A stretch of DNA of 64,000 bases from Micromonospora sp. HM5-17 (GTDB lineage: Bacteria > Actinomycetota > Actinomycetes > Mycobacteriales > Micromonosporaceae), in assembly GCF_003762835.1 (NCBI RefSeq), contig NZ_RJWA01000003.1, positions 744,001 through 808,000 on the forward strand, read 5' to 3'. Each line of letters begins with the position of its first letter. Within the stretch, counting starts at the first letter, position 1. This document shows, in pieces, positions 1 through 64,000 of the stretch. The position numbers and the translations under genes were made by a program. The notes beneath the pieces are model-generated. The model did not search any database, was not told the DNA's origin, and saw only the letters and a list, made by a program, of their open reading frames with translations.

Positions 1-209
1 CTCTGTACCTCCTGACTGGCTCTGGCGAGGAAGACGTTGACCTCGTTGAGGAGATGGTTCCATGCGCCACGGATCTGTTCCACAAGCGTTTCGAGCAGTT
101 CAACCGCCTTCCGGAACAGGGCGAGAGTGCGCGGCAAATGCTCTGCCTCTGCGGCGGGTTTCCCGCCGGACGACGGATTCCAGGTGTCGCGGACGCCGTG
201 CTCGCTCAT
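1..209 (-). CDS. ESX-cluster protein, N-terminus only (cut by window edge)
   Basis: The first 69 codons of a minus-strand gene that runs off the left edge are visible. It starts with ATG at 209, ten bases after the stop of the WXG100-like gene, so the two are almost certainly co-transcribed. The visible part begins MSEHGVRDTW and becomes a long amphipathic helix with Trp in RGAWNHLLNEVN, which is like the N-terminal helical region of proteins encoded beside ESX substrates. No catalytic domain can be seen. It could be a toxin-bearing ESX substrate or a chaperone-type partner; the sequence does not decide. Confidence 0.6.
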   Translation of the reverse strand, partial: MSEHGVRDTWNPSSGGKPAAEAEHLPRTLALFRKAVELLETLVEQIRGAWNHLLNEVNVFLARASQEVQ

Positions 210-218
210 GTCCCGTTC

Positions 219-578
219 CTACTTCCCCGTCCATATCTCGTTCAGGTTGATCGCCGAGTTGGCGTCGGAGCGCTCGTACGCGTCGGCGGCCCTCCGTAGG
301 GCGTCACCGAACAGCTCGAACTCCGTCGTGGCCTGCTTGAAGAGCATCGTGAGCTTGTCGTGCACCTGCTCGTAGGCGCTCTTCAGATCAGCGGCACCGA
401 TCTGGCCCGTCGCAGGATCCACAACCATGAACGCGGTCAACTCCAGCGTCAGGGAGCTGGTTGTCTGGTGGATCCTCTCCATCCGATCCGAGAGGCGGTA
501 CCACTTCTTCGACTCCTTACGAATCGCATCCGTGGCGGCCCTGATGACCTGCGGCGAGTTGTAGTTGAAGTCACCCAT
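219..578 (-). CDS. WXG100-like ESX/type VII secretion protein
   Basis: A 119-residue, mostly helical protein that starts MGDFNYNSPQ at ATG 578. The pattern fits an ESX-1-type small secreted helical hairpin: an N-terminal helix with a KKWYRLSDRM stretch, a turn, and a second helix (LTMLFKQATTEFELFGDALRRAADAYERSD) whose YERSD end resembles the YxxxD/E secretion signal. It is slightly longer than the usual 100 residues. Upstream in-frame codons to 782 lie over the neighbouring gene in another frame and are not coding. It is the middle gene of a three-gene minus-strand set. Confidence 0.65.
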   Translation of the reverse strand: MGDFNYNSPQVIRAATDAIRKESKKWYRLSDRMERIHQTTSSLTLELTAFMVVDPATGQIGAADLKSAYEQVHDKLTMLFKQATTEFELFGDALRRAADAYERSDANSAINLNEIWTGK

Positions 579-594
579 CGGATCACCCGGAGTT

Positions 595-1247
595 CTAGGA
601 GGCGGGAATGGGGAGGCGCGCTGCCTCCTGCAGGGCGAGGCGGGCATCGTTGGCGAGTTCACCGCCGGCGTACGGGCCGAGGTGATCCTCGTCCACCTCG
701 GCGCTCTGGACGACCGCTCCCAGCACGGTGACCCGGAACAGCCTGCTCGGCCCTGACACGGTCCGTGGCTGTGGGTCGGCAAGGCTCTCCCGGATACGCC
801 GGGCCGCCTCCAGCATGGCGAACGCCCGATCGAGCCTCGCCTCGATCGCCCGCTCGAAGCCGGGCGAGTCGACGTGCGGCACGTCGATGGGCGGTGCGAT
901 CTCCGGCGCGGGTGGCAGCTGTGGCCGGTGCCCGTGGCGGCCGAGGGTGGTCATCGCCAGCGCCGCCTTTGATCTCGCGTAACTCAGCGCGTCGAGGACG
1001 GCGGCGGCGACCCGCGTCGGACCGAGGGCCGCCCACCAGCCCGGGCCGATGTGGACGTCCTGCACCGCCCCGAACCGGTCGACGACGCAGTGGACGGTAC
1101 CGCTACGGTCGGCGCCCTCGATCCGGTCGAGTTCCGGAACCGGCGCGCCCGGGCGGAGGGTGGCGGCGAGCTCCTCGACGCGCCGGGCGAACGTAACGGC
1201 ATCGCGGTCTCGTCGTCACGGTCACCGTACTGGCCGTGGTGCCACAC
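595..1247 (-). CDS. YbaB/EbfC-like protein of ESX cluster, apparently frameshifted
   Basis: The body reads as a YbaB/EbfC-like protein of the kind found next to WXG100 genes in Micromonosporaceae: FARRVEELAATLRPG, then HCVVDRFGAVQDVHIGPGWW, then a helix AVLDALSYARSKAAL. The frame is open back to 1215 but has no ATG, GTG or TTG between 1066 and 1215. A good start exists in the neighbouring frame: GTG at 1247 with AAGGAG nine bases upstream, giving MWHHGQYGDRDDETA. Joining the two needs one missing base near 1203-1207. If the sequence is correct, the gene is broken or restarts at GTG 1065, losing the N-terminal third of the fold. Function is inferred from context: DNA or nucleoid binding, or an ESX accessory role. 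Confidence 0.5.
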
Positions 1248-1394
1248 GAGTGCCTACTCCTTACGTGGGCTGGATTGGCGACGTGTCACTATCGACGGAC
1301 AGCGGCGCGGCGGCTACTGTCCGAACAGGATTCGGAGCATAGTTCACATCTGCGCGTTGGGCTGTCCCCTCGCTGCGCTTCGTCGCGTAACCGA

Positions 1395-2090
1395 CTATTC
1401 GGTGTAGCCGCTCGCCTGGAGTTCGAAGAGTTCCCGGTACAGCCCGTCGGCCGCCATCAGCTGCTCGTGGGTGCCCTCCTCGACGACCCTGCCGTCGCGC
1501 AGGACGTAGATCCGGTCCGCGTGCCGGACGTTCGCCAGCCGGTGCGTGATCAGCACGACGGCCCGGTCCGGATGCCGGCGGAACTGCTGAAAGAGCGCGT
1601 GCTCGGCCCGGGCGTCGAGCGCGGCGGACGGTTCGTCGCAGATCAGCAACCGGCCGTTGCGGTAGAGGCCCCGGGCCGCCGCCAGTCGTTGCCACTGCCC
1701 GCCCGAGAGGTCGTGCCCGTCCTTGAAGCTCCGGTCGAGCAGGGTGTCGTAGCCGCGTGGCAGGCAGGTGACCAGGTCATGCGCGGACGCGGCGACGGCT
1801 GCCTCCACCACCGTCGGCCCGGTGCCGTGCGGCCGGTCGGACCGGCCGATTGCGATGTTCTGGCGCGCGGTGAACGGGAACCGCCACCAGTCCTGGCTGA
1901 TGACGGCGACGAGTGACCGGACGCTCGCCGGGTTGAGGGTCCGGACGTCGATCCCGTCCCACCGGACGGTGCCGCTCGTGGGCTGGTACGGGTTGGCGAG
2001 CAGCTTGGCCAGGGTCGTCTTGCCGGAGCCGTTCTCGCCGACCAGCGCGATCACCTCGCCGCGGCGTACGGCCAGACTCACCCGGTGCAC
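1395..2090 (-). pseudogene. ABC exporter ATPase domain, 5'-truncated relic
   Basis: An ABC nucleotide-binding domain with Walker A (GENGSGKT), signature LSGGQ, Walker B (LLICDEPSAALD) and H-loop (ITHR). It is of the type fused behind six membrane helices in MsbA/HlyB-like exporters. Similarity is present from the first codon (VHRVSLAVRRGEV) and even a few codons upstream, but an in-frame stop lies at 2103-2105 and no transmembrane domain is found in any frame further upstream. About 330 residues are therefore missing. LLANPY replaces the usual LLAGLY. I read it as a remnant of a half-transporter; a stand-alone ATPase is less likely because this subtype is normally fused. Confidence 0.6.
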
Positions 2091-2247
2091 CGTTCTGGGT
2101 GGCTACGCTGTGTCGCAGTTACAGATGGTTGCGTGAGCACTACGATCCGGTGTCGGTGGCGCCAGCGGGAAACGGCGTGCCCGGTCTGCGGATGACGGAG
2201 AAGCGCCCGGACGGTCTGTCACCTGGGCGTTATCTGATCCTGGTTAG

Positions 2248-3699
2248 GTGCCCGACATGCCGATCGGTGGTAGGCGATCCGCGCGCGGTGGGGGACCGGT
2301 GCACCGGCTCTACAGCGTGACGGTCTTCGTCGTCCTCGCCTCGCTGGACAACGTCGCGATCGGGCTGGTGCCACCGCTCTACGAGTCGATCGCTCCCGAC
2401 CTGGGGGTCGCCCGGGCGGCGATCGGCCTGGTCACCGCGGCCAGCTTCCTGGTCAGCGCGGTCGCCGCGGTCGCCTGGGCGTACGTCGGTGACCGGAGCG
2501 ACCGGAAACCCCTGCTCATGATCGGTACCCTGATCTGGGCCGCCGGGACCGCCGGCAGCGGGCTGGCGCAGACGTACCCACTCTTCTTCGTCGCCCAGGT
2601 GCTCGCCGCGGTCGGGATCGGCGCGGTCGGCTCGGTCGGGTTCTCCGTCGTCACCGACCTGGTCACCCCACGGCGTCGGGGACTGGTGCTCAGCTTCTGG
2701 GGACTCTCCCAGGGGGTCGGCACCCTTGCCGGGACGCTGGTCGGCGGGCTCCTCGGCGCGCACGACTGGCGGCGCCCGTTCCTGCTGCTCAGCGCCGTTG
2801 GGGTCCTCGCCACCCTCGCCTACCTGCTGACGTACGACATCCGGCGCGGCCAGGCCGAGCCGGAGCTGTCGGGCGCGTTGGCCTCGGGCGGCGACTACGA
2901 CTACCGGATCAGTCGCGCCGACCTACCGGTGATCCTGGCCCGCCGGACGAATCGCTGGCTGGTCCTCCAGGGCCTCACCGCGCAGGTGGCGTTCGGGGCG
3001 CTGGTCTGGCTCCCCGACCTGTTCCGGGAACGGGCCGAGGCACAGGGCCTCTCCGCCCCGACCGCCACCGCGGTGGGGAGTGTCTTCGCCACGCTCTTCC
3101 AGCTTGGCGGGGTCCTCTCCATCGTCGGCGGGTTGGTCGGCGACGCCCTGCAACGCCGTACGCCCCGGGGCCGCGCCCTGGTCGCCGCGGTCGGCATCCT
3201 CGCCGCCGTACCGTTCTACCTGGTCCTCTTCTTCGTGCCGCTGCGGATCGAGGTGCCGGACGGCGCCCCGGCGGCCGAGGTGGTGCTGGCCGTGCTCGGC
3301 AGTGTCCTCACCGAGCCGACGGTGGGGCTCAGCCTGCTGACCGCCCTGGTCGCCCTCGGCCTCACCTCGGCCAACTCACCGAACTGGTTCGCCCTGATCG
3401 CCGACGTCAACCCGCCCGAGCACCGGGGAACGGTCTACAGCCTCGGCAACCTGGTCAACGGCGTCGGCCGGGCCGCCGGCAACGGCCTGATCGGGCTGGC
3501 CTTCCAGGCGCTGCGGTCGGCCTTCCCACCGCCGCTGAACGTCGCCGTGGGGCTGGCCGCCTTCCAGCTCTTCTTCATTCCCACCGGCGTCATGTACTGG
3601 CTCGCCTCGCGCAGCGCCCCGAACGACATCCGGGGCGTGCACGACCTGCTCGTCGAACGCGCCGCCGAGGTCGCCCCGGAACACCATCCGACCCGGTGA
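2248..3699 (+). CDS. MFS transporter
   Basis: A 483-residue major facilitator superfamily protein with about twelve hydrophobic helices. The conserved loop between helices 2 and 3 is YVGDRSDRKPLL, a form of the MFS motif GxxxDRxGRR. The second half has an unusually long soluble insert around LVLQGLTAQVAFG and a hydrophilic link after DIRRGQAEPE. The substrate cannot be inferred. Starts are GTG at 2248 or ATG at 2257; neither has a strong ribosome site. It stands alone, between the ABC relic and the convergent glucosidase gene. Confidence 0.75.
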   Translation: MPDMPIGGRRSARGGGPVHRLYSVTVFVVLASLDNVAIGLVPPLYESIAPDLGVARAAIGLVTAASFLVSAVAAVAWAYVGDRSDRKPLLMIGTLIWAAGTAGSGLAQTYPLFFVAQVLAAVGIGAVGSVGFSVVTDLVTPRRRGLVLSFWGLSQGVGTLAGTLVGGLLGAHDWRRPFLLLSAVGVLATLAYLLTYDIRRGQAEPELSGALASGGDYDYRISRADLPVILARRTNRWLVLQGLTAQVAFGALVWLPDLFRERAEAQGLSAPTATAVGSVFATLFQLGGVLSIVGGLVGDALQRRTPRGRALVAAVGILAAVPFYLVLFFVPLRIEVPDGAPAAEVVLAVLGSVLTEPTVGLSLLTALVALGLTSANSPNWFALIADVNPPEHRGTVYSLGNLVNGVGRAAGNGLIGLAFQALRSAFPPPLNVAVGLAAFQLFFIPTGVMYWLASRSAPNDIRGVHDLLVERAAEVAPEHHPTR

Positions 3700-3726
3700 G
3701 TGCCACGACCGAACCGGACGGACCAC

Positions 3727-3774
3727 CCGCCGGGCCGGCGACCCTCGCGACTCCGGCGCTCGCCGGCCCGGCGG
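3727..3774. terminator. Bidirectional hairpin terminator between MFS and GH13 genes
   Basis: A perfect 15-bp inverted repeat (3727-3741 with 3760-3774, arm CCGCCGGGCCGGCGA) around an 18-nt loop. It lies 28 bases after the MFS stop and 17 before the convergent glucosidase stop. There is no T-run, which is usual for actinomycete terminators. Confidence 0.65.
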
Positions 3775-3790
3775 CCGCGCGAGCGGCGGA

Positions 3791-5557
3791 TCAGGCCGGA
3801 GGGTCGTCAGGGACCCGGAACCAGACGGTGACGTCGGTCGGTACCCGGCCGTCGCTGTCGAGCGGGTTGCTGGCGTGTACCAGCTCCGCCCCCTCCGGCA
3901 GGCCGACCGGCTCGGCGCCGAAGTTGGTCAGCACCCGCAGCCCGTTGTTCCGGAAGCACAGCACCTGGTCCGGGCTCGCCAGCCAGTAGACGGTGCCGCG
4001 TCCCAGCCCGAATTCGCGTCGCAGCCGGAGCGCCTGCCGGTACATCTCGTACGTCGATCCGGCCACCCCCCGCTGCCGGTCCAGCGCGTAGTCGGCCCAG
4101 ATCTCCGGCTGGGGCAGCCAGCTGGCCTCTCCCGGGCCGAAGCCGTACGACGGGGCGTCCGCCTTCCACGGAATCGGCACCCGGCAGCCGTCCCGGCCCC
4201 GCTCGGTGTGCCCGCTGCGCCGCCACGTCGGGTCCTGCCGGGCCTCGTCCGGCAGCGTGGTGTGCTCCGGCAGGCCGAGTTCCTCGCCCTGGTACAGGTA
4301 CGCCGAACCCGGCAGCGCGAGCATCAGCAGGGTCGCCGCCCGGGCCCGACGCAAACCGAGCACGGGGTCGGGCTGCGGGTCGCCGACGCCGATGCCGCGC
4401 GGTCGGGGAGTGCCGACCGGCAGGCCCAGCCGACTCGCGTGCCGGATGACGTCGTGGTTGGAGAGGACCCAGGTGGTCGGGGCGCCCACCGCCGCGCTGG
4501 CCTCCAGCGACCGGGTGATCACCGCGTACTGGGCCGGGGCGGTCCAGGCCGCCTCCAGGTACTCGAAGTTGAACGCCTGGTGCATCTCGTCCGGGCGGAT
4601 GTACGCGGCCAGCCGCTCCGCCGGCTGCACCCACGCCTCCGCGACGAGGATCCGCTCACCCGGGTACGCGTCCAGGACCCGTCGCCAGTCCCGGTAGATG
4701 TCGTGGACGCCGTCCTGGTCCCACATCGGTGGGCGTCGGCCGTCGACGCCCTCGCCGGACAGGGGCTCCTGCGGGTAGTGCCAGTCCGCCAGGTCGGCCT
4801 GCTTGACCAGGCCGTGGGCGACGTCGACCCGGAATCCGTCCACCCCGCGGTCGAGCCAGAACCGCAGGATGTCCCGGAACTCGGCGCGGACCTCGGGGTG
4901 ATCCCAGTTCAGGTCGGGCTGACCGGCGTCGAAGAGGTGCAGGTACCACTGCCCGGGCCGCCCGTCCGGCTCCACCACCCGGGTCCAGGCCGGTCCACCG
5001 AACACGCTCTGCCAGTCGTTCGGCGGCTCGGCACCGTCCGGTCCGCGACCGTCCCGGAAGATGTAGCGGCGCCGGGCCTCCCCGCCCGGCCCCTCCGCCA
5101 GCGCCGCGGCGAACCACGGGTGCGCCGCGGAGGTGTGGTTCGGGACCAGGTCGACGATGACCCGCAGCCCGCGCTCCCGGGCCGCCGCGATCAGGGCATC
5201 GGCATCCGCCAGGGTGCCGAAGAGCGGGTCGACGTCGCGGTAGTCCGCCACGTCGTACCCCGCGTCGGCCTGCGGTGAGGGGTAGAACGGCGACAGCCAC
5301 AGCGCGTCGACCCCCAGCTCGACCAGGTGGTCCAGCCGGGAGGTGATGCCGGGGAGGTCGCCGATGCCGTCACCGTCGGAGTCGGCGAACGACCGGGGGT
5401 AGACCTGGTAGATAACGGCGTGCCGCCACCAGGGACCGGTCTCGGTGGGGTCGGGTCGGGACGCCGACGTTCCCGCGACCGCCGTCGGGTGCTGGCTCGT
5501 CTCAACCGTGTTCAGGGTGCTCTCCCATGGTGCGTACGAGTGGCCCGTGGGTGTCAC
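3791..5557 (-). CDS. aglA: Alpha-glucosidase, GH13 (oligo-1,6-glucosidase type)
   Basis: Cytoplasmic glycoside hydrolase of family 13, 588 residues from GTG 5557. The (beta/alpha)8 barrel starts at WWRHAVIYQVYPRSF. All three catalytic carboxylates are present: nucleophile Asp245 (GFRVDVAH), acid/base Glu307 (LVAEAWV) and Asp369 (LSNHDV); DLVPNHTS is the calcium/substrate region I motif. It should cut alpha-linked glucose from imported oligosaccharides such as maltose, trehalose or isomaltose types. The start lies 17 bases after the LacI stop, so it is probably co-transcribed with the regulator. The gene is last in a binding protein, permease, permease, regulator, hydrolase order. Codons upstream of 5557 overlap the regulator in another frame and are not coding. 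Confidence 0.85.
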   Translation of the reverse strand: MTPTGHSYAPWESTLNTVETSQHPTAVAGTSASRPDPTETGPWWRHAVIYQVYPRSFADSDGDGIGDLPGITSRLDHLVELGVDALWLSPFYPSPQADAGYDVADYRDVDPLFGTLADADALIAAARERGLRVIVDLVPNHTSAAHPWFAAALAEGPGGEARRRYIFRDGRGPDGAEPPNDWQSVFGGPAWTRVVEPDGRPGQWYLHLFDAGQPDLNWDHPEVRAEFRDILRFWLDRGVDGFRVDVAHGLVKQADLADWHYPQEPLSGEGVDGRRPPMWDQDGVHDIYRDWRRVLDAYPGERILVAEAWVQPAERLAAYIRPDEMHQAFNFEYLEAAWTAPAQYAVITRSLEASAAVGAPTTWVLSNHDVIRHASRLGLPVGTPRPRGIGVGDPQPDPVLGLRRARAATLLMLALPGSAYLYQGEELGLPEHTTLPDEARQDPTWRRSGHTERGRDGCRVPIPWKADAPSYGFGPGEASWLPQPEIWADYALDRQRGVAGSTYEMYRQALRLRREFGLGRGTVYWLASPDQVLCFRNNGLRVLTNFGAEPVGLPEGAELVHASNPLDSDGRVPTDVTVWFRVPDDPPA

Positions 5558-5574
5558 GTGCCGGTTGCCGTCTC

Positions 5575-6615
5575 TCAGTGTGCCCGGGGCGGAGCCGTCG
5601 TCTCCCGGAGGATGAGCCGGGTCGGCAGGATGACGCGCCCCGGCTCGGTGTCGTCGTGCCGCGCGCCGGAGAGCCGGTCCAGCAGCGTGCCCGCGGCGAG
5701 GCGGCCCAGCTCGGCGGCGGGCTGGGCGACCGTGCTCAGCCCGATCGCGCGGGCGAACTGGTGGCCGTCGACCCCGATCACGCTGACGTCCGCCGGGACC
5801 CGCAGACCCGCCCGGCACAGCGCGACGATCGCGCCCATCGCGAGCTCGTCGCAGGTGGCGACGATCCCGGTGGGCGGCGTTCCCCGGGCGAGCAGCTTCG
5901 CCGTCGCCTGCCGGCCGCCCTCCACCCCGGCCCGGGCCGCGAACTCCAGGATCCCCTCGGCGGGGGTGCCGGCGGCCAGCATCGCCTCCCGGTAGCCCCA
6001 CCGCCGGTCGAGGTCGGCGGGGCGGGTGAGGTCGTCGGTGGCGTCGCCGGAGAGGCAGACGATCCGTCGGTGACCGAGCTGCAACAGGTGCTCGGTGGCG
6101 GTTCGGGCGGCCGCGACGTCGTCGACCCCGACGCTTGGCCAGCCGGGCACCGGAGCCCCGGCCGCGACCGTCACCCCGGGCAGCGGGCGTCCGCCGAAGG
6201 CCGGCGCGGCGAAGACCGGCGCGGCGCTGACCAGCGCAGGGGTGGCGACCAGTAGGACGGCGTCGACCCGCTTGGGCAGGTCGGCGGTCCCCGGCAGCCG
6301 TTCCTGGGCGCGGCTGCGGCCGCCGACGGTCCGGAGCAGCAGGTCGTAGCCGGCCGGCCGGAGCAGCTCCTCGGCGGCGTCGACCACGGCACCGGAGAAC
6401 CAGGAGCTGATCCGGGGCACCAGCACGGCGACGGTGCCGGCCTTTCCGCCGGCCAGCCGCGACGCGCTGGGCGAGGCGGTGTACCCGAGCTGTTCGGCGG
6501 CGAGCCGTACCCGTTGCCGGGTCGCCTCGGAGACCGTCGGCAGCCCACGCAGTGCCCGGGAGACGGTGGCGGTGGAGACCCCCGCCAGCCGGGCGACATC
6601 GTCGATTCTGGTCAC
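5575..6615 (-). CDS. LacI-family repressor of the alpha-glucoside locus
   Basis: 346 residues. The N-terminal LacI helix-turn-helix and hinge are clear: IDDVARLAGVSTATVSRALRG, then RVRLAAEQLGYTASPSA. A periplasmic-binding-protein-like ligand domain follows (SVIGVDGHQFARAIGLSTVAQP near the end). It lies between the permease genes and the glucosidase gene. The palindromic LacI-type operator at 10335-10348 before the binding-protein gene is its expected target. An alpha-glucoside or derived sugar is the expected inducer (inference). Confidence 0.85.
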   Translation of the reverse strand: MTRIDDVARLAGVSTATVSRALRGLPTVSEATRQRVRLAAEQLGYTASPSASRLAGGKAGTVAVLVPRISSWFSGAVVDAAEELLRPAGYDLLLRTVGGRSRAQERLPGTADLPKRVDAVLLVATPALVSAAPVFAAPAFGGRPLPGVTVAAGAPVPGWPSVGVDDVAAARTATEHLLQLGHRRIVCLSGDATDDLTRPADLDRRWGYREAMLAAGTPAEGILEFAARAGVEGGRQATAKLLARGTPPTGIVATCDELAMGAIVALCRAGLRVPADVSVIGVDGHQFARAIGLSTVAQPAAELGRLAAGTLLDRLSGARHDDTEPGRVILPTRLILRETTAPPRAH

Positions 6616-6665
6616 CGGGTCATCTCTCGGCCGGGCGCGTTCGCCGGCCGTGCCGCCGGAACCAC

Positions 6666-6699
6666 GGCTGATTCCGGGCCGTCAGGCCCGGAATCAGCC
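6666..6699 (-). terminator. Strong hairpin at the end of aglG
   Basis: A perfect 15-bp stem (6666-6680 with 6685-6699, arm GGCTGATTCCGGGCC) with a 4-base loop. It overlaps the last codons and stop of the distal permease gene and precedes the LacI gene by about 50 bases. It probably terminates most aglEFG transcripts, so that the regulator and hydrolase are made at a lower level or from their own promoter. Confidence 0.7.
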
Positions 6700-7662
6700 C
6701 TTGACACCTCCGGCGAGCAGGCCACGCACGAAGTAGCGCTGCAGGGAAAGGAACACGATCAGCGGTACGACGATGGAGACGAAGGCGCCCGAGGTGAGGC
6801 GCTGCCACTCGCTGCCCCGGGTCCCGGCCAGCTCGGCCAGGCGTACGGTCAGCGGAGCGACCTCGTTCCCGCCTCCCGCGAAGATCAGGGCCACCAGCAG
6901 GTCGTTCCAGACCCAGAGGAACTGGAAGATCGCGAAGGCGGCCAGCGCCGGGACGATCAGCGGCAGCACGATCGAGCGGAAGATCTTGGGGTGGCTGGCT
7001 CCGTCGACCCGGGCCGCCTCCATCAGGTCCTTCGGCAGCTGCGAGACGAAGTTGTGCAGCAGGAACACCGCGAACGGCAGCGCGAAGCAGGTGTGCGCGA
7101 ACCAGACCTGGATGAACTTCTCCTCGTCGGAGAGGTTCCAGGCTGGCAGCAGCGTCACGCCGCCGAGGCTCACCCCCTCGGAGAAGAAGCTGAGCAGCGG
7201 GACCAGCGCCATCTGCAGCGGCACGATCTGGAGCGCGAAGACTCCGATGTAGACCCAGTCCCGGCCGCGGAAGTTGATCCAGGCCAGGGCGTACGCGGCG
7301 AGTGCGGCGAAGGCCAGCGGGAAGAGCACCGACGGGATCGTGATGACCAGCGAGTTGACGAAGTAGCTGGCGAGCTGCCCGGACGACGCGGACCGGCCGA
7401 AGAGCACCTCCTGGTAGTTCTCCAGGGTGAACCGCGGGTTGCCGAAGACGGTCCACCACCCGGTGGTCTTGATGTCGTCCTCCGGCCGTAGCGACGAGAT
7501 GAACAGCCCGAAGGTCGGTACGGTCCAGAGCACCGCGATGAGGATCGACGCGATGGTCGCGGCCGGGCTGTTCAGCCGCTTGCGGACCCGGGCCGCCGGG
7601 GTGCTCGGGGTGGCCGGCCGGGCCGGGGCGGTCGCCGTCGCGGGAGAGGTCGTGGTCGTCAT
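6694..7662 (-). CDS. aglG: Alpha-glucoside ABC transporter permease (AglG/MalG type)
   Basis: 322-residue inner-membrane permease of a sugar ABC importer. After a Pro/Thr/Ala-rich cytoplasmic N-terminus come six helices starting at ATIASILIAVLWTVPTFGLFI. The EAA loop that docks on the ATPase reads EAARVDGASHPKIFRSIVLPL. The long stretch between helices 1 and 2 and the motif LRPEDDIKTTGWW fit the AglG branch. The start lies one base after the upstream permease stop. No ATPase gene is in the locus; an MsiK-like shared ATPase elsewhere is expected, as in Streptomyces (inference). Confidence 0.85.
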   Translation of the reverse strand: MTTTTSPATATAPARPATPSTPAARVRKRLNSPAATIASILIAVLWTVPTFGLFISSLRPEDDIKTTGWWTVFGNPRFTLENYQEVLFGRSASSGQLASYFVNSLVITIPSVLFPLAFAALAAYALAWINFRGRDWVYIGVFALQIVPLQMALVPLLSFFSEGVSLGGVTLLPAWNLSDEEKFIQVWFAHTCFALPFAVFLLHNFVSQLPKDLMEAARVDGASHPKIFRSIVLPLIVPALAAFAIFQFLWVWNDLLVALIFAGGGNEVAPLTVRLAELAGTRGSEWQRLTSGAFVSIVVPLIVFLSLQRYFVRGLLAGGVKG

Positions 7663-7663
7663 C

Positions 7664-8770
7664 TCATACCTCCCGCTGCCTGCGCAGGTTGCGGATCTGG
7701 TAGATCACGATCGGGATCACCAGCACGAACAGGAAGACGGCCAGCGCCGAGCCCTGGCCGGTCTGGCCGAACCGGAACGCCTGGTTGTACATCTCGTTGG
7801 CGATCACACCGGTCTCGTAGTTGCCGTTGGTGGTGGTCCGGACGATGTCGAAGACCTTGAGCGTGGCGATCGAGATCGCGACCACCACGACGATCAGCGC
7901 GGGCCGGATGCTCGGCAGCGTGATCCGCCAGAACATCTGCCACGGGTTGACCCCGTCGAGCCGGGCCGCCTCGACGACGTCGGCCGGGATCGCCTTGATC
8001 GCCGCCGAGAGGACCACCATGGCGAAGCCGGCCTGGATCCAGATCATGATGACGATCAGCAGGAACGTGTTGAGCGGCGGATTCTGCAGCCACTGCTGCG
8101 GCTCGCCGCCGAACAGCACCCAGATCTGGTTGAGCAGGCCGATCTGCTCGTACTCGCCCGAGCGGTAGGCGTAGACGAACCGCCAGATGATGCTGGCGCC
8201 GACGAACGAGATGGCCATCGGCATGAAGATCAGGGCCTTGGCCGCGGCCTCGAACCGGGCCCGGTCGACCAGAACGGCGTAGACCAGCCCGACCGAGGTG
8301 GCGACCAGCGGCACGACGATGACCCAGATCAGGGTGTTGGTCAGGACGCGGAAGATCTCGTCCTGGGCGAACATCCAGGTGTAGTTCCGCAGCCCCACCC
8401 AGTTCTCGCTGCGACCGTCCATGAAGGAGAGCACCACGGTACGGATCGCCGGGATGACCAGCCCGACGGTGAGCAGCAGCAGGGTCGGCAGGAGGAAGAA
8501 GAGTGCGAGCCCGCCCTCCCGGCGGTTCACCACCGACCGGCGGCGCCGAGGCGGCGGAACCCCGCCGGCGTCGTCGGCGGGCGTCGTCGACCGGGCCGGG
8601 GCGCCCGGGGTGGTAGCCGTCGAGGCCGCCAGGAGGGCGGCCTCGCGGCGCCGGGCGAACCAGGACGGTATGACATCGAGCAGCAGCAACAGGCCGCCGA
8701 CCACGACCGCGAAGGCGAGCAGGCCGTACAGCAGCATGAGCAGCTTCGGTGCCTCGTCGGCGAAGTCCAT
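7664..8770 (-). CDS. aglF: Alpha-glucoside ABC transporter permease (AglF/MalF type)
   Basis: 368 residues from ATG 8770. This start was chosen over ATG 8884 because it has a perfect GGAGG five bases upstream, whereas the longer form has none and would run through the strong hairpin at 8840-8876. It opens with an extra membrane helix (LLMLLYGLLAFAVVVGGLLLLL), a basic linker, then the six-helix permease core. The EAA loop is VEAARLDGVNPWQMFWRITLPS. It is the partner of aglG and fits the AglF/MalF subunit. Confidence 0.85.
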   Translation of the reverse strand: MDFADEAPKLLMLLYGLLAFAVVVGGLLLLLDVIPSWFARRREAALLAASTATTPGAPARSTTPADDAGGVPPPRRRRSVVNRREGGLALFFLLPTLLLLTVGLVIPAIRTVVLSFMDGRSENWVGLRNYTWMFAQDEIFRVLTNTLIWVIVVPLVATSVGLVYAVLVDRARFEAAAKALIFMPMAISFVGASIIWRFVYAYRSGEYEQIGLLNQIWVLFGGEPQQWLQNPPLNTFLLIVIMIWIQAGFAMVVLSAAIKAIPADVVEAARLDGVNPWQMFWRITLPSIRPALIVVVVAISIATLKVFDIVRTTTNGNYETGVIANEMYNQAFRFGQTGQGSALAVFLFVLVIPIVIYQIRNLRRQREV

Positions 8771-8839
8771 CAGCGCCTCCAGCGGGACGGTACGTAGGGC
8801 GGGTCGGAACGGGCGCCGGGGTGGCCCGGCCCCGGGGAC

Positions 8840-8876
8840 GGTCCGGGCCGCCGCCGTCGCGGCGGCGGCCCGGACC
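8840..8876 (-). terminator. Intercistronic hairpin between aglE and aglF
   Basis: A perfect 16-bp stem (8840-8855 with 8861-8876) and a 5-base loop, lying 43 bases after the binding-protein stop and 70 bases before the aglF start. A stem-loop here is typical of binding-protein operons, where it protects the upstream mRNA or lets only some transcripts continue, so that more binding protein than permease is made. Confidence 0.7.
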
Positions 8877-8918
8877 AGGGTCATCGGCCGGCGGACGGGG
8901 GAACCGTCTGCCGGGGTG

Positions 8919-10265
8919 TCACTTCGGCCAGGAGCCCTCGATGAAGTCGAGGGTGCTCTTGGTGTCCTTGCCGTTGACCCAGTCGACCATGCCCTTCCAG
9001 AAGGTCCCGGCGCCGACCGCCGCCGGCATCAGGTCCGAGCCGTCGAACCGGAAGACGGCCGACTTGTCCAGCAGCACCTGCATGGAGAGCTTGTCGACCT
9101 CCTGCGTGACGTTGTTGACGTCGAGCTTGTTGTTCGGGCTGATCCAGTTGCCGAGCTTCGCCCGGGCGTTGGCGTACTCCCCGGAGGCCAGGTAGCGGCG
9201 GACCGCCTGCACGGCCGGCGTGTCGGTGAAGGCGACCGTGAACTCGCCACCGCCCAGCACCGGCTTGCCCTTGCTCGGGTCGAGGGTCGGGAGGTAGAAG
9301 GCGTAGATGTCGCCGTCCGGCCCGACCTTGGTGCCCTCCGGCAGGTAGTTGGCGTAGAAGTTCGCCTGCCGGTGCAGCCAGCACTGGCCCTGGAGGATGG
9401 GCAGGCCGCCCTCCTGGAACGCCGTCGTGGTGAGGCTCTTCACGTCGCCGTAGCCGCCGTTGACGTACTTCGGGTTCTTCAGGATGCGGCCGGCCTCGTC
9501 GACCGCGTTGACCACCCGCGGGTCGTTGAACGGGACGCCGTGCGTGGTCCACTGGTCGTAGAACTCCGGCGTCTGCGTCCGCAGCACCAGGTCCTCGATC
9601 CAGTCGGTGGCCGGCCAGCCGGTGGCCTCACCCGACTCCAGCCCGACGCACCACGGCTTCTGGCCCGCGGCGGCGATCTTGTCGCTGAGCGCGATCAGCT
9701 CGCCCCAGGTGGTGGGGACCTGGTAGCCCTTCTCCGCGAACGCCTTGGGCGAGTACCAGACGAACGACTTCACGTTGGCGCCGAGCGGGGTGCCGTACGC
9801 CTGCCCGCCGACGGTGGCGTACCGGAGCCAGTCCGCCGGGTAGTTGGCGTCGGCGATGGTCTTCAGGTCGGCGGGCATCGGCTTGAGCTTGCCGGCCTCG
9901 GCGAACCGGGCGAGCAGACCGGGCTGGGGGATGAACGCGATGTCCGGCGGGTTGCCGCCGTCCACCCGTACCTGGAGCTGGGCCTCGAACTCGCCGCTGC
10001 CCTCGTAGTCGATCTCGATGCCGGTGCAGTCCTCGAACTGGCTCCAGGACTCCCGGAGCAGGTCCGCCTCCTTGTCCCGGATCGAAGCGTAGATCGAAAC
10101 CGACTCGCCGTCGTGGCCCTGGTAGCTGGAGTACGGGGCGCACTCGGGGGAATCGGGGTCGAGCCCGCTCTCGCTCTCGCCGGAACACGCGGTAGCGCCG
10201 AGGGCCAGGGCCAGCACACCGGCGATCGCGAGGGCCTGGCGTGGTCTTCTGGACTGAACCGCCAT
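8919..10265 (-). CDS. aglE: Alpha-glucoside-binding lipoprotein of ABC importer
   Basis: 448 residues from ATG 10265, which has GGAGG seven bases upstream. It has a signal peptide with basic start (QSRRPRQ), hydrophobic core and lipobox LGATAC, giving a lipid-modified Cys27. The mature part is an extracytoplasmic solute-binding protein (family 1): GIEIDYEGSGEFEAQLQVRV, then PDIAFIPQPGLLARFAEAGKL. It captures the sugar outside the membrane and hands it to AglF/AglG. It is the first gene of the operon, behind a LacI operator. Confidence 0.88.
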   Translation of the reverse strand: MAVQSRRPRQALAIAGVLALALGATACSGESESGLDPDSPECAPYSSYQGHDGESVSIYASIRDKEADLLRESWSQFEDCTGIEIDYEGSGEFEAQLQVRVDGGNPPDIAFIPQPGLLARFAEAGKLKPMPADLKTIADANYPADWLRYATVGGQAYGTPLGANVKSFVWYSPKAFAEKGYQVPTTWGELIALSDKIAAAGQKPWCVGLESGEATGWPATDWIEDLVLRTQTPEFYDQWTTHGVPFNDPRVVNAVDEAGRILKNPKYVNGGYGDVKSLTTTAFQEGGLPILQGQCWLHRQANFYANYLPEGTKVGPDGDIYAFYLPTLDPSKGKPVLGGGEFTVAFTDTPAVQAVRRYLASGEYANARAKLGNWISPNNKLDVNNVTQEVDKLSMQVLLDKSAVFRFDGSDLMPAAVGAGTFWKGMVDWVNGKDTKSTLDFIEGSWPK

Positions 10266-10334
10266 TCGTCCTCCTTTCGGACCGGCATGCTGACAGCCTG
10301 CTGGCTCCCATGCCGGACTGTGGGCGTCCCCACA

Positions 10335-10348
10335 TGTAAGCGCTTGCA
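10335..10348. promoter_or_regulatory. LacI-family operator upstream of aglE
   Basis: TGTAAGCGCTTGCA matches the LacI/GalR palindrome TGNAARCGYTTNCA at every fixed position, with the central CG typical of this family. It lies 70 bases upstream of the aglE start, where the promoter is expected. The LacI gene of the locus is the likely binder. Confidence 0.8.
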
Positions 10349-10416
10349 CCGGTGGGCGTCCAGCCCGTCGGAGGCACGACGACGTAACGATTCGGAAACC
10401 TGCTCGGTAGCCGCGG

Positions 10417-11163
10417 TCACTCCGTGGCCGGCGCCTCCCGCGGCTCGTCGAGGATGGCGGCGAAGCGCTGCTCAGCCAGGTCGAGCTGGCCGAGGATGTG
10501 GGTCCGGGCCTCGGCGTCCAGCGGGGTGTCGGCGCGGCTGACGAGGTCGCGCAGGAGCGGGACCAGCGGGCGGTACTTCCGGGCCGAACGCACCACCTTG
10601 TCGCCGGTGGTGTGGATGATCCCGACCCCGTTGTCGGTGAAGTCGGAGATCTTGATGACGCGGGCCCAGGGCTCCCGCTCCAGGCTCGTCGCGAGGTGGG
10701 CGCGGTACTGCTCGTCACGGTCCCGGTCCGGGGCGTACTCCGGGTTGGTGACCGCGGCGACGAGGTCCGCGACCCGGGGACCGAACCGCCGTGCGACCTC
10801 GGCCAGGGCCGCCGCGGTCACGGTCGGGCGGGGCGTTGTGGCGGGCAGGCCGGCCAGTTCGGCCGGGTGGTCCTCGACGGCGTCGTGCAGCAGGGCCGCG
10901 ACGATCACGTCGACGTCGGTGACCCGGTAGTAGCTGATGATCCGGATCGCCACCCGGAGCAGGTGGTTGAGGTAGGGCTCCCGGACCCGCCGGTCGTCCC
11001 GGTGCAGCGTCGCGGCCAGGTCCAGCGCCGCGATCAGCCGGTCCCGCCCCGCCGGGTCGAACCGCTCGGCCTCCAGCCGGAACCGATCCCGCAGGCCGGC
11101 CTCGCCGTACACCTCGGTGATCGCGTGCAGGGGCATGCTTCTCAGGTACGTCGGCGAGGCCAT
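10417..11163 (-). CDS. HD-domain phosphohydrolase (SpoT/MESH1-like)
   Basis: 248 residues with the metal-binding pattern of the (p)ppGpp hydrolase branch of the HD superfamily: first His in YLNHLLRVA, the HD pair in ALLHDAVEDHP (HDxxED), and a later Asp in ISDFTDNGVG. There is no synthetase, TGS or ACT domain, so it is a small alarmone-hydrolase-like protein; another nucleotide substrate cannot be excluded. The start at ATG 11163 is preceded by TATACC 14 bases upstream, suggesting a leaderless mRNA. It is divergent from the M23 peptidase gene. Confidence 0.7.
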   Translation of the reverse strand: MASPTYLRSMPLHAITEVYGEAGLRDRFRLEAERFDPAGRDRLIAALDLAATLHRDDRRVREPYLNHLLRVAIRIISYYRVTDVDVIVAALLHDAVEDHPAELAGLPATTPRPTVTAAALAEVARRFGPRVADLVAAVTNPEYAPDRDRDEQYRAHLATSLEREPWARVIKISDFTDNGVGIIHTTGDKVVRSARKYRPLVPLLRDLVSRADTPLDAEARTHILGQLDLAEQRFAAILDEPREAPATE

Positions 11164-11293
11164 GGCCTCCAGGTATACCGGATCGCCCCCGAGCCGGGTC
11201 GACCCGCGCCGTGGGGACGCTCCCTTCCCGTGGCTGACGCTTCCTGCCAAGATCCATCTACCCATGGAAAGGTTTCTCCACAGGGAGGCCTGG

Positions 11294-12073
11294 ATGCGAT
11301 TCCGCCTGTCCGCACTCGTCAGCGGCGGCCTGCTCGTGGCCGCCACGGTGCTGGCGCCGGCCTCACCGGCCGCCGCCGCCCCGACCTTCAAGGTTCCCTT
11401 TCCCTGCAACCAGACCTGGTCCGGGCAGACCCGCAGCAACCACAGCCCGGCCTACGCCATCGACTTCAACCGCACCGACGACCTCGGCGACCCCGTGGTG
11501 GCGAGCGCTCCCGGCACCGTCGACGTGGTGGCCGACCTCGGCGGCACCAGTTACGGCAGGTACGTCCGAATCAACCACGGCAACGGCTACACCACCTACT
11601 ACGCCCACCTGAGCAGCTTCAACACCGCCGTCGGCCAGACCGTCGGCTACGGCACCGTCATCGGGTACGTCGGCAGCACCGGCGGCTCCACCGGCCCGCA
11701 CCTGCACTACGAGCAGCGCCTCAACGGCGCGGACATCCAGATCCGGTTCAACGGCACGCTGGCGCTCTACTGGGGAACCCGGAACTACACCAGCGACAAC
11801 GGCTGCTCCGGTGGCGGCGCCGGCTCCGGCACGGTGAACACCGCCGGCGACCCGCTCAACGTCCGCTCCGGCCCCGGCACCGGCTACTCCGTGGTGGACA
11901 CCGTGGCCGACGGCACCCGGGTCACCATCCAGTGCCAGACCACGGGCACGACGGTGACCGGCACCTACGGCACCAGCAACATCTGGGACCGGATCGGCAC
12001 CGGCCGGTACGTCGCCGACGCGTACGTCCTGACCGGCTACGACGGGTTCATCCCCGGCGTACCGCGTTGCTGA
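11294..12073 (+). CDS. Secreted M23 (LytM-type) endopeptidase
   Basis: 259 residues from ATG 11294 with GGGAGG upstream. The signal peptide (MRFRLSALVSGG to SPAAAA) is followed by an M23 zinc peptidase domain. The His and Asp ligands are in NHSPAYAIDF, and the HxH ligand is in GPHLHYE. The spacing at the first ligand motif is longer than the classic HxxxD, as in alpha-lytic-type relatives. The C-terminal third (DPLNVRSGPGTGYSVVDTVADG) is an SH3_3-type wall-binding domain. It probably cuts peptide cross-bridges in peptidoglycan outside the cell. Confidence 0.8.
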   Translation: MRFRLSALVSGGLLVAATVLAPASPAAAAPTFKVPFPCNQTWSGQTRSNHSPAYAIDFNRTDDLGDPVVASAPGTVDVVADLGGTSYGRYVRINHGNGYTTYYAHLSSFNTAVGQTVGYGTVIGYVGSTGGSTGPHLHYEQRLNGADIQIRFNGTLALYWGTRNYTSDNGCSGGGAGSGTVNTAGDPLNVRSGPGTGYSVVDTVADGTRVTIQCQTTGTTVTGTYGTSNIWDRIGTGRYVADAYVLTGYDGFIPGVPRC

Positions 12074-12230
12074 ACGGCCGGCCGGGGTCCGGCGCGTGCC
12101 AGGCCGCCGTACCCGGATCCTCCGTCGCGGAGGACGGGCGCGGCGGCCCCGGTGCGGTTCGGGGGAGGGAACGTCGGGAGGGGGAGGCCGGCTGCCCGGT
12201 GGTCGGCGCGGCACGGCGTCCGGCCCCGGG

Positions 12231-12374
12231 CTAGGTGAAGATGCTGACCCCACCCGGCCCGACCAGCAGGCCGACGATGATCAGTACGATGCCCCACAGG
12301 AGCTGCCGCCGAAACAGCGCCGTGATGCCGGCGACCACGAGTACGACTGCGAGAATCCAGAGCAGAAGTTCCAT
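12231..12374 (-). CDS. GPGG-motif small transmembrane protein (47 aa)
   Basis: A very small gene of 47 codons. It begins MELLLWILAVVLVVAG, has a short basic loop FRRQ, a second membrane helix WGIVLIIVGLLV, and ends GPGGVSIFT. This architecture (two helices then GPGG near the C-terminus) is that of the actinobacterial GPGG-motif small transmembrane protein family, whose function is unknown. The stop is TAG at 12231-12233. It starts just before the stop of the metallophosphoesterase gene and is probably co-transcribed with it. Confidence 0.75.
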   Translation of the reverse strand: MELLLWILAVVLVVAGITALFRRQLLWGIVLIIVGLLVGPGGVSIFT

Positions 12375-12377
12375 GCC

Positions 12378-13148
12378 TCAGGAGCTACCCGAACGGGTGA
12401 TCGCGGAAACCTTCCCGCTTCTCCCCGCCTGCGGCGCGTGCAGGTGAAACACACTGTATGCCTGCTTGATGACCGGGTGCGCGACGTTGCGGACCCGGAC
12501 CCCGCCCGGGGTGGTGCCCCGTTCGCTCCCGGCGTGGGCGTGTCCGTGCAGGGCCAGCTCGGTCGGGGCCGAGTCGATGGCCTGCCCGAGCAGGTACGAC
12601 CCGAGGAACGGGTAGATCTCCAACGGCTCCCCGGCGAGGGTGTCCGGCACCGGCGCGTAGTGGGTCAGCGCCACCCGTACGTCGCAGTCCATCTCGCGTA
12701 GCGCCTCGCCGAGCTGGTCCGCGATGGCCTGGGTGGTCCGGATGAAGGCCTTCATCTCCGGCTCGCCGAACTCGCTGGCGCAGCGCCCGGCGAATCCGCC
12801 GCCGAAGCCCTTGGCGCCCGCGATACCGAGCCGGGTGCCGTCGCGCTCCACCACCAGGTTCGTCCCCTCCAGGACGACGATTCCGGCGTCCTCCAGCACA
12901 CGGATCACCCGCGGCACCTCGTCGCAGTGGTAGTCGTGGTTGCCGAGGACGGCGACCACGGGCACGCCGAGGTTGCCGAACTCGGTCGCCACGCACCGGG
13001 CCTCCGACTCGGTGCCGTGCCGGGTCAGGTCACCGGCGAGCAGCAGGACGTCCGCCCGGTCCGGCAGCTCCTCCAGCGCCGGGCGAAACCGGCCGAGCAC
13101 GTCCCGGTCCATGTGTACGTCACCGACGGCGGCGATCCGGATCACCAT
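12378..13148 (-). CDS. Calcineurin-like metallophosphoesterase
   Basis: 256 residues with all metal-binding motifs of the family: GDVHMD near the N-terminus, GDLTRHG, GNHDYH, THYAP and GHAHAG. It has no signal peptide and is therefore cytoplasmic. The substrate is unknown. ATG 13148 has GGAGG upstream. It sits in a minus-strand run (nucleotidyltransferase, BON-like protein, this gene, GPGG protein) with gaps of 13 bases or fewer. Confidence 0.8.
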   Translation of the reverse strand: MVIRIAAVGDVHMDRDVLGRFRPALEELPDRADVLLLAGDLTRHGTESEARCVATEFGNLGVPVVAVLGNHDYHCDEVPRVIRVLEDAGIVVLEGTNLVVERDGTRLGIAGAKGFGGGFAGRCASEFGEPEMKAFIRTTQAIADQLGEALREMDCDVRVALTHYAPVPDTLAGEPLEIYPFLGSYLLGQAIDSAPTELALHGHAHAGSERGTTPGGVRVRNVAHPVIKQAYSVFHLHAPQAGRSGKVSAITRSGSS

Positions 13149-13161
13149 GTCGTCGCCTCCC

Positions 13162-13437
13162 TCACCGCAGCTCCTCCACCTCGCTCGGCGCCTGGGTGCG
13201 AATCAGTCCGATGTCGACGGTGACCGGCAGGTGCGGGAAGCGTTCCAGCACCAGCCGGAGGATCTCCTCGCGCCGTTGCGCGCTCTCCACCTCGCCACAG
13301 ACCACCAGCGAGTGGTCCCGGCGGGTCACCGTCAGTCCCTGCTCCGCGATCGCGGTGTGCTCGGTGAGCAGCCGTTGGATCGCCGCCTCCAGGTAGTCGT
13401 CGGGCGGTTCGGTGCCGCCCCTCGTCCGCTCGTTCAC
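13162..13437 (-). CDS. Small BON-like protein
   Basis: 91 residues: a short disordered start, a helix (YLEAAIQRLLTEH), then an alternating beta/alpha pattern LTVTRRDHSLVVCGEVESAQRREEILRLV that resembles a single BON domain. It has no signal peptide. It overlaps the upstream nucleotidyltransferase gene by four bases (ATGA), so translation is coupled. The BON assignment is by pattern only; the function is unknown. Confidence 0.6.
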   Translation of the reverse strand: MNERTRGGTEPPDDYLEAAIQRLLTEHTAIAEQGLTVTRRDHSLVVCGEVESAQRREEILRLVLERFPHLPVTVDIGLIRTQAPSEVEELR

Positions 13438-14153
13438 GCGACCACCTCCTCCTCTTCTCCGCCCCTCGGCGGCGACGCCCCGCCGATCCGGGAGGCCCCG
13501 CCGATCCGGGGTGCCGCCCCGGGGGATGACGCCGGAGCGGTCGACGGTTCGTCCGCGTGCCCGGACCGGTCACCCGGTCGCGGGTTCTCGCCCGCCACCG
13601 CGTACGGCACGACGTCCAGCCGGTCCAGCAGCACTAGGAACGCCTCGGCGTAGGGGGAGTGCGCCGTCTCCCTGCGGACCCGCTCCCAGTTGATCTGCTC
13701 GCGCAACGAGCGGGCGAGCGGCAGGGCCCGGGCGAAGTCGCAGTAGTGCTGCGAGAAGCTCAGCAGCTTGTGCACCATCAGGCGGGTGGCGGAGAGCACC
13801 GGCATGTGGATGGCGTCGACGGGCCGGATCACGGTGTCGTGGAGCGTCTCGTCGGTGACCGGGGTCTCGATCGGCCGGTGGATCAGATCCACCAGCCGAT
13901 CGCCGTCCCAGACCTTGACCAGCCAGTCCTCCGGAGGGCGTTCGGCGGTGAAACCCGCCGCCACCAACGCCTTCAGTGCCCGTTCGACGTCCTGTCCCCG
14001 GATCAGGAAGTCGACGTCGTGGTCGCTGGAGTGCCCGCCGTGGGCGTACACGGCGAAGCTGCCGCCCAGGGCGAAGGGGATCTCGGACTGCTTCAGGACG
14101 GCGGCGACCCGTTTCAACGTGGCAAGCAGGGTCTCGTCGCCGCTGTGCTCCAT
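13434..14153 (-). CDS. Nucleotidyltransferase-superfamily protein
   Basis: 239 residues. The N-terminal half has the nucleotidyltransferase fold pattern: FALGGSFAVYAHG followed by DHDVDFLI (the hDxDxD-like metal site), and a later Asp in DRLVDLIHRP. The C-terminal 50 residues are Pro/Gly/Ser-rich and hold a short internal repeat (RIGGA twice). The family includes tRNA- and antibiotic-modifying enzymes and toxin-antitoxin nucleotidyltransferases; nothing here picks a substrate. It is the first gene of the metallophosphoesterase run. Confidence 0.65.
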   Translation of the reverse strand: MEHSGDETLLATLKRVAAVLKQSEIPFALGGSFAVYAHGGHSSDHDVDFLIRGQDVERALKALVAAGFTAERPPEDWLVKVWDGDRLVDLIHRPIETPVTDETLHDTVIRPVDAIHMPVLSATRLMVHKLLSFSQHYCDFARALPLARSLREQINWERVRRETAHSPYAEAFLVLLDRLDVVPYAVAGENPRPGDRSGHADEPSTAPASSPGAAPRIGGASRIGGASPPRGGEEEEVVA

Positions 14154-14306
14154 CGGTGCTCCCAGGTCGGTGCGGATCGGGTAACTGGTCGGTGAGGTGG
14201 AGACCTACCGGTACCCGGCATTCCGTTCGGTCACACCTGGGCCGGGACGGGGGGTTTCGGGCGCCTGCCGCGTGGCGCCGTCCGCCTCGCCGACCGGGGC
14301 CGGGGG

Positions 14307-15389
14307 ATGCCGGCGCCAGGTACCGTGCAGGGGGTGGCCCGGACTCGGCAGCAGCGGCAAGGCGGGAGGCGGCTGCGGATCGTGGCCCTGGTCGGGATCG
14401 ACGGTTCGGGCAAAACCACCCAGGGACGCCGTCTGGCGGACACCCTGACCGGCCTGGGGATTCCGGCGACGTACTGGCAGAACGCGGGCGGTCGGCGGTG
14501 GTTCGGCCGGCTGGCGCGCAGGCTCGGTCGGCGGGACGCGCAGCGGCTGCTGGGGCGTGACGGGATGCTCCTGGCGGAGTCGGTGCTCCGGTGGCTCGCG
14601 ATCGCCCGGGCCCTGGCCCGCTCCCGGCTGACCGGCCGGGTCGCGGTCATGGACCGGTACGCGGTCTGCCAGTACGCCAGCATCCGGACCCACGGGGGTG
14701 GCCCACGGTGGGAGCGCCTGGCCCGGTTCGCCTACCGCGTCTTCCCCCCTCCCGACGTCACCTTCCTGCTCGCGGTCACGCCGGATGAGGCGTACCGGCG
14801 GATCGAGGCCCGGGGGACGGACCACGAGAGCCTCGACTACCTCTCCGCCGGGGTGGCGGCGTACCGCTCGGTGCCGGAGTTCGCCGGGTTCGTGCTGGTG
14901 GACGCGAACCGTCCGCCGGACGAGGTGGCCGCGGCGATCCTGGCGGGCCTGCGGGAATGGCTCCCGCCCGAGCACGGCCCGCCGGAGCCCGACCGGCGGC
15001 GGGGACCGGCGGGGTACCGCGCCGCGCACGGCCCGCCGGCCGGGGAGCCGTGGCGCCCCGGCCCGCCGGGGCACGGCCCACCGGCTCACGCTCCGCCGGG
15101 GCACGGCCCGTCGGCAGATGCCCCGCCGGCCGGTCCGTCGGCCCAGCCCACGGGAGCGGGCGGCGGCCAGCCCGAGCCGGAGCATCCGGCGCCGGCACGC
15201 GACCGCTCCGGCGAGCCCGGACGGGAGGCCCCGCTCAGGCCCGCCCGTAGACCGGAACGGTCGCGCCGCTCGTCGGCGCGGAGTCCTCACTGGCCAGAAA
15301 GCGAATCACCCGGGCGATCTCGGCCGGCGCCACCCAGCGGGAGTGATCCGCGGTGGGCTGGGCCGCCCGATTGGCCGGAGTGTCGATGA
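14307..15389 (+). CDS. Thymidylate-kinase-like P-loop protein with Pro-rich tail
   Basis: 360 residues. The first 210 form a thymidylate/deoxynucleoside kinase-like domain: P-loop VGIDGSGKTTQ, then MDRYAVCQYA (the DRY-type motif), and the LID-region arginines YRRIEARG. It differs from housekeeping Tmk, so another nucleotide or sugar substrate is possible. After EWLPPEH the sequence turns into a Pro/Gly/His-rich low-complexity tail (PPGHGPPAHAPPGHGP). The last 155 bases overlap the convergent SDR gene; a single-base shift would instead end the protein at TAG 15248-15250. The ATG 14307 start is tentative; GTG 14325 and 14334 are alternatives. Confidence 0.6.
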   Translation: MPAPGTVQGVARTRQQRQGGRRLRIVALVGIDGSGKTTQGRRLADTLTGLGIPATYWQNAGGRRWFGRLARRLGRRDAQRLLGRDGMLLAESVLRWLAIARALARSRLTGRVAVMDRYAVCQYASIRTHGGGPRWERLARFAYRVFPPPDVTFLLAVTPDEAYRRIEARGTDHESLDYLSAGVAAYRSVPEFAGFVLVDANRPPDEVAAAILAGLREWLPPEHGPPEPDRRRGPAGYRAAHGPPAGEPWRPGPPGHGPPAHAPPGHGPSADAPPAGPSAQPTGAGGGQPEPEHPAPARDRSGEPGREAPLRPARRPERSRRSSARSPHWPESESPGRSRPAPPSGSDPRWAGPPDWPECR

Positions 15390-15966
15390 CGCTCGGCACG
15401 ACGGTGTTGCAGCGGATGCCCGACTCCCGGTACTCCACCGCCACCGCCGAGGCGAAGGCGAGTACCGCCGCCTTCGCCGTCACGTAGCCGGCGGCGCCGG
15501 GGAACGGGGAGAGCGCCGCCCGCGAGGAGACACAGACGATCGCCCCGCCGCCCGCCTCGACGAGGTACGGCAGCGCCTGCTGGGTGACCAGGTAGGTGGG
15601 GCGCAGGTTCAGTGTGATCATCTGTTCGAAGTCCGCGAGCGGGGTCTCGTGGATCCGCCCTCCGGCCGCATAACCGCCCACCAGGTTGACCACGGCGCGC
15701 AGCGGTGCGTCCGCGTCGGCGGCGGCGACCTCGACCGCCCGGGCGACCTGTCCGGGATCGGTGAGGTCCGCGACGACCCGGACCGGCTCGACCCCGGCCG
15801 TTGCCGGCGCGGTGTGCGGCTCCGCCGCGGCCGCCGCCGGAGCCCTGTCCGGGGCGGTCGGTCGCGCCGGGACGACGACCCGCCAGCCCGCCTCCTGGAA
15901 CGCGGCGGTGACGGCGCTGCCGAGGCCACCGGTCCCGCCGGTGACGAGCACTGTGCGATCCACCAT
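15235..15966 (-). CDS. Short-chain dehydrogenase/reductase
   Basis: 243 residues. The classical SDR plan is visible: cofactor motif TGGTGGLG near residue 10, catalytic Ser in CVSSRAAL, and YxxxK as YVTAKAAV. NTVVPSVIDTPANR is the post-catalytic loop. A 30-residue Ala/Pro-rich insert follows the first beta-alpha unit. The cofactor is NAD(P)(H); the substrate is unknown. ATG 15966 has TACCGT starting 12 bases upstream, suggesting a leaderless mRNA. Its 3' end overlaps the kinase gene tail to tail. Confidence 0.8.
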   Translation of the reverse strand: MVDRTVLVTGGTGGLGSAVTAAFQEAGWRVVVPARPTAPDRAPAAAAAEPHTAPATAGVEPVRVVADLTDPGQVARAVEVAAADADAPLRAVVNLVGGYAAGGRIHETPLADFEQMITLNLRPTYLVTQQALPYLVEAGGGAIVCVSSRAALSPFPGAAGYVTAKAAVLAFASAVAVEYRESGIRCNTVVPSVIDTPANRAAQPTADHSRWVAPAEIARVIRFLASEDSAPTSGATVPVYGRA

Positions 15967-16223
15967 GCCCCCACGGTATCGGCACGGTCGGCACCGTTTC
16001 GGTCGGGCGTCCCGCATCGGCTCCGCCTCGGCGTCTGGGGCAAATATCACATTTACTGATGGCGATTGCTGCGAATGCCGTTCCGTTCGCCGGCTTGGGG
16101 AGTGTGGGCGAGCCGAACGGGTTGTCGGCTCGACACACTCGGCCGGGTCAACCGGCCGCACGTTCTCCCGGGTTGAGCGTACTTTCACGGGTGTAGCGCG
16201 TCACGGTTGACGCTCCCGCCCGT

Positions 16224-16240
16224 ATGAAAGTAAGTTTCAT
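16224..16240. promoter_or_regulatory. Palindrome in front of the RpiR-type gene (probable operator)
   Basis: ATGAAA-GTAAG-TTTCAT, a perfect 6-bp inverted repeat with a 5-base centre, ending two bases before the GTG start of the regulator. TGAAA-N5-TTTCA sites are typical of RpiR/MurR-type regulators, so autoregulation is likely. Its place over the translation start would also let a bound protein block early transcription. Confidence 0.6.
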
Positions 16241-16242
16241 CC

Positions 16243-17151
16243 GTGGCGAAGACTGCGAAGGTTTCTGCGAGTCACGAGACGGGCGGGCTGATCGTGCATA
16301 TCAGCGGTCTGCTCCCGTCGCTGTCGCCCGCCGAACAGCGGGTCGCCAGACTCGTCGTGGCCGACCCCGCGGCCGCCGCCCGCCGTACCATCACCGATCT
16401 CGCCACCGCGGCCCAGACCTCCGAGGCGACCGTCATCCGCTTCTGTCGGTCCGTTGGCATGGAAGGGTATCCACAGCTGCGGATTCGGCTCGCGGCCGAG
16501 GCCGCCCGCCGGGTGGAGCCGCCGGACGCTCGGGTGGTCGGCGGTGACATCCCGCCCGGGGCCGACCTCGCGCAGATCATCGCCACGATTGCCTTCAGCG
16601 ACGCCCGCGCCGTGGAAGAGACCGCCGAACAACTCGACCCCGCGGTCTGCGAGCGCGTCGTCGAGGCGATCAACAACGCCGGTCGGATCGACATCTACGG
16701 TGCCGGGGCGAGTGGCTTCGTCGCCTCTGACTTTCAGCAGAAGTTGCACCGGATTGGGCGTACCGCCTTCTATTTTCCGGACGTGCACACCGCGCTGACC
16801 TCGGCCGCGCTGCTCGGCAAGGGCGACGTGGCGATGGGGATCTCCCACACCGGCACCACGCTGGACGCGATCGAGGTGCTGGAACAGGCCCGGGCGCGGG
16901 GCGCCACCACGGTCGCGCTCACCAACTTCCCCCGCTCGCCGATCACCGAGGTTGCGGACTACGTGCTCAGCACGGCGGCCCGGGAGACGACCTACCGGTC
17001 CGGGGCGATGGCGAGTCGGCTCGCCCAGCTGACGGTGGTCGACTGCCTCTTCGTCGGCGTGGCGGCCCGCAACCGTGCCCGGGCCAAGAAGGCGCTCGAG
17101 GCCACCGCCGAGGCCGTGCAGCCGCACCGGGTCAACCGGCGACGGGCCTGA
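16243..17151 (+). CDS. MurR/RpiR-family regulator (HTH plus SIS)
   Basis: 302 residues. The N-terminal RpiR helix-turn-helix (SLSPAEQRVARLVVADP, then TSEATVIRFCRSVGMEGYPQLRIRLA) is followed by a sugar-isomerase (SIS) domain with IDIYGAGASGFVASDF and GISHTGTTLDAIEVLE. The SIS domain binds phosphosugars. With murQ next downstream on the same strand, the ligand is probably MurNAc-6-phosphate or a related amino-sugar phosphate. The GTG start has no clear ribosome site and lies directly after the palindrome at 16224-16240. Confidence 0.8.
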   Translation: MAKTAKVSASHETGGLIVHISGLLPSLSPAEQRVARLVVADPAAAARRTITDLATAAQTSEATVIRFCRSVGMEGYPQLRIRLAAEAARRVEPPDARVVGGDIPPGADLAQIIATIAFSDARAVEETAEQLDPAVCERVVEAINNAGRIDIYGAGASGFVASDFQQKLHRIGRTAFYFPDVHTALTSAALLGKGDVAMGISHTGTTLDAIEVLEQARARGATTVALTNFPRSPITEVADYVLSTAARETTYRSGAMASRLAQLTVVDCLFVGVAARNRARAKKALEATAEAVQPHRVNRRRA

Positions 17152-17317
17152 GCGGTGGGTTGGTGCGACGGCGGGCGCGGACGTACCGGCCCGGTGAGTC
17201 GGGTCGGGGGACGCGGCGACGCGGTGCCGCGGGCAGCCAGGGACGAAGGCGTACGACGAAGCGGGGCGATGGCATGAGCATGGTATTCGGCAGCTGTCGA
17301 TGCGATGGGGGGCGCAG

Positions 17318-18415
17318 ATGACGGCCGGACGGGTCGAGCCTCCAGCGATGCCCGCCACCCAGCGTCCGGACTCCGACGCGGGGTCGTCGTACCAGCGGCC
17401 CGATGCGACCGGGCCGGCCGGGGCGGCAGAGGCGACGGAGCAGGCTGGGGCACGGCGGCCAACCGAAGCCGGGGACGGCGAGCCGGCGCCAGGTCGGGAC
17501 CACGGCGGTCGGTCGGTGGTACGGGTGGCGGCGCCGACCGAGCGGCGGAACCCGCGCAGCATGGACCTCGACCTCATGTCCACCCGCGAGGTGCTGCGGG
17601 TGATCAACGAGGACGATCGGCGGGTGCCGGCGGCGGTCGCGAACGTCCTCGACGAACTCGCCGTCGCGGTCGACCTGGCGGTCACCGCGTTGCGCGCCGG
17701 GCACCGGGTGCACTACTTCGGGGCCGGCACCTCGGGCCGACTCGGGGTGCTCGACGCCGCCGAGCTGGCCCCCACCTTCAATGCGCCGGACCGGTGGTTC
17801 TGTGCCCACCTGGCGGGCGGGCCCGCCGCGATGCTGCGCGCGGTGGAGGACGCCGAGGACGACGAGGCGGGCGGCGCCGCCGAGGCGAGGGAGTGTGTCC
17901 AGGCTGGCGACCTGGTGGTCGGGCTGGCTGCGAGTGGGCGCACCCCGTACGTGCTGGGCGCCCTGGCCGGGGCGACCGAAATGGGTGCCGACACGGTGCT
18001 GCTGTGCGCCAATCCCCAGGCGGCGGCGGCACGGTCGGTGACCGTCTTCATCGGGGTGGACACTGGCCCGGAGGTGGTGACCGGTTCGACCCGGATGAAG
18101 GCGGCGACCGCCCAGAAGCTCGTCCTGAACGCCTTCTCGACCGCCGCGATGGTCCGGCTCGGTCGGGTCTACTCGAACCTCATGATCGATATGGTGGCCA
18201 CCAACGCCAAGCTGCGGGGCCGGATGATCTCGATCCTGATGGAGGCGACCGGCTGCGCCGAGGACGTCGCCCAGCGGGCGCTGACCGAGGCCAACGGCGA
18301 TCTGAAGGCCGCCCTGGTGTCGTTGCTCTCCGGCGTCGCCATCGCGGACGCCCGGGCCGCGCTGGACCGGTCCGCCAACCAGGTGCGGGGAGCGATCGCC
18401 CTGCTCGCCGGCTGA
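17318..18415 (+). CDS. murQ: N-acetylmuramic acid 6-phosphate etherase
   Basis: MurQ removes the lactyl ether from MurNAc-6-phosphate to give GlcNAc-6-phosphate during cell-wall recycling. The family signature region is complete: PTERRNPRSMDLDLMS, VHYFGAGTSGRLGVLDAAE (SIS phosphosugar site) and TGSTRMKAATAQKLVLNA. The C-terminal UBA-like segment (CAEDVAQRALTEANGDLKAALV) is present. The protein has an unusual 65-75-residue low-complexity N-terminal extension if it starts at ATG 17318, which has a G-rich site upstream; GTG 17516 would give the normal family length. It lies 167 bases after the RpiR-type gene. Confidence 0.88.
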   Translation: MTAGRVEPPAMPATQRPDSDAGSSYQRPDATGPAGAAEATEQAGARRPTEAGDGEPAPGRDHGGRSVVRVAAPTERRNPRSMDLDLMSTREVLRVINEDDRRVPAAVANVLDELAVAVDLAVTALRAGHRVHYFGAGTSGRLGVLDAAELAPTFNAPDRWFCAHLAGGPAAMLRAVEDAEDDEAGGAAEARECVQAGDLVVGLAASGRTPYVLGALAGATEMGADTVLLCANPQAAAARSVTVFIGVDTGPEVVTGSTRMKAATAQKLVLNAFSTAAMVRLGRVYSNLMIDMVATNAKLRGRMISILMEATGCAEDVAQRALTEANGDLKAALVSLLSGVAIADARAALDRSANQVRGAIALLAG

Positions 18416-18452
18416 CCGGCCGCCGGCCCGGATCGTCCCGCCCAAAGCGGCG

Positions 18453-18472
18453 GGCGTGGCGGTTCCCACGCC
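18453..18472 (+). terminator. Possible terminator after murQ
   Basis: A 7-bp GC-rich stem (18453-18459 with 18466-18472, GGCGTGG/CCACGCC) with a 6-base loop, 38 bases after the murQ stop. There is no T-run. It is weak compared with other hairpins in this window. Confidence 0.35.
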
Positions 18473-19021
18473 GCCCATCCCGGCGTCGCGGTTGTCCCGG
18501 CTCGTCGGGGTCGTCTGGCCACGCCGCCCCCGGCCCCCTCGACCGGGACGCCACCGGGTCCGCGTCCGCCGTCCCGCTCGGGGCGTTCCGGCCGTCCCGC
18601 CCGGCCGCGTCGCCGACGCGTGGTGCGTCGGACTGCCGACCCGGGACTGAACCCGGGCTGCGGATTGTTGGTCGGGCGGAGGGGTAATCCCGGTGTGGCG
18701 GGCGTGAACCGACCAGCCGCGCCGTACGTGTGTCAGAGCGTGACGAGAATCGCAGCAAGCTGGTGACCTGGATCGCTGTGCGTCGCTGGGCGGCGATGGT
18801 GCGATAGCCGGGCGAGGGTCGACGCATGCCCCGGAGCTGTGGCGTTGCCGCCGCCGACTCAGCCGATCCGGCCGACTGACAGCAAACGTCGATCGTGCTT
18901 TCAGCAACTACTCAGGCATTCGTGACACTTTCGACTCACGAGTTGGAATCCCCAACGCGTCTCAACTGTTGTGTAGGTGTCAGCACCGCAGGGCACAGCG
19001 GAAGTTACGGGGGAGGGGCTG
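18473..19021. other. Long intergenic region upstream of the sigma-factor gene
   Basis: No gene is supported here. The last 130 bases (from about 18885) are clearly less GC-rich than the surroundings and hold short inverted repeats such as GTTGG-AATCC-CCAAC (18954-18968), as expected for a regulated promoter and 5' leader of the sigma gene. No certain -35/-10 pair could be chosen. Confidence 0.4.
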
Positions 19022-20035
19022 ATGAACGTGGGGACGGCAGGAGCAGGCACCCGGGCGTTCACCGGGGAGAACGACGAGGGGACCGTGGGCACCGTGGAGA
19101 AGAAGATCGTGATGCGGACCGACGAGGTTGCGGAGGAGCGCGACCTGGTCGGCGTGTACCTGCACGAGATCTCCCGCACACCGCTCCTCGACGCCGCCGC
19201 CGAGGTCGACCTCTCCAAGGCCATCGAGGCCGGCCTGTACGCTGAGCACCTGCTCGAGACCGACCGGGTGCCGGAGGGCGTGAGCCGCGCGGAGCTGCGG
19301 CGACTCGTGATCGAGGGGGAGCGGGCGAAGGATCTGTTCATCCGCGCCAACCTCCGGCTGGTCGTGTCGATCGCCCGGCGGTACGTCCGCTCCGGCATGC
19401 CGATGCTCGACCTGATCCAGGAGGGCAACACCGGCCTGGTCCGGGCGGTCGAGAAGTTCGACTACGAGCGAGGCTACAAGTTCTCGACGTACGCGACCTG
19501 GTGGATCCGCCAGGCGATCAGCCGGGCGATCGCCCAGCAGGAGCGGACCGTCCGTCTGCCGGTGCACCTGGTCGAGGACGTCAACCGGATGCGGAACGTG
19601 GCCCGGCAGCTCACCCGTGAGCTGGGCACCGACCCGGAGCCGGAGCAGATCGCCGCGGCCCTGGGGGTGCCGGTGGAGCGGGTGAACGAGCTGGTGCGCT
19701 GGTCGCAGGACACCGTCTCGCTGGACACCCCGGTCGGTGACGACGGGGACACCAACCTCGGCGACCTGGTCGCGGACAGCGACGCGCCGTCGCCGGAGGA
19801 CATCGTCCTCACCGGGCTGGAGCGGCAGCGGATCGAGGGGCTGCTCAACCACCTCGACGACCGGTCGGCCGGCATCATGCGGGCGCGGTACGGCCTCGAG
19901 GACGGTCGCGAGCACTCGCTGACCGAGGTCGCGTCCCGGTTCTCGCTCTCGCGCGAGCGGATCCGGCAGCTGGAGATCCAGGCGCTGGGCCGGCTGCGGG
20001 AGCTGGCCCGGGCGGAGGGCCTGGCGGCGGCCTGA
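19022..20035 (+). CDS. Group 2 sigma-70 factor (SigB/HrdB-like)
   Basis: 337 residues. Region 1.2 is present (DLVGVYLHEISRTPLL); regions 2.1-2.4 follow (LRLVVSIARRYVRSGMPMLDLIQEGNTGL, YKFSTYATWWIRQAI). Region 3 follows, and region 4.2 ends HSLTEVASRFSLSRERIRQLE. It lacks the long acidic region 1.1 of the housekeeping factor, so it is a non-essential principal-like (group 2) sigma factor recognising -10 elements like TANNNT. The start at ATG 19022 has GGGGGAGGGG just upstream. It sits alone with a long leader and its own terminator. Confidence 0.88.
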   Translation: MNVGTAGAGTRAFTGENDEGTVGTVEKKIVMRTDEVAEERDLVGVYLHEISRTPLLDAAAEVDLSKAIEAGLYAEHLLETDRVPEGVSRAELRRLVIEGERAKDLFIRANLRLVVSIARRYVRSGMPMLDLIQEGNTGLVRAVEKFDYERGYKFSTYATWWIRQAISRAIAQQERTVRLPVHLVEDVNRMRNVARQLTRELGTDPEPEQIAAALGVPVERVNELVRWSQDTVSLDTPVGDDGDTNLGDLVADSDAPSPEDIVLTGLERQRIEGLLNHLDDRSAGIMRARYGLEDGREHSLTEVASRFSLSRERIRQLEIQALGRLRELARAEGLAAA

Positions 20036-20078
20036 CGTCGTACGGGTGAGCCGTCCCGGGGGCGGCCCAGACCCGGTG

Positions 20079-20111
20079 AATGGCCGGCGTCCTTCCGGGA
20101 CGCCGGCCATT
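20079..20111. terminator. Strong terminator after the sigma-factor gene
   Basis: A perfect 14-bp stem (20079-20092 with 20098-20111, arm AATGGCCGGCGTCC) and a 5-base loop, ending in TT. It lies between convergent genes and probably serves both. Confidence 0.85.
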
Positions 20112-20148
20112 CGTCGTCTCCGGGCCATGGGGACGACGCGGACCATGA

Positions 20149-20829
20149 TCACCGGAAGCGGGCGACCAGGTCGCCGAGCCTCGCGGTCGGTTGGGTGTCG
20201 CAGAGCTGGTCGAGCGCCGTCATCACCAGCGGGTTGTGCGCGTCGGAGACGCCCTTGGCGAGCCCGATCTGCCGGATCGCCGCCACCCGCTCCTCCGGCG
20301 GGGCCTGCCGGTACTCGGCGCAGGTCGAGTCGGAGGTCAGCCCGCCGGCGTCGCGCAGGTCGGCGACGACCGACCGGCCGACCACGAGCGCCAGGACGGT
20401 GACCACGGCCGCCGCGCCGAGGCTGAGCCAGAGCGCCCGGCGGCGGTGCGGCCGGCTCGCGGGTTCCTCGGCGGTGGACTCCGTGGCCGGGGTGGACGTC
20501 GTCTCGGCGGGTTTCCGCTCGACCGGCAGGGCCGCGACCGCGGCGTCGAGCTCCGCCGCGTACGCCGGATCGTCGGCCGCGGCCGTGGCGAGCAGGCGCT
20601 TGACCAGGGAGTTGTTGCGGGGGTCCCTGACCAGGTCGGCGAGGGCCTCCTGCTCTCCGAGGGCGTGGAGCCGGTCCGCCACGAGCCGGTAGAGCCGGTG
20701 GACGGGGCCGTGTCGCTCCGACTCGCCGGGTGGCGCCGCCGCGTCGGAGTCCGCGGCGACCTCGGGCAGCCGGGGAGCGAGGCGGTCCAGCACCACAGTG
20801 GCCAGACTCCTGGCCTCCGACGGGTCCAT
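20149..20829 (-). CDS. Single-pass membrane protein, unknown function
   Basis: 226 residues. A helical cytoplasmic part (EARSLATVVLDRLAPRLPEV, then VHRLYRLVADRLHALGEQEALADLV) leads to a Thr/Glu/Pro-rich linker, one transmembrane helix (ALWLSLGAAAVVTVLALVVG) and a short outer domain with two Cys (STCAEYR, DQLCDTQ) that may form a disulfide. I do not recognise the family. The start at ATG 20829 is supported by TAACCT beginning 13 bases upstream (leaderless pattern). Confidence 0.6.
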   Translation of the reverse strand: MDPSEARSLATVVLDRLAPRLPEVAADSDAAAPPGESERHGPVHRLYRLVADRLHALGEQEALADLVRDPRNNSLVKRLLATAAADDPAYAAELDAAVAALPVERKPAETTSTPATESTAEEPASRPHRRRALWLSLGAAAVVTVLALVVGRSVVADLRDAGGLTSDSTCAEYRQAPPEERVAAIRQIGLAKGVSDAHNPLVMTALDQLCDTQPTARLGDLVARFR

Positions 20830-20905
20830 GCCTGGCAGGTTAGCCGCTGCCGAAGACCGCATGACTACCGCACCTCGTCTTCACAGCTTTCGCATATCTC
20901 CTGCC

Positions 20906-20911
20906 TACGCT
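20906..20911 (+). promoter_or_regulatory. -10 element of alr, leaderless type
   Basis: TACGCT begins exactly 13 bases before the GTG start of alr. This puts the transcript start at or next to the start codon, and alr has no ribosome site. The -35 is unclear. Confidence 0.5.
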
Positions 20912-20918
20912 GGGCAGG

Positions 20919-22112
20919 GTGATCAACATCGGGGGAGCCAGCGGCGGGGCGTGGACGCTGCCACCCCTCGCCGAGGCGGTTGTCGATCTCGACGCGATCG
21001 CCCACAACACCCGGGTGCTGGCCGGTCGTACCGAGGCCGACCTGCTGGCGGTGGTCAAGGCCGACGCGTTCGGGCACGGGTTCCTGGAGGTCGCGCGTAC
21101 CGCGCTGGCGTCGGGAGCCCGATGGCTGGGCGTGACCTCCCAGGCCGAGGCGCTGGCGCTGCGCGTCGCGGGGATCGAGGCACCGGTGCTGAGCTGGCTG
21201 CACGCCCCGGACGAGGACTTCGGCCCGGCGGTCGCCGCCCGGGTCGATCTGTCGGTCGCCTCCGTCGCGCACCTGGACGCGGTCGTCGCGGCGGCCGAAC
21301 GGGTCGGCCGGCGCGCCGACGTCCACCTCAAGGTCGACACCGGGCTGTCCCGCAACGGCGCCACGGAGGATGACTGGCCGGAGCTGGTACGGCTGGCCCA
21401 CGGCCAGGAGGCCGCCGGCCGGGTCCGGGTCCGGGGCATCTGGTCCCACCTGGCCGGCTCGGGACTGCCGGGCGACCCCCTGGACGGCGCCCAGCTACGC
21501 CGGTTCAACCGCGCCCTGGCCACGGCCCGCCGCCTGGGGCTGAACCCGGAGGTGGCGCACCTGGCGGGCTCGGCCGCCCTGGTCGGCCGCCCGGAGACGC
21601 ACTTCGACCTGGTTCGACCCGGCATCGCCCTGTACGGCGTGGAGCCGCTGCCGGGCCGGTCGGTGGGGTTGCGGCCGGCGATGACCCTGCGCTCCCGGGT
21701 CATCCTGACCAAGCGGGTGCCGGCCGGCACCGGGATCGCGTACGGGCACGACTACGTCGCCCCGGTCGCGACGACGCTGGCCCTGGTCCCGGTCGGCTAC
21801 GCCGACGGGGTCCCCCGCAGCGCCGCCGGGCGGGCCGAGGTGTGGATCGGGGGACGGCGTCACCCGGTGGCCGGGCGGGTCACCATGGACCAGATCGTCG
21901 TCGACGTCGGGGACCTGCCGGTCCGGACCGGCGACGAGGTGCTGCTCTTCGGCCGGGGTGACCGGGGCGAACCCACCGTCGTCGACTGGGCCCGCTGGGC
22001 GGGAACGAACCCGCACGAGATCTTCACCGGCATCGGCGCCCGGGTGATCCGGCGCTATCTGCCGATCCGGTCGGGACGGCGGAGCGGCGGACGGGAGCGG
22101 GTACGTGTCTGA
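20919..22112 (+). CDS. alr: Alanine racemase
   Basis: 397 residues. PLP-dependent racemase that makes D-alanine for peptidoglycan. The PLP lysine is in VVKADAFGHG; the usual tyrosine of KADAYGHG is Phe here. The second catalytic tyrosine is in GIAYGHDYVA, and the substrate loop is PVGYADGVPRS. The TIM-barrel N-domain and the beta C-domain (RVTMDQIVVDVGD) are complete. It overlaps ddl by eight bases, so D-Ala synthesis and ligation are translationally coupled. The unusual motif and pairing suggest it may be a second racemase rather than the housekeeping one; this cannot be settled from the window. Confidence 0.85.
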   Translation: MINIGGASGGAWTLPPLAEAVVDLDAIAHNTRVLAGRTEADLLAVVKADAFGHGFLEVARTALASGARWLGVTSQAEALALRVAGIEAPVLSWLHAPDEDFGPAVAARVDLSVASVAHLDAVVAAAERVGRRADVHLKVDTGLSRNGATEDDWPELVRLAHGQEAAGRVRVRGIWSHLAGSGLPGDPLDGAQLRRFNRALATARRLGLNPEVAHLAGSAALVGRPETHFDLVRPGIALYGVEPLPGRSVGLRPAMTLRSRVILTKRVPAGTGIAYGHDYVAPVATTLALVPVGYADGVPRSAAGRAEVWIGGRRHPVAGRVTMDQIVVDVGDLPVRTGDEVLLFGRGDRGEPTVVDWARWAGTNPHEIFTGIGARVIRRYLPIRSGRRSGGRERVRV

Positions 22113-23178
22113 CTCGACGCTCAGGGTCGCGGTCATCGGCGGCGGGCGCAGCGGCGAGCACGAGGTCTCCCGGACGTCGGCGGCGAGCGTCCTGGCGAAC
22201 CTCGATCCGCGTCGCTACCGCCCCGAGTCGGTGCTGATCACCAGGTCCGGCGAGTGGGTCTTCGGCGCGGAGGCACCGGTCGGCGTCTTCGCCGCGATCG
22301 AGCGGCTGCGTCGGGTGGACGTGATCTTCCCGGCCCTGCACGGCCCGTACGGCGAGGACGGCACCCTGCAGTCCGTGCTCGAACTGACCGGGGTGCCGTA
22401 CGTCGGCAACGGCGTGTTGGCGAGCGCCGCCGGCATGGACAAGGAGTTCACGAAGAAGCTGCTCGCCGCCGAGGGCGTACCGGTCGCCGATGCCGTGGTG
22501 TCCCGGTTGACCGATCCGGACGACGTCCCGGACGAGGCGGCGTTGCGCCGGCTCGGCCTGCCGGTCTTCGTCAAGCCGGCGCGGGCCGGGTCCAGCCTCG
22601 GCGTCTCCCGGGTGACCCGCTGGGCCGACCTGCCGGCGGCGCTGCGGCGGGCCCGGGCGAGCGACCCGAAGGTGCTGATCGAGGCGGCGGTACCCGGCCG
22701 GGAGGTGGACCTGGCGGTCCTGGAGTATCCGGATGGTGAGCTCGCCGTCGGCCCGCCGCTGGAGATCCGGGTCGCCGGTGGCCGTGACTTCTTCGACTTC
22801 GACGCCAAGTACGACGACCCCGACACCGTCTTCGAGATCCCGGCCCGGCTGGAGCCGGACGTCGCCGCCGAACTGGCCGACCTCGCGGTACGGGCGTTCC
22901 GGGCGCTCGGCTGCGCGGGACTGGCCCGGATCGACTTCTTCCTCCGCGACGGGCGTCGGCCGGTGCTCAACGAGGTCAACACGTTCCCCGGCTTCACCCC
23001 GGTGTCCCAGTACCCCCGGATCTGGCGGGTCGCCGGGCTCACCTACCCGGAGCTGCTGGACATCCTCGTCGAGACCGCGCTCGCCCGGCACCGCCGACGC
23101 CCGGCCGGGGCGTCGACCGGCGACCGGCCCTCCGGCCTCCGCGCGGCCGACCGCACCCGGCCCGGCCCGCGGGGCTAG
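22105..23178 (+). CDS. ddl: D-alanine--D-alanine ligase
   Basis: 357 residues. ATP-grasp enzyme joining two D-alanines. Motifs: GGRSGEHEVS at the start, FPALHGPYGEDGTLQ, FVKPARAGSSLGV, and EVNTFPGFTPVSQYP at the C-terminal metal/substrate site. The omega-loop region reads FDFDAKYDD; the Lys-Tyr there fits D-Ala-D-Ala ligases rather than the His of VanA-type D-Ala-D-Lac ligases, so no glycopeptide resistance is implied. A 30-residue basic, low-complexity tail is added. The stop overlaps that of the convergent NlpC/P60 gene by three bases. Confidence 0.88.
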   Translation: MSDSTLRVAVIGGGRSGEHEVSRTSAASVLANLDPRRYRPESVLITRSGEWVFGAEAPVGVFAAIERLRRVDVIFPALHGPYGEDGTLQSVLELTGVPYVGNGVLASAAGMDKEFTKKLLAAEGVPVADAVVSRLTDPDDVPDEAALRRLGLPVFVKPARAGSSLGVSRVTRWADLPAALRRARASDPKVLIEAAVPGREVDLAVLEYPDGELAVGPPLEIRVAGGRDFFDFDAKYDDPDTVFEIPARLEPDVAAELADLAVRAFRALGCAGLARIDFFLRDGRRPVLNEVNTFPGFTPVSQYPRIWRVAGLTYPELLDILVETALARHRRRPAGASTGDRPSGLRAADRTRPGPRG

Positions 23179-24137
23179 CCGACCCGGCCGTAGCCGTACG
23201 GCGGCATCATGTCGACGCTGGCGAGCTTCACGCTCTCGCCCGGCCGCGGGGCGTGGATCACCTTGCCGTCGCCGACGTAGATCGCGACGTGCCCGAGCCC
23301 GCTGTAGAAGACGAGGTCGCCAGGCTTCAGGGCGCTCCGGCTGATGTGCACGACCACGCTCCACTGCTGGGCGGCGTTGTGCGGCAGGGACTTGCCGGCG
23401 GCCCGCCACGCCGCCTTGGTCAGCCCCGAGCAGTCGTAGCCGTCCGGACCCTCGGCGCCGTAGACGTACGGGGTGCCGATCGCGTTGTAGGCGAAGGTCA
23501 CCGCCTTGCCGGCGTTGCCGTCGATGGCGGGAATCTTGCCGGTGTACCGGCTGCCGTACGAGGTCGGGGAGCCGTACGCCTTCCGGCGCAGCTCGTAGAG
23601 CTTGTCGAGGTCCTTCTCGATCTTTTTCTTGTGGCTGGCGAGCTGCTTCGCCTGGGCGGTCTGCCGGGCCAGTGTGGCGTCGAGCTGCGCCTTCTGGTCG
23701 AGGTACTGGCGCTGCGCGGCGTCGAACGCGGAGATCTGCCGGTCGCGGCTGTGGGCGAGCTGTTCCAGGAAACCGAGGCGGTCGACCAGGTTGGTGGCGG
23801 CGCTGTGCCCGAGCAGGGCGTTGGCGCTGTCCAGCCCGCCGAACTTGTACGCCTGGGCGGCGAGCTGGGCCACCTCCGCGCGACCCTGTGCCACCTGCTG
23901 CTCCAGGGGGCCGATGCGCTCGTTGAGCGCGGCCACCGCGGCCTTGCTCTTCTTGATGTCCTCGTTCAGCCGGTTGTACGACTCGACGACCTTCTCTAGT
24001 TCGGCGGAGGCCTTGTTGATCTGCTCTGTGAGCTCGGCGGCTGACGGCTCGGCCCGGGCCGCCGATGCCGGGGCGACCAGGGCCGCCGAGGCGACGGCCA
24101 CGACGAGTGTCCGCAGCAGGTTCCGCAACGACGACAA
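23175..24137 (-). CDS. Secreted NlpC/P60 peptidoglycan hydrolase with coiled coil
   Basis: 320 residues from TTG 24137; GTG 24170 or TTG 24128 are alternatives. A signal peptide (LRNLLRTLVVAVASAALVAPASA) is followed by a long coiled coil (about residues 40-190; LTEQINKASAELEKVVESYNRLNEDIKKSK). The C-terminal NlpC/P60 domain has the catalytic Cys in YDCSGLTKAA, His in GLGHVAIYVGDG and third residue in VIHAPRPG. This is the RipA/CwlO-like plan: the coiled coil restrains the hydrolase and may be controlled by FtsEX. It cuts gamma-D-Glu-mDAP links in the wall. Confidence 0.85.
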   Translation of the reverse strand: MSSLRNLLRTLVVAVASAALVAPASAARAEPSAAELTEQINKASAELEKVVESYNRLNEDIKKSKAAVAALNERIGPLEQQVAQGRAEVAQLAAQAYKFGGLDSANALLGHSAATNLVDRLGFLEQLAHSRDRQISAFDAAQRQYLDQKAQLDATLARQTAQAKQLASHKKKIEKDLDKLYELRRKAYGSPTSYGSRYTGKIPAIDGNAGKAVTFAYNAIGTPYVYGAEGPDGYDCSGLTKAAWRAAGKSLPHNAAQQWSVVVHISRSALKPGDLVFYSGLGHVAIYVGDGKVIHAPRPGESVKLASVDMMPPYGYGRVG

Positions 24138-24660
24138 CCTGTATGGAGCCCTTTCCTCGCGCTCGACCACGGGCGCTGGCTGCGTCCGGGCGAGACCGGC
24201 CGGCGCCGTCCGGCGGACGGCTGACCTCCGGGCCGGCTGGTTCAACCTAGCCCGGGGCGAGGACGACCGATAGTAGACAACGGGCGATCTGCGACGGTAG
24301 CGACGGATACCACGAATGTCGGGGTTACGCATCGTGGCATATGGGGACCGGGGTCGTGGTAGCCGGCGCCGCCGGGCGTCGGCGTCGAGGGAGCCCGTCG
24401 AGGACGACTTTCGGCTATGCCCCTTTGGTCGGTGTGTGCGGATGGCACTGTCGGTCGACAGTGGGCAAACCCGGGCGGCTCTGGACAAGCCACTGCCATC
24501 CGTACGGCCACCGCGGCGGGAGGACCCGGCTGGGTGATCGTTTTTCCGCTGGTCGGTGGCGTGCCCCACGCACAATGGGGCCCAGCCGAGAAGGTTTCCG
24601 GGAACGACAGCGCGAGCGGGTGACCCCCACCCGCCCCCTCAGGAGCCGTTGGAGGCACGA
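24138..24660. other. Divergent intergenic region between NlpC/P60 and DUF6232 genes
   Basis: Over 500 bases without a supportable gene. On the minus strand TACTAT (24271-24276, reverse complement ATAGTA) is a good -10 candidate for the hydrolase gene, about 135 bases upstream of its start, leaving a long leader. That leader holds a 7-bp hairpin (GCCGTCC/GGACGGC, about 24206-24222). I looked for the c-di-AMP riboswitch often placed before such genes and did not find its conserved core. Confidence 0.4.
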
Positions 24661-25203
24661 ATGGAGCCTACCCGTCCCGCCAGGCCCCTGCCCGACGCCG
24701 AGCTGGAGATCCCGGCGACCGCCCCGGCGCGGCCCACGGTCGACCTCTACCACCAGCCCGGGATCCGGGTCACGAGCCAGGCACTCATCGTAGCCGGGCG
24801 GCGGTTCCCGCTCACCGAGCTGACCCAGTTGCAGACCGCCCGGGGACCGCACGACCGGTTGACACTGCGCGCGGTGGTGGTCACCACCGTGGTGCTGGTC
24901 GGCATCGGTGTCGCGCTCGGCTACACCGGTGACCTCCACCGGCTGTCCGCCATGACGTATGTCGGGCTCGGCCTCGCGGCGTTCGTGCCGGTGGCGCTCG
25001 CCGTGGCCGGACACCGCTGGCGCCCGCCGGCGTACGAACTCTGGGGGCGGTACCGGGGATCGATGATCCTGCTCTTCAGCACCGACCAGGAGCGGCAGTT
25101 CGGGCAGGTGACCCGGGCGCTGATCCGGGCCCGCGAGGCGGCGCGGCTCGGTGCGTTCGCCCATCCGCCCGCCTCGGACACCCCGTACGAGCCGCTGCCG
25201 TAG
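24661..25203 (+). CDS. DUF6232 family membrane protein
   Basis: 180 residues from ATG 24661, which has GGAGG five bases upstream. The N-terminal part has VDLYHQPGIRVTSQALIVAGRRFPLTELTQLQ, the strand pattern of the DUF6232 family; two transmembrane helices follow (VVVTTVVLVGIGVALGY and MTYVGLGLAAFVPVALAVAG), then a short strand-rich end (ILLFSTDQERQFGQVTRALIRA). The function is unknown. Confidence 0.7.
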   Translation: MEPTRPARPLPDAELEIPATAPARPTVDLYHQPGIRVTSQALIVAGRRFPLTELTQLQTARGPHDRLTLRAVVVTTVVLVGIGVALGYTGDLHRLSAMTYVGLGLAAFVPVALAVAGHRWRPPAYELWGRYRGSMILLFSTDQERQFGQVTRALIRAREAARLGAFAHPPASDTPYEPLP

Positions 25204-25257
25204 CGGTTCGCGCGGCGGCGGCTCCCGGCTGGCCCGTAGGCCCGCACGGTCGGCGGG

Positions 25258-25587
25258 TCAGCCGGCCACCGGCTCCGGCTCGGGTCGGCGCTCCTGCTCA
25301 CGCACCTGGCGGGCGATCGTCCGCTCCGCGTAGAACGACAGGAACGGCACCGTACCGGCCAGCATCACCAGCACCATCCGCCCCAGCGGCCAGCGCGCCC
25401 GCCGCCCCAGGTCGAAGGCGGCCAGCAGGAAGACCATGTAGAGGAAGCCGTGGGCCGGACCGACGGTCTCGACCACGGTCGGGTCACCGCCGAGGTACTT
25501 CAACGGCATGCCGATCACGACCAGCACGATCAGCACGACGCCGACGATGTTGGCGACCACACGGTAGCGGGTCAGGGCTGCGCCCAC
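25258..25587 (-). CDS. DUF3817 integral membrane protein
   Basis: 109 residues with three transmembrane segments and the family motif ETVGPAHGFLYMVFLLAAFDLGRR, followed by LVMLAGTVPFLSFYAERTIA. DUF3817 proteins are small integral membrane proteins of unknown role. It overlaps the upstream membrane-protein gene by 16 bases, so the two form an operon. Confidence 0.75.
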   Translation of the reverse strand: MGAALTRYRVVANIVGVVLIVLVVIGMPLKYLGGDPTVVETVGPAHGFLYMVFLLAAFDLGRRARWPLGRMVLVMLAGTVPFLSFYAERTIARQVREQERRPEPEPVAG

Positions 25588-26063
25588 GATTCGTCCCTCC
25601 TCACGGCGGCCGGGCCGGGATAGCCGGGATAGTCGGCGGGCCGGGCCCCGGGATTGGCGTTCAACCAGGCCAGGTAGTGGTTGTATGCGGCGAGTGCGGG
25701 GTCGTCGCTGTCGGTGACCACGGGGCGTGGCCGGGCCGTACGCACCGGGCGACGGAACCCGGGGGCGGGCCTCGGACCGGTGGGTGTGGCTCCGGCCGGC
25801 GTGGTGCCGTCGTCCCGGTCGGCGGACGCGTCGCGGGTGTCGGCGGCGTCTCGGCCCCCCTGCAGGGTGTACCGGGCCTCACGGATCCAGAGGAAGATCA
25901 CGAAGCCCGCGAAGATCGGCCACTCGACGGCGTACGCCCAGCTCAGGGTGTTGCCGGCGCGAGCCCGGCTGATCTGCCACCAGCCGAGCGCGCAGAACGC
26001 GACCACGGTGACGACGGTGAGCACGTGGCGCAGGATCCACGCCGGTGTCCACAGCCGTTTCAT
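25572..26063 (-). CDS. Two-helix membrane protein, operon partner of DUF3817
   Basis: 163 residues. Two membrane helices (ILRHVLTVVTVVAFCALGWWQI and YAVEWPIFAGFVIFLWIREARY) are followed by a disordered basic linker and a conserved end DDPALAAYNHYLAWLNANPGARPADYPG. This is the common actinobacterial membrane protein upstream of DUF3817 genes. The first helix pair resembles SURF1-like topology, but there is no SURF1 domain. TACGCT starts 12 bases before ATG 26063 (leaderless pattern). Confidence 0.65.
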   Translation of the reverse strand: MKRLWTPAWILRHVLTVVTVVAFCALGWWQISRARAGNTLSWAYAVEWPIFAGFVIFLWIREARYTLQGGRDAADTRDASADRDDGTTPAGATPTGPRPAPGFRRPVRTARPRPVVTDSDDPALAAYNHYLAWLNANPGARPADYPGYPGPAAVRRDESWAQP

Positions 26064-26197
26064 GCCCCGAGCGTACCGGCCGTCGGTCCGGTTCTCCGAC
26101 ACGGCGTCGTAGTGTCCCCGTCCGTGCCGGGGTTTGGCGCTGCCCGGTTTGGGCAACCGTCTAGTCGTCAACCCAGACGAGCGATCGGGGGGCGACG

Positions 26198-26560
26198 ATG
26201 AGCGAATCAGTACGCCGCGACGAGTTCTCCCCGGCCGGCAGCGGACTGCCGACCGACGCCAGCCCCGAGCAGCGGATGGGGCAGTGGGACGGCGACCCCG
26301 TCCGGTACGGCGGCACCGCGAGCGACTTCGCGGCGGCCGAGGAGGAGAACCTCGGCATCGACCCGGTCGAGCTGAGCGACGAGGACCTGATCCGGGAACT
26401 GCACAGCCTGCACCGGACGCGGCTGGACACCCTCCGGCACGCCGCCGACACCGCGCTCGGCCACCACCTACGGCGGACCGCGGAACTGGAGACCGAGTAC
26501 CTGACCCGCCACCCGGGCCGGGAGGTCGACACGAGCCGGCTGCGGGACGGCGCCTGGTGA
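26198..26560 (+). CDS. DUF6158 family protein
   Basis: 120 residues, soluble and acidic. The C-terminal half carries the family core LGIDPVELSDEDLIRELHSLHRTRLDTLRH, then TAELETEYLTRHPGREVD. The function is unknown. GTGA overlap with the next gene indicates coupled translation with the SRPBCC-like protein, which is a common pairing in this family. Confidence 0.7.
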   Translation: MSESVRRDEFSPAGSGLPTDASPEQRMGQWDGDPVRYGGTASDFAAAEEENLGIDPVELSDEDLIRELHSLHRTRLDTLRHAADTALGHHLRRTAELETEYLTRHPGREVDTSRLRDGAW

Positions 26561-26895
26561 CGGTCCGGGTCGAACGCGGCATCTCGGCTCCGCCGGAGGT
26601 CGTCTTCAACACCGCGATCGATCCGCGCCGCACCGCGTACTGGCTGCCGGAGCCGTTGCGCGACGGCGAGCGCCCGGCTACGGAGATCACGGTCGACGAC
26701 CTGCGCGCCCGGTGGCACCGGGACGGCTCGCCGGCCTGGTCGGCACGGCTCGAGGTCTCGCCCGTCGACGCAGGCGGTGCCAGCGTGCGGCTGGAGTTGG
26801 CCGCCGACCCGCCCCAGCGGCGGCTGCGCGAGATCGCCGACGAGTCGCTCGCGAGCCTGGCCCGGGTGGTCGCGGACAACCTCACCGCCGGGTGA
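26557..26895 (+). CDS. SRPBCC-like (START/Bet v1 fold) protein
   Basis: 112 residues from GTG 26557, overlapping the DUF6158 stop. The pattern VERGISAPPEVVFNTAIDPRRTAYWLPEPL, with later short strands (LRARWHRDG, ARLEVSPVDAGGASVRLELAAD) and a C-terminal helix (LREIADESLASLARVVADNL), fits a small hydrophobic-pocket SRPBCC protein. The ligand is unknown. Confidence 0.6.
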   Translation: MTVRVERGISAPPEVVFNTAIDPRRTAYWLPEPLRDGERPATEITVDDLRARWHRDGSPAWSARLEVSPVDAGGASVRLELAADPPQRRLREIADESLASLARVVADNLTAG

Positions 26896-26983
26896 TCGCG
26901 GGGGCGGGTCATCCCGGCATGCCGTACCGGTGCCAGCGGGCACCAGGAGCCGCGCGCGATGCCGCGGGGAGGGAAGGGCGGGC

Positions 26984-27499
26984 ATGAACGTACGAGACAG
27001 GGTGGCGCGGCTGCGCAGGGCGTACGCCCCGCACGAGCACCGCCCGCTGGACGGCTACCTGGCCGCGATGGGGACCTACGCGGGGGTGGCGCTGGCCATG
27101 GCGGCGGCGGCGAAGACGACCGGGCGTCGGGCCCCGGAGCGCCCGACCACCGCGGACGTGGTGCTGCTCTCGATCGCCACCCACAAGCTCAGCCGCCTGT
27201 TGTCGAAGGACGCGGTGACCAGCCCGCTGCGCGCCCCGTTCACCCGCTACGACCGGCCGATCGGCAGCGGCGAGGTGATGGAGCAGGTCCGCGCCCAGGG
27301 CAGCTCCACCCGGCACGCCGTCGGCGAACTGGTCAGCTGCCCGTTCTGCCTGGCGGTGTGGGTCGCCACCGGCCTGACCGGGGGACTCGTGCTGGCGCCG
27401 CGGCTGACCCGGCTGGTCGCGACCGCGTTCACCGCCGTGGCCGCCTCCGACTTCCTTCAGATGGGGTACGCCGTCGCCCAGCGGGCGGCGGAGCGGTGA
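26984..27499 (+). CDS. DUF1360 family membrane protein
   Basis: 171 residues. DUF1360 signature: a helix with DVVLLSIATHKLSRLLSKDAVTSPLRAPFTRY, then GELVSCPFCLAVWVAT (paired Cys), with three to four membrane helices. It is predicted to lie in the cytoplasmic membrane; the function is unknown. ATG 26984 has GGGGAGGGAAGGG upstream. Confidence 0.75.
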   Translation: MNVRDRVARLRRAYAPHEHRPLDGYLAAMGTYAGVALAMAAAAKTTGRRAPERPTTADVVLLSIATHKLSRLLSKDAVTSPLRAPFTRYDRPIGSGEVMEQVRAQGSSTRHAVGELVSCPFCLAVWVATGLTGGLVLAPRLTRLVATAFTAVAASDFLQMGYAVAQRAAER

Positions 27500-27594
27500 G
27501 CCGCCCGGCGGCGCGGAGGGTCTTCCGCCCCCGTCGACCATCCGCCGGGGCGTTCCCGGCGCCATCCACCGGGTCCAGGCGCGGTGGGTGGCCG

Positions 27595-27801
27595 CTACTG
27601 CGGGGTGCCGCCGAGCAGGTCGGCCACCTCGTCGACGGAGTACTCGCCCTCCGGTAGCGCGGTGATCCGGGTCAGGAGCTCCGCCGGTACCTCCGCCGCC
27701 ACGGCCCGGCGGTGGATCTCGGCCTGGGTGATCCGTTCCTGCCCGGAGTAGAGGTCGTCGAGCAGGGCGTCGAGGTCGGCACCGGTCACGTCGTCGGTCA
27801 C
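27595..27801 (-). CDS. Small DUF2795-like protein
   Basis: 68 residues, helical and acidic. ITQAEIHRRAVAAEVPAELLTRITALPEGEYSVDEVADLL resembles the DUF2795 pattern (helix, short loop, LPxxxYxSxxEV helix). It starts at GTG 27801. It may be a small regulatory protein; no partner is adjacent on the same strand. Confidence 0.55.
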   Translation of the reverse strand: MTDDVTGADLDALLDDLYSGQERITQAEIHRRAVAAEVPAELLTRITALPEGEYSVDEVADLLGGTPQ

Positions 27802-27951
27802 GGTGATCAGCTACCCGACCAGGAAACGGCCAAACACCCGTCGGCTCGGTCCCGGTGTCGCGGCCCGGCCCGTGCTGTCCGATTTCGCCCGGCTACGGCG
27901 GCCGGCGACCCCACCGGCCCGTCCGCGCTCCGTCCTCTCTGGAATGCGAGC

Positions 27952-28380
27952 ATGTCCGCCATGGACATTTACCGCGACAGTCGTTCTGTTTCCCGGGCGG
28001 ATCTCGCCGCCTGGCTGCGCCAGCTCGCCGACCAGCTCGACTCCGACGGGCACGTCTACTACGGTGCCGCCGGTCGGATCGCGGTGGCGGACCGGGTCGA
28101 GTGTGAGCTGGAGATCGAGCGCGAGAGCGACACCGAGCTGTCGGTCGAGATCGAGTTCACCTGGACCAGCGCGGCGACCGACGGGGCCGGTGAGGCGGGC
28201 GACGACGAGGAGGACGAGGAGGACGTCGCCGCCGACGACGAGGACGCGGACGACGGCGAACCGGCGGAGCGCGAGCCGGCCGCGTCCGCGGAGCCGACCG
28301 AGGCGGCGGAGCCGGCCGGCCCCGCCGCGGAGTCCGGAACGACGTCGGACAGCGCGGGCGGAACCGGCCAGGAGGGGTAA
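27952..28380 (+). CDS. amphi-Trp domain protein with acidic tail
   Basis: 142 residues. The first 75 form an amphi-Trp domain: RADLAAWLRQLADQLDSDGHVYYGAAGRIAVADRVECELEIERESDTELSVEIEFTW, with amphipathic strands ending in Trp. The rest is a strongly acidic, disordered Glu/Asp/Ala/Pro tail. ATG 27952 and ATG 27961 are both possible starts. The role is unknown. Confidence 0.7.
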   Translation: MSAMDIYRDSRSVSRADLAAWLRQLADQLDSDGHVYYGAAGRIAVADRVECELEIERESDTELSVEIEFTWTSAATDGAGEAGDDEEDEEDVAADDEDADDGEPAEREPAASAEPTEAAEPAGPAAESGTTSDSAGGTGQEG

Positions 28381-28468
28381 CCGGCCGCGTCGGCGGGGCG
28401 GTGTCGGCCGGGCGACCCGACGATGGTGACGCGCGCCACGTCGGAGGCGGGAACACCGGACCGGGGTG

Positions 28469-28487
28469 GACGGTTGCAGCAACCGTC
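28469..28487. repeat. Near-perfect palindrome GACGGTTGC-A-GCAACCGTC
   Basis: Nine base pairs on each side of one central base. The loop is too small for an RNA hairpin of full length, so a protein-binding DNA palindrome or a cruciform-type element is possible. No start codon follows closely on either strand. Confidence 0.5.
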
Positions 28488-28633
28488 GGTGTGTCCAGTG
28501 TCCCCGGGCCTCACCCATCGCCTTCGCGGAATACCGTCCGGCTGGAGCCGCGTCGCGCCACTCGCCGAGAGGCGACCTGCACACCGACACCCGCGCCGCC
28601 GGTGACCCGCGCCGGCGGCGGCGCACCACGCTT

Positions 28634-28662
28634 CGCCCCCGACGGACTGCCCGTCGGGGGCG
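28634..28662. terminator. Hairpin terminator between amphi-Trp and PBP genes
   Basis: A perfect 12-bp stem (28634-28645 with 28651-28662, arm CGCCCCCGACGG) and 5-base loop ACTGC, followed by TTG. It lies about 250 bases from either stop, which is far for a simple terminator; it could instead end a small RNA. Confidence 0.55.
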
Positions 28663-28899
28663 TTGCGTGTCCGGGGCCGGTGCCGCCGCTCGCCGCGACG
28701 CGTGTCCGCCACGGGGCGGGCCGGAAGGTGATGCCCGGCGCCGGATCGACATCGGCTCCGTGGGGGCGGCCGGCGGACCGCCCACCGAACCGAGCCGCCG
28801 GACCGGCCGGGCCGGGCGGAACGAGCGCCGGCGGGCCACCGGACGAGCGTCGGACCGGCGGACCACCACCGGAACGAGTGCCGCGGACCGGCCGAGACG

Positions 28900-31359
28900 T
28901 CACCGGCGGCCGACCGGCGCCCGGTCCGTCGAGGGTGGGGTATTGCCGTCCTGGTCGGCGCCGTCTCGGCCGCGCGGTTCGGCGTTCGCGGCCCCCTGTC
29001 CGTTGCTGAGCCGCAGCATCACCAGCCCGCCTGCGACGGTCCGGCCCTCCGGGTCGGTCCGGGCCACCGTGCCGGCCGGGCAGGCCGAGTCGACCTGGTT
29101 GGGGTCGACCTCGACGCGGAACCCGGCGCCGCGCAGCACGGCGGTGGCGTCGTCGACCGACCGGCAGGTCACCGCCGGCACCGCGCGCTGGTCGCCGTCG
29201 ACCAGCGCGCGGTCCGGCTTCGGGAAGTCCTGCTTCGGCCTGCCGCGCATCGCGTCCGCCAACGTCTCGTAGACGGCCGGGTTCACGATGCCGTGGTCCA
29301 TGTTCTCGGTGGTCTCCGGCCAGTCCGGATTCGCCAGGATGCCGGCGACGGTCAGCGTGGTCGTGGTGGCGACCAGGCTCGCGGTCCGATGACTGTCCGT
29401 GGTGCCGGTCTTGCCGGCGACCGGGTGGCCGACCACCCGACGGACCGCCGATGCGGTCGCGCCGGCACAGCGGCCGTACGCCGACTGGTCGCCGACCGGG
29501 CAGCGTGCGGCGTCGATCGCGGCCCGCGCCACCGCCGGGTCCACGGCCTGGTCGCAGCGCGGCTTGGCCAGGTCCAGCGACGTGCCCGAGCGGTCCCGGA
29601 TCTCCTGGACCGGGATCGGCTCGCAATGCCGGCCGTCAGCGGCCAGCGTGGCGTACGCGGTGGCGAGGTCCAGCGGCGTGGTCGCCGATACCCCGAGGGT
29701 GAACGAGCCCCAGCCATCGGCCGACGCCTCGTCCTTCGCCATCGCGGCGTCGTTCGGGGCCCGGAACCGGATGCCGAGTCGCCTGGCGACGTCGACCACC
29801 CTGGCCGCCCCGACTCGCTCCTCCAGCGGAACGAAGTACGTGTTCACCGAGCGGCCGAAGGCGCTCCACATGTCGTGTGGGCCGCCCATGCCCGGGTGGT
29901 CGTTGCCCGGGCACCACCGTTCGGTGCCGGGACAGGCGGACTCGCTGCCGGCCGCCGCGGTGTACTTCGAGGGATACCGCTCCGGGGCGTTGATCTGGTA
30001 GCTGAGCGGGTAGCCCGCCTCCAGCGCGGCGACGACGGTGAAGATCTTGAACGTCGAGCCCGCCTGGTACCCGGTGATGTCCCCACCCCCGGTGAGCAGC
30101 GGGTTCGTCGTACGCGGATAGGTGCCCCGGATGCCGGCGGCAGCCTGGTCCGGGTTGCTCGAGATGGGGTTCTTCGGGTGCCTGGGATCGTCCAGCCCGA
30201 AGGTCCGGTTGGTGGCGAGGGCGCGTACCCGACCGGTGCCCGGTTCGACAACGGCCACCATCAGCGCGTCCTGCTCCCCGGTCGGCAGGTACTGCTCCAC
30301 GTTCCGGTGCGCGGCCTTCTGCACCGCCGGGTCCAGCGTGGTGACGATCCGGTACCCGCCGCCCTTGAGCTGCCGCTCCCGGTCGTACGTGGTCTGGCCG
30401 AACGCCGGCTGGTCCAGCCACCAGCGGTAGAGGAAGTCGCAGAAGAAGCCCCAGTCGTTGTGTGCCGCGCTGGTGCAGCCGTTGGCCGGGGCCTGGCCCT
30501 TGACCGTCAGCGGGGTGGCGAGCGCCGCGGCCTCCTCGGCCGGGGTGATCGCGCCGATCTCCCGCATCTGGCCGATCACCCAGTTCCGGCGCTCCAGGGC
30601 CAGCCGGTAGCCCGGCCCCTCGGTGTCCAGCGGGTCGTAGTAGCTCGGCGACTTCACCAGGCCGGCGATCATCGCCGCCTCCGGCACGGTCAGGTCCCGC
30701 GCCTCCTTGCCGAAGTAGAAGCGGCTCGCCGCCGCGACCCCGTACGTGCCGTGGCCGAAGGGCGCCATGTTGAGGTAGCGCTCCAGGATCTGGTCCTTGC
30801 TGAGCCGCTTCTCCAGCGCCGCCGCCTGGCGCATCTCCCGCAGCTTCCGGCCGGTGGTGTCCTCGTTGGCCGCCACCACGTCCTTCGGGTCGGTCGCCCC
30901 GTAGGTGAGCGACATCCGGACCAGCTGCATGGTCAGCGTCGAGGCGCCCTGCTTCGCCCCGCCCGTGCCGTTCGAGACCAGCGCCCGGAGGAACCCCTTC
31001 AGGTCGACGCCGGCGTGGTGGTAGAACGCGTGGTCCTCGGCGGCGATCATGGCGTTCCGCATCGCCGGGGCGATCTGGTCGAGGGGGATGTCCTGGCGGT
31101 TCTCGTCGAAGAAGCGGGCCAGCAGCGTCCTCCCGTCCGCCGCGTACACCTCGGTCGCCTCGGGGACCTGGGGGACCGTCAGCTCCGCGGGCAGGTCCTG
31201 GAACGACTCGGCACCGGCCTTCGCCGCCAGCCCGGACATCGCCACGGCGGGGAACGCCGCGCCGGCCACCACCAGCCCGGCGAGCAGCGAGCAGCTGAGC
31301 AGCTGGGTCGGCTTCGTCAGCCGGCGGCGGAGACGGACTCGGCGCAGACGAAACATCAT
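28900..31359 (-). CDS. Bifunctional penicillin-binding protein (GT51 plus transpeptidase) with PASTA
   Basis: 819-residue class A PBP that polymerises and cross-links peptidoglycan. One N-terminal membrane anchor (LLSCSLLAGLVVAGAAFPAVA). The glycosyltransferase domain has catalytic Glu in AAEDHAFYHHAGVD, plus QGASTLTMQLVR and KDQILERYLN. The transpeptidase has SxxK as STFK (GYQAGSTFKIF), SxN as SVN and KTGTT. A single PASTA domain ends the protein (VPAVTCRSVDDATAVLRGAGF). Extra Cys pairs (ESACPGTERWCPG, NGCTSAAHNDW) may form disulfides. ATG 31359 has GAGG five bases upstream. Confidence 0.88.
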   Translation of the reverse strand: MMFRLRRVRLRRRLTKPTQLLSCSLLAGLVVAGAAFPAVAMSGLAAKAGAESFQDLPAELTVPQVPEATEVYAADGRTLLARFFDENRQDIPLDQIAPAMRNAMIAAEDHAFYHHAGVDLKGFLRALVSNGTGGAKQGASTLTMQLVRMSLTYGATDPKDVVAANEDTTGRKLREMRQAAALEKRLSKDQILERYLNMAPFGHGTYGVAAASRFYFGKEARDLTVPEAAMIAGLVKSPSYYDPLDTEGPGYRLALERRNWVIGQMREIGAITPAEEAAALATPLTVKGQAPANGCTSAAHNDWGFFCDFLYRWWLDQPAFGQTTYDRERQLKGGGYRIVTTLDPAVQKAAHRNVEQYLPTGEQDALMVAVVEPGTGRVRALATNRTFGLDDPRHPKNPISSNPDQAAAGIRGTYPRTTNPLLTGGGDITGYQAGSTFKIFTVVAALEAGYPLSYQINAPERYPSKYTAAAGSESACPGTERWCPGNDHPGMGGPHDMWSAFGRSVNTYFVPLEERVGAARVVDVARRLGIRFRAPNDAAMAKDEASADGWGSFTLGVSATTPLDLATAYATLAADGRHCEPIPVQEIRDRSGTSLDLAKPRCDQAVDPAVARAAIDAARCPVGDQSAYGRCAGATASAVRRVVGHPVAGKTGTTDSHRTASLVATTTTLTVAGILANPDWPETTENMDHGIVNPAVYETLADAMRGRPKQDFPKPDRALVDGDQRAVPAVTCRSVDDATAVLRGAGFRVEVDPNQVDSACPAGTVARTDPEGRTVAGGLVMLRLSNGQGAANAEPRGRDGADQDGNTPPSTDRAPVGRR

Positions 31360-31542
31360 CAAGACCTCGGGATTGGGGCGGGTACGTCGGCGTGGGCGCC
31401 CGGCGCGCGCCGACAACCGTACGCGCGCCTCGGACCCTATTGATCCAGACGCCGCCCCCGACCACACGGTTGCGCAGGGGTGCGAGCCGAAGGTGACTCC
31501 TCCGTCACACCAATTCGTCACACCGGCCGGGACGGCCGGGTG

Positions 31543-31564
31543 CGCCGGGGCGACCGCCCCGGCG
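31543..31564 (-). terminator. Terminator after the DAHP synthase gene
   Basis: A 9-bp GC stem (CGCCGGGGC at 31543-31551 with 31556-31564) and a 4-base loop, 26 bases past the synthase stop on the minus strand. Confidence 0.5.
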
Positions 31565-31589
31565 GGCGCCGGCGGGCGGCGGGCCGGCC

Positions 31590-32678
31590 TCAGTCGGTCG
31601 TCGTCGCACCGATCGCCCGACGGGCCCGGACCGCCGCCGCCAGCTCCGCCAGCACCTGCTCGGTCTCGGGCCAGCCGAGGCACGCGTCAGTGATCGACTG
31701 TCCGTACGTCAGCGGCCGGGTCGGGTCCAGGTCCTGCCGCCCCGGGACCAGGAACGACTCCAGCATCACCCCGACGATGCCCCGCTGCCCCGCGGCGAGC
31801 TGCCGGGCCACCTCGGCGGCGACCACCGGCTGCCGGCGGTGGTCCTTGCCGCTGTTGTCGTGGCTGGCGTCGATCACCAGCCGCTCGGGCAGCCCGGCCG
31901 CGCGCAGCAGCGCGAGCGACTGCGCCACCGAGTCGGCGTCGTAGTTGGGCTTGCCCCGGCCGCCCCGGAGCACCAGGTGGCAGTCGGCGTTGCCCCGGGT
32001 GTGCAGGATCGCCGGTGCCCCGGAGACGTCGATACCGGGGAAGACGTGCGGCACCCCGGCGGCCCGGATCGCGTCGACGGCGGTGCTGACGCTGCCGTCG
32101 GGTCGGTTCTTCATCCCGATCGGCATGGAGAGCCCCGAGGAGAGCTGGCGGTGGACCTGGCTCTCGACCGTACGGGCGCCGATCGCGCCCCAGGCCACCG
32201 TGTCGGCGATGTACTGCGGGGTGATCGGGTCGAGGAACTCGCAGCCGACCGGCACGCCGAGCCGGAGCACGTCCAGCAGCAGGGCGCGCGCGGTGCGCAG
32301 CCCGGTGTTGACGTCCCCCGAGCCGTCCAGCCCGGGGTCGTTGATCAGGCCCTTCCAGCCCACCGTCGAGCGGGGCTTCTCGAAGTAGACCCGCATCACC
32401 ACCAGCAGGTCGGCGGCGTGCCGGTCCGCCGCCTCACGGAGTCGGTGGGCGTAGTCCAGGGCCGCGGCGGGGTCGTGCACCGAGCACGGGCCGACGACGG
32501 CGAGTAGCCGGTCATCCTCACGGTCCAGCACCCGGGCGACCGCTCGTCGGCCCTCCAGTACGGCCGTGGCGAGCGTGTCGTCCAGCGGCAGCTCGTGGTG
32601 GAGCAGCGCCGGGGTGGTCAGGGGCACGATCCGGTCGATGCGCTGGTCGCTGACCCGACTCAGTCCGGTGGTCGTCAT
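31590..32678 (-). CDS. aroG: DAHP synthase, type I (AroG-like)
   Basis: 362 residues. First enzyme of the shikimate pathway: PEP plus erythrose-4-phosphate to DAHP. Type I motifs are clear: LLAVVGPCSVHDP, MRVYFEKPRSTVGWKGL, GARTVESQVHRQLSSGLSMPIGMKNR and HDNSGKDHRRQP. Most actinomycetes depend on the unrelated type II enzyme, so this may be an additional, separately controlled enzyme. The start at ATG 32678 lies 71 bases after an intrinsic terminator that follows a Tyr/Trp/Phe leader peptide (32806-32865). Control by transcription attenuation in response to aromatic amino acids is therefore likely. Confidence 0.88.
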   Translation of the reverse strand: MTTTGLSRVSDQRIDRIVPLTTPALLHHELPLDDTLATAVLEGRRAVARVLDREDDRLLAVVGPCSVHDPAAALDYAHRLREAADRHAADLLVVMRVYFEKPRSTVGWKGLINDPGLDGSGDVNTGLRTARALLLDVLRLGVPVGCEFLDPITPQYIADTVAWGAIGARTVESQVHRQLSSGLSMPIGMKNRPDGSVSTAVDAIRAAGVPHVFPGIDVSGAPAILHTRGNADCHLVLRGGRGKPNYDADSVAQSLALLRAAGLPERLVIDASHDNSGKDHRRQPVVAAEVARQLAAGQRGIVGVMLESFLVPGRQDLDPTRPLTYGQSITDACLGWPETEQVLAELAAAVRARRAIGATTTD

Positions 32679-32748
32679 CGTTGTCCGTTTCCCTCCGCCG
32701 ACCTCGCCCGGGGCCGGCGCCCGGGAGCCGAGCCGGCTGCTCACATGG

Positions 32749-32773
32749 AAAAAGCAGGGACCCTGTCCCTGCT
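32749..32773 (-). terminator. Attenuator terminator in the aroG leader
   Basis: On the minus strand AGCAGGGA-CAGGG-TCCCTGCT followed by a T-run: an 8-bp stem, 5-base loop and U-tract, the clearest intrinsic terminator in the window. It lies 33 bases after the leader-peptide stop and upstream of aroG, so it would stop transcription before the gene. The self-complementary octamer AGCCGGCT occurs three times around it (32830-32837 in the leader ORF, 32776-32783 just before the stem, 32731-32738 after it) and allows exclusive alternative pairings. Confidence 0.75.
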
Positions 32774-32805
32774 TCAGCCGGCTCGCTGGATGTGGTGACG
32801 TCAGG

Positions 32806-32865
32806 TCATGGCCGAGTCACCGGCTCCGGAGCCGGCTGACCAAACCATCGATACGAGCGCGTCAC
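32806..32865 (-). CDS. aroG leader peptide with Tyr, Trp, Phe control codons
   Basis: A 19-codon frame, MTRSYRWFGQPAPEPVTRP. Codons 5, 7 and 8 are TAT, TGG and TTT, one for each aromatic amino acid; TAT and TTT are rare in this GC-rich genome. TATCGT (32873-32878) begins exactly 13 bases before the GTG, the leaderless spacing seen at many genes here. The downstream part (CCGGCTCCGGAGCCGG) can fold on itself. Together with the terminator and alternative pairing octamers this fits ribosome-mediated attenuation. Evidence is by pattern only. Confidence 0.6.
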   Translation of the reverse strand: MTRSYRWFGQPAPEPVTRP

Positions 32866-32968
32866 GGGGGGAACGATACCCGATGCGCCGCGGCGTGGGC
32901 CGGCGTCCAGGTGCTGGGAAGGGTCCCTCACCGGACAGAAGCTCTGAAAAGGGACCTTTCTCGCCGTC

Positions 32969-33405
32969 CTACCACACCAGCAGGCCGCCGCGAAGGGCCA
33001 GCTCGCCGGCCCGCGAGTAGGAGGGATCGGTTACCAGGGCCAGCCGGTACGTCCGCAGCCGTACCTCGGCGCCGTCGGCCGCGCCCGGACCTCGTCGGCG
33101 ATCTCGGTCGTGGTGTGCGCCGCGTCCTCCCACTCGACGAAGGCACCTCCGGACGGACGGTGTCGTGGACGTGGTAGCTGGCGTACCGGTGCCGGCCGGG
33201 CGGCCGCGCTCGGCGGGGCCCGGTCCAGGGTGGACCCGAGCACCGGGCGGTCCAGGGTGAACCCCGTGTACCGGTGGACCCGGACGTCGGTCGGGCCGGC
33301 GAGCCGGGCCGCGCCGGTGATCGCCGTCCACGGGTTCGCCGGCCGGGTCCGGGTACGCGGTGGGCGGCCCGGTCCGGCCATCGATTGGTATCGGGGGCTG
33401 ATCAC
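32969..33405 (-). pseudogene. Frameshifted relic, perhaps of a secreted metalloprotease
   Basis: Coherent protein-like segments lie in three frames one after another on the minus strand: VHRYTGFTLDRPVLGSTLDRAP, then RHRYASYHVHDTVRPE, then GAFVEWEDAAHTTTEIADEVRAR, then VRLRTYRLALVTDPSYSRAG. At least three small indels are needed to join them, and there is no catalytic region. The last segment resembles, from memory, the junction before the catalytic domain of actinobacterial reprolysin-like (M12B) metalloproteases. The decay is well supported; the family name is weak. Confidence 0.4.
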
Positions 33406-33523
33406 GACCCTAGGGGTACCTGAGGCGATGGGAAACCCTCCGTGCGACCGGGATCACCGACGGTGGCGCGTCCTGGCGAGGTTGCCGCCGGGTACGGTCG
33501 GCGGATCGGATAGCGTCGTGGGC

Positions 33524-34819
33524 ATGCCCGAGACCGGTTACCCCTGGCCGATCGAGACCACCCGGCTGGACAACGGCCTGCGCGTGGTGGTCAGCGAGGA
33601 CCGCAGCGTGCCCGTCGTGGCGGTGAACCTCTGGTACGACGTCGGGTCGCGGCACGAGCCCGAGGGCCAGACCGGCTTCGCCCACCTGTTCGAGCACCTG
33701 ATGTTCGAGGGTTCGGTCAACGTGGCCAAGACCGAGCACATGCGGCTCGTCCAGGGGGCCGGCGGGTCGCTGAACGCGACCACCAACCCGGACCGGACCA
33801 ACTACTTCGAGACGCTGCCCTCCGAGCACCTGGCCCTGGCGTTGTGGCTGGAGGCGGACCGGATGGGCGGGCTGGTGCCGGCGCTGACCCAGGAGACGCT
33901 GGACAACCAGCGCGAGGTGGTCAAGAACGAGCGGCGGCAGCGGTACGAGAACGTGCCGTACGGCGACGCCTGGCTGCGCCTCCTTCCGCTGCTCTATCCG
34001 CCCGGGCACCCGTACCACCACGCGACCATCGGCTCGATGGCGGATCTGAACGCCGCCGACCTGGCGACCTTCCAGGCCTTCCACACCACGTACTACGCGC
34101 CGAACAACGCGGTCCTGACCGTGGCCGGGGACGCGTCGGCGAGCGAGGTCTTCGCCCTGGCCGACCGGTACTTCGGCCGGCTCCTGCCGCAGCCGGACAT
34201 CCCACCCGCGCCGGACGGCCGGGTGGTGCCGGCCACCGGCGTACCGGTCCGGGAGACGGTGACCGGGGACGTGCCGGCCCCGCGGATCTACCTCGCGCAT
34301 CGTACCCACCCGTTCGGTGAGCCCGGCTACGACGTGGTGACCGTGCTCGCCACCGTGCTGGGCAGCGGCCGGGGCAGCCGGCTCTACCGGCGGCTGGCCG
34401 ACGGGGCCCGGCTCGCCCAGCCGGACAGCGTCAGCGCGTTCGGGGTCGACCTGGCGCACGGGCCGGCTCCGTTGATCATCACGGCGACGGCCCGCGACGG
34501 GGTGACCGTCGAGCAGTTGGAGGCCGGCCTGGTCGAGGTGGTCGACGGGCTCGCCGACGGGGTCACCGAGGAGGAGCTCGACCGGGCCAAGGCGCTGCTG
34601 ACCACCGCCTGGTGGCGACAGCTCGCCACGGTGGACGGCCGGGCCGACATCCTCGGCCGGTACGCCACCCAGCTCGGCGACCCGGCCCGGGCGGGCGAAC
34701 GGCTGGCCGGGTGGCTGTCGGTCACCGCCGAGCAGGTGGCCGAGCTCGCTCGGGATCTGCTCGGCGCGGCGGACCGGGTGACCCTGACCTACCTGCCCGG
34801 GGACGCGGAGCAGGCGTGA
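33524..34819 (+). CDS. M16 zinc peptidase, catalytic subunit
   Basis: 431 residues. The inverted zinc motif HxxEH is HLFEH (residues 54-58) in QTGFAHLFEHLMFEGS, with the downstream Glu in QREVVKNERRQRYEN. Two M16 half-domains are present. Together with the next gene it should form a two-subunit M16B-type peptidase (processing-peptidase-like) that degrades or trims peptides in the cytoplasm. TAGCGT begins 13 bases before ATG 33524, so the mRNA is probably leaderless. Confidence 0.85.
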   Translation: MPETGYPWPIETTRLDNGLRVVVSEDRSVPVVAVNLWYDVGSRHEPEGQTGFAHLFEHLMFEGSVNVAKTEHMRLVQGAGGSLNATTNPDRTNYFETLPSEHLALALWLEADRMGGLVPALTQETLDNQREVVKNERRQRYENVPYGDAWLRLLPLLYPPGHPYHHATIGSMADLNAADLATFQAFHTTYYAPNNAVLTVAGDASASEVFALADRYFGRLLPQPDIPPAPDGRVVPATGVPVRETVTGDVPAPRIYLAHRTHPFGEPGYDVVTVLATVLGSGRGSRLYRRLADGARLAQPDSVSAFGVDLAHGPAPLIITATARDGVTVEQLEAGLVEVVDGLADGVTEEELDRAKALLTTAWWRQLATVDGRADILGRYATQLGDPARAGERLAGWLSVTAEQVAELARDLLGAADRVTLTYLPGDAEQA

Positions 34820-34832
34820 GCGAGGAGGCGGC

Positions 34833-36182
34833 GTGAGCGATCTGTTGGTCACCGAGCGGCCCGAGCCGGGAACGCCCCGGCCGTACACCTTTCCCCCCGT
34901 GGTCCGGCGGAGCGTGGCCGGGGGCGACGTGGTCGCCGCCCACCTGCCCGGGCACAACCTGGCGGTCGCGGTCCTGCTGCTCGACGCCGGGGCCGGGCGG
35001 GAGCCGGCGGGCCGGGAGGGGCTGGCCGGGGTCGTCGCCAAGGCGCTGGAGGAGGGGACGACCCGGCGGGACGCCACCGCGTACGCACTGGCGCTGGAGG
35101 GACTCGGCACCGAGCTGTCGATCTCCGCGGACTGGGACGCGTTCCAGGTCGGCGTGCAGGTGCCGGTGGACCGGCTGCCGGCCGCGGTCGAGCTGCTGAC
35201 CGAGGCGGTCCGTACCCCGCGCCTCGACCCGGCCGACATCACGCGGGTCCGGGACGACGAGGTGACGGCGCTGCGGATGTACTGGGCGAACCCCGGGCCA
35301 CGGGCCGACGCCGCGCTGCGCGCGGAACTGTTCGGCGCGGACCAGCGCCCCGGACGGCCGATGGACGGCGACCCCGAGTCGGTCGCCGCGGTCACGGTGG
35401 ACGACGTGATCGCGTTCCACGCCGAGTGGCTGACCCGGGCGGGGACGCTGCTGGTCGCCGGCGACCTGGACCGGATCGACCTCGACGCGCTGGCGGCGAC
35501 GGCGTTCGCCGGTGCCTCCGGCGCGGCGGAGCCGGCCGGCGACCCGCTCGACCTGGTGGTTCCCGGCGAGCGGCGGATCATCCTGGTCGACCGGCCGGGT
35601 TCGGTCCAGTCCACGCTGCGACTCGGGCACGTCGCCCCGCCCCGGGCGCACCCGGACTACGTACCGATGACGCTCGCCGCGACGGTGCTCGGCGGGGCGT
35701 TCACCTCGCGACTCAACCACCTGATCCGGGAGGTGCGCGGCTACACGTACGGGATCAGGGCCGAGTTCGGGCATTCCCGGCGGTTCGGCCGGTTCGTGGT
35801 CAGCTCCGGGGTGCAGACGGCGGTGACCAGTCCCGCCCTGCGGGACGCGGTGGGCGAGATCACCCGTACCCGGGACAGTGGGGTGACCGAGGCGGAGCTG
35901 GCGGTGGCCCGGGCCTGGCGGGCCGGCCAGCTCTCGGTGGAGTTGCAGACGCCGCGGGCGATCGCGAACGCCCTGGCCACGCTGGTGGTCTACGACCTGC
36001 CGGACGACTACCACGCGACCCTGCGGGAGGCGCTGCTCTCCGCGACCGAGCCGGAGGTCTCGGCGGCGGCCGGGACGTACCTCCACCCCGAGGGGCTGAC
36101 CCTGGTGGTGGAGGGGGACGCCGCCGCGATCCGGGACGACCTCGTCGCCAGCGGCCTCGGCGAGCTCGTTGACGTGGGCTGA
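34833..36182 (+). CDS. M16 peptidase-like, non-catalytic subunit
   Basis: 449 residues of the same fold as the upstream protein, but the zinc motif is lost: the equivalent region reads GREGLAGVVAKALEEGT. The C-terminal substrate-binding half, with RLNHLIREVRGYTYGIRAEF (the R/Y pair typical of M16), is intact. It is therefore the structural/substrate-binding partner. GTG 34833 has GAGGAGG upstream and lies 13 bases after the first subunit's stop. Confidence 0.85.
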   Translation: MSDLLVTERPEPGTPRPYTFPPVVRRSVAGGDVVAAHLPGHNLAVAVLLLDAGAGREPAGREGLAGVVAKALEEGTTRRDATAYALALEGLGTELSISADWDAFQVGVQVPVDRLPAAVELLTEAVRTPRLDPADITRVRDDEVTALRMYWANPGPRADAALRAELFGADQRPGRPMDGDPESVAAVTVDDVIAFHAEWLTRAGTLLVAGDLDRIDLDALAATAFAGASGAAEPAGDPLDLVVPGERRIILVDRPGSVQSTLRLGHVAPPRAHPDYVPMTLAATVLGGAFTSRLNHLIREVRGYTYGIRAEFGHSRRFGRFVVSSGVQTAVTSPALRDAVGEITRTRDSGVTEAELAVARAWRAGQLSVELQTPRAIANALATLVVYDLPDDYHATLREALLSATEPEVSAAAGTYLHPEGLTLVVEGDAAAIRDDLVASGLGELVDVG

Positions 36183-36228
36183 CCGCCCGCCCGGGACCGG
36201 CCGCCGCGCCGCCCACCGCGAGCCCTGA

Positions 36229-37863
<1,635 letters not shown>

Positions 37864-38048
37864 CCCCGGGTCGGGAGCCCGACCGGCACCCTTTCGGTCT
37901 GAACGCGTCTGCTGTCCGCCTCCGGCGACCCGTGCCACGCCGCCGAACCGTCCCGTTTCGGCCGCCCTCGACGGTCCCCTCCCCCGACGGCGGCGTTACG
38001 TCCGGGGGCAGCCCGGGTAGACGGCGCTCGACACGAGAGGGGAGCAGG

Positions 38049-38465
38049 ATGACGACCGTCGGAGAGTTCATGACGACCCGGCTGGTGACCATGGACGGCA
38101 CCGATACGCTCACCGCTGCCGCCCAGGAGATGCGGGACAGCGCGATCGGCGACGTGATCGTCACCAACGGGGACCAGGTGGTCGGGATCGTCACCGACCG
38201 GGACATCACGGTACGCGGCGTCGCGGCGGAGCTGAATCCGTCCACCACCACGCTGAACGAGATCCTCACCCAGGACGTGGTCACCGTGTCCCAGTACGAC
38301 GACGCGGTGGCGGCGGCCGACCTGATGCGCACGTACGGCGTACGACGCCTGCCGGTGGTCGAGGACGGCCGGCTGATCGGGCTGGTTTCCCTGGGCGACC
38401 TCGCGGTGGAGCGGGAACCGCAGTCGGTGCTCGCCGACATCAGCGCCGACGAACCGAACAACTGA
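38049..38465 (+). CDS. CBS-domain protein (pair)
   Basis: 138 residues comprising two CBS motifs: VGEFMTTRLVTMDGTDTLTAAAQEM...VVGIVTDRDI and LTQDVVTVSQYDDAVAAADLMRTYGVRRLPVVEDGRLIGLVSLGDLA. Such stand-alone pairs bind adenine nucleotides and act as energy or stress sensors. ATG 38049 follows GGGGAGCAGG. It precedes the SCP2/debranching cassettes by 106 bases on the same strand and may be co-regulated with them. Confidence 0.8.
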   Translation: MTTVGEFMTTRLVTMDGTDTLTAAAQEMRDSAIGDVIVTNGDQVVGIVTDRDITVRGVAAELNPSTTTLNEILTQDVVTVSQYDDAVAAADLMRTYGVRRLPVVEDGRLIGLVSLGDLAVEREPQSVLADISADEPNN

Positions 38466-38571
38466 CCGGGTCCCCGGCCGTGCCTCTCGCCCGGTGGGTG
38501 CCGGGCGGAGCGGCCGGGGTCGGTTTCGCGTGGGACCACGCGTCGCCACGTGAAGGGGAGGGGCGGAAGCG

Positions 38572-38946
38572 GTGGATCCGACGACCGAGTTCTTCGAGTC
38601 GCTCAACCATCGGACTCCGGACCCGCTGCTGGGGCGGATCCGGGGTACGGTGCGGTTCGAGCTGGAGGAGGGCGACAAGCTGCACACCTGGCTGCTGGTC
38701 TACAGCGCCGGGAACGTGAGCGCCGCCCAGTCCGACCGCCCGGGTGAGTGTACGGTCCGGACCGACCGGGAGTTCTTCGACCGGATCGCCACAGGTGAGG
38801 CGAATCCCTTCGCCGCGCTGCTGCGCAACCGCGTCACCGTCGAGGGCGACCTTCTGCTCTACAACCACCTCCTTCACCTGGTGCCCGGCCCACCCGGCGC
38901 GCACGAGCCCCGGGACTGGGTGCGGCGACGGAGGCAGCAGCGATGA
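38572..38946 (+). CDS. SCP2 sterol-binding-domain-like protein, cassette copy 1
   Basis: 124 residues from GTG 38572. It has an SCP2-like fold: GTVRFELEEGDKLHTWLLVYSAGNVSAAQ, then the EFFDRIATGEANPFAALLRNRVTVEGDLLLY pattern (helix, then strand with GD). There is no catalytic motif; it probably binds a hydrophobic ligand. It overlaps the following glycosidase gene by four bases (ATGA). The same pair recurs at 41090-43569. Confidence 0.75.
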   Translation: MDPTTEFFESLNHRTPDPLLGRIRGTVRFELEEGDKLHTWLLVYSAGNVSAAQSDRPGECTVRTDREFFDRIATGEANPFAALLRNRVTVEGDLLLYNHLLHLVPGPPGAHEPRDWVRRRRQQR

Positions 38947-41006
38947 AGCGGCTGGTCAGCATCCTCGACGGGAACACCTTCGTGGTCAGCGACAACCGGG
39001 GAGACATCGACCCGTCGCCGACCTTCCCCACCGGGCTCTTCTCGTACGACACCCGGTTCCTGTCCAAATGGGAGCTGCGCGTCAACGGTGAACGGCTCAA
39101 CCCGCTCTCCGTCGACGACCTCCAGTACTTCGAGTCGCAGTTCTTCCTGGTACCGGGCGAGCCGACGCACTACGTCGACGCCAAACTGTCGATCATCCGA
39201 CACCGGACCATCTGCGGCAGCTTCATGGAGGTGCTGACCATCCTCAACCACGAGGACCAGCCCGTGGAGCTGACCGTGCAGCTGGACGTGGAGAGCGACT
39301 TCGCGGACCTGTTCGAGATCAAGGACGTGAAGGGAAAGCTGGGCACGACCACCGCCACTGTCGACGAGAATCAGCTGCGGCTCTGCTACCAGCGGGAGAC
39401 CTACCGGCGCGAGACGGTGATCACGTCGAGCGCACCCGCCGAGTACCGCCCGGAGGGACTCCTCTTCAACCTGCGTATCGACGCCCACGGACAGTGGGAG
39501 ACCCAGATCCTGGTGGAGACCCTGGTCGAGGGGGCCGGTGGACGGGACATCCGTATCAACCTCCAGCGGCACCACGGCCGGTCACGGGACGAGATGCGCC
39601 GGGAGCTGGACGAGTGGCTGGCCCGCGCGCCGAAGCTCACCAGCGACTGCGAGCCCCTGGAGGAGACGTACCAGCGGAGCCTGGTCGACCTGGCCGCGCT
39701 CCGATACACGCCGCTCGCCACCGGCGACCGGCTGCCGACCGCCGGCCTGCCGTGGTTCATGACGCTTTTTGGCCGGGACAGCATCATCACCTGTCTGCAG
39801 ACCCTGCCGTTCACCCCGGAACTGACCGCGCCCACGCTGCGGTACCTGGCGATGGCCCAGGGTGTGCACCTGGACGACTTCCGGGACCAGGAGCCGGGCA
39901 AGATCCTGCACGAGACCCGGTACGGCGAGTCGACCGCCTTCGAGGAGCAGCCGCACTCGCCGTACTACGGCTCCGCCGACTCCACCGCCCTCTTCCTGAT
40001 CCTGCTCGACGAGTACGAGCGGTGGTCCGGTGACACCGCGCTGGTCGCCGAGCTGGAGCACCAGGCCCGGGCCGCGCTGAACTGGATCGACCGGTACGGC
40101 GACCTGATGGGTAACGGCTACGTCTGGTTCGAGCGGCGGAACCTGCGCAACGGGCTGGAGAACCAGTGCTGGAAGGACTCCTGGGACTCCATCTCGTACT
40201 CCTCGGGGCGGCTGCCGGACTTCCCCCGGGCCACCTGCGAGTTGCAGGGGTACGCGTACGACGCCAAGATGCGCGGCGCCCGGCTGGCCCGGCTGGTCTG
40301 GGGCGACCCGCTCTACGCCGATCGGCTGGAACGGGAGGCGGCGGAGCTGAAGCAGCGCTTCAACCGGGACTTCTGGGTCGAGAAGGGCGAGTACTACGCG
40401 CTGGCCCTGGACACCGAGGGTGGCCAGGTCGACGCACTCTCCTCGAACATGGGGCACCTGCTCTGGAGCGGGATCGTCGACGAGGATCGGGCGCCGAAGG
40501 TGGCCGAGCACCTGGTGGGGCCGCGGCTCTTCTCCGGCTGGGGGGTCCGGACCCTGGCCGTGGGCGAGGGTCGCTACAACCCGATCGGCTACCACGTCGG
40601 CACGGTCTGGCCGTTCGACAACTCACTCATCGCCTGGGGCCTGCGCCGGTACGGCTTCCGTGAGGAGGCCGGGCGGATCGCCGAAGCCATGATCGATGCG
40701 GCGAAGTACTTCGACGGGCGGCTTCCGGAGGCGTTCGCGGGCTACGACCGCTCGCTGACGAAGTACCCCGTGCAGTACCCCACGGCGTGTAACCCGCAGG
40801 CGTGGTCGACCGGGACGCCGATGCTGCTGATCCGGACGCTTCTCGGACTGGAGCCGCACGGCGAGCACCTGATGGTGGACCCGGCGATGCCGGAGGGGAT
40901 GGGCCGGATCGAGGTGCTGGACATTCCGGGCCGGTGGGGCCTGATCGACGCCTTCGGGCGGGGCCGAGCCGAACACCGGGGAGCGGCGCGACGCGGTACC
41001 GACTAG
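38943..41006 (+). CDS. Glycogen-debranching-type glycosidase (amylo-alpha-1,6-glucosidase), copy 1
   Basis: 687 residues without signal peptide. The N-terminal beta domain (ILDGNTFVVSDNRGDIDPSP, FPTGLFSYDTRFLSKWEL) is the glycogen-debranching N-terminal domain. The (alpha/alpha)6 catalytic domain follows: LPWFMTLFGRDSIITCLQ, DDFRDQEPGKILHETRYGE, GLENQCWKDSWDSI (likely acid/base Asp), SNMGHLLWSGI and YNPIGYHVGTVWPFDNSLIAWGL. It likely cleaves alpha-linked glucose from glycogen-like or stress-related glucans. GRDS at 39771-39782 is intact here, unlike in copy 2. Confidence 0.82.
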   Translation: MKRLVSILDGNTFVVSDNRGDIDPSPTFPTGLFSYDTRFLSKWELRVNGERLNPLSVDDLQYFESQFFLVPGEPTHYVDAKLSIIRHRTICGSFMEVLTILNHEDQPVELTVQLDVESDFADLFEIKDVKGKLGTTTATVDENQLRLCYQRETYRRETVITSSAPAEYRPEGLLFNLRIDAHGQWETQILVETLVEGAGGRDIRINLQRHHGRSRDEMRRELDEWLARAPKLTSDCEPLEETYQRSLVDLAALRYTPLATGDRLPTAGLPWFMTLFGRDSIITCLQTLPFTPELTAPTLRYLAMAQGVHLDDFRDQEPGKILHETRYGESTAFEEQPHSPYYGSADSTALFLILLDEYERWSGDTALVAELEHQARAALNWIDRYGDLMGNGYVWFERRNLRNGLENQCWKDSWDSISYSSGRLPDFPRATCELQGYAYDAKMRGARLARLVWGDPLYADRLEREAAELKQRFNRDFWVEKGEYYALALDTEGGQVDALSSNMGHLLWSGIVDEDRAPKVAEHLVGPRLFSGWGVRTLAVGEGRYNPIGYHVGTVWPFDNSLIAWGLRRYGFREEAGRIAEAMIDAAKYFDGRLPEAFAGYDRSLTKYPVQYPTACNPQAWSTGTPMLLIRTLLGLEPHGEHLMVDPAMPEGMGRIEVLDIPGRWGLIDAFGRGRAEHRGAARRGTD

Positions 41007-41089
41007 TGAGGGCCGGGCCGCGCCGCTGTCGAGTCGCGACGACGGGGGACCGCGACGACGGGGGCCGGTCCGCAGGGGAGGGAGCGGCG

Positions 41090-41530
41090 ATGGGGAGTCC
41101 GACGGACGAGTTCTTCGCCAGTCTGGAGGAGCGTGGCCCGGAGCTCCTGCCGACCAGGGCGCGGGGCACCATCCGGTTCGACCTGGTCGAAGACGGCCGC
41201 GTCGGCCACTGGTTCGTGGCGATCAACCGGGGCAACGTGCTGGTCTCGCACGAGAAGCGCGCGGCGGACTGCGTGGTCAGCACCGAGAAGCGCCTGTTCG
41301 ACGAGTTCGCGACCGGTGCGGCCCACCTGATCACGGCGTACAACCGCAACGACGTGTCGGTGCAGGGCAACCTGCCGCTGCTGCTGGTGTTCCGACGGAC
41401 CTTCCCCTCCCCACCCGGCACCCGCGACCCCCGGGAGCGGGTCCGCGCCCGGCTCGGCGGGCGGACCGGTCCTGGACGGCTGCGGACCCGGAGCCCCGCC
41501 CGGATGGAGAGGCAGGAGACCCAGCAGTGA
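41090..41530 (+). CDS. SCP2 sterol-binding-domain-like protein, cassette copy 2
   Basis: 146 residues from ATG 41090 (GGGAGGGAG upstream). Same fold and length of core as the protein at 38572: TDEFFASLEERGPELLPTRARGTIRFDLVEDGRVGHWFVAINRGNVLVS, then LFDEFATGAAHLITAYNRNDVSVQGN. The C-terminus has a basic extension. It overlaps the next glycosidase by four bases, as in copy 1. Confidence 0.75.
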   Translation: MGSPTDEFFASLEERGPELLPTRARGTIRFDLVEDGRVGHWFVAINRGNVLVSHEKRAADCVVSTEKRLFDEFATGAAHLITAYNRNDVSVQGNLPLLLVFRRTFPSPPGTRDPRERVRARLGGRTGPGRLRTRSPARMERQETQQ

Positions 41531-43569
41531 AGGAACTGGTGAGCGTCCTGGACGGCAGCACCTTCGTGCTCAGCGACGTTCAGGGTGACATCGACTGGTC
41601 GCCGGACTACCCCTCCGGGCTCTTCGCCGGGGACACCCGCTTCCTCTCCAAGTGGGTGCTCACCATCGAGGGCGAGCGGCTGACCCCGCTGTCCATCGAC
41701 GACCTCCAGTACTACGAGTCCCGGTTCTTCCTGGTGCCGGGGGAGCCGACCCACTACGTCGACGCGAAGACCTCGGTGATCCGGCACCGGATCGTCGGCG
41801 GCGGGTTCGAGGAGCGACTGACCGTCCTCAACCACCGGGACGAGCCGGCGGTCCTCAGCCTCCGGATGGAGGTGGCGAGCGACTTCGCGAACCTGTTCGA
41901 CGCCCGGGACGGACATTCCCGGACGGGCCAGTCGACCCGGACGGTCGAGGACGGCCGGCTGCGCCTGTGCCATCGACGGGGCCGGCACGTGGTGGAGACC
42001 GTCGTCTCCAGCACCGAACCCGCAGAGGTGGACGAGGACGGGTTCACCTTCCGGGTGCACCTCGACGTCCACGGGCAGTGGTCCACCACGTTCCACGCGG
42101 CCTGCCTGATGCGGGGAGCGGACGGCGGGGACGCCGGGGAGAGGCCTCGCGGGAATCTCCCGGAGCGGCCCGATCGACGGCGGGAACTGGTCCGGTGGAT
42201 GGCCGCGGCGCCGCAGCTCACCGCCGACTCGGACGTGCTGGAGGACACCTACCGGCGCAGCCTGATCGACCTCGCCGCGTTGCAGTACTTCGGGATCGCC
42301 CCGGAGGAGAAGGTGACCGCGACCGGCCTGCCCTGGTACATGACGGTGTTCGGCCGGCACAGCCTGATCACCGGCTATCAGACCCTTGCGTTCCTGCCGC
42401 ACCTCGCCCGGAACGCGCTCTGGATCCTGGCCCTGCTCCAGGGTGGCCGGCTCGACGATTTTCGTGACGAGGAGCCGGGGAAGATCCTGCACGAGATCCG
42501 GTACCGGGAGCCGGGCGGCTTCGAGGAGCAGCCCCGGTCGTTGTACTACGGTGCGGCGGACACCACCCCGCTCTTCGTGATCCTGCTCGACGAGTACGAG
42601 CAGTGGACCGGGGACGCGGAGACGGTACGACAGTTCGAGTTCGAGGCCCGGGCGGCGCTCACGTGGCTCGACACGTACGGCGACCTCATGGGGGACGGGT
42701 ACCTCTGGTACGAGCGGCGCAGCCCGAAGGGGTTGGAGAACCAGTGCTGGAAGGACTCCCCGGAGGCGATCACGTACGCCGACGGCCGGCTGCCCACCCA
42801 TCCGCGTGCCACCTGCGAACTCCAGGGCTACAAGTACGACGCGAAGATGCGGGCGGCCCGGCTCGCCCGGGAGTTCTGGAACGACCCGCGGTACGCCGAC
42901 CGGCTGGTTCGGGAGGCGGAGGCCCTCAAGGTCCGGTTCAACCGCGACTTCTGGATCGAGGAGGGCGGGTACTACGCGCTGGCGCTCGACGGGGAGGGAA
43001 ACCAGGTCGACGCCCTCGCCTCGAACATGGGGCACCTGCTCTGGAGCGGCATCCTCGACGAGGACCGGGCCGAGCAGGTGGTCCGGCACCTCTTCGGCGA
43101 TCGGCTCTTCTCCGGCTGGGGCGTCCGGTCGCTGGCCCGGGGCCAGGGGCGGTACAACCCCGTTGGTTACCACAACGGCGCCGTCTGGCCGTTCGACAAC
43201 TCGCTGATCGCGCTCGGCTTGCGACGGTACGGCTTCGAGGAGGAGGCGGCCCGGCTCGCCCTGACCATGTTCGAGGCCTGCCGGTACTTCGACGGCCGGT
43301 TGCCGGAGGCGTTCGCCGGATACGACCGGAAGCTGACCCGGTACCCGGTCCAGTATCCCCGCGCCTGCAGCCCGTTCTGCTCGTCGGCCGGAACGCCCCT
43401 GGCCCTGCTCCAGGCCCTGCTCGGTCTGGAACCACACGAGGGGCATCTCACGATCGTGCCGGCCGTACCCGAGCAGTTGGGGCGGATCGAGCTGGTCGGC
43501 GTACCCGGCCGATGGGGGCGCATCGATGCCTTTGGACACGGCCGGCTGCGGCTGGCTGCCGACGAGTGA
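41527..43569 (+). CDS. Glycogen-debranching-type glycosidase, copy 2 (GRD to GRH)
   Basis: 680 residues, a clear tandem paralogue of the protein at 38943: same N-terminal beta domain (VLDGSTFVLSDVQGDIDWSP), same GLENQCWKDS, SNMGHLLWSGI and YNPVGYHNGAVWPFDNS. The conserved FGRDS motif reads FGRHSLITG, with His at codon 42358-42360. In related (alpha/alpha)6 glycosidases the Arg-Asp pair holds the substrate at subsite -1, so this copy may have changed specificity or lost activity (inference). Confidence 0.82.
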   Translation: MKELVSVLDGSTFVLSDVQGDIDWSPDYPSGLFAGDTRFLSKWVLTIEGERLTPLSIDDLQYYESRFFLVPGEPTHYVDAKTSVIRHRIVGGGFEERLTVLNHRDEPAVLSLRMEVASDFANLFDARDGHSRTGQSTRTVEDGRLRLCHRRGRHVVETVVSSTEPAEVDEDGFTFRVHLDVHGQWSTTFHAACLMRGADGGDAGERPRGNLPERPDRRRELVRWMAAAPQLTADSDVLEDTYRRSLIDLAALQYFGIAPEEKVTATGLPWYMTVFGRHSLITGYQTLAFLPHLARNALWILALLQGGRLDDFRDEEPGKILHEIRYREPGGFEEQPRSLYYGAADTTPLFVILLDEYEQWTGDAETVRQFEFEARAALTWLDTYGDLMGDGYLWYERRSPKGLENQCWKDSPEAITYADGRLPTHPRATCELQGYKYDAKMRAARLAREFWNDPRYADRLVREAEALKVRFNRDFWIEEGGYYALALDGEGNQVDALASNMGHLLWSGILDEDRAEQVVRHLFGDRLFSGWGVRSLARGQGRYNPVGYHNGAVWPFDNSLIALGLRRYGFEEEAARLALTMFEACRYFDGRLPEAFAGYDRKLTRYPVQYPRACSPFCSSAGTPLALLQALLGLEPHEGHLTIVPAVPEQLGRIELVGVPGRWGRIDAFGHGRLRLAADE

Positions 43570-43579
43570 GCCTCGCCGC

Positions 43580-43589
43580 GGGGGGGGGG
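43580..43589 (+). repeat. Run of ten G
   Basis: A homopolymer of ten G residues in the short gap between the second glycosidase stop and the next start at 43635. Such runs vary in length during replication and are also error-prone in sequencing. Confidence 0.8.
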
Positions 43590-43634
43590 CCGGGGCGGGT
43601 GGTGAACGGTCATCGGGCGTGATAGCGATAACCG

Positions 43635-44630
43635 ATGGCGGATCCTGAGGTGCTGGAGGGCGCCGCGTTGGCCCGGGTGCTACGCCAGGCCGGCGGCGCC
43701 GAAATCCTCAACACTCTCGGCGTGCAGCTGTCCGGATCGGACCTGGTCACCCTCCTGCTCGCCGCGTTCCGGACCCGGGCCGGCTTCCTCGCTCCCGACG
43801 ACGTCCTGCGACGGTACGCCGAGGAGCGGTCCATGGCACCGGCCCCGGTCGACCTCCGTCGGCTGCGGCGGATCGAGGACCGGCTGCTCTCCGTCGTCCC
43901 CGACGAGGTCGAGGTGCTGGCTCTCGCCCCGGTCGTACCGCTGGGGACACATTCCGTCGTCGCCGGCGTGCACCAGAACAACGTGCTGGCGACCGTCCGC
44001 GGCAGCGAGGTGGCGGCCGATCCCGCGAACGGGCTGGCGCTGGAGGCGGCGGTACGGCGCCGGGAGGCGCGGACGCGGGGCCGCGCCGTCCCGCCGGTCC
44101 GGCTGGCCGCCCTGCAACGGGTGATCCGGCGCGTTCCCGGGTCCGGACGGTTCGCCCACGTCGGACTCTTCGCGCTGGCCACCGCCGGACGGGACAGCGG
44201 CGGTCTGGCGTTCGAACGCCGGCACGCGGCGGAGCAGCTCCGGCTTCTCTGCGCCGCGCTGCGGGCCGCGGGGGCGGGCGCGGTCGAGGTGACCGCCACG
44301 CTCCTGGACCCGGCCGCCGCCCCGGTCACCGAGGCGGTCCGCGCGGCGCTGGCCGACCACCCCGACGTCGTGCTCGCCGAGGCGGTCGACCGGGCCGGCG
44401 GCCGGCGGTACCACACCGGCTGGTGCTTCACCCTGGCGGCCGTTCGGGACGGGGTCCGGGTCGAGCTCGGGGCCGGCGGTTTCGTCGACTGGACCCAGCG
44501 GCTCCTGGGTAACCCCCGGGAACGGCTGCTGGTCAGCACGATCGGGGTCGATCGGTTAGCGGATCTGCTCGTGACGTCCGCGCCCGGTGGCGAATCCACT
44601 CCGTCGGGCGGGGATCCGCCCGACTCCTGA
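43635..44630 (+). CDS. Conserved protein of unknown function
   Basis: 331 residues, soluble. I do not recognise the family with certainty. The central block LAPVVPLGTHSVVAGVHQNNVLATVRGSEVAADPANGLALEAAVRR is strikingly ordered and reminiscent of class II tRNA-synthetase-like or HisZ-like folds; the C-terminal part has GRRYHTGWCFTLAAVRDGVRVELGAGGFVDWTQRLL. It starts 66 bases after the glycosidase on the same strand, with the G-run in between. It could belong to the same transcript. Confidence 0.6.
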   Translation: MADPEVLEGAALARVLRQAGGAEILNTLGVQLSGSDLVTLLLAAFRTRAGFLAPDDVLRRYAEERSMAPAPVDLRRLRRIEDRLLSVVPDEVEVLALAPVVPLGTHSVVAGVHQNNVLATVRGSEVAADPANGLALEAAVRRREARTRGRAVPPVRLAALQRVIRRVPGSGRFAHVGLFALATAGRDSGGLAFERRHAAEQLRLLCAALRAAGAGAVEVTATLLDPAAAPVTEAVRAALADHPDVVLAEAVDRAGGRRYHTGWCFTLAAVRDGVRVELGAGGFVDWTQRLLGNPRERLLVSTIGVDRLADLLVTSAPGGESTPSGGDPPDS

Positions 44631-44664
44631 CCGCCGCCGGGCGCGGCCGCATCCGCCGGCCCGG

Positions 44665-45357
44665 TCAGCGGACCGAGACGACGCGCAGATGACCGCGCTG
44701 GCGCAACCGGATCCCGGAGGCGAGCGCGACCAGCGCGGTGAGCACCGCCGCGACCACCACCCCGTGCACCAGGCCCCGGGTCAGGTAGTCGGCGTCGGTG
44801 TGGTCGATCGCGTAGGTGGCGATCTCGCGGCTGAACCAGAACGGTAGCAGCCGGGCGGCGGCGTCGGCCGGGTCCATCACCATCTGGAGTCCGACCACGA
44901 CCAGCAGCACGAGGGTCCCCTCCAGGTCTCGCGGGAGTACGGCGCTGAGCGCGAGTCCGAACGGCGCCGCGGTGGCGACGGTCAACAGCATGATCAGCGC
45001 GATCGCGCCGTACCGGACGTCGTGCTGGTCGAGGCGGACGAGCAGGAAGTACGGCACCGAGAGCGCGATGCCGACGATCCAGAGTGCGAGCAGCCGGCCG
45101 AGGTGCAGGTGGTGGGCCCGGTATCCGGAGAGGCGCAGCCGCGGCTCGATGCCCCGCGCGGCGCTGCCGGCGAAGAGGGCGGCGGTGCTCAGCGCCCAGC
45201 CGATGCCGAGACAGACGAACCGGATCGACTGCCCGAGGTGGTCGCCGCGCCGGCTGAGGTAGAAGGCGAGGGGGAAGAGCAGCAGGATCAGTAGTACGCC
45301 GCGTCGACGCAGGATCTCCCACAGGGCGAGTTCCGCCACCGTCCAGAGCTTGGTCAT
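44665..45357 (-). CDS. ABC-2 type transporter permease-like protein
   Basis: 230 residues with six predicted membrane helices (ALWEILRRRGVLLILLLFPLAFYL at the start; LVHGVVVAAVLTALVALASGI at the end). It is the membrane subunit of the transporter whose ATPase lies upstream, with a four-base ATGA overlap. The substrate is unknown; this small ABC-2 layout is common in drug or peptide export and in self-immunity. Confidence 0.75.
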   Translation of the reverse strand: MTKLWTVAELALWEILRRRGVLLILLLFPLAFYLSRRGDHLGQSIRFVCLGIGWALSTAALFAGSAARGIEPRLRLSGYRAHHLHLGRLLALWIVGIALSVPYFLLVRLDQHDVRYGAIALIMLLTVATAAPFGLALSAVLPRDLEGTLVLLVVVGLQMVMDPADAAARLLPFWFSREIATYAIDHTDADYLTRGLVHGVVVAAVLTALVALASGIRLRQRGHLRVVSVR

Positions 45358-46241
45358 GATGCCATCTCCCGGGCAGGGGTGAGATCGAGAACGGTGTCGA
45401 CGCGGTCGAGCTGGTTGAGCAGGTGGGTGACCACCACGATCGCCTTGCCGGCCGCGCGCCATCGCCAGAGCTGCTGCCAGAAGTCGAGGTAGCTGCCCCG
45501 GTCGAAGCCCTGGTACGGCTCGTCGAGCAGGAGCACGTCGGGCTCGCCGAGGCCGGCCAACACCAGGTTGAGCTTCTGCCGGGTGCCACCGGACAGGTGC
45601 CGAGCCTGGATGCGTCCGGCCGGATCCCAGTCCAGTGCGGCCGCCTGGGCCCGCCCGGCCGCCCGGGCCGCCCTCCGTGACATGCCCCGCCCGGCGCCGA
45701 CGAGCAGGAAGTGCTCCTCGGGGTAGAGGAAGTCGCAGGTCCCGCCCTCCTGCGGGCAGTAGCCGAGGCTGCCGTACACCCGGACCTGGCCGGCGTCGGG
45801 GCTGGTCAGGCCGGCGCAGATGCGCAGGAACGTGCTCTTGCCCGAGCCGTTCGCCCCGACCACGGCGGCGATCTCGCCGGCCCGGACGGTGAGGTCGACG
45901 CCGGTCAGGACGGGCCGTCGCCGGTAGCGCTTGCGGATCCCGCGTACGTCCAGCCGCACCGGGCCCGGCGCGGGACGCCCCGCCCGGGCGGTCCCGCGTA
46001 CCGGACCACCGAGCGGGTGGCCGACCCCGCCGGGGCGGCCCGCTGGCGCCGCTCCGGCGCCGAGGCTCTCGGCGACCGCCGCCGCGTAGGCGGCAGGCGA
46101 ACCGAAGACCGCGAGCGGCGGCTCCCCGCTTTCCCGTAGGTGTGACGCGGCCTCGGAGACGACGTGTCGGGACAGTTCCGGGTCGATCCCGTGCCGGCGC
46201 AGCTCGCTGGCGAGGGCGTCGAGCCATCCGTGGTGGTTCAT
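45354..46241 (-). CDS. ABC transporter ATPase with N-terminal HAAS domain
   Basis: 295 residues. The first 65 form a HAAS-like helical domain (WLDALASELRRHGIDPELSRHVVSEAASHLRESGEPPLAVFGSPAAYAAAVAESL), which normally exists as a separate membrane-associated partner of PadR regulators. After a Gly/Pro linker comes the ATPase: Walker A GANGSGKST, signature LSGGTRQK, Walker B VLLLDEPYQGFD and H-loop VVTHLLN. The D-loop Asp is present. It overlaps the PadR gene upstream and the permease downstream by four bases each. Confidence 0.8.
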   Translation of the reverse strand: MNHHGWLDALASELRRHGIDPELSRHVVSEAASHLRESGEPPLAVFGSPAAYAAAVAESLGAGAAPAGRPGGVGHPLGGPVRGTARAGRPAPGPVRLDVRGIRKRYRRRPVLTGVDLTVRAGEIAAVVGANGSGKSTFLRICAGLTSPDAGQVRVYGSLGYCPQEGGTCDFLYPEEHFLLVGAGRGMSRRAARAAGRAQAAALDWDPAGRIQARHLSGGTRQKLNLVLAGLGEPDVLLLDEPYQGFDRGSYLDFWQQLWRWRAAGKAIVVVTHLLNQLDRVDTVLDLTPAREMAS

Positions 46242-46576
46242 CGGGTCTGTACCTCCCGCAGGATCGCGCCCACGCCGTCGGCGAAGGCGGTCCAGTCGAC
46301 GGCCGTCCGCCGGAGCGTCTCGATTCCGGCCGGTGTGATCCGGTAGTACTTCCGGGCCGGCCCCGCCGCGCCCTCCCGCCACTGCGCGGTCACCAGGCCG
46401 GTGCGTTGCAGGCGGAGCAGCACCGGATAGAGGGTCCCGCCCTGGACCGGGCCGATGCCGGCAGAGTCGAGCGACTGGGCCAGCTCGTATCCGTAGGACT
46501 CACGGTGCCGTAGCAGCGCGAGAACGCAGAGGTCCAGCACGCCGCGTAGCCACTGGGCCCGACGCTCCTGATCCAC
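46238..46576 (-). CDS. PadR-family transcriptional regulator
   Basis: 112 residues. The PadR winged helix is clear: RGVLDLCVLALLRHRESYGYELAQSL, then GGTLYPVLLRLQRTGLVTAQW, then ARKYYRITPAG. It probably represses its own operon with the HAAS-ABC ATPase and permease and responds to a transported compound. The GTG 46576 start has TACCTT beginning 13 bases upstream, so the operon mRNA seems leaderless. Confidence 0.82.
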   Translation of the reverse strand: MDQERRAQWLRGVLDLCVLALLRHRESYGYELAQSLDSAGIGPVQGGTLYPVLLRLQRTGLVTAQWREGAAGPARKYYRITPAGIETLRRTAVDWTAFADGVGAILREVQTR

Positions 46577-46793
46577 GGCGGAGAAGGTAGCACAGCCAGC
46601 TAGCTGGCACCGCAACCTATGGTCCTGGCGACCCGCGCGGCTGGGGCGGCCACCGCCGCGGTCCGACCGTGCGCGGTCTCCCGTGATGCGCGGGTTCGTC
46701 CCCGCTGGGGTGTGACCGTCGCCGCGGTTCAGGTGGAGAAATGGCCACCGGCGGGCCGAGCGGTTTCGGCCTGTGCGGGGTAGATTTTTTGTC

Positions 46794-47294
46794 GTGGTGT
46801 CCGTCGCGCTGTTCCGCCTGGTCTGGTGGATGGCGCGCCGGTCGGCGCGGTTCGTGACCGCGCTGATGCTGATGGCGCTGCTGTCGGGCGGCGCGGCCGG
46901 GATCGGTCCGGTCGGCTCACCCGACACCGCCGGCCCCCTGGCCACCACGGATCTGTCCGCTGCGCCGGATCTGTCGAGCGTGCCACGCCTGGAGCCGCCG
47001 ATTCCGGCGGCGGACCGGGCCGGGCTCGCGACGGGCGAGTTCCGGCCGGCGGCCGACGACGGAGGGGCCGCGGCCGAGGCGACGACGTACACCGTCGCCA
47101 GCACCCAGACGGCTGTGGAGCCCCGGCTGGCCGTCGCGGACGACGATGGGGATCACCCGGCACCCGGCGCGGAGCCGCCGGCCCTCGGTGACCGGCCGGC
47201 GCCGGGCGAGCTGTCCGGCATCGGGCCACGGACGTGGCCGACCGGTGACGCGTACCCACGGACGAGCGGATCGCGCGCACCCCCACGTCGGTGA
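46794..47294 (+). CDS. Secreted or membrane-anchored low-complexity protein
   Basis: 166 residues. It has an N-terminal hydrophobic segment (FVTALMLMALLSGGAAGI) after a basic region, so it is exported or anchored. The rest is Ala/Pro/Asp-rich and disordered with no recognised domain. The start at GTG 46794 was chosen because TAGATT begins 13 bases upstream; GTG 46773 and 46797 are alternatives. A hairpin follows directly after its stop. Confidence 0.5.
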   Translation: MVSVALFRLVWWMARRSARFVTALMLMALLSGGAAGIGPVGSPDTAGPLATTDLSAAPDLSSVPRLEPPIPAADRAGLATGEFRPAADDGGAAAEATTYTVASTQTAVEPRLAVADDDGDHPAPGAEPPALGDRPAPGELSGIGPRTWPTGDAYPRTSGSRAPPRR

Positions 47295-47297
47295 GGA

Positions 47298-47322
47298 CGG
47301 GCACGCCGCCGTGGCGTGCCCG
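47298..47322 (+). terminator. Terminator hairpin after the gene at 46794
   Basis: A perfect 10-bp stem (CGGGCACGCC, 47298-47307 with 47313-47322) and a 5-base loop, four bases past the stop codon. Confidence 0.6.
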
Positions 47323-47368
47323 CGCAGCCGTCCCCGTCCGCATCGTCCATTCCGTGAGGTGTGCCGTC

Positions 47369-48205
47369 ATGGAGAGGGTTCTGTACTACTTTCTGATCGA
47401 CGTTCCGCGCGCCATGACGATCTGGGTCGTCCTGATGGGACTGGCGGCGGCCGCAACCGTGGGGTTGTTCATCCGTCCGCAGACGAACACCGCCGACTCC
47501 GACCGGGCCGGAGATGCGGACGGCCCGTCGGGTGACGTGGCGCGCCGCGCCGCCGAGCTGCGCCGGGCGCGGCTGGCGGCCCGGGCGCTGGAGCTGCACC
47601 GGTACGCCGAGGAGGTGGCGGTGGCCGCCGAACGGTCGGCGGTCACGGCCCAGCGGCGTCGCGACGAGTGGCTGAAGGCGCAGGAGGAGGCCGAGGCGGC
47701 CTGGCAGGCGTACGAGGCCGCGGACGCCGCCGCGCGCCGGGTCGAGGCGGCGGCCGTCCTCCCCGAGCCCCGGACACCCCGGACCCCGGCCGAGTACGCC
47801 GACCGCGAGCGCTACCTGCACCGGGCCGCGATGGCGGCGTGCTGCCGCAAGGAGCTCTCGGTGCTCCAGCTGAGTGACGCGCTGGCCCACCGCAACGGCT
47901 GGGACCCGCGCCGGCATCCGGTCGAGCAGGAGATCGTGCTGCGCCGGGCGGCCCGGGACACCCTCTTCGCCGCGCACCGGGCGGCTGCCGAGCGGGAACG
48001 GATGGCGTGGCGGGATGCCGAGATCGCCGCCGAGGCGGCCCGGAGTCTGCGGCAGGAGGCGTTCACCGCCGCGGTCCGCGCCGAGGAGTTCCGGCGCTGG
48101 CTGCCGGCTCCGGGAACGTCGGCCGAGCCGACCGACCACGCGGCCGGCCGGGCGGGGCGGCTGCTGGGGCCCGTCCTCCGCTGGCGGGCCGCCCGCGCCG
48201 GCTGA
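47369..48205 (+). CDS. Membrane-anchored coiled-coil protein
   Basis: 278 residues. One membrane helix near the N-terminus (RAMTIWVVLMGLAAAATVGLFI) is followed by Ala/Arg/Glu-rich helices with coiled-coil character (LRRARLAARALELHRYAEEVAVAAERSA; WLKAQEEAEAAWQAYEAAD), then WDPRRHPVEQEIVLRRAARDT. No enzyme motif is seen. The start ATG 47369 has GAGGT about nine bases upstream. This type is recurrent in Micromonosporaceae; the function is unknown. Confidence 0.6.
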   Translation: MERVLYYFLIDVPRAMTIWVVLMGLAAAATVGLFIRPQTNTADSDRAGDADGPSGDVARRAAELRRARLAARALELHRYAEEVAVAAERSAVTAQRRRDEWLKAQEEAEAAWQAYEAADAAARRVEAAAVLPEPRTPRTPAEYADRERYLHRAAMAACCRKELSVLQLSDALAHRNGWDPRRHPVEQEIVLRRAARDTLFAAHRAAAERERMAWRDAEIAAEAARSLRQEAFTAAVRAEEFRRWLPAPGTSAEPTDHAAGRAGRLLGPVLRWRAARAG

Positions 48206-48272
48206 CCCGGTGCCGGCTGGCCCGACTGACTCCCGCGTCGGCCCGCCGTACCCGACGCCGGGGCACGGTGTC

Positions 48273-48734
48273 TCAGCGCCGGATACGGCGGCGCCAGCCG
48301 ACGCCGGGGTGCCAGGACTCGATCACGAGGTGGTCGGCGGGCGTCCCGACGTAGGTGAGCACCACCTCGCTGATGTCGATCCGGAAGTATCCGGCCCCCG
48401 GGTACGGGTCGTCGGCCGGCGGGTCGATCTCGACCACCCGGCCGGCGATTTTGGCCTCCCCCGGCCAGCTCTCCGGATTGTCCTTCGGCGGCTCCAGTGT
48501 CGGGCTGTGTACGGCGATCCGCGGATCCCGGCGCACGTCGCGCAGCTTCATCGAGCCGCCCATCATGCCGAGCGTCACCTCGCCGCCGCTGAACTCCAGT
48601 TCGGAGGCGCTGATCCGGGGCGACCCGTCCCGGCGCAGCGTGGCGATGGTCTTGTTGGTTCCGGCCTCGAACCGTTCCCGTACCCGGGCGGCGAGGTCCG
48701 GGACCTCCTGCTCGATCTCGTGCCAGCTGGCCAT
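48273..48734 (-). CDS. Pyridoxamine 5'-phosphate oxidase family protein
   Basis: 153 residues with the split-barrel flavin-binding pattern: GTNKTIATLRRDGSPRISASELEFSGGEVTLGMMGGSMKLRDVRRDPRIAVHSP, and later YFRIDISEVVLTYV. Flavin or F420 dependence cannot be decided. ATG 48734 has GGAAGGAG upstream. It lies 61 bases after the MarR gene and may be its target. Confidence 0.75.
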   Translation of the reverse strand: MASWHEIEQEVPDLAARVRERFEAGTNKTIATLRRDGSPRISASELEFSGGEVTLGMMGGSMKLRDVRRDPRIAVHSPTLEPPKDNPESWPGEAKIAGRVVEIDPPADDPYPGAGYFRIDISEVVLTYVGTPADHLVIESWHPGVGWRRRIRR

Positions 48735-48795
48735 GACTCTCCTTCCGCTCGGCCGACACCCGCGACGGACCCGGCCGCGGGCGTCGGTGGTGTGG

Positions 48796-49251
48796 TCATT
48801 CCTCGGTGCACGCCGGATCGCCGGGCGAGGTGCGAATCTGGCTGAGCAGGGCGTGGAGCTGCCTGGTCTGCTCGGCGGTGAAGCCGGCGAAGAGATCCCG
48901 CTCGACGTGGTCGACGGCGCTCTCCACCTTCCTGAGGGCGGCGGTGCCGGTCGGGGTGATCTCGACGATGTGCCGCCGGCGATCGGCCGGGTCGCGGCGT
49001 CGCCGGACGAAACCCTCGGCTTCGAGCTCGTTGAGCAGCGTCACCAGGACGCTCGGGTCGACGCGGAGGAGTTCGAGCAGGCGCTGCTGGGTGACGGATC
49101 CGGTCTCGGCCAGGTGGGTCAGCGCCATGCCGTGTCGGGGAGTGAGTCCGGTCGATGCCAGGACCTGGCGGAGGCGGTGGTTGGCGATCACGCCGTGCCG
49201 GGCGAGAAGGAGGCCGAGCCGCTCGGCGGACGCCCTGCCACCTCGGGTCAT
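48796..49251 (-). CDS. MarR-family regulator
   Basis: 151 residues with the MarR winged helix: GSVTQQRLLELLRVDPSVLVTLLNELEAEGFVRRRRDPADRRRHIVEITPTG (recognition helix and DRR wing). TAGCGT begins 12 bases before ATG 49251. The AT-rich stretch just upstream (about 49272-49305) is a plausible operator and lies between this gene and the hemerythrin gene, so the regulator may control both directions. Confidence 0.8.
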   Translation of the reverse strand: MTRGGRASAERLGLLLARHGVIANHRLRQVLASTGLTPRHGMALTHLAETGSVTQQRLLELLRVDPSVLVTLLNELEAEGFVRRRRDPADRRRHIVEITPTGTAALRKVESAVDHVERDLFAGFTAEQTRQLHALLSQIRTSPGDPACTEE

Positions 49252-49441
49252 GCCGGTACGCTACCAGGCCGCCATATTGTCTACATCTCCTAATGATTGA
49301 GAACCACAAACCATCTGCTACCTTTCCCGGTGCCCGTCGTCGGGAACGGAGCCCCGGTGTTCGTCGCCTACGTCGTCCTCGTCCCGCGGGCCGTCAGCTG
49401 ACCGCCGTATTCGATATCCCACGCTCCGACGAGGAGGAAGC

Positions 49442-50080
49442 ATGAGCGCGGAGAACGACTGGCTGACCCGGCGGACCGGCATCACGCCGACCGCTGCGCC
49501 GGCCGAGAGGCTCAGCCCGAAGAGCGTGCTCGACGAGGCGACCCGGCCCTCGGCGCCCGAGCCGCCCGCCGAGGTGACGTTCAGCGTGCCCGGCCGGTAC
49601 GCCGGACGGCATCTGATCGACGTGCACGACCACTACCGGGCGGAGCTGCGCCAGGTGCGGGACGTCCTGCAGCAGGTGAAGGACGGCACGGCCCAGATCG
49701 GCGACGCCCGCAACCAGATCAACCTGATGACGATCCGGGCCAACGACTGGACGCTCGGCGGCATCTGCCAGGCGCACCGCCGCTCGATCACCAACCACCA
49801 CACGTTGGAGAGCGAGGGCGTCTTTCCGCACCTGCGGCGCCGCCAGCCCGACCTGGCCGCCGTCCTCGACCGGCTGCACGAGGAGCACCTGGCGATCCAC
49901 CGCGTGCTGGAGGAGGTCGACGCCGCCCTGGTGCATCTGGCCCGCAACCCCACCGACTACGGCCCCATCACCGAGGCGATCGACCTGCTCACCGACACCC
50001 TGCTGTCGCACTTCGCGTACGAGGAGCGCGAGCTGATCGCGCCGCTGGCCCGGTACGGCTTCTTCGACGGTCAGCTCTGA
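49442..50080 (+). CDS. Hemerythrin-domain protein
   Basis: 212 residues. A disordered 50-residue start precedes a four-helix HHE domain with the expected His/Glu ligands: HLIDVHDHYRAELRQ, SITNHHTLESEGVFPHL, RLHEEHLAIHRVLEEV and LLSHFAYEERELIAPL. Such di-iron proteins handle O2, NO or oxidative stress. ATG 49442 has GAGGAGG four bases upstream. It is divergent from the MarR gene. Confidence 0.82.
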   Translation: MSAENDWLTRRTGITPTAAPAERLSPKSVLDEATRPSAPEPPAEVTFSVPGRYAGRHLIDVHDHYRAELRQVRDVLQQVKDGTAQIGDARNQINLMTIRANDWTLGGICQAHRRSITNHHTLESEGVFPHLRRRQPDLAAVLDRLHEEHLAIHRVLEEVDAALVHLARNPTDYGPITEAIDLLTDTLLSHFAYEERELIAPLARYGFFDGQL

Positions 50081-50109
50081 CCCGGCCCGTACGGCCGGCG
50101 AGCGTCCGG

Positions 50110-50126
50110 GCCCGCCGGGGGCGGGC
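50110..50126 (+). terminator. Hairpin after the hemerythrin gene
   Basis: A 7-bp GC stem (GCCCGCC/GGCGGGC) with a 3-base loop, 30 bases after the stop. Confidence 0.4.
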
Positions 50127-50160
50127 ACCTCCTCCCAGGCCGAGGGTCGTCAAGAGCTCA

Positions 50161-50195
50161 TTGACGCACCATCTCGTCAGGCCTAGCCTGACGAG
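50161..50195 (+). promoter_or_regulatory. Near-ideal promoter with palindromic operator on the -10
   Basis: TTGACG (50161-50166), 17-base spacer, TAGCCT (50184-50189). The -10 begins 13 bases before the ATG at 50197, so the mRNA is leaderless. A perfect 10-bp inverted repeat with 3-base centre, CTCGTCAGGC (50173-50182) and GCCTGACGAG (50186-50195), lies over the -10 and transcript start: an excellent repressor site, most simply for the HTH protein it precedes. Confidence 0.75.
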
Positions 50196-50196
50196 C

Positions 50197-50613
50197 ATGG
50201 ACGTACTCCTGACGAAGGCACTCGACGTCGACGTGGCCGAGGCGGCCCGGGCCTGCGTCGACGCCGCCGTCACCGAGGCCAGCCGACAGGCGGACCTGCT
50301 CATCGGGCCGCCGCCGCAGCCCGGAAGCCCGGAGTGGAGGACCGAGGAGGCTGACGGGACGGCACGCCAGCGGGCGCTGGCCAGCCAGCTGCTTCAGTTC
50401 CGGATCGTCCTCGCCACCGGGGTCGATCCGCTGCCGAGCGTGGCCGGTCTGCGGCGCTGGGGTGTCACCTGGGAGCTGATCGCGCGAGCGGCGGGGGTGA
50501 CCCGGCAGGCCGCGCACGAACGCTGGGGTCGGCGCGTGCGGGAGTTCCTCGACCCGTACGAGACCGGTGAACCGGGTGGTCCGGTGCCGGACGACGAGGG
50601 AGATCTGCGGTAG
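50197..50613 (+). CDS. Small helix-turn-helix protein, probably autoregulated
   Basis: 138 residues from ATG 50197. The N-terminal half is helical (ALDVDVAEAARACVDAAVTEASRQADLLIG). The C-terminal half contains an HTH: WGVTWELIARAAGVTRQAAHERWGRRVREFLD. I do not recognise the family. A strong leaderless promoter overlapped by a perfect palindrome precedes it. No stable partner gene is adjacent; the next gene is the secreted esterase with its own operator. Confidence 0.65.
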   Translation: MDVLLTKALDVDVAEAARACVDAAVTEASRQADLLIGPPPQPGSPEWRTEEADGTARQRALASQLLQFRIVLATGVDPLPSVAGLRRWGVTWELIARAAGVTRQAAHERWGRRVREFLDPYETGEPGGPVPDDEGDLR

Positions 50614-50663
50614 CGGCGGGTCACCGCCATCCGCGGGGCGGCGCTGAGCGACCTGTCTATCTA

Positions 50664-50707
50664 TTGTGCACCGAAACATATCCATCCATACTTTGAAATG
50701 TTTCGGT
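50664..50707 (+). promoter_or_regulatory. Esterase promoter inside a 10-bp inverted repeat
   Basis: ACCGAAACAT (50670-50679) and ATGTTTCGGT (50698-50707) form a perfect inverted repeat with 18 bases between. TTGTGC (50664-50669) and TACTTT (50688-50693) are -35/-10 candidates with an 18-base spacer, so the -10 lies between the arms. CGAAA/TTTCG half-sites resemble LacI-type operators of plant-polysaccharide genes in actinomycetes. Confidence 0.65.
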
Positions 50708-50823
50708 TACATCATGGCCGCGCTGCCCCGGTGACCGCCTGGCCCGTTCCGGCGCGTGTCTGCGCTCCGGCGACCGGCCCCCACGGTCGTGCTCGGCTCA
50801 GGCGTGAGGAAGGAAAAGAACGG

Positions 50824-52146
50824 ATGAGACGGGTCGTACAGACACTCGGCGCCGCCGCGCTGGCGGCCGCCCTGGCGGTCCTGGGCCTGGTGGTGGCCAC
50901 CCCGGCCTCGGCCGCGACCCTGACCGAGGTGACGAACTTCGGCACCAACCCCAGCAACCTGCGGATGCACCTCTACGTGCCGGACCGGCTCGCGACCCGG
51001 CCGGCGATCCTGGTCGCGATCCACTACTGCACCGGTACCGGACCGGCGTTCTACTCCGGCACCCAGTTCGCGTCCCTGGCCGACCGGTACGGCTTCATCG
51101 TCATCTACCCCACGGCCACCCGCAGCAGTCAGTGCTTCGACGTCTACTCGCCGCAGGCGTTGCGCCGCGACGGCGGGAGCGACCCGGTGGGGATCATGTC
51201 GATGGTCCGCTACGTCCAGCAGCGCTACAACACCGACCCGGCCCGGGTCTTCGCCACCGGGGCCTCCTCCGGCGCGATGATGACCAACGTGCTGCTCGGC
51301 AACTACCCGGACGTCTTCGCCGCCGGCGCGGCCTTTGCCGGGGTGCCGCACAGCTGCTTCGCCACCAACGGGTCGGGGGAGTGGAACAGCCAGTGCGCCA
51401 ACGGCCAGATCATCCGGAGCGCGCAGGAGTGGGGCAACCTGGTCCGGTCCGCCTACCCCGGCTACACCGGCCGCTATCCCCGGATGCAGCTCTGGCACGG
51501 CACCAACGACGAGACGCTGCGCTACCCGAACTTCGGTGAGGAAATCAAGCAGTGGACCAACCTTCACGGGTTGAGCCAGACGCCGACGTACACCGACACG
51601 CCGCAGCCCGGCTACACCCGGACCCGGTACGGCGGTAGCGGACCGATGGCGCCGGTCGAGGCGATCAGCATGCAGGGCGTATCGCACAACCTGCCGGTGA
51701 ACGCGGCCGAGGCGATCCGGTTCTTCGGACTCGACAGCACCACCCCGCCGACCACCCCGCCCACGACCCCGCCGACGACTCCCCCCACCACCCCGCCGAC
51801 GACTCCGCCGACCACCCCGCCGGGCACCGGTGGTTGCGCGGTCAGCTACGTCGTCAACGCGTGGAACAATGGCCTCACCGCGTCGGTGACCATCACGAAC
51901 CGGGGGACGACCGCCATCAACGGCTGGAGCCTCGCCTTCACGCTTCCCCCCGGCCAGACCATCGTCTCGGGATGGAACGCCTCGTACAGCCCGACCAGCG
52001 GCGCGGTGACCGCCCGCAACGTCAGCTACAACGCCACGATCGCGCCGAACGCGTCGGTGAACATCGGCTTCCAGGCCAGCCACACCGGCAACACCGACCG
52101 GCCCAGCGCGTTCACCCTCAACGGCACCGCCTGCGCGGTGAGCTGA
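50824..52146 (+). CDS. Secreted PHB-depolymerase-type (CE1) esterase with CBM2
   Basis: 440 residues. A signal peptide (MRRVVQTLG to TPASA) is followed by an alpha/beta-hydrolase esterase of the extracellular PHB-esterase/feruloyl-esterase type: oxyanion region VAIHYCTGTGPAFYSG, nucleophile Ser in GASSGAM, Asp in HGTNDETL, His in GVSHNLP. A TTPP-repeat linker joins it to a C-terminal CBM2 cellulose/xylan-binding domain (CAVSYVVNAWNNGLTASVTITNRG to NGTACAVS). It probably removes feruloyl or acetyl groups from plant xylan. GGAAGGA precedes ATG 50824. Confidence 0.85.
   Translation: MRRVVQTLGAAALAAALAVLGLVVATPASAATLTEVTNFGTNPSNLRMHLYVPDRLATRPAILVAIHYCTGTGPAFYSGTQFASLADRYGFIVIYPTATRSSQCFDVYSPQALRRDGGSDPVGIMSMVRYVQQRYNTDPARVFATGASSGAMMTNVLLGNYPDVFAAGAAFAGVPHSCFATNGSGEWNSQCANGQIIRSAQEWGNLVRSAYPGYTGRYPRMQLWHGTNDETLRYPNFGEEIKQWTNLHGLSQTPTYTDTPQPGYTRTRYGGSGPMAPVEAISMQGVSHNLPVNAAEAIRFFGLDSTTPPTTPPTTPPTTPPTTPPTTPPTTPPGTGGCAVSYVVNAWNNGLTASVTITNRGTTAINGWSLAFTLPPGQTIVSGWNASYSPTSGAVTARNVSYNATIAPNASVNIGFQASHTGNTDRPSAFTLNGTACAVS
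51741..51822 (+). repeat. TTPP linker repeat in the esterase gene
   Basis: About seven tandem copies of a 12-base unit (ACCACCCCGCCG and synonymous variants) coding for repeated Thr-Thr-Pro-Pro between the esterase and CBM2 domains. Confidence 0.8.
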
Positions 52147-52203
52147 TCCCGTCCCGGGCGCGCACGGGGGACCCGTGCCCGCGACGGTCCCCGGACGTAC
52201 GCC

Positions 52204-52233
52204 GGTGCCGGTGGTGGTCTCGCCACCGGCACC
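52204..52233. terminator. Terminator between esterase and DUF3224 genes
   Basis: A perfect 11-bp stem (GGTGCCGGTGG, 52204-52214 with 52223-52233) and an 8-base loop, between two convergent genes. Confidence 0.65.
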
Positions 52234-52323
52234 ACTCCCGGCGCCACACCCTTCCGGCACCACGGTCCGCCAGGAACAGCCTCGGCGGGGCGACCCCTGG
52301 GCCGATCCGGCCACGCCGGGGAG

Positions 52324-52731
52324 TCAGTCGAGGTCGAGGGTGACCCGGGCGCCGGACTCGTCGTGTCGGAAGCTGATCCGGCCGGTCAGACCCGCGAGGT
52401 CCCCCGTCCCGGTGCCCGGGACGATGGCGCCGAAGCTGTACGGCCGCTTCCCGTCGTCGATGCCGCCGTGCTGGAACACCACGGTGCCGCGCCGGCCCGC
52501 GATGCTTCCGGTGAAGCGCTCCGAGGCGACGTACCCACGGTCGGCGGCGGTGAGGAGCTCCGCGACCCCGGTCCCCTCCACCGCTCCCCGGTAGGTCTTC
52601 CGGACGGTCGCCCGGGCCAGCCTGCCGCCTTCGGCGGGCTCGTCATAGACCGTCTCGTCCCAGCCGGTCACCTCGAACTCGGCGACGACGCGGTTTCCGG
52701 ACGAGTCACTGTCGGTGATCGTCTGCGTCAT
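52324..52731 (-). CDS. DUF3224 family protein
   Basis: 135 residues with the lipocalin-like strand pattern of DUF3224: ATVRKTYRGAVEGTGVAELLTA, RFTGSIAGRRGTVVFQHGG, and GTGDLAGLTGRISFRHDESGARVTLDLD. The function is unknown. It is divergent from an AraC gene, a common pairing. TACGCT begins 13 bases before ATG 52731 (leaderless). Confidence 0.75.
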   Translation of the reverse strand: MTQTITDSDSSGNRVVAEFEVTGWDETVYDEPAEGGRLARATVRKTYRGAVEGTGVAELLTAADRGYVASERFTGSIAGRRGTVVFQHGGIDDGKRPYSFGAIVPGTGTGDLAGLTGRISFRHDESGARVTLDLD

Positions 52732-52798
52732 GGGCGGGAGCGTATGCCGGCCTCCCGGCCCTGTCTTGGAGATTCGCGTCAGGCGTACCCTCGGCCAG

Positions 52799-53590
52799 GT
52801 GGAGCGGGATCTCGACGACCGCCGGGGGGTGCTCCGGACCGCCCCGGACGGGGTGCAGTCGCTGCGGCGACGGGCGCCCGCCCCCGCCCTGGGCCCGTAC
52901 GTCGCCTGGTACTGGTGCGTCCGCTGGGACCTGCGGGGCCGTCCCGCCCACCGGCAGGTCACGCTCCCACACGCCTCCGCGCACCTGACCGTCGAGGAGG
53001 GCCGGGCCTGGCTGTACGGGCCGCCCCGGCGACGGTTCGAGCGGGTTCTCGCCGGAGCGGGACGGGTCGTCGGGGTCCGCTTCACCCCCGGTGGGCTCAC
53101 CGCGTTCCTGGGCCGAACGGTGGGGGAGGAGCGGATACCGGCCTCGGCGCTGCCGGGCCTGGACGGCGTGATGCTGGCCGCCGCCCTCACCGGGGCGGTC
53201 GACCTCGACGTCGCGGCCGAGGTCCTCGATGCGACCCTGACCGCGATCATGCCCGCCGAGCTGGACCCCGCGGTCGTGACCGTCGACCGGGCGGTACGGC
53301 TGGTCGAGTCGGACCCCTCGATCATGCGGGTCACCGAGCTTGCCGACCGGATCGGCCTGCGCCCCCGGGCCCTGCAACGCCTCTTCGCCACGTATGTCGG
53401 GGTCAGCCCCGGCTGGGTGATCCGGCGCCGCCGGCTCCAGGAGGTGGCGCTGCGGGCCACCGAGGGCGGCCCGGTCGACTGGAGCCGCCTCGCCGCCGAC
53501 CTCGGCTACTACGACCAGGCGCACCTGGTACGGGACTTCACCGCGACGGTCGGCGTGTCGCCGGCCCGCTACGCCGCCCGGCCGGGATGA
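52799..53590 (+). CDS. AraC-family transcriptional regulator
   Basis: 263 residues. The N-terminal sensor part includes HASAHLTVEEGRAWLYGPPRRRFERVLAGAGRVVGVRFTPGG. The C-terminal AraC double HTH has IMRVTELADRIGLRPRALQRLFATYVGVSPGWVIRRRRLQEVA and LGYYDQAHLVRDFTATVGVSPARY. TACCCT begins 13 bases before GTG 52799. It is divergent from the DUF3224 gene and probably controls it. Confidence 0.8.
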   Translation: MERDLDDRRGVLRTAPDGVQSLRRRAPAPALGPYVAWYWCVRWDLRGRPAHRQVTLPHASAHLTVEEGRAWLYGPPRRRFERVLAGAGRVVGVRFTPGGLTAFLGRTVGEERIPASALPGLDGVMLAAALTGAVDLDVAAEVLDATLTAIMPAELDPAVVTVDRAVRLVESDPSIMRVTELADRIGLRPRALQRLFATYVGVSPGWVIRRRRLQEVALRATEGGPVDWSRLAADLGYYDQAHLVRDFTATVGVSPARYAARPG

Positions 53591-53661
53591 CCCACCACCC
53601 GATCGGCCCTCCCGCTGCGGCTCCGGCACGTGTCGGCGGCCCGCCGGCACCGTCGGTCCGG

Positions 53662-54147
53662 TCAGAACTCGTGGTACATGACGTGCAGGCCCACCCGGCC
53701 CAATGTGGGGTGGGCGAAGGCGCCCGGCACCGTGCCAACCACCTCGAAGCCGAGCTTCCGGTACACCGCGACCGCCGCGTGGTTGGACTCCGCGACGGCG
53801 TTGAACTGCATCCCGGCGTAGCCGCGGTCCCGGGCCCAGTCGAGCGCGAACCGGCACAGTGCCGTGCCGACGCCCCGACCACGGGCGTCGGCGGCGACCA
53901 TGAAGCTGGCGGTCGCGACGTGCGACCCGGGTCCGGGCCGGTTCGTCCCCATCTTCGCGGTGCCGAGAACCCGGTCCTCCTCGACGGCGACGACCGTCAA
54001 CCCGGGCGGCGTCTCCACCCAGATGTCGTACGCCTGCTCGGCGGTCATGGCCGGGTCGTAGGTGAAGGTGTCGGCCGCCCGTACGACCTCACGGATGATT
54101 GGCCACACCTGGGGCCAGTCGTCCTCGGTGAACTCGCGAATCTGCAC
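53662..54147 (-). CDS. GNAT-family N-acetyltransferase
   Basis: 161 residues. Acetyl-CoA motif A: ASFMVAADARGRGVGTALCRFALDWARDRGY; motif B: NAVAESNHAAVAVYRKLGFEVVG. TAGCGT begins 13 bases before GTG 54147, so this start is preferred over the longer frame. The substrate is unknown. It is followed by nothing on its strand. Confidence 0.8.
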   Translation of the reverse strand: MQIREFTEDDWPQVWPIIREVVRAADTFTYDPAMTAEQAYDIWVETPPGLTVVAVEEDRVLGTAKMGTNRPGPGSHVATASFMVAADARGRGVGTALCRFALDWARDRGYAGMQFNAVAESNHAAVAVYRKLGFEVVGTVPGAFAHPTLGRVGLHVMYHEF

Positions 54148-54190
54148 GGAGCGGACGCTAGTGAGCGGGTTCGGCGGGGACAAACGAAAA

Positions 54191-54901
54191 TCATCCGGCG
54201 CCGAGGGTGGCGCGGACGACCACCCCCGGCTCCGGTCCTGCCTCCGCGATCACCCGACCGTCCCGGTCCCAGATCCGCGAGCGGCCGGCGGCGCGGGCGT
54301 ACCCGCCGCCGGTCGAGCCGGCGAAGCTGGCGATCGCGACCCAGACCCGGTGGTCGGCGGTGATCCGGCGGGCCCGCTCCTCCTGGACGCAGATCTCCTC
54401 CGCGTGGTCGAGGGCGCCGACCAGGTACGCGTCGATGCCGAGCGCGGCGGTCTCGGCCGCGTGCCGGGGCACACCGGCGTCCTTGCAGACGGCGAGCCCG
54501 AGCCGCCAGCCGGCCACCTCCAGGACGGCCGGCTCGGTGCCCGGGGTGAAGTACCGGGGCTCGGCACCGCCCAGCCACATCTTGCGGTAGGCCACCCGTA
54601 CCCCGTCGCCGTCGACCGCGAGTACCCCGAGGTGACGCCGGTTCCGGTCGCCGGAGACCGGCGCGCCCACCAGGGCCAGGGCCCCCGTGTCGGCACAGGC
54701 GGCGACCACCGGGCCGAGCCGTTCGTCCTGGTCCGGCACGGTCGGGGCGTCCAGTTCGTACCCGGTCAGCGACAGCTCGGGGAACACCACCACCCGCGCC
54801 CCGGCGGCGCGGATGAGGGCGGCGTGCCGGCGTGCGTTGGCTCCTACGTCGTACGGCACGCACGCCGGCTGGGCGACCGCGACGGTCAGGGGCGCGCGCA
54901 T
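54191..54901 (-). CDS. Carbon-nitrogen hydrolase (nitrilase superfamily)
   Basis: 236 residues with the complete catalytic triad: Glu in VVFPELSLTGYE, Lys in AYRKMWLGG and Cys in LAVCKDAGVP. Members hydrolyse amides or nitriles in the cytoplasm; it is shorter than most nitrilases and closest in pattern to small amidases. TAGCCT begins 12 bases before ATG 54901. Confidence 0.82.
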   Translation of the reverse strand: MRAPLTVAVAQPACVPYDVGANARRHAALIRAAGARVVVFPELSLTGYELDAPTVPDQDERLGPVVAACADTGALALVGAPVSGDRNRRHLGVLAVDGDGVRVAYRKMWLGGAEPRYFTPGTEPAVLEVAGWRLGLAVCKDAGVPRHAAETAALGIDAYLVGALDHAEEICVQEERARRITADHRVWVAIASFAGSTGGGYARAAGRSRIWDRDGRVIAEAGPEPGVVVRATLGAG

Positions 54902-54979
54902 GGCGGCAGGCTAGCGCCCCGCGAGGGTCGGCCCGTCCGCACACCATCCGTCGCCGCGGGACTCCGTGGGCGGCGGGAT

Positions 54980-55495
54980 TCAGTGGGTGGCCGCGAGCAG
55001 TTGCCGGCCGATGCCGCACATCCACACCACCGCGAGCGGAATGATGACGGCGTTGCGGAACCCGAAGACCACGAGGTCGTAGCGGGTTCCACGGGTGGCG
55101 TCGACGAGCATGCCGAGCCCGGAGGCAACCAGGTTGAGCAGGGCGAAGACCAGGACGAACACCACTGTCCGGATCACCAGCTCCGGCCAGTGGGCGACCA
55201 CGCCGTCGAGGAGCCGGCGACCGACACCGCCGTCGCGCAGCCACGGCTCCTCGCGGACGAGCAGGCCGATGACCACCGCGACCAGCGCGAGCCGGAAGAC
55301 GAGTGTGACGGTCTCGCCGAGCATCGCGAGCGCGGTCGGCCGGGAGCTGGCCCACAGCACCACCGTGGTGCGCTCGGCGAGCGGGACCACGGTGAGCGCC
55401 GCCACGACGAGGGCGTGCCGTGCGACGAAGGCGGCCGTCCAGAGCGGGACGTCGAGGGCCGCACGCGTGGAGCTGGTCAGAAACGATGTCACCAC
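54980..55495 (-). CDS. Four-helix membrane protein, unknown
   Basis: 171 residues with about four membrane helices (LVVAALTVVPLA, VTLVFRLALVAVVIGLLV, LVIRTVVFVLVFALLNLVASGLG, FGFRNAVIIPLAVVWMCGI). It starts at GTG 55495. I do not recognise the family. Just upstream lies an AT-rich double operator (55534-55556) of the type probably bound by the MarR proteins nearby, so it may be a regulated efflux or protective membrane protein (inference). Confidence 0.6.
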   Translation of the reverse strand: MVTSFLTSSTRAALDVPLWTAAFVARHALVVAALTVVPLAERTTVVLWASSRPTALAMLGETVTLVFRLALVAVVIGLLVREEPWLRDGGVGRRLLDGVVAHWPELVIRTVVFVLVFALLNLVASGLGMLVDATRGTRYDLVVFGFRNAVIIPLAVVWMCGIGRQLLAATH

Positions 55496-55533
55496 GACTT
55501 CCAGGGGATGAGGGGGATCAGTTTCGGTAGTAG

Positions 55534-55556
55534 TTTAGCTAAAAATTTTAGGTAAA
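55534..55556. promoter_or_regulatory. MarR-type operator, site 1 (two TTTAGNTAAA boxes)
   Basis: TTTAGCTAAA (55534-55543) and TTTAGGTAAA (55547-55556), 13 bases start to start. The first is a perfect palindrome. It lies between the divergent membrane-protein gene and the first MarR gene and is very AT-rich for this genome. A matching pair with the same 13-base period is at 57597-57619. Confidence 0.7.
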
Positions 55557-55758
55557 GTCACCTCCTCGGGCAGCGGGCGCGTCCGCGACGGCGCTCTTCC
55601 GGCGGCCGGACGGCGTCCGTTCCACGTGCCGGCGGGCGACTCCTGGGCCTCCTTTCGGCCAGGCAGCCGCCGCGGGACCGCCCGGCGGTCATCGCCGCCG
55701 GCCGCCAGCTCGGATGACCGAGAATTCGGGGAGGACCACGGAACGGAGGGACGGAGCG

Positions 55759-56274
55759 GTGACGGACAGCAGGACCCGCCGGGCGAAGGGCGGTCGGACA
55801 GACCGATCCTCCTCGCTCCGGCAGGAGGTCGGCCGCCAGCTGGGCAGCCGGTTCAGCAGCGCCGTTGTGCTCTTCCACTCGGCCGTCGCCGAACGGCTGG
55901 GCCTCAACGTCACCGACTTCAAGTGCGCCGAGATCCTGATGCGCATCGGGCCGACCCACCCCAGCCGGCTGGCCGAGATCACCGGCATGTCGTCGGCGGC
56001 CACCGCGCAGGTGGTCGGCAGGCTGGAGCGCGCCGGCCTGGTCAGGCGGGAACCCGACACCGCCGACCGGCGCCGCATCGTCATCCGTCCGGTCGAGGAC
56101 AACGGGGTCCAGCGCGAACTCGTCCGTACGTTCGCCGGCTTCGCCCAGCGCGTCGGGGAGGTCATCGACCGCTACGACGACCGGGAGCTCGAAGCCATCG
56201 GCGACTTCGTCGCACGCGTGACGGAGGTCCTCGAGAACGAGGCGGTACGCCTCCGGCACAGCGCCCGCCCCTGA
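55759..56274 (+). CDS. MarR-family regulator 1
   Basis: 171 residues from GTG 55759 (GGAGGGACGGAG upstream); ATG 55714 is a longer alternative without a ribosome site. MarR winged helix: HPSRLAEITGMSSAATAQVVGRLERAGLVRREPDTADRRRIVIRP. The flanking helices form the dimer (FAGFAQRVGEVIDRYDDRELEAIGDF). The core resembles MarR 2 at 57775 (FSSAVVLFHSAVAERLGL versus FSAAVVMFHEAVAARLGL), so they are paralogues. It probably binds the TTTAGCTAAA sites. Confidence 0.82.
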   Translation: MTDSRTRRAKGGRTDRSSSLRQEVGRQLGSRFSSAVVLFHSAVAERLGLNVTDFKCAEILMRIGPTHPSRLAEITGMSSAATAQVVGRLERAGLVRREPDTADRRRIVIRPVEDNGVQRELVRTFAGFAQRVGEVIDRYDDRELEAIGDFVARVTEVLENEAVRLRHSARP

Positions 56275-56307
56275 CCGTCAGCGGAGGTGGCCCGTCCATC
56301 GCGATCC

Positions 56308-57570
56308 TCAGGCGAAGATTCGGTTCTTCACCGACGGGAGCGCGTTGATCAGCCGGAGGCCGGTCTTGGACGCGAAGAAGGCGAGCGGGTTCTCGGTCAC
56401 CGACTGTTCCAGGGCCCGCACCGACGCCTTCACCGCGGCAAAGCCGTACCGGCGCATCTCGTGCTCGTAGTCGCCGATCGCGGTGGTCAGGTCGACCCGG
56501 TTCCGGTCCGCCTCGACCAGCTTCGTCCGGAGCAGGCTCGCGTCCCGCAGGGCCGTGTTGGCGCCGATGCCCCGGGACGGGGGCATGCTGTGGATCGCGT
56601 CGCCGAGCAGGGTGACGGGACCGGCGGGCCAGGGCTCGACGGGTACCGCGGTGTGGATGCGGAGGAACTGGACGGTCTGCGGGTCGGTGCGGTGGACGAG
56701 CTGCGTTATCCGGGGATTCCACGTCCGGGTGACCGACAGGGCGAGCCGGTGCAGCGCCGGGCCGTCGAGCTCGTCCAACGGGGACCTGGCCGGGAGGGCG
56801 TGCGGACGGGCACCGAGCGCCCAGACCAGGTAGTCCTCGCCGTTCGGCGGCAGCATGTGCGCCGGCGTCTCGGCACCGGAGCCGTCCTGTTCGTGCGTCG
56901 CGAGGAACATGTTGACTCCGCCGGGGGCGAGGATCATCGCCGGTCCGGTGGCGAGGTGGTCGGGGAGGAGGGCGCGGACGTCCGGGTCGAGGGCGACCCG
57001 CCCGGCGACCGTCACCACGCCGGTGTCGATGCGGTTGGCGTGTGGCAGGAGCTGCGCCCGTACCCGTGACCGGGTGCCCTCGGCGCCGACCAGCACGCTA
57101 CCGGTCGCGTGGGAACCGTCCGCGAAGAACGCCGTGACGCCGTCGTTTGTGCGCTCGTACCGGACGAACTCCTTGCCGAACCGCACCACGTCGTCGAGTC
57201 CGTCCAGGAGCACCTGGCGCAGGGTGAAGCGGTTGACCGACAGGTGGGTCGCGATCGGGTCCGGTGTGGAGCCGGGCGGGGTGACGTCGACCGCCAGCAG
57301 TTCGCGGAGCCCCTCGGTCAGGAAGGCGAACGAACGCGGTGGGCGGCCACACGCCCCCCGGAGCAGGGCGTACCGCTCGGGAGGCAGGCACGAGTGCAGG
57401 GCGCGGCTGCCGTCCGGGTCGAGGTGGATCCGGTAGCCCTCCCGGAACGCGTCCGGCGACGCCGCCCGCTCGAAGACGGTCACCTCGACGCCAGCCCTGC
57501 GGAGTCCTTGGGCGAGGCACAGACCGCCGATTCCGCCACCGGCGATGAGTACGTGGAGTCGTCGTGACAT
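56308..57570 (-). CDS. FAD-dependent monooxygenase (PHBH/RebC-like)
   Basis: 420 residues. FAD-binding GxGxxG as IAGGGIGGLCLAQGLRRAG, then the conserved VLVGAEGTRSRVRAQL (DG-type motif; E in place of D) and VTLLGDAIHSMPPSRGIGANTALRDA (GD motif). It uses NAD(P)H to hydroxylate aromatic or polyketide-like compounds. AGGAGG precedes ATG 57570. The TTTAGCTAAA pair lies 27-49 bases upstream, so a MarR protein should repress it and an aromatic compound may induce it. Confidence 0.85.
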   Translation of the reverse strand: MSRRLHVLIAGGGIGGLCLAQGLRRAGVEVTVFERAASPDAFREGYRIHLDPDGSRALHSCLPPERYALLRGACGRPPRSFAFLTEGLRELLAVDVTPPGSTPDPIATHLSVNRFTLRQVLLDGLDDVVRFGKEFVRYERTNDGVTAFFADGSHATGSVLVGAEGTRSRVRAQLLPHANRIDTGVVTVAGRVALDPDVRALLPDHLATGPAMILAPGGVNMFLATHEQDGSGAETPAHMLPPNGEDYLVWALGARPHALPARSPLDELDGPALHRLALSVTRTWNPRITQLVHRTDPQTVQFLRIHTAVPVEPWPAGPVTLLGDAIHSMPPSRGIGANTALRDASLLRTKLVEADRNRVDLTTAIGDYEHEMRRYGFAAVKASVRALEQSVTENPLAFFASKTGLRLINALPSVKNRIFA

Positions 57571-57596
57571 GGAACCTCCTGGATGTTGATCGAGAA

Positions 57597-57619
57597 TTTA
57601 GCTAAAAAATTTAGCTAAT
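57597..57619. promoter_or_regulatory. MarR-type operator, site 2
   Basis: TTTAGCTAAA (57597-57606) and TTTAGCTAAT (57610-57619), 13 bases start to start, as in site 1. On the minus strand GATAAT (57618-57623) is a good -10 for the monooxygenase gene and overlaps the operator, so binding would block transcription. Confidence 0.72.
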
Positions 57620-57774
57620 TATCTACCGTACACCCATGAGGTTGTCCAGGTGCCCGGGGGAGGCGCGGCCACGGGCGACCGGCGGGGTCGGCTCGCCGTA
57701 CCCGGGCGAACCACGGCGCATACTGGTCCCGACCGGGAGGCGGGTGACGGCCCGGCGGAAGGGAACCTGGCGAC

Positions 57775-58260
57775 GTGGCGGTACGACGAGATCTGGGCGA
57801 TCCCGAGGCGGGCGCGGTGGACCTGGGCGAACTGCTCGGTCGGGACTTCAGCGCCGCCGTGGTGATGTTCCACGAGGCGGTGGCGGCCCGACTGGGGCTG
57901 ACCGCCGGTGAGAACAAGGCCCTGGACGTGCTGGCCCGGCGCGGGCCGATCAGCTCGGGGCAGCTGGCCCGGGAACTCGGCCTCACCCCGGGGGCGGTGA
58001 CGGGGCTGGTGGACCGCCTCGCCCGGGCGGGGTACGCGGAACGGGTGCCGGACGCCGCGGATCGGCGCAAGACACTGGTCCGGGTCGACGCAGATCGGCT
58101 CGCCGCCGAGGTGGCACCGGTGTTCGCGTCGCTCCGGGAGGCCGTCGAACGGTTGACGGACGGGTACTCGCCCGCGCAGCGGGCCACCGTCCAGCACTTC
58201 GTCACGAACGTGGCGGCGATCCTTCGCGAGCAGACCGCCCGCCTGGCCCGGCAGACCTGA
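57775..58260 (+). CDS. MarR-family regulator 2
   Basis: 161 residues. Winged helix: SSGQLARELGLTPGAVTGLVDRLARAGYAERVPDAADRRKTLVRVD. It is paralogous to MarR 1 over the N-terminal helix and DNA-binding domain. It starts at GTG 57775, divergent from the monooxygenase gene, with operator site 2 in between and operator site 3 just after its stop. Confidence 0.82.
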   Translation: MAVRRDLGDPEAGAVDLGELLGRDFSAAVVMFHEAVAARLGLTAGENKALDVLARRGPISSGQLARELGLTPGAVTGLVDRLARAGYAERVPDAADRRKTLVRVDADRLAAEVAPVFASLREAVERLTDGYSPAQRATVQHFVTNVAAILREQTARLARQT

Positions 58261-58281
58261 GGGCGCCTTGTCGGAAGATGC

Positions 58282-58312
58282 TTTAGTCACCTAAAATTTT
58301 TAGCATGCTAAA
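58282..58312. promoter_or_regulatory. MarR-type operator, site 3 (spaced half-sites)
   Basis: TTTAG-TCAC-CTAAA (58282-58295) and TTTAG-CATG-CTAAA (58299-58312). The same half-sites as in sites 1 and 2 are used, but with four bases between them; the second is a perfect palindrome. It lies upstream of the NmrA-like gene, about 135 bases before its start. Confidence 0.68.
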
Positions 58313-58447
58313 GCATTGGACGTGTCTCACGGCCGCCGTCGGCACCGACGCCGGGCCCGTCAGTACCTCCTCGAACACGTGTTGCCGCGCCGGGTCCCGG
58401 AGCCTCGCGTCCCGGCCCGCCGCCCTCGCGCCGGGACGGAGGCGGCG

Positions 58448-59062
58448 ATGAACATCACCGTCTTTGGCGCCAGTGGGCGTACCGGCCGGCTCGTGGTGGC
58501 CGAAGGGCTGCGTCGGGGTCACCAGGTCACCGCGTTCACCCGTCAACCGCGCAACCTGCCGCCGTCGCCCGCTCCGACCAGGGTCGTGACGGGCGACGGC
58601 CGCGACCCGGACGCGGTACGCGCGGCTGTCAACGGTGCGGACGGAGTGATCGCCATCATTGCCGCCCCCAACCGCAAGGGTCCGCACCACGCGGCGGCGG
58701 TGGCACGCGTGGTCACCGAGATCATGGCCGTGAGCGGTGTGCGACGGCTCGCCTTCACCAGTGCGTATCCACTCGTCGCCGATCGTCCCCGACTGCCGAT
58801 GGCCCTGCTGCGGCGGCTGCTGGCCGATGCCTACGCCGACGCCGCCCAGATGGAACAGATCGTCCGCAGCAGTGACCTGGACTGGACGATCGTCCGGCTC
58901 AACCGGCTGCTCGACGGGCCCGCCCGCGGCAAGGTCGAGATCAGCCAGGGTCTCCTGCCCCGGCCACGCGCGTTGACCCGCGCGGACGTCGCCGCGACCC
59001 TTCTCGATACCATCGAGAGCAATCGGTACGCGCGCACCGCCATCAACGTCTCGGGCGGCTAG
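58448..59062 (+). CDS. NAD(P)-binding NmrA/SDR-a-like oxidoreductase
   Basis: 204 residues from ATG 58448, which has GGAGG five bases upstream. Rossmann motif VFGASGRTGRLVVAEGLRRGHQVTAF at the N-terminus, then TRVVTGDGRDPDAVRAAVNGADGVIAII and the conserved DLDWTIVRLNRLLDGP. It is an atypical SDR of the NAD(P)H-binding (YwnB/NmrA-like) type, acting as a reductase or redox sensor. Operator site 3 suggests control by a MarR protein; together with the monooxygenase it may form a small detoxification response. Confidence 0.8.
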   Translation: MNITVFGASGRTGRLVVAEGLRRGHQVTAFTRQPRNLPPSPAPTRVVTGDGRDPDAVRAAVNGADGVIAIIAAPNRKGPHHAAAVARVVTEIMAVSGVRRLAFTSAYPLVADRPRLPMALLRRLLADAYADAAQMEQIVRSSDLDWTIVRLNRLLDGPARGKVEISQGLLPRPRALTRADVAATLLDTIESNRYARTAINVSGG

Positions 59063-59111
59063 GGGCCCCGAGCACACGGAAGGGCAGGGCACCTCGACAC
59101 CACGAATCTGG

Positions 59112-59184
59112 CGCGCCCGGCAGGATTCGAACCTGCGACCAACTGCTTAGAAGGCAGCTGCTCTATCCGCTGAGCTACGGGCGC
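59112..59184 (-). tRNA. tRNA-Arg (anticodon TCT)
   Basis: 73 bases on the minus strand. Acceptor stem GCGCCCG/CGGGCGC, D-loop AGCTCAGCGGATAGAGC, anticodon loop TTCTAAG giving TCT, T-arm GCAGGTTCGAATCCTGC. CCA is not encoded. It reads AGA (and AGG by wobble) codons. Confidence 0.95.
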
Positions 59185-59282
59185 GTGGCGAGGGTGCGGC
59201 GCCACAGCAGGCTACCGCTGGTCGGGACCATCGGTCGGCCGAGGGCGTGACGTTCTGGCCTGCACATACTAGGTTTCCAGGG

Positions 59283-60074
59283 GTGCGGTTGACGAGCACA
59301 ATGTTTCTGCCGCTGCTGGTGTCGGTCGACGACACCCGCTACGGTGCGGAACACCTGCTCGAAGGCTTCACCCCGGACCTGGCCGTCGCCTACTCCTTCG
59401 GACCGCCGTACGGCAGCCGGTTCGTCACCTGGGACGATCTCGACCGCCTTCACCTTGGCCGGCGCACGCTGCGGCGGGTGGCGCTCGACAACCTGCACCG
59501 GCTCCTGCCGAAGCTTCGCATCGACGGCCAGCCGCCGGCCCCGATGCTCTCCTTCGGCGGCCTCGAGTCGAGCGTGCTGCTCGTCGACGAGGTCTGGGTG
59601 GACCTCTCCCGGTCCGTGCCCGGGGAACTGGTGGTCGGGGTGCCGGCTCGGGACGTCGTGATCTTCACCGGAACGGGGTCGCGGCCGGGCCTGGCGAAGG
59701 TACGCCGGGCGGTGGACCGGATCTTCTTCGCTGGCGGCCAGCATCTGCTGAGCCAGGAGTTACTGGTGTGGCAGGACGGCTGGTCGGCGTACCAGCCGGG
59801 GGAGCGGCTCGACGCCCTGGCCGACCCGGGCCCTGCCGGGCGGACCCCGCCCGGCGACCGAGCGTGGGGACGCCGGACGGTGGGCGCGGCGGCAGAGCCG
59901 GGCCGGGAGCCGTACCGATGGTCTTCGGGAGGAGAGCCCCACCCGCCGACTCCGGCACGGTACCGGCTGCCACGGCAGCGCACCGGCGATCCGGGGCCGG
60001 CGGGGTGGCCCGAGCCTCCGCCACCCCGCCGGCCGGCCCGCTGGCGGGACCGGCCCGGTGATGCCGCCGGCTGA
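59283..60074 (+). CDS. DUF1444 family protein
   Basis: 263 residues from GTG 59283, which has TAGGTT beginning 13 bases upstream. The first 170 residues follow the DUF1444 pattern: LLEGFTPDLAVAYSFGPPYGSRFVTWDDLDRL, LRRVALDNLHRLLP, VLLVDEVWVDLSRSVPGELVVGVPARDVVIFTG, and QHLLSQELLVWQDGWSAY. The C-terminal 90 residues are Pro/Arg-rich and disordered, an addition not seen in short relatives. The function is unknown. Confidence 0.65.
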   Translation: MRLTSTMFLPLLVSVDDTRYGAEHLLEGFTPDLAVAYSFGPPYGSRFVTWDDLDRLHLGRRTLRRVALDNLHRLLPKLRIDGQPPAPMLSFGGLESSVLLVDEVWVDLSRSVPGELVVGVPARDVVIFTGTGSRPGLAKVRRAVDRIFFAGGQHLLSQELLVWQDGWSAYQPGERLDALADPGPAGRTPPGDRAWGRRTVGAAAEPGREPYRWSSGGEPHPPTPARYRLPRQRTGDPGPAGWPEPPPPRRPARWRDRPGDAAG

Positions 60075-60107
60075 CCCGTCGCGGACGGGTCGGAGGATCC
60101 CGGGCCC

Positions 60108-60134
60108 GGCGTTCCGGCTCCGGCCCGGAACGCC
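60108..60134 (+). terminator. Terminator after the DUF1444 gene
   Basis: A 10-bp perfect stem (GGCGTTCCGG, 60108-60117 with 60125-60134) and a 7-base loop, 34 bases past the stop. Confidence 0.6.
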
Positions 60135-60173
60135 TTCCGCCGCCCCATACCAGATGGCTCCTTGATCAGGTCC

Positions 60174-60201
60174 TTTTCCACAGGGCACCGAGTTGTCCAC
60201 A
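60174..60201. promoter_or_regulatory. Two DnaA-box-like sites upstream of ssb
   Basis: TTTTCCACA (60174-60182) and TTGTCCACA (60193-60201), same direction, 19 bases apart. TTGTCCACA is the preferred actinomycete DnaA box and TTTTCCACA differs by one base from the general consensus TTATCCACA. They lie about 100 bases before the ssb start. Confidence 0.55.
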
Positions 60202-60297
60202 GTGCCGCCAGCAGCGATGGCGGTGGCGCCGCCCCGACGCCAGGCTGTCGGTCGAGTCGGCTCAGGACGGCAATCACCGGGACCCTGTGGAGGGACG

Positions 60298-61155
60298 ATG
60301 TTCGATACAAACGTCACCATCGTCGGCAACGTGTTGACCGCACCGGAGTGGCGACGTACCACCCAGACCGGGACGCTGGTGGCGAACTTCAAGGTGGCCT
60401 CGACCGCCCGCCGCCTCGACCGGGAGAGCGGGCGTTGGGTCGACGGGAACAGCCTGCGGGTGCGGGTGAATTGCTGGCGTCGGCTCGCCGAGGGGGTCGC
60501 CTCCTCGGTCATGGTCGGAGATCCGATCATCGTCGTCGGTCGGATGTACACCCGCGACTGGACCGACGAGGCGGGCAACCACCGCACGATGTACGAGCTG
60601 GAGGCGGTGGCGGTCGGCCACGACCTGTCGCGGGGGCGGGGGCGGTTCGTCCGGAACCGCCCGACGGCGTCGACGTCGGCGCTGGAGGATGCCGAGGCCG
60701 AGTCCCGGGTGAACGGTGAGGCGACCGAGCCGGTGTCGATCGACGAGGTACCCGTCCGTCCCGACCATCACCCGTTCGACGAGGACGACGACCTCGGCGG
60801 AGACGTCCGGTATGGCGGCGACCGGGGACTGCCGGTCCCGCCGGACCCGGGCCTCGGCACCTCCGACCCGGAGCTCGCCGCGTCGCTGCGGCACGACCTC
60901 GACGCCGGCGACAAGGACGAGGACGAGGACGGCGGTTACCTCGGTGTCGACCTGCCGGCGGGGCAGGCGTCGGGCACCGGCGAGTCCCGCGGTGACGTCC
61001 GGCCCCAGCGGGACGAAACGGACGCGGCTGGCCCGGAGGACAGCGTGGGCGGTGACGGTCAGGACGCGGACGAGATCGGTGACGAGATCGAGCGCGTCGA
61101 CGGACGGAGCGCTGACGGCCGTGGCCGGCGGAAGCGGGTAGCGGTTCCGGCCTGA
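60298..61155 (+). CDS. ssb: Single-stranded DNA-binding protein with long acidic tail
   Basis: 285 residues. The N-terminal OB-fold of bacterial SSB is clear: MFDTNVTIVGNVLTAPEWRRTT, VANFKVASTARRLDRESGRWVDG, LRVRVNCWRRLAEGVASSVMVGDPIIVVGRM, and YELEAVAVGHDLSRGRG. It is followed by a 170-residue acidic disordered region and lacks the DDDIPF-type tip; the end is basic (GRGRRKRVAVPA). It is therefore probably the second, non-housekeeping SSB type used in sporulation or DNA uptake in actinomycetes. GGAGGG precedes ATG 60298. Confidence 0.8.
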   Translation: MFDTNVTIVGNVLTAPEWRRTTQTGTLVANFKVASTARRLDRESGRWVDGNSLRVRVNCWRRLAEGVASSVMVGDPIIVVGRMYTRDWTDEAGNHRTMYELEAVAVGHDLSRGRGRFVRNRPTASTSALEDAEAESRVNGEATEPVSIDEVPVRPDHHPFDEDDDLGGDVRYGGDRGLPVPPDPGLGTSDPELAASLRHDLDAGDKDEDEDGGYLGVDLPAGQASGTGESRGDVRPQRDETDAAGPEDSVGGDGQDADEIGDEIERVDGRSADGRGRRKRVAVPA

Positions 61156-61235
61156 GACTCGGGCGATCGTCCGGTCGAGCTGATCGGCCGAGATGCCGTG
61201 GCGGTTCGCCTCCCTGCCGCCTCCGGCCGATCACG

Positions 61236-61272
61236 GTGGGGAGGCGGGGAACCCGGCCCCCCGCCTCCCCAC
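61236..61272 (+). terminator. Strong terminator after ssb
   Basis: A perfect 14-bp stem (GTGGGGAGGCGGGG, 61236-61249 with 61259-61272) and a 9-base loop, 80 bases past the ssb stop. Confidence 0.7.
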
Positions 61273-61830
61273 GTCGCCGCTGGTCTCCCGCGGGCTCGGC
61301 GGCGCCGACGGAGGTGCGCGGGCGAGGGACGGGTGTGCCCGCGGCAGGCCCGGCGGCTGCGGCGGGCAGTGCCGCGGCAACCATGGCCAGCGGACCGGGC
61401 TGTGGCTTCTCGGCCGTCTCTTCCGCGCCCTCGTTCGCCGCCGGCTGGCCTCGGCGCTGCCGTACCAGCCCAACCGCGGTGGGGGTGGTCGCTCGCCGCC
61501 GTGGACCGAGCACGCGCATCATCGGCTTTTCGACGAACCGGAACAGGAGCGCTGCGGCGAGCAGACTGAGCAGGAGGAAACCGATCACGACGACAGGCCC
61601 CCGCCATCCGGTGAACCCGCCGGGATGATCGGCGAAGCGCAGCACCGTCTTGATCAGGAAGACGTGTAACAGATAGAACGCGAAGGAGACCTCGCCGAGC
61701 CAGATCATCGGTCGGGACCGTAGCGGTGAGCGTCGGCCCTCGATGTCGGCCTTCGCCGCACTGGTGATGACCAGGATGTAGCCGACGGGGAGCATCGTGG
61801 CCCAGAGCTCGGCGCTGCTGGTTACGTGGC
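61240..61830 (-). pseudogene. Acyltransferase-3 (OafA-type) C-terminal relic
   Basis: On the minus strand from about 61830, SSAELWATMLPVGYILVITSAAK, then SRPMIWLGEVSFAFYLLHVFLIKTVLRFADHPGG and VVVIGFLLLSLLAAALLFRFVEKPMMRVLG are the last membrane helices of an acyltransferase-3 protein. The first two thirds, with the catalytic His, are missing, and there is no start codon at the junction. The frame stays open into the antisense of ssb, but that part is not coding. The gene is therefore truncated. Confidence 0.6.
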
Positions 61831-61933
61831 CGGGTGGTCCGCCTCCCGTGGGACGCCGCCAACCGCCGAGGGTCCCGGACTGACCGCAGCGAGGGCCGGC
61901 TGACCCGCTGCGGCTAGGCTTCTGGCCCGGGAG

Positions 61934-63166
61934 GTGGCCACATGCGCACCACGTTCGGTGGCGGTGCCCGGTGATCCGCTGGGCCACGGTGCACCGGTGA
62001 TCCGGCCGTTTGCGGACGGTCGGCGAGGTAGGGGCCGGTCGACGGCCCGCCACGGCGGCCCGTCAGCCCGCCATAGCGGGATCCGGGTTCCTCGGCGCAA
62101 GGCGCGACTGGCGTGGCTGGGCGACAGCGGCGCCAACGCGGCCGGGCTGGTGTTGGGCTACGCCCTCGACACGCTGATCGGTGACCCGCGCCGAGGCCAT
62201 CCGGTCGCCGGATTCGGCACCCTGGCGACCGCGCTGGAGCGCCGGCTCTACCGGCCCCGTCGATCGACCGGTGCCGGATACACGGCGATAGCGGTGGGAG
62301 TCCCCGTGCTGCTCGGCGGTGCCGCCGCGATCGCGACCCGCCACCGGCCCCTGGCCCGAATGGCGCTGGTCGCCGCCGGCACCTGGGCGGTGCTCGGCGG
62401 GCGGACCCTGCGGCGGGAGGCGGCGGTGATGAGCCGCGCGTTGGGGACCGGCGACCTACCAGCGGCACGCCGGCGGCTCAACCACCTCTGCGGCCGGGAC
62501 CCCGCCGGGCTGGACGAGACCGAACTCGCCCGCGCCACCGTCGAGTCGGTCGCCGAGAACACCTCCGACGCGGTGGTCGCGCCGTTGCTCTGGGGAGCAC
62601 TGGCCGGCCTGCCGGGGCTGCTCGGCTACCGCGCCGCGAACACCCTGGACGCGATGGTGGGGCACCGCTCGCCCCGGTACGCCCGCTTCGGCACCGCCGC
62701 CGCCCGCCTGGACGACCTGCTCAACCTGCTGCCATCCCGACTGACCGGGCTGCTCACCGTCGCCGCCGCGCCGCTGGTCCGGGGCGACCGGGCCCATGCC
62801 TGGCGGATCTGGCGGCGGGACCGGCGGGACCATCCCAGCCCCAACGCCGGTCAGTGCGAGGCGGCGATGGCCGGTGCGCTCGGCATCCGGCTGGGCGGAC
62901 GCAACGTCTACTTCGGACGCACAGAGGTGCGCCCGTTCCTCGGTGACGGCCCACGACCCGACGCCCGGCACATCGACCGCGCGGCACGGCTCTCGACCGC
63001 GGTCGGGTGTGCGGCGCTCGGCATCGCGGCGACGTACGCGGCGACCGGCCGGCCCCGGCGTGCCGCCGCCCGCTGGCTCGTCGACCGAATCAGGGCGCGT
63101 CGAGGGCGGTGGCGGCCACCGGTGCCGAAGGCGGGAGACGGTAGCCAGCTGACGGGGGCCAGGTGA
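61934..63166 (+). CDS. cobD: Adenosylcobinamide-phosphate synthase
   Basis: Joins aminopropanol (phosphate) to adenosylcobyric acid in cobalamin synthesis; an integral membrane protein. CobD/CbiB signatures: [84 protein letters not shown] and [23 protein letters not shown]. The family core begins about 65 residues into this frame. The start at GTG 61934 is uncertain; GTG 61997 gives a more usual length. GTGA overlap couples it to cobQ. Confidence 0.88.
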
Positions 63167-64000
63167 GCGGCGGACTGCTGGTGGCGGGGACCACCTCCGA
63201 CGCCGGCAAGAGCGTGGTGACCGCCGGCATCTGCCGCTGGCTACGCCGGCAGGGCGTCGCGGTGGCGCCCTTCAAGGCACAGAACATGTCCAACAACTCG
63301 GCCGTGGTGATCGGCCCGGATGGTCGGGGCGGCGAGATCGGGCGGGCCCAGGCGATGCAGGCCGCCGCCTGCGGGGTCGCGCCCGACCTCCGGTTCAACC
63401 CGGTTCTGCTCAAGCCGGGTAGCGACCGGTCGAGCCAGGTCGTCCTCCTCGGCGAGGCGGTCGGCACGGTCACCGCCGGGAACTTCCGTACCCTTCGGCC
63501 CCGGCTCGCCGAGGCCGCCTTCGCGGCCCTGGCCGAGCTGCGTGCCGAGTACGACGTGGTGATCTGCGAGGGCGCCGGTAGCCCCGCCGAGATCAACCTG
63601 CGGGACGGCGACTACGTCAACCTGGGGCTCGCCCGGCACGCGCGGCTGCCGGCGATCGTGGTCGGCGACATCGACCGGGGCGGCGTCTTCGCCTCGATGT
63701 TCGGGACGCTGGCGTTGCTGGACGCCGCCGACCAGGCGCTCGTCGCCGGGTTCGTCATCAACAAGTTCCGGGGCGACCTCGACCTGCTCCGTCCCGGCCT
63801 GGACATGCTGACCCGGCTCACCGGACGGCCGACGTACGGCGTGCTGCCGTGGCACGTCGACCTGTGGCTGGACGCCGAGGACTCGCTCGCCTACGGTCGG
63901 GTGCTCGGCCGGCCGGATCCGCCGAAGGGCGACGAATGGCTCGACGTGGCGGTGGTGCGGCTGCCCCGGATCTCCAACGCCACCGACGTCGAGGCGCTCG
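63163..64000 (+). CDS. cobQ: Cobyric acid synthase (partial, cut by window edge)
   Basis: The first 279 codons are present; the C-terminal glutamine-amidotransferase domain is beyond the edge. The N-terminal ATP-binding domain is clear: [19 protein letters not shown] (P-loop), [79 protein letters not shown] and FVINKFRGD. It amidates four carboxylates of adenosylcobyrinic acid diamide. GTG 63163 overlaps the cobD stop (GTGA). Confidence 0.92.

What the first reader, a model, noticed from the sequence alone, without database searches (positions are those of the whole stretch)
32700..32880. Probable aromatic-amino-acid attenuator in front of type I DAHP synthase
On the minus strand a 19-codon reading frame (MTRSYRWFGQPAPEPVTRP, 32806-32865) has TAT, TGG and TTT close together, one codon for each product of the pathway. 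A TATCGT box begins exactly 13 bases before its GTG, matching the leaderless spacing found all over the window. An 8-bp stem with U-tract (32749-32773) follows 33 bases after its stop and precedes aroG. The self-complementary octamer AGCCGGCT occurs three times (32830-32837, 32776-32783, 32731-32738) and allows exclusive alternative folds. Aromatic-responsive leader control of aro genes is known in Corynebacterium; a leaderless three-amino-acid leader in this family would be new to me.
Basis: partly seen in the sequence, partly recalled or inferred. Interest (0 to 1): 0.72.

Follow-up and report, generated by a model that had tools for sequence, protein, structure and literature searches.

The report
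Aromatic amino acid sensor before aroG
Just ahead of the gene that starts aromatic amino acid synthesis sits a tiny 19-codon reading frame with tyrosine, tryptophan and phenylalanine codons and a transcription stop signal; relatives keep this layout, so it very probably lets the cell switch the pathway by sensing its own end products, as a related Corynebacterium element is known to do.

Summary
Comparison with relatives turns it from a plausible guess into a strongly supported regulatory element. Of 149 family loci read upstream of aroG, 142 have a leader with Tyr, Trp and Phe codons, 5 keep two of the three, 2 have none. In all 141 leaders with a strict core, a TANNNT box lies 12 or 13 nt before an in-frame start, and the frame stays open and stops before a T-tailed hairpin whose sequence changes by compensatory pairs. 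The core Tyr and Phe codons are TAT and TTT, although these are 5% and 4% of such codons in window ORFs. Related leaders stand before aroG in Mycobacterium, Nocardia, Rhodococcus, Amycolatopsis, Kribbella and others.

It belongs with the AroR leader (Phe-Tyr-Phe) of Corynebacterium glutamicum aroF, so the kind is known; the Trp codon and the wide conservation appear to be new.

The proposed switch is only partly supported. Octamers 1 and 2 covary as a stem; 2 and 3 do not. No fold that I computed prevents the terminator hairpin, and no conserved antiterminator was found. How a stalled ribosome would relieve termination is open.

The parts
32873..32878 (-). -10 box TATCGT; starts 13 nt before the GTG, as for a leaderless transcript
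   Evidence: TANNNT 12 or 13 nt before an in-frame start in 141 of 141 family leaders with the core
32806..32865 (-). leader ORF MTRSYRWFGQPAPEPVTRP
   Evidence: conserved in frame in 141 of 141 core-bearing loci, 18-27 codons
32842..32853 (-). sensor codons TAT CGA TGG TTT (Tyr Arg Trp Phe)
32829..32838 (-). C1, first octamer region CAGCCGGCTC, inside the ORF just after the sensor codons
   Evidence: pairs with C2; covariation
32820..32835 (-). P1, local hairpin CCGGCT/AGCCGG competing for C1
   Evidence: 88.5% of cells paired over 45 rows, weak covariation
32794..32821 (-). P2, hairpin GGTGAC/GTCACC; the leader stop codon lies in its loop
   Evidence: marginal covariation
32775..32784 (-). 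C2, second octamer region GAGCCGGCTG, partner of C1
   Evidence: 20 double-changed cells over 45 rows, 0 of 500 shuffles reach it
32749..32774 (-). intrinsic terminator (10-bp stem, 3-nt loop, five T) between leader and aroG
   Evidence: T-tailed hairpin in 141 of 141; 97.2% paired, 53 double-changed cells over 45 rows
32731..32738 (-). C3, third octamer, after the terminator
   Evidence: present, but C2:C3 pairing not supported by covariation
31590..32678 (-). aroG, type I DAHP synthase, the regulated gene

Best explanation
A leaderless mRNA begins at or next to the GTG of a 19-codon leader ORF. A ribosome reads Tyr, Trp and Phe codons at codons 5, 7 and 8; shortage of the charged tRNA for one of them makes it stall there. 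Stalling just upstream of, or over, C1 changes whether C1 pairs with C2 next to an intrinsic terminator, and so sets how often RNA polymerase passes into aroG. With all three amino acids plentiful the ribosome runs to the stop codon in P2, the terminator works and aroG is down. Shown by comparison: the ORF, the codons, the promoter spacing, the stop before the terminator, the terminator, C1:C2. Inferred: start of the RNA, stalling, direction of control. Not resolved: the RNA change that would defeat the terminator.
For: Leader upstream of aroG in 147 of 149 family loci read: Y+W+F in 142, Y+F in 4, W+F in 1. Promoter spacing 12-13 nt in 141 of 141, background 0.0009 per position. Frame open, stop 21-46 nt before the terminator in 141 of 141. 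Order of aromatic codons changes (YRWF, FYWF, WYSWF, WYACFSW, YWRF, YFWF, WRFYF) while the amino acids stay; the codon between Tyr and Trp varies freely in threes. The last four residues are of 48 kinds in 141, so the peptide end is not selected. Terminator covaries. Precedent at the same kind of gene: C. glutamicum aroR-aroF, responsive to Phe limitation (passages of a review).
Against: Predicted probability of the terminator, by genus mean, is 0.93-1.00 in 16 of 18 genera (0.81-0.88 in g5, 0.74 in g34) with or without C1 masked, and no conserved segment complementary to its 5' arm exists (median z -0.19 over 45; 5 rows of one genus have a 7-bp candidate). Among 29 further representatives 13 have no T-tailed hairpin and 3 only a doubtful one. 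Trp or Tyr has been lost in a few loci and Phe in the Streptomyces leader. No expression data.
Confidence: 0.8

Rival explanations
1. The leader senses aromatic tRNAs, but the output is translation of aroG: C1:C2, C2:C3 and a hairpin of C3 with the region before the Shine-Dalgarno form a chain, and the terminator only sets a basal level.
For: C3 pairs downstream in predicted folds; leaders without T-tailed terminators exist in other families.
Against: Predicted Shine-Dalgarno accessibility does not change between states (Wilcoxon p 0.43 over 17 genus means, 133 of 141 loci with a recognisable Shine-Dalgarno); C2:C3 has no covariation.
Confidence: 0.08
2. The terminator is constitutive and the ORF merely keeps ribosomes on the leader; no regulation by aromatic amino acids.
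For: No antiterminator found.
Against: Tyr, Trp and Phe codons kept in changing order, and TAT/TTT in 137 of 137 relaxed matches against 5% and 4% in window ORFs.
Confidence: 0.06
3. The terminated leader RNA or its peptide acts in trans, as reported for the Sinorhizobium meliloti trp leader peptide peTrpL.
For: The element would release a short RNA; precedent seen only as a search listing with the start of its abstract (PMC7298713).
Against: The C-terminal half of the peptide changes freely and even changes frame (48 kinds of last four residues in 141).
Confidence: 0.04
4. The conserved T-rich block is a protein-binding DNA site, not a coding sensor.
For: TAT..TGG..TTT is almost invariant as DNA within clades.
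Against: Changes come in codons, the frame is open in 141 of 141, four g32 loci with the usual TGG changed to TGC have TGG codons on both sides, and the spacing to the promoter is that of a leaderless start.
Confidence: 0.02

Closest known systems
AroR leader upstream of aroF in Corynebacterium glutamicum (Neshat et al. 2014; paper not held, known here from passages of PMC4046766 and PMC11802643)
   Same: Upstream of a DAHP synthase gene (C. glutamicum has a TIGR00034 gene); short aromatic leader peptide (Phe-Tyr-Phe); attenuation; described as leaderless (recalled abstract). Two unnamed 2.4 and 2.7 Mb genomes in the family of G316 carry leaders MRMWRFYFSKAPEAETS and MRNWRFYFEWGSGR, holding F-Y-F, with a C1:C2-like complement and a hairpin with T-tail in the same order (read by eye).
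   Different: Window leader is Tyr-Arg-Trp-Phe. In C. glutamicum Tyr supply is reported not to matter. The C. glutamicum leader itself was not held here, so no direct alignment was made.
Classical trp attenuators of Corynebacterium and Streptomyces (Seliverstov et al. 2005, PMC1262725)
   Same: Leader ORF with control codons, GC-rich terminator with poly-U, repeated self-complementary GGCC-like segments.
   Different: There the repeated segments make antiterminator and terminator; here the terminator stem has its own sequence and no antiterminator was found. The part of that paper read (part 1 of 3) reports Trp, Cys, Leu and Ile elements and says no conserved structures were seen for other pathways.
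Leaderless cysteine leader ORFs of mycobacteria (Canestrari et al. 2020; title seen only in a reference list)
   Same: Leaderless short ORF in front of a biosynthetic operon.
   Different: One amino acid; no conserved terminator hairpin seen upstream of the mycobacterial cys operons (PMC1262725).

Membership tests
AroR-type leader of type I DAHP synthase genes | lies directly upstream of a type I DAHP synthase gene | tested here: met
   relatives
AroR-type leader of type I DAHP synthase genes | short ORF with clustered aromatic codons | tested here: met
   composition Y,W,F rather than F,Y,F
AroR-type leader of type I DAHP synthase genes | leaderless transcript | tested here: inconclusive
   promoter spacing fits in 141 of 141; 5' end not mapped
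AroR-type leader of type I DAHP synthase genes | homology to C. glutamicum AroR itself | tested here: inconclusive
   C. glutamicum leader not held; two unnamed 2.4-2.7 Mb genomes link the two by F-Y-F leaders
AroR-type leader of type I DAHP synthase genes | response to Phe limitation | not testable with these tools
   no expression data
Classical trp-type transcription attenuator | leader ORF with control codons and stop codon before the terminator | tested here: met
Classical trp-type transcription attenuator | intrinsic terminator before the structural gene | tested here: met
   termination itself not measured, and the generic scan missed it
Classical trp-type transcription attenuator | antiterminator that excludes the terminator hairpin | tested here: not met
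   thermodynamic folding only, so a kinetic or tertiary antiterminator is not excluded
Any Rfam 15 family | match at or above a gathering score in the element | tested here: not met
   below gathering scores only, to a microRNA family and an Enterococcus sRNA

The most novel reading that the evidence does not exclude
One four-codon sensor in a leaderless ORF reads the charging of all three end-product tRNAs of the shikimate pathway, kept across Mycobacteriales and beyond with nearly fixed rare codons TAT and TTT, while the output module differs by lineage (T-tailed terminator in Micromonosporaceae, Mycobacterium-type and Kribbella loci, weak in Streptomyces; none seen in most Nocardia, Rhodococcus and Amycolatopsis representatives), and termination is relieved without a classical antiterminator.
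Probability: 0.3. Interest if true: 0.72.

Novelty: new member of a known kind. Interest (0 to 1): 0.52.

Why it matters
DAHP synthase is the gate to aromatic amino acids and to many actinomycete natural products. A leader that reads Phe, Tyr and Trp together, with a leader of this kind found before aroG in 20 of the 21 family genera read, gives a simple handle on that gate, and suggests that the AroR element known from Corynebacterium is a widespread actinomycete device. The missing antiterminator makes a concrete open question testable. A type II DAHP synthase is also present, so aroG is not the only gate.

Tried and rejected
Antiterminator by folding: terminator probability unchanged when C1 is masked; search for segments complementary to its 5' arm, median z -0.19 over 45. 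A 7-bp candidate (TGCCTCG with CGAGGCA or TGAGGCA) stands in 5 of the 17 g30 rows, 10 bp with C2 in G119; not general, set aside.

Translational output: predicted Shine-Dalgarno accessibility unchanged (8 of 141 loci dropped for want of a recognisable Shine-Dalgarno).

C1:C2 without alignment (74 sequences): own pairs are stronger on average than mismatched ones (-29.9 against -27.6 kcal/mol; permutation minimum -28.6 in 2000), but the own partner ranked first in only 4 of 74 (median rank 21.5) and median z against shuffles was only -1.3; composition dominates, so I rely on the alignment test.

First P1 count used a register off by one; corrected. In one search the terminator finder took P2 for the terminator in some g4 rows; one search restarted it 60 nt downstream. 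The tool alignment A1 misaligned some terminators, so pair counts were made on a local-pair MAFFT alignment inside Python, and the count of structure pairs was not used.

Selection of rows: the 149 loci are all places listed except the second, equal-scoring copy of G095; they come from 148 genomes. One search found 189 of 220 genomes but cut its list, so the 41 weakest-matching genomes were not examined. The core pattern was chosen after looking at relatives, so '141 of 141' counts are for loci selected by that core. Folding and pair tests used 141 or 45 (thinned by shared 6-mers). An automatic criterion (TANNNT, 5-8 nt, start, 3 aromatic residues in 7) gave 143 of 149 in the family, 44 of 59 further loci (39 genome stretches, one of them of this family, and 20 named loci picked from the 80) and 19 of 20 loci of family f8, one per genus except two of g98. 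Of those 63 leaders 62 hold Y, W and F; the Streptomyces leader lacks Phe. The 16 misses: G318, G288, G306, G282, G300, G270 and G294 (f15), three divergent f16 genes, two Nocardiopsis, two Streptosporangiales-type MAGs (L017 does carry the sensor in a longer frame), G054 (YQRF leader) and G374 (leader with Trp and Phe, no Tyr).

Literature: the ten searches listed nothing that I could identify as this leader outside Corynebacterium; most subscription papers are not held. Neshat 2014 and Canestrari 2020 are not held; Wolf 2017 was seen only as a citation, and that it concerns Actinoplanes is recalled. Seen: PMC1262725 part 1 of 3; passages of PMC4046766, PMC8079986, PMC11802643, PMC13236596, PMC5784534, PMC7356990, PMC8914203, PMC4974804 and PMC4633059; PMC9094748 had no hits for my terms. 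PMC8079986 (S. lividans attenuators, Table 4) and PMC5784534 (C. diphtheriae) list leader peptides, none before a DAHP synthase gene in the passages seen.

Full report
What is there. On the minus strand of the window, upstream of aroG, a TATCGT box is followed after 7 nt by GTG and a 19-codon ORF MTRSYRWFGQPAPEPVTRP, a stop codon, a 10-bp hairpin with five T, and then aroG. In the 64 kb this is the only ORF of 10-40 codons with Y, W and F within four codons. A generic promoter and terminator scan found neither.

Comparison within the family. AroG was found in 7 of 7 genomes of the genus and 189 of 220 of the family. I read 149 upstream regions from 148 of those genomes. The core TAT(NNN)TGG(CGS)TTT, or its Cys variant, is in 141 of 149. 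Inspecting the other 8: G185 has Y, W and F in a changed order; G017 (YQRF), G107, G049 and G084 (YRRF) keep Tyr and Phe but have lost Trp; G066 keeps Trp and Phe; G067 and the second copy in G189 have no leader. So 142 of 149 have all three amino acids and 147 of 149 have a leader, in 20 of 21 genera.

The ORF is coding. In 141 of 141 a TANNNT box lies 12 (40) or 13 (101) nt before an in-frame start; background is 0.0009 per position. In 141 of 141 the frame is open and ends 21-46 nt before the terminator. Between TAT and TGG (or TGC) stand twelve different codons or, in 39 leaders, none or another arrangement. The aromatic codons change order between genera (YRWF, FYWF, WYSWF, WYACFSW, YWRF). 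In four of six g32 loci (G062, G094, G105, G113) the usual TGG has become TGC while TGG codons stand on both sides. The C-terminal half runs in different frames (QPARKPVTSP, QPAGGAGDSTMS) and has 48 kinds of last four residues, yet a stop always comes shortly before the terminator. That is what a ribosome-position device needs and not what a working peptide would show.

Codon choice. Allowing TAC and TTC, the relaxed core gave TAT 137 of 137 and TTT 137 of 137; in 30 long window ORFs (300 aa or more, GC3 above 0.85; not curated genes) TAT is 16 of 323 Tyr codons and TTT 14 of 352 Phe codons. The extra Phe codon just before Tyr in FYWF leaders is TTC in 16 of 25, so the rule holds for the sensor position. 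These counts are not independent, since the loci are related. Outside the family there are exceptions: TTC at the sensor in G356 and G280, TAC in G381, and TAC in place of the Phe codon in the Streptomyces locus.

RNA structure. On 45 thinned rows: terminator 97.2% of cells paired, 53 double-changed cells, none of 500 shuffles as high; C1:C2 87.9% and 20 cells, none of 500 as high on either measure; P1 88.5% and 4 cells (37 of 500 shuffles reach the cells); P2 78.1% and 8 cells (2 of 500); C2:C3 83.2%, reached by 73 of 500, and 5 cells, reached by 385 of 500, so unsupported. With one row per genus (18) terminator and C1:C2 still exceed all 500 shuffles; P2 does not. Related rows can exceed shuffles without structure, so C1:C2 is good, not final; an alignment-free test was weak for single loci. 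In genus g17 C1:C2 is 15 bp and differs in sequence from the window's.

What does not fit. A classical attenuator needs an antiterminator. The terminator hairpin is predicted at 0.93-1.00 in 16 of 18 genera (0.81-0.88 in g5, 0.74 in g34) whether the whole leader is free or C1 is covered by a ribosome on the Phe codon. No segment between C1 and C2 is complementary to the terminator's 5' arm beyond chance in general (median z -0.19). Octamer 3 is transcribed after the T-tract and cannot prevent termination. Predicted accessibility of the aroG ribosome-binding site does not change either. These are equilibrium predictions; kinetic effects, ribosome-RNA polymerase contacts and proteins are outside them. 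From the usual ribosome footprint (recalled) a ribosome waiting at TAT would not reach C1, so Tyr may matter least; Tyr supply is reported not to matter for C. glutamicum aroR.

Beyond the loci. A leaderless aromatic leader was found by an automatic criterion upstream of aroG-like genes in 44 of 59 further loci and 19 of 20 loci of family f8, including named Mycobacterium, Nocardia, Rhodococcus, Amycolatopsis, Antrihabitans, Williamsia, Tsukamurella, Kribbella, Streptomyces and Catellatospora; 62 of these 63 hold Y, W and F. Of 29 thinned representatives, 13 have a hairpin with at least 3 T in the next 7 nt (weak in G286 and Streptomyces), 13 none, and 3 gave a hit without a run of T.

The genome also has a type II DAHP synthase, as do 61 of 61 family genomes searched; I saw no comparable aromatic leader in the stretch printed in front of it (by eye). 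The strict sensor pattern occurs once in the genome.

Verdict. An AroR-type leader, new for this family and apparently undescribed outside Corynebacterium in the papers I could search. Control of aroG by aromatic supply is very likely.

Noticed in passing
L236-L238, L240-L248, L019, L021-L023, L025, L028, L030, L031, L251, L253 (upstream regions): Pseudonocardiaceae-type, Nocardia and Rhodococcus loci keep the sensor codons and a C1:C2-like complement but have a GAGCCGG...CCGGCTC-like hairpin without a T-tract: same sensor, different output module. Tested on representatives only, the rest by eye.
   Followed up: partly
L164, L239 (g12); L165, L170, L229 (g44): Trp codon lost (YQRF, YRRF) while Tyr and Phe codons stay: natural two-amino-acid versions of the sensor.
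   Followed up: partly
L152 (G066) and L283 (G374): Leaders with Trp and Phe but no Tyr (SRWFGW; HSWRF).
   Followed up: partly
L015 (Streptomyces sp. 150FB): Leader MSAVNRWYWRYEPAPGGAGGHVR has Trp and Tyr but no Phe, TAC standing where Phe is elsewhere.
   Followed up: no
L231-L235 against L238, L242-L244: Five genomes of family f15 carry three or four aroG-like copies; the copy most like the window's AroG lacks the leader in all five, and in the four genomes where I read a second copy that one has it.
   Followed up: no
window 28900-31683, minus strand: A long ORF resembling a penicillin-binding protein follows aroG on the same strand and could be co-transcribed (label from reading the translation, not from a search).
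   Followed up: no
L218 (G185): Leader with an apparent insertion in the sensor (FYWLQHFYF), all three amino acids kept.
   Followed up: no
window 59112-59184, minus strand: tRNA gene, the only Rfam match in the window at gathering threshold.
   Followed up: no
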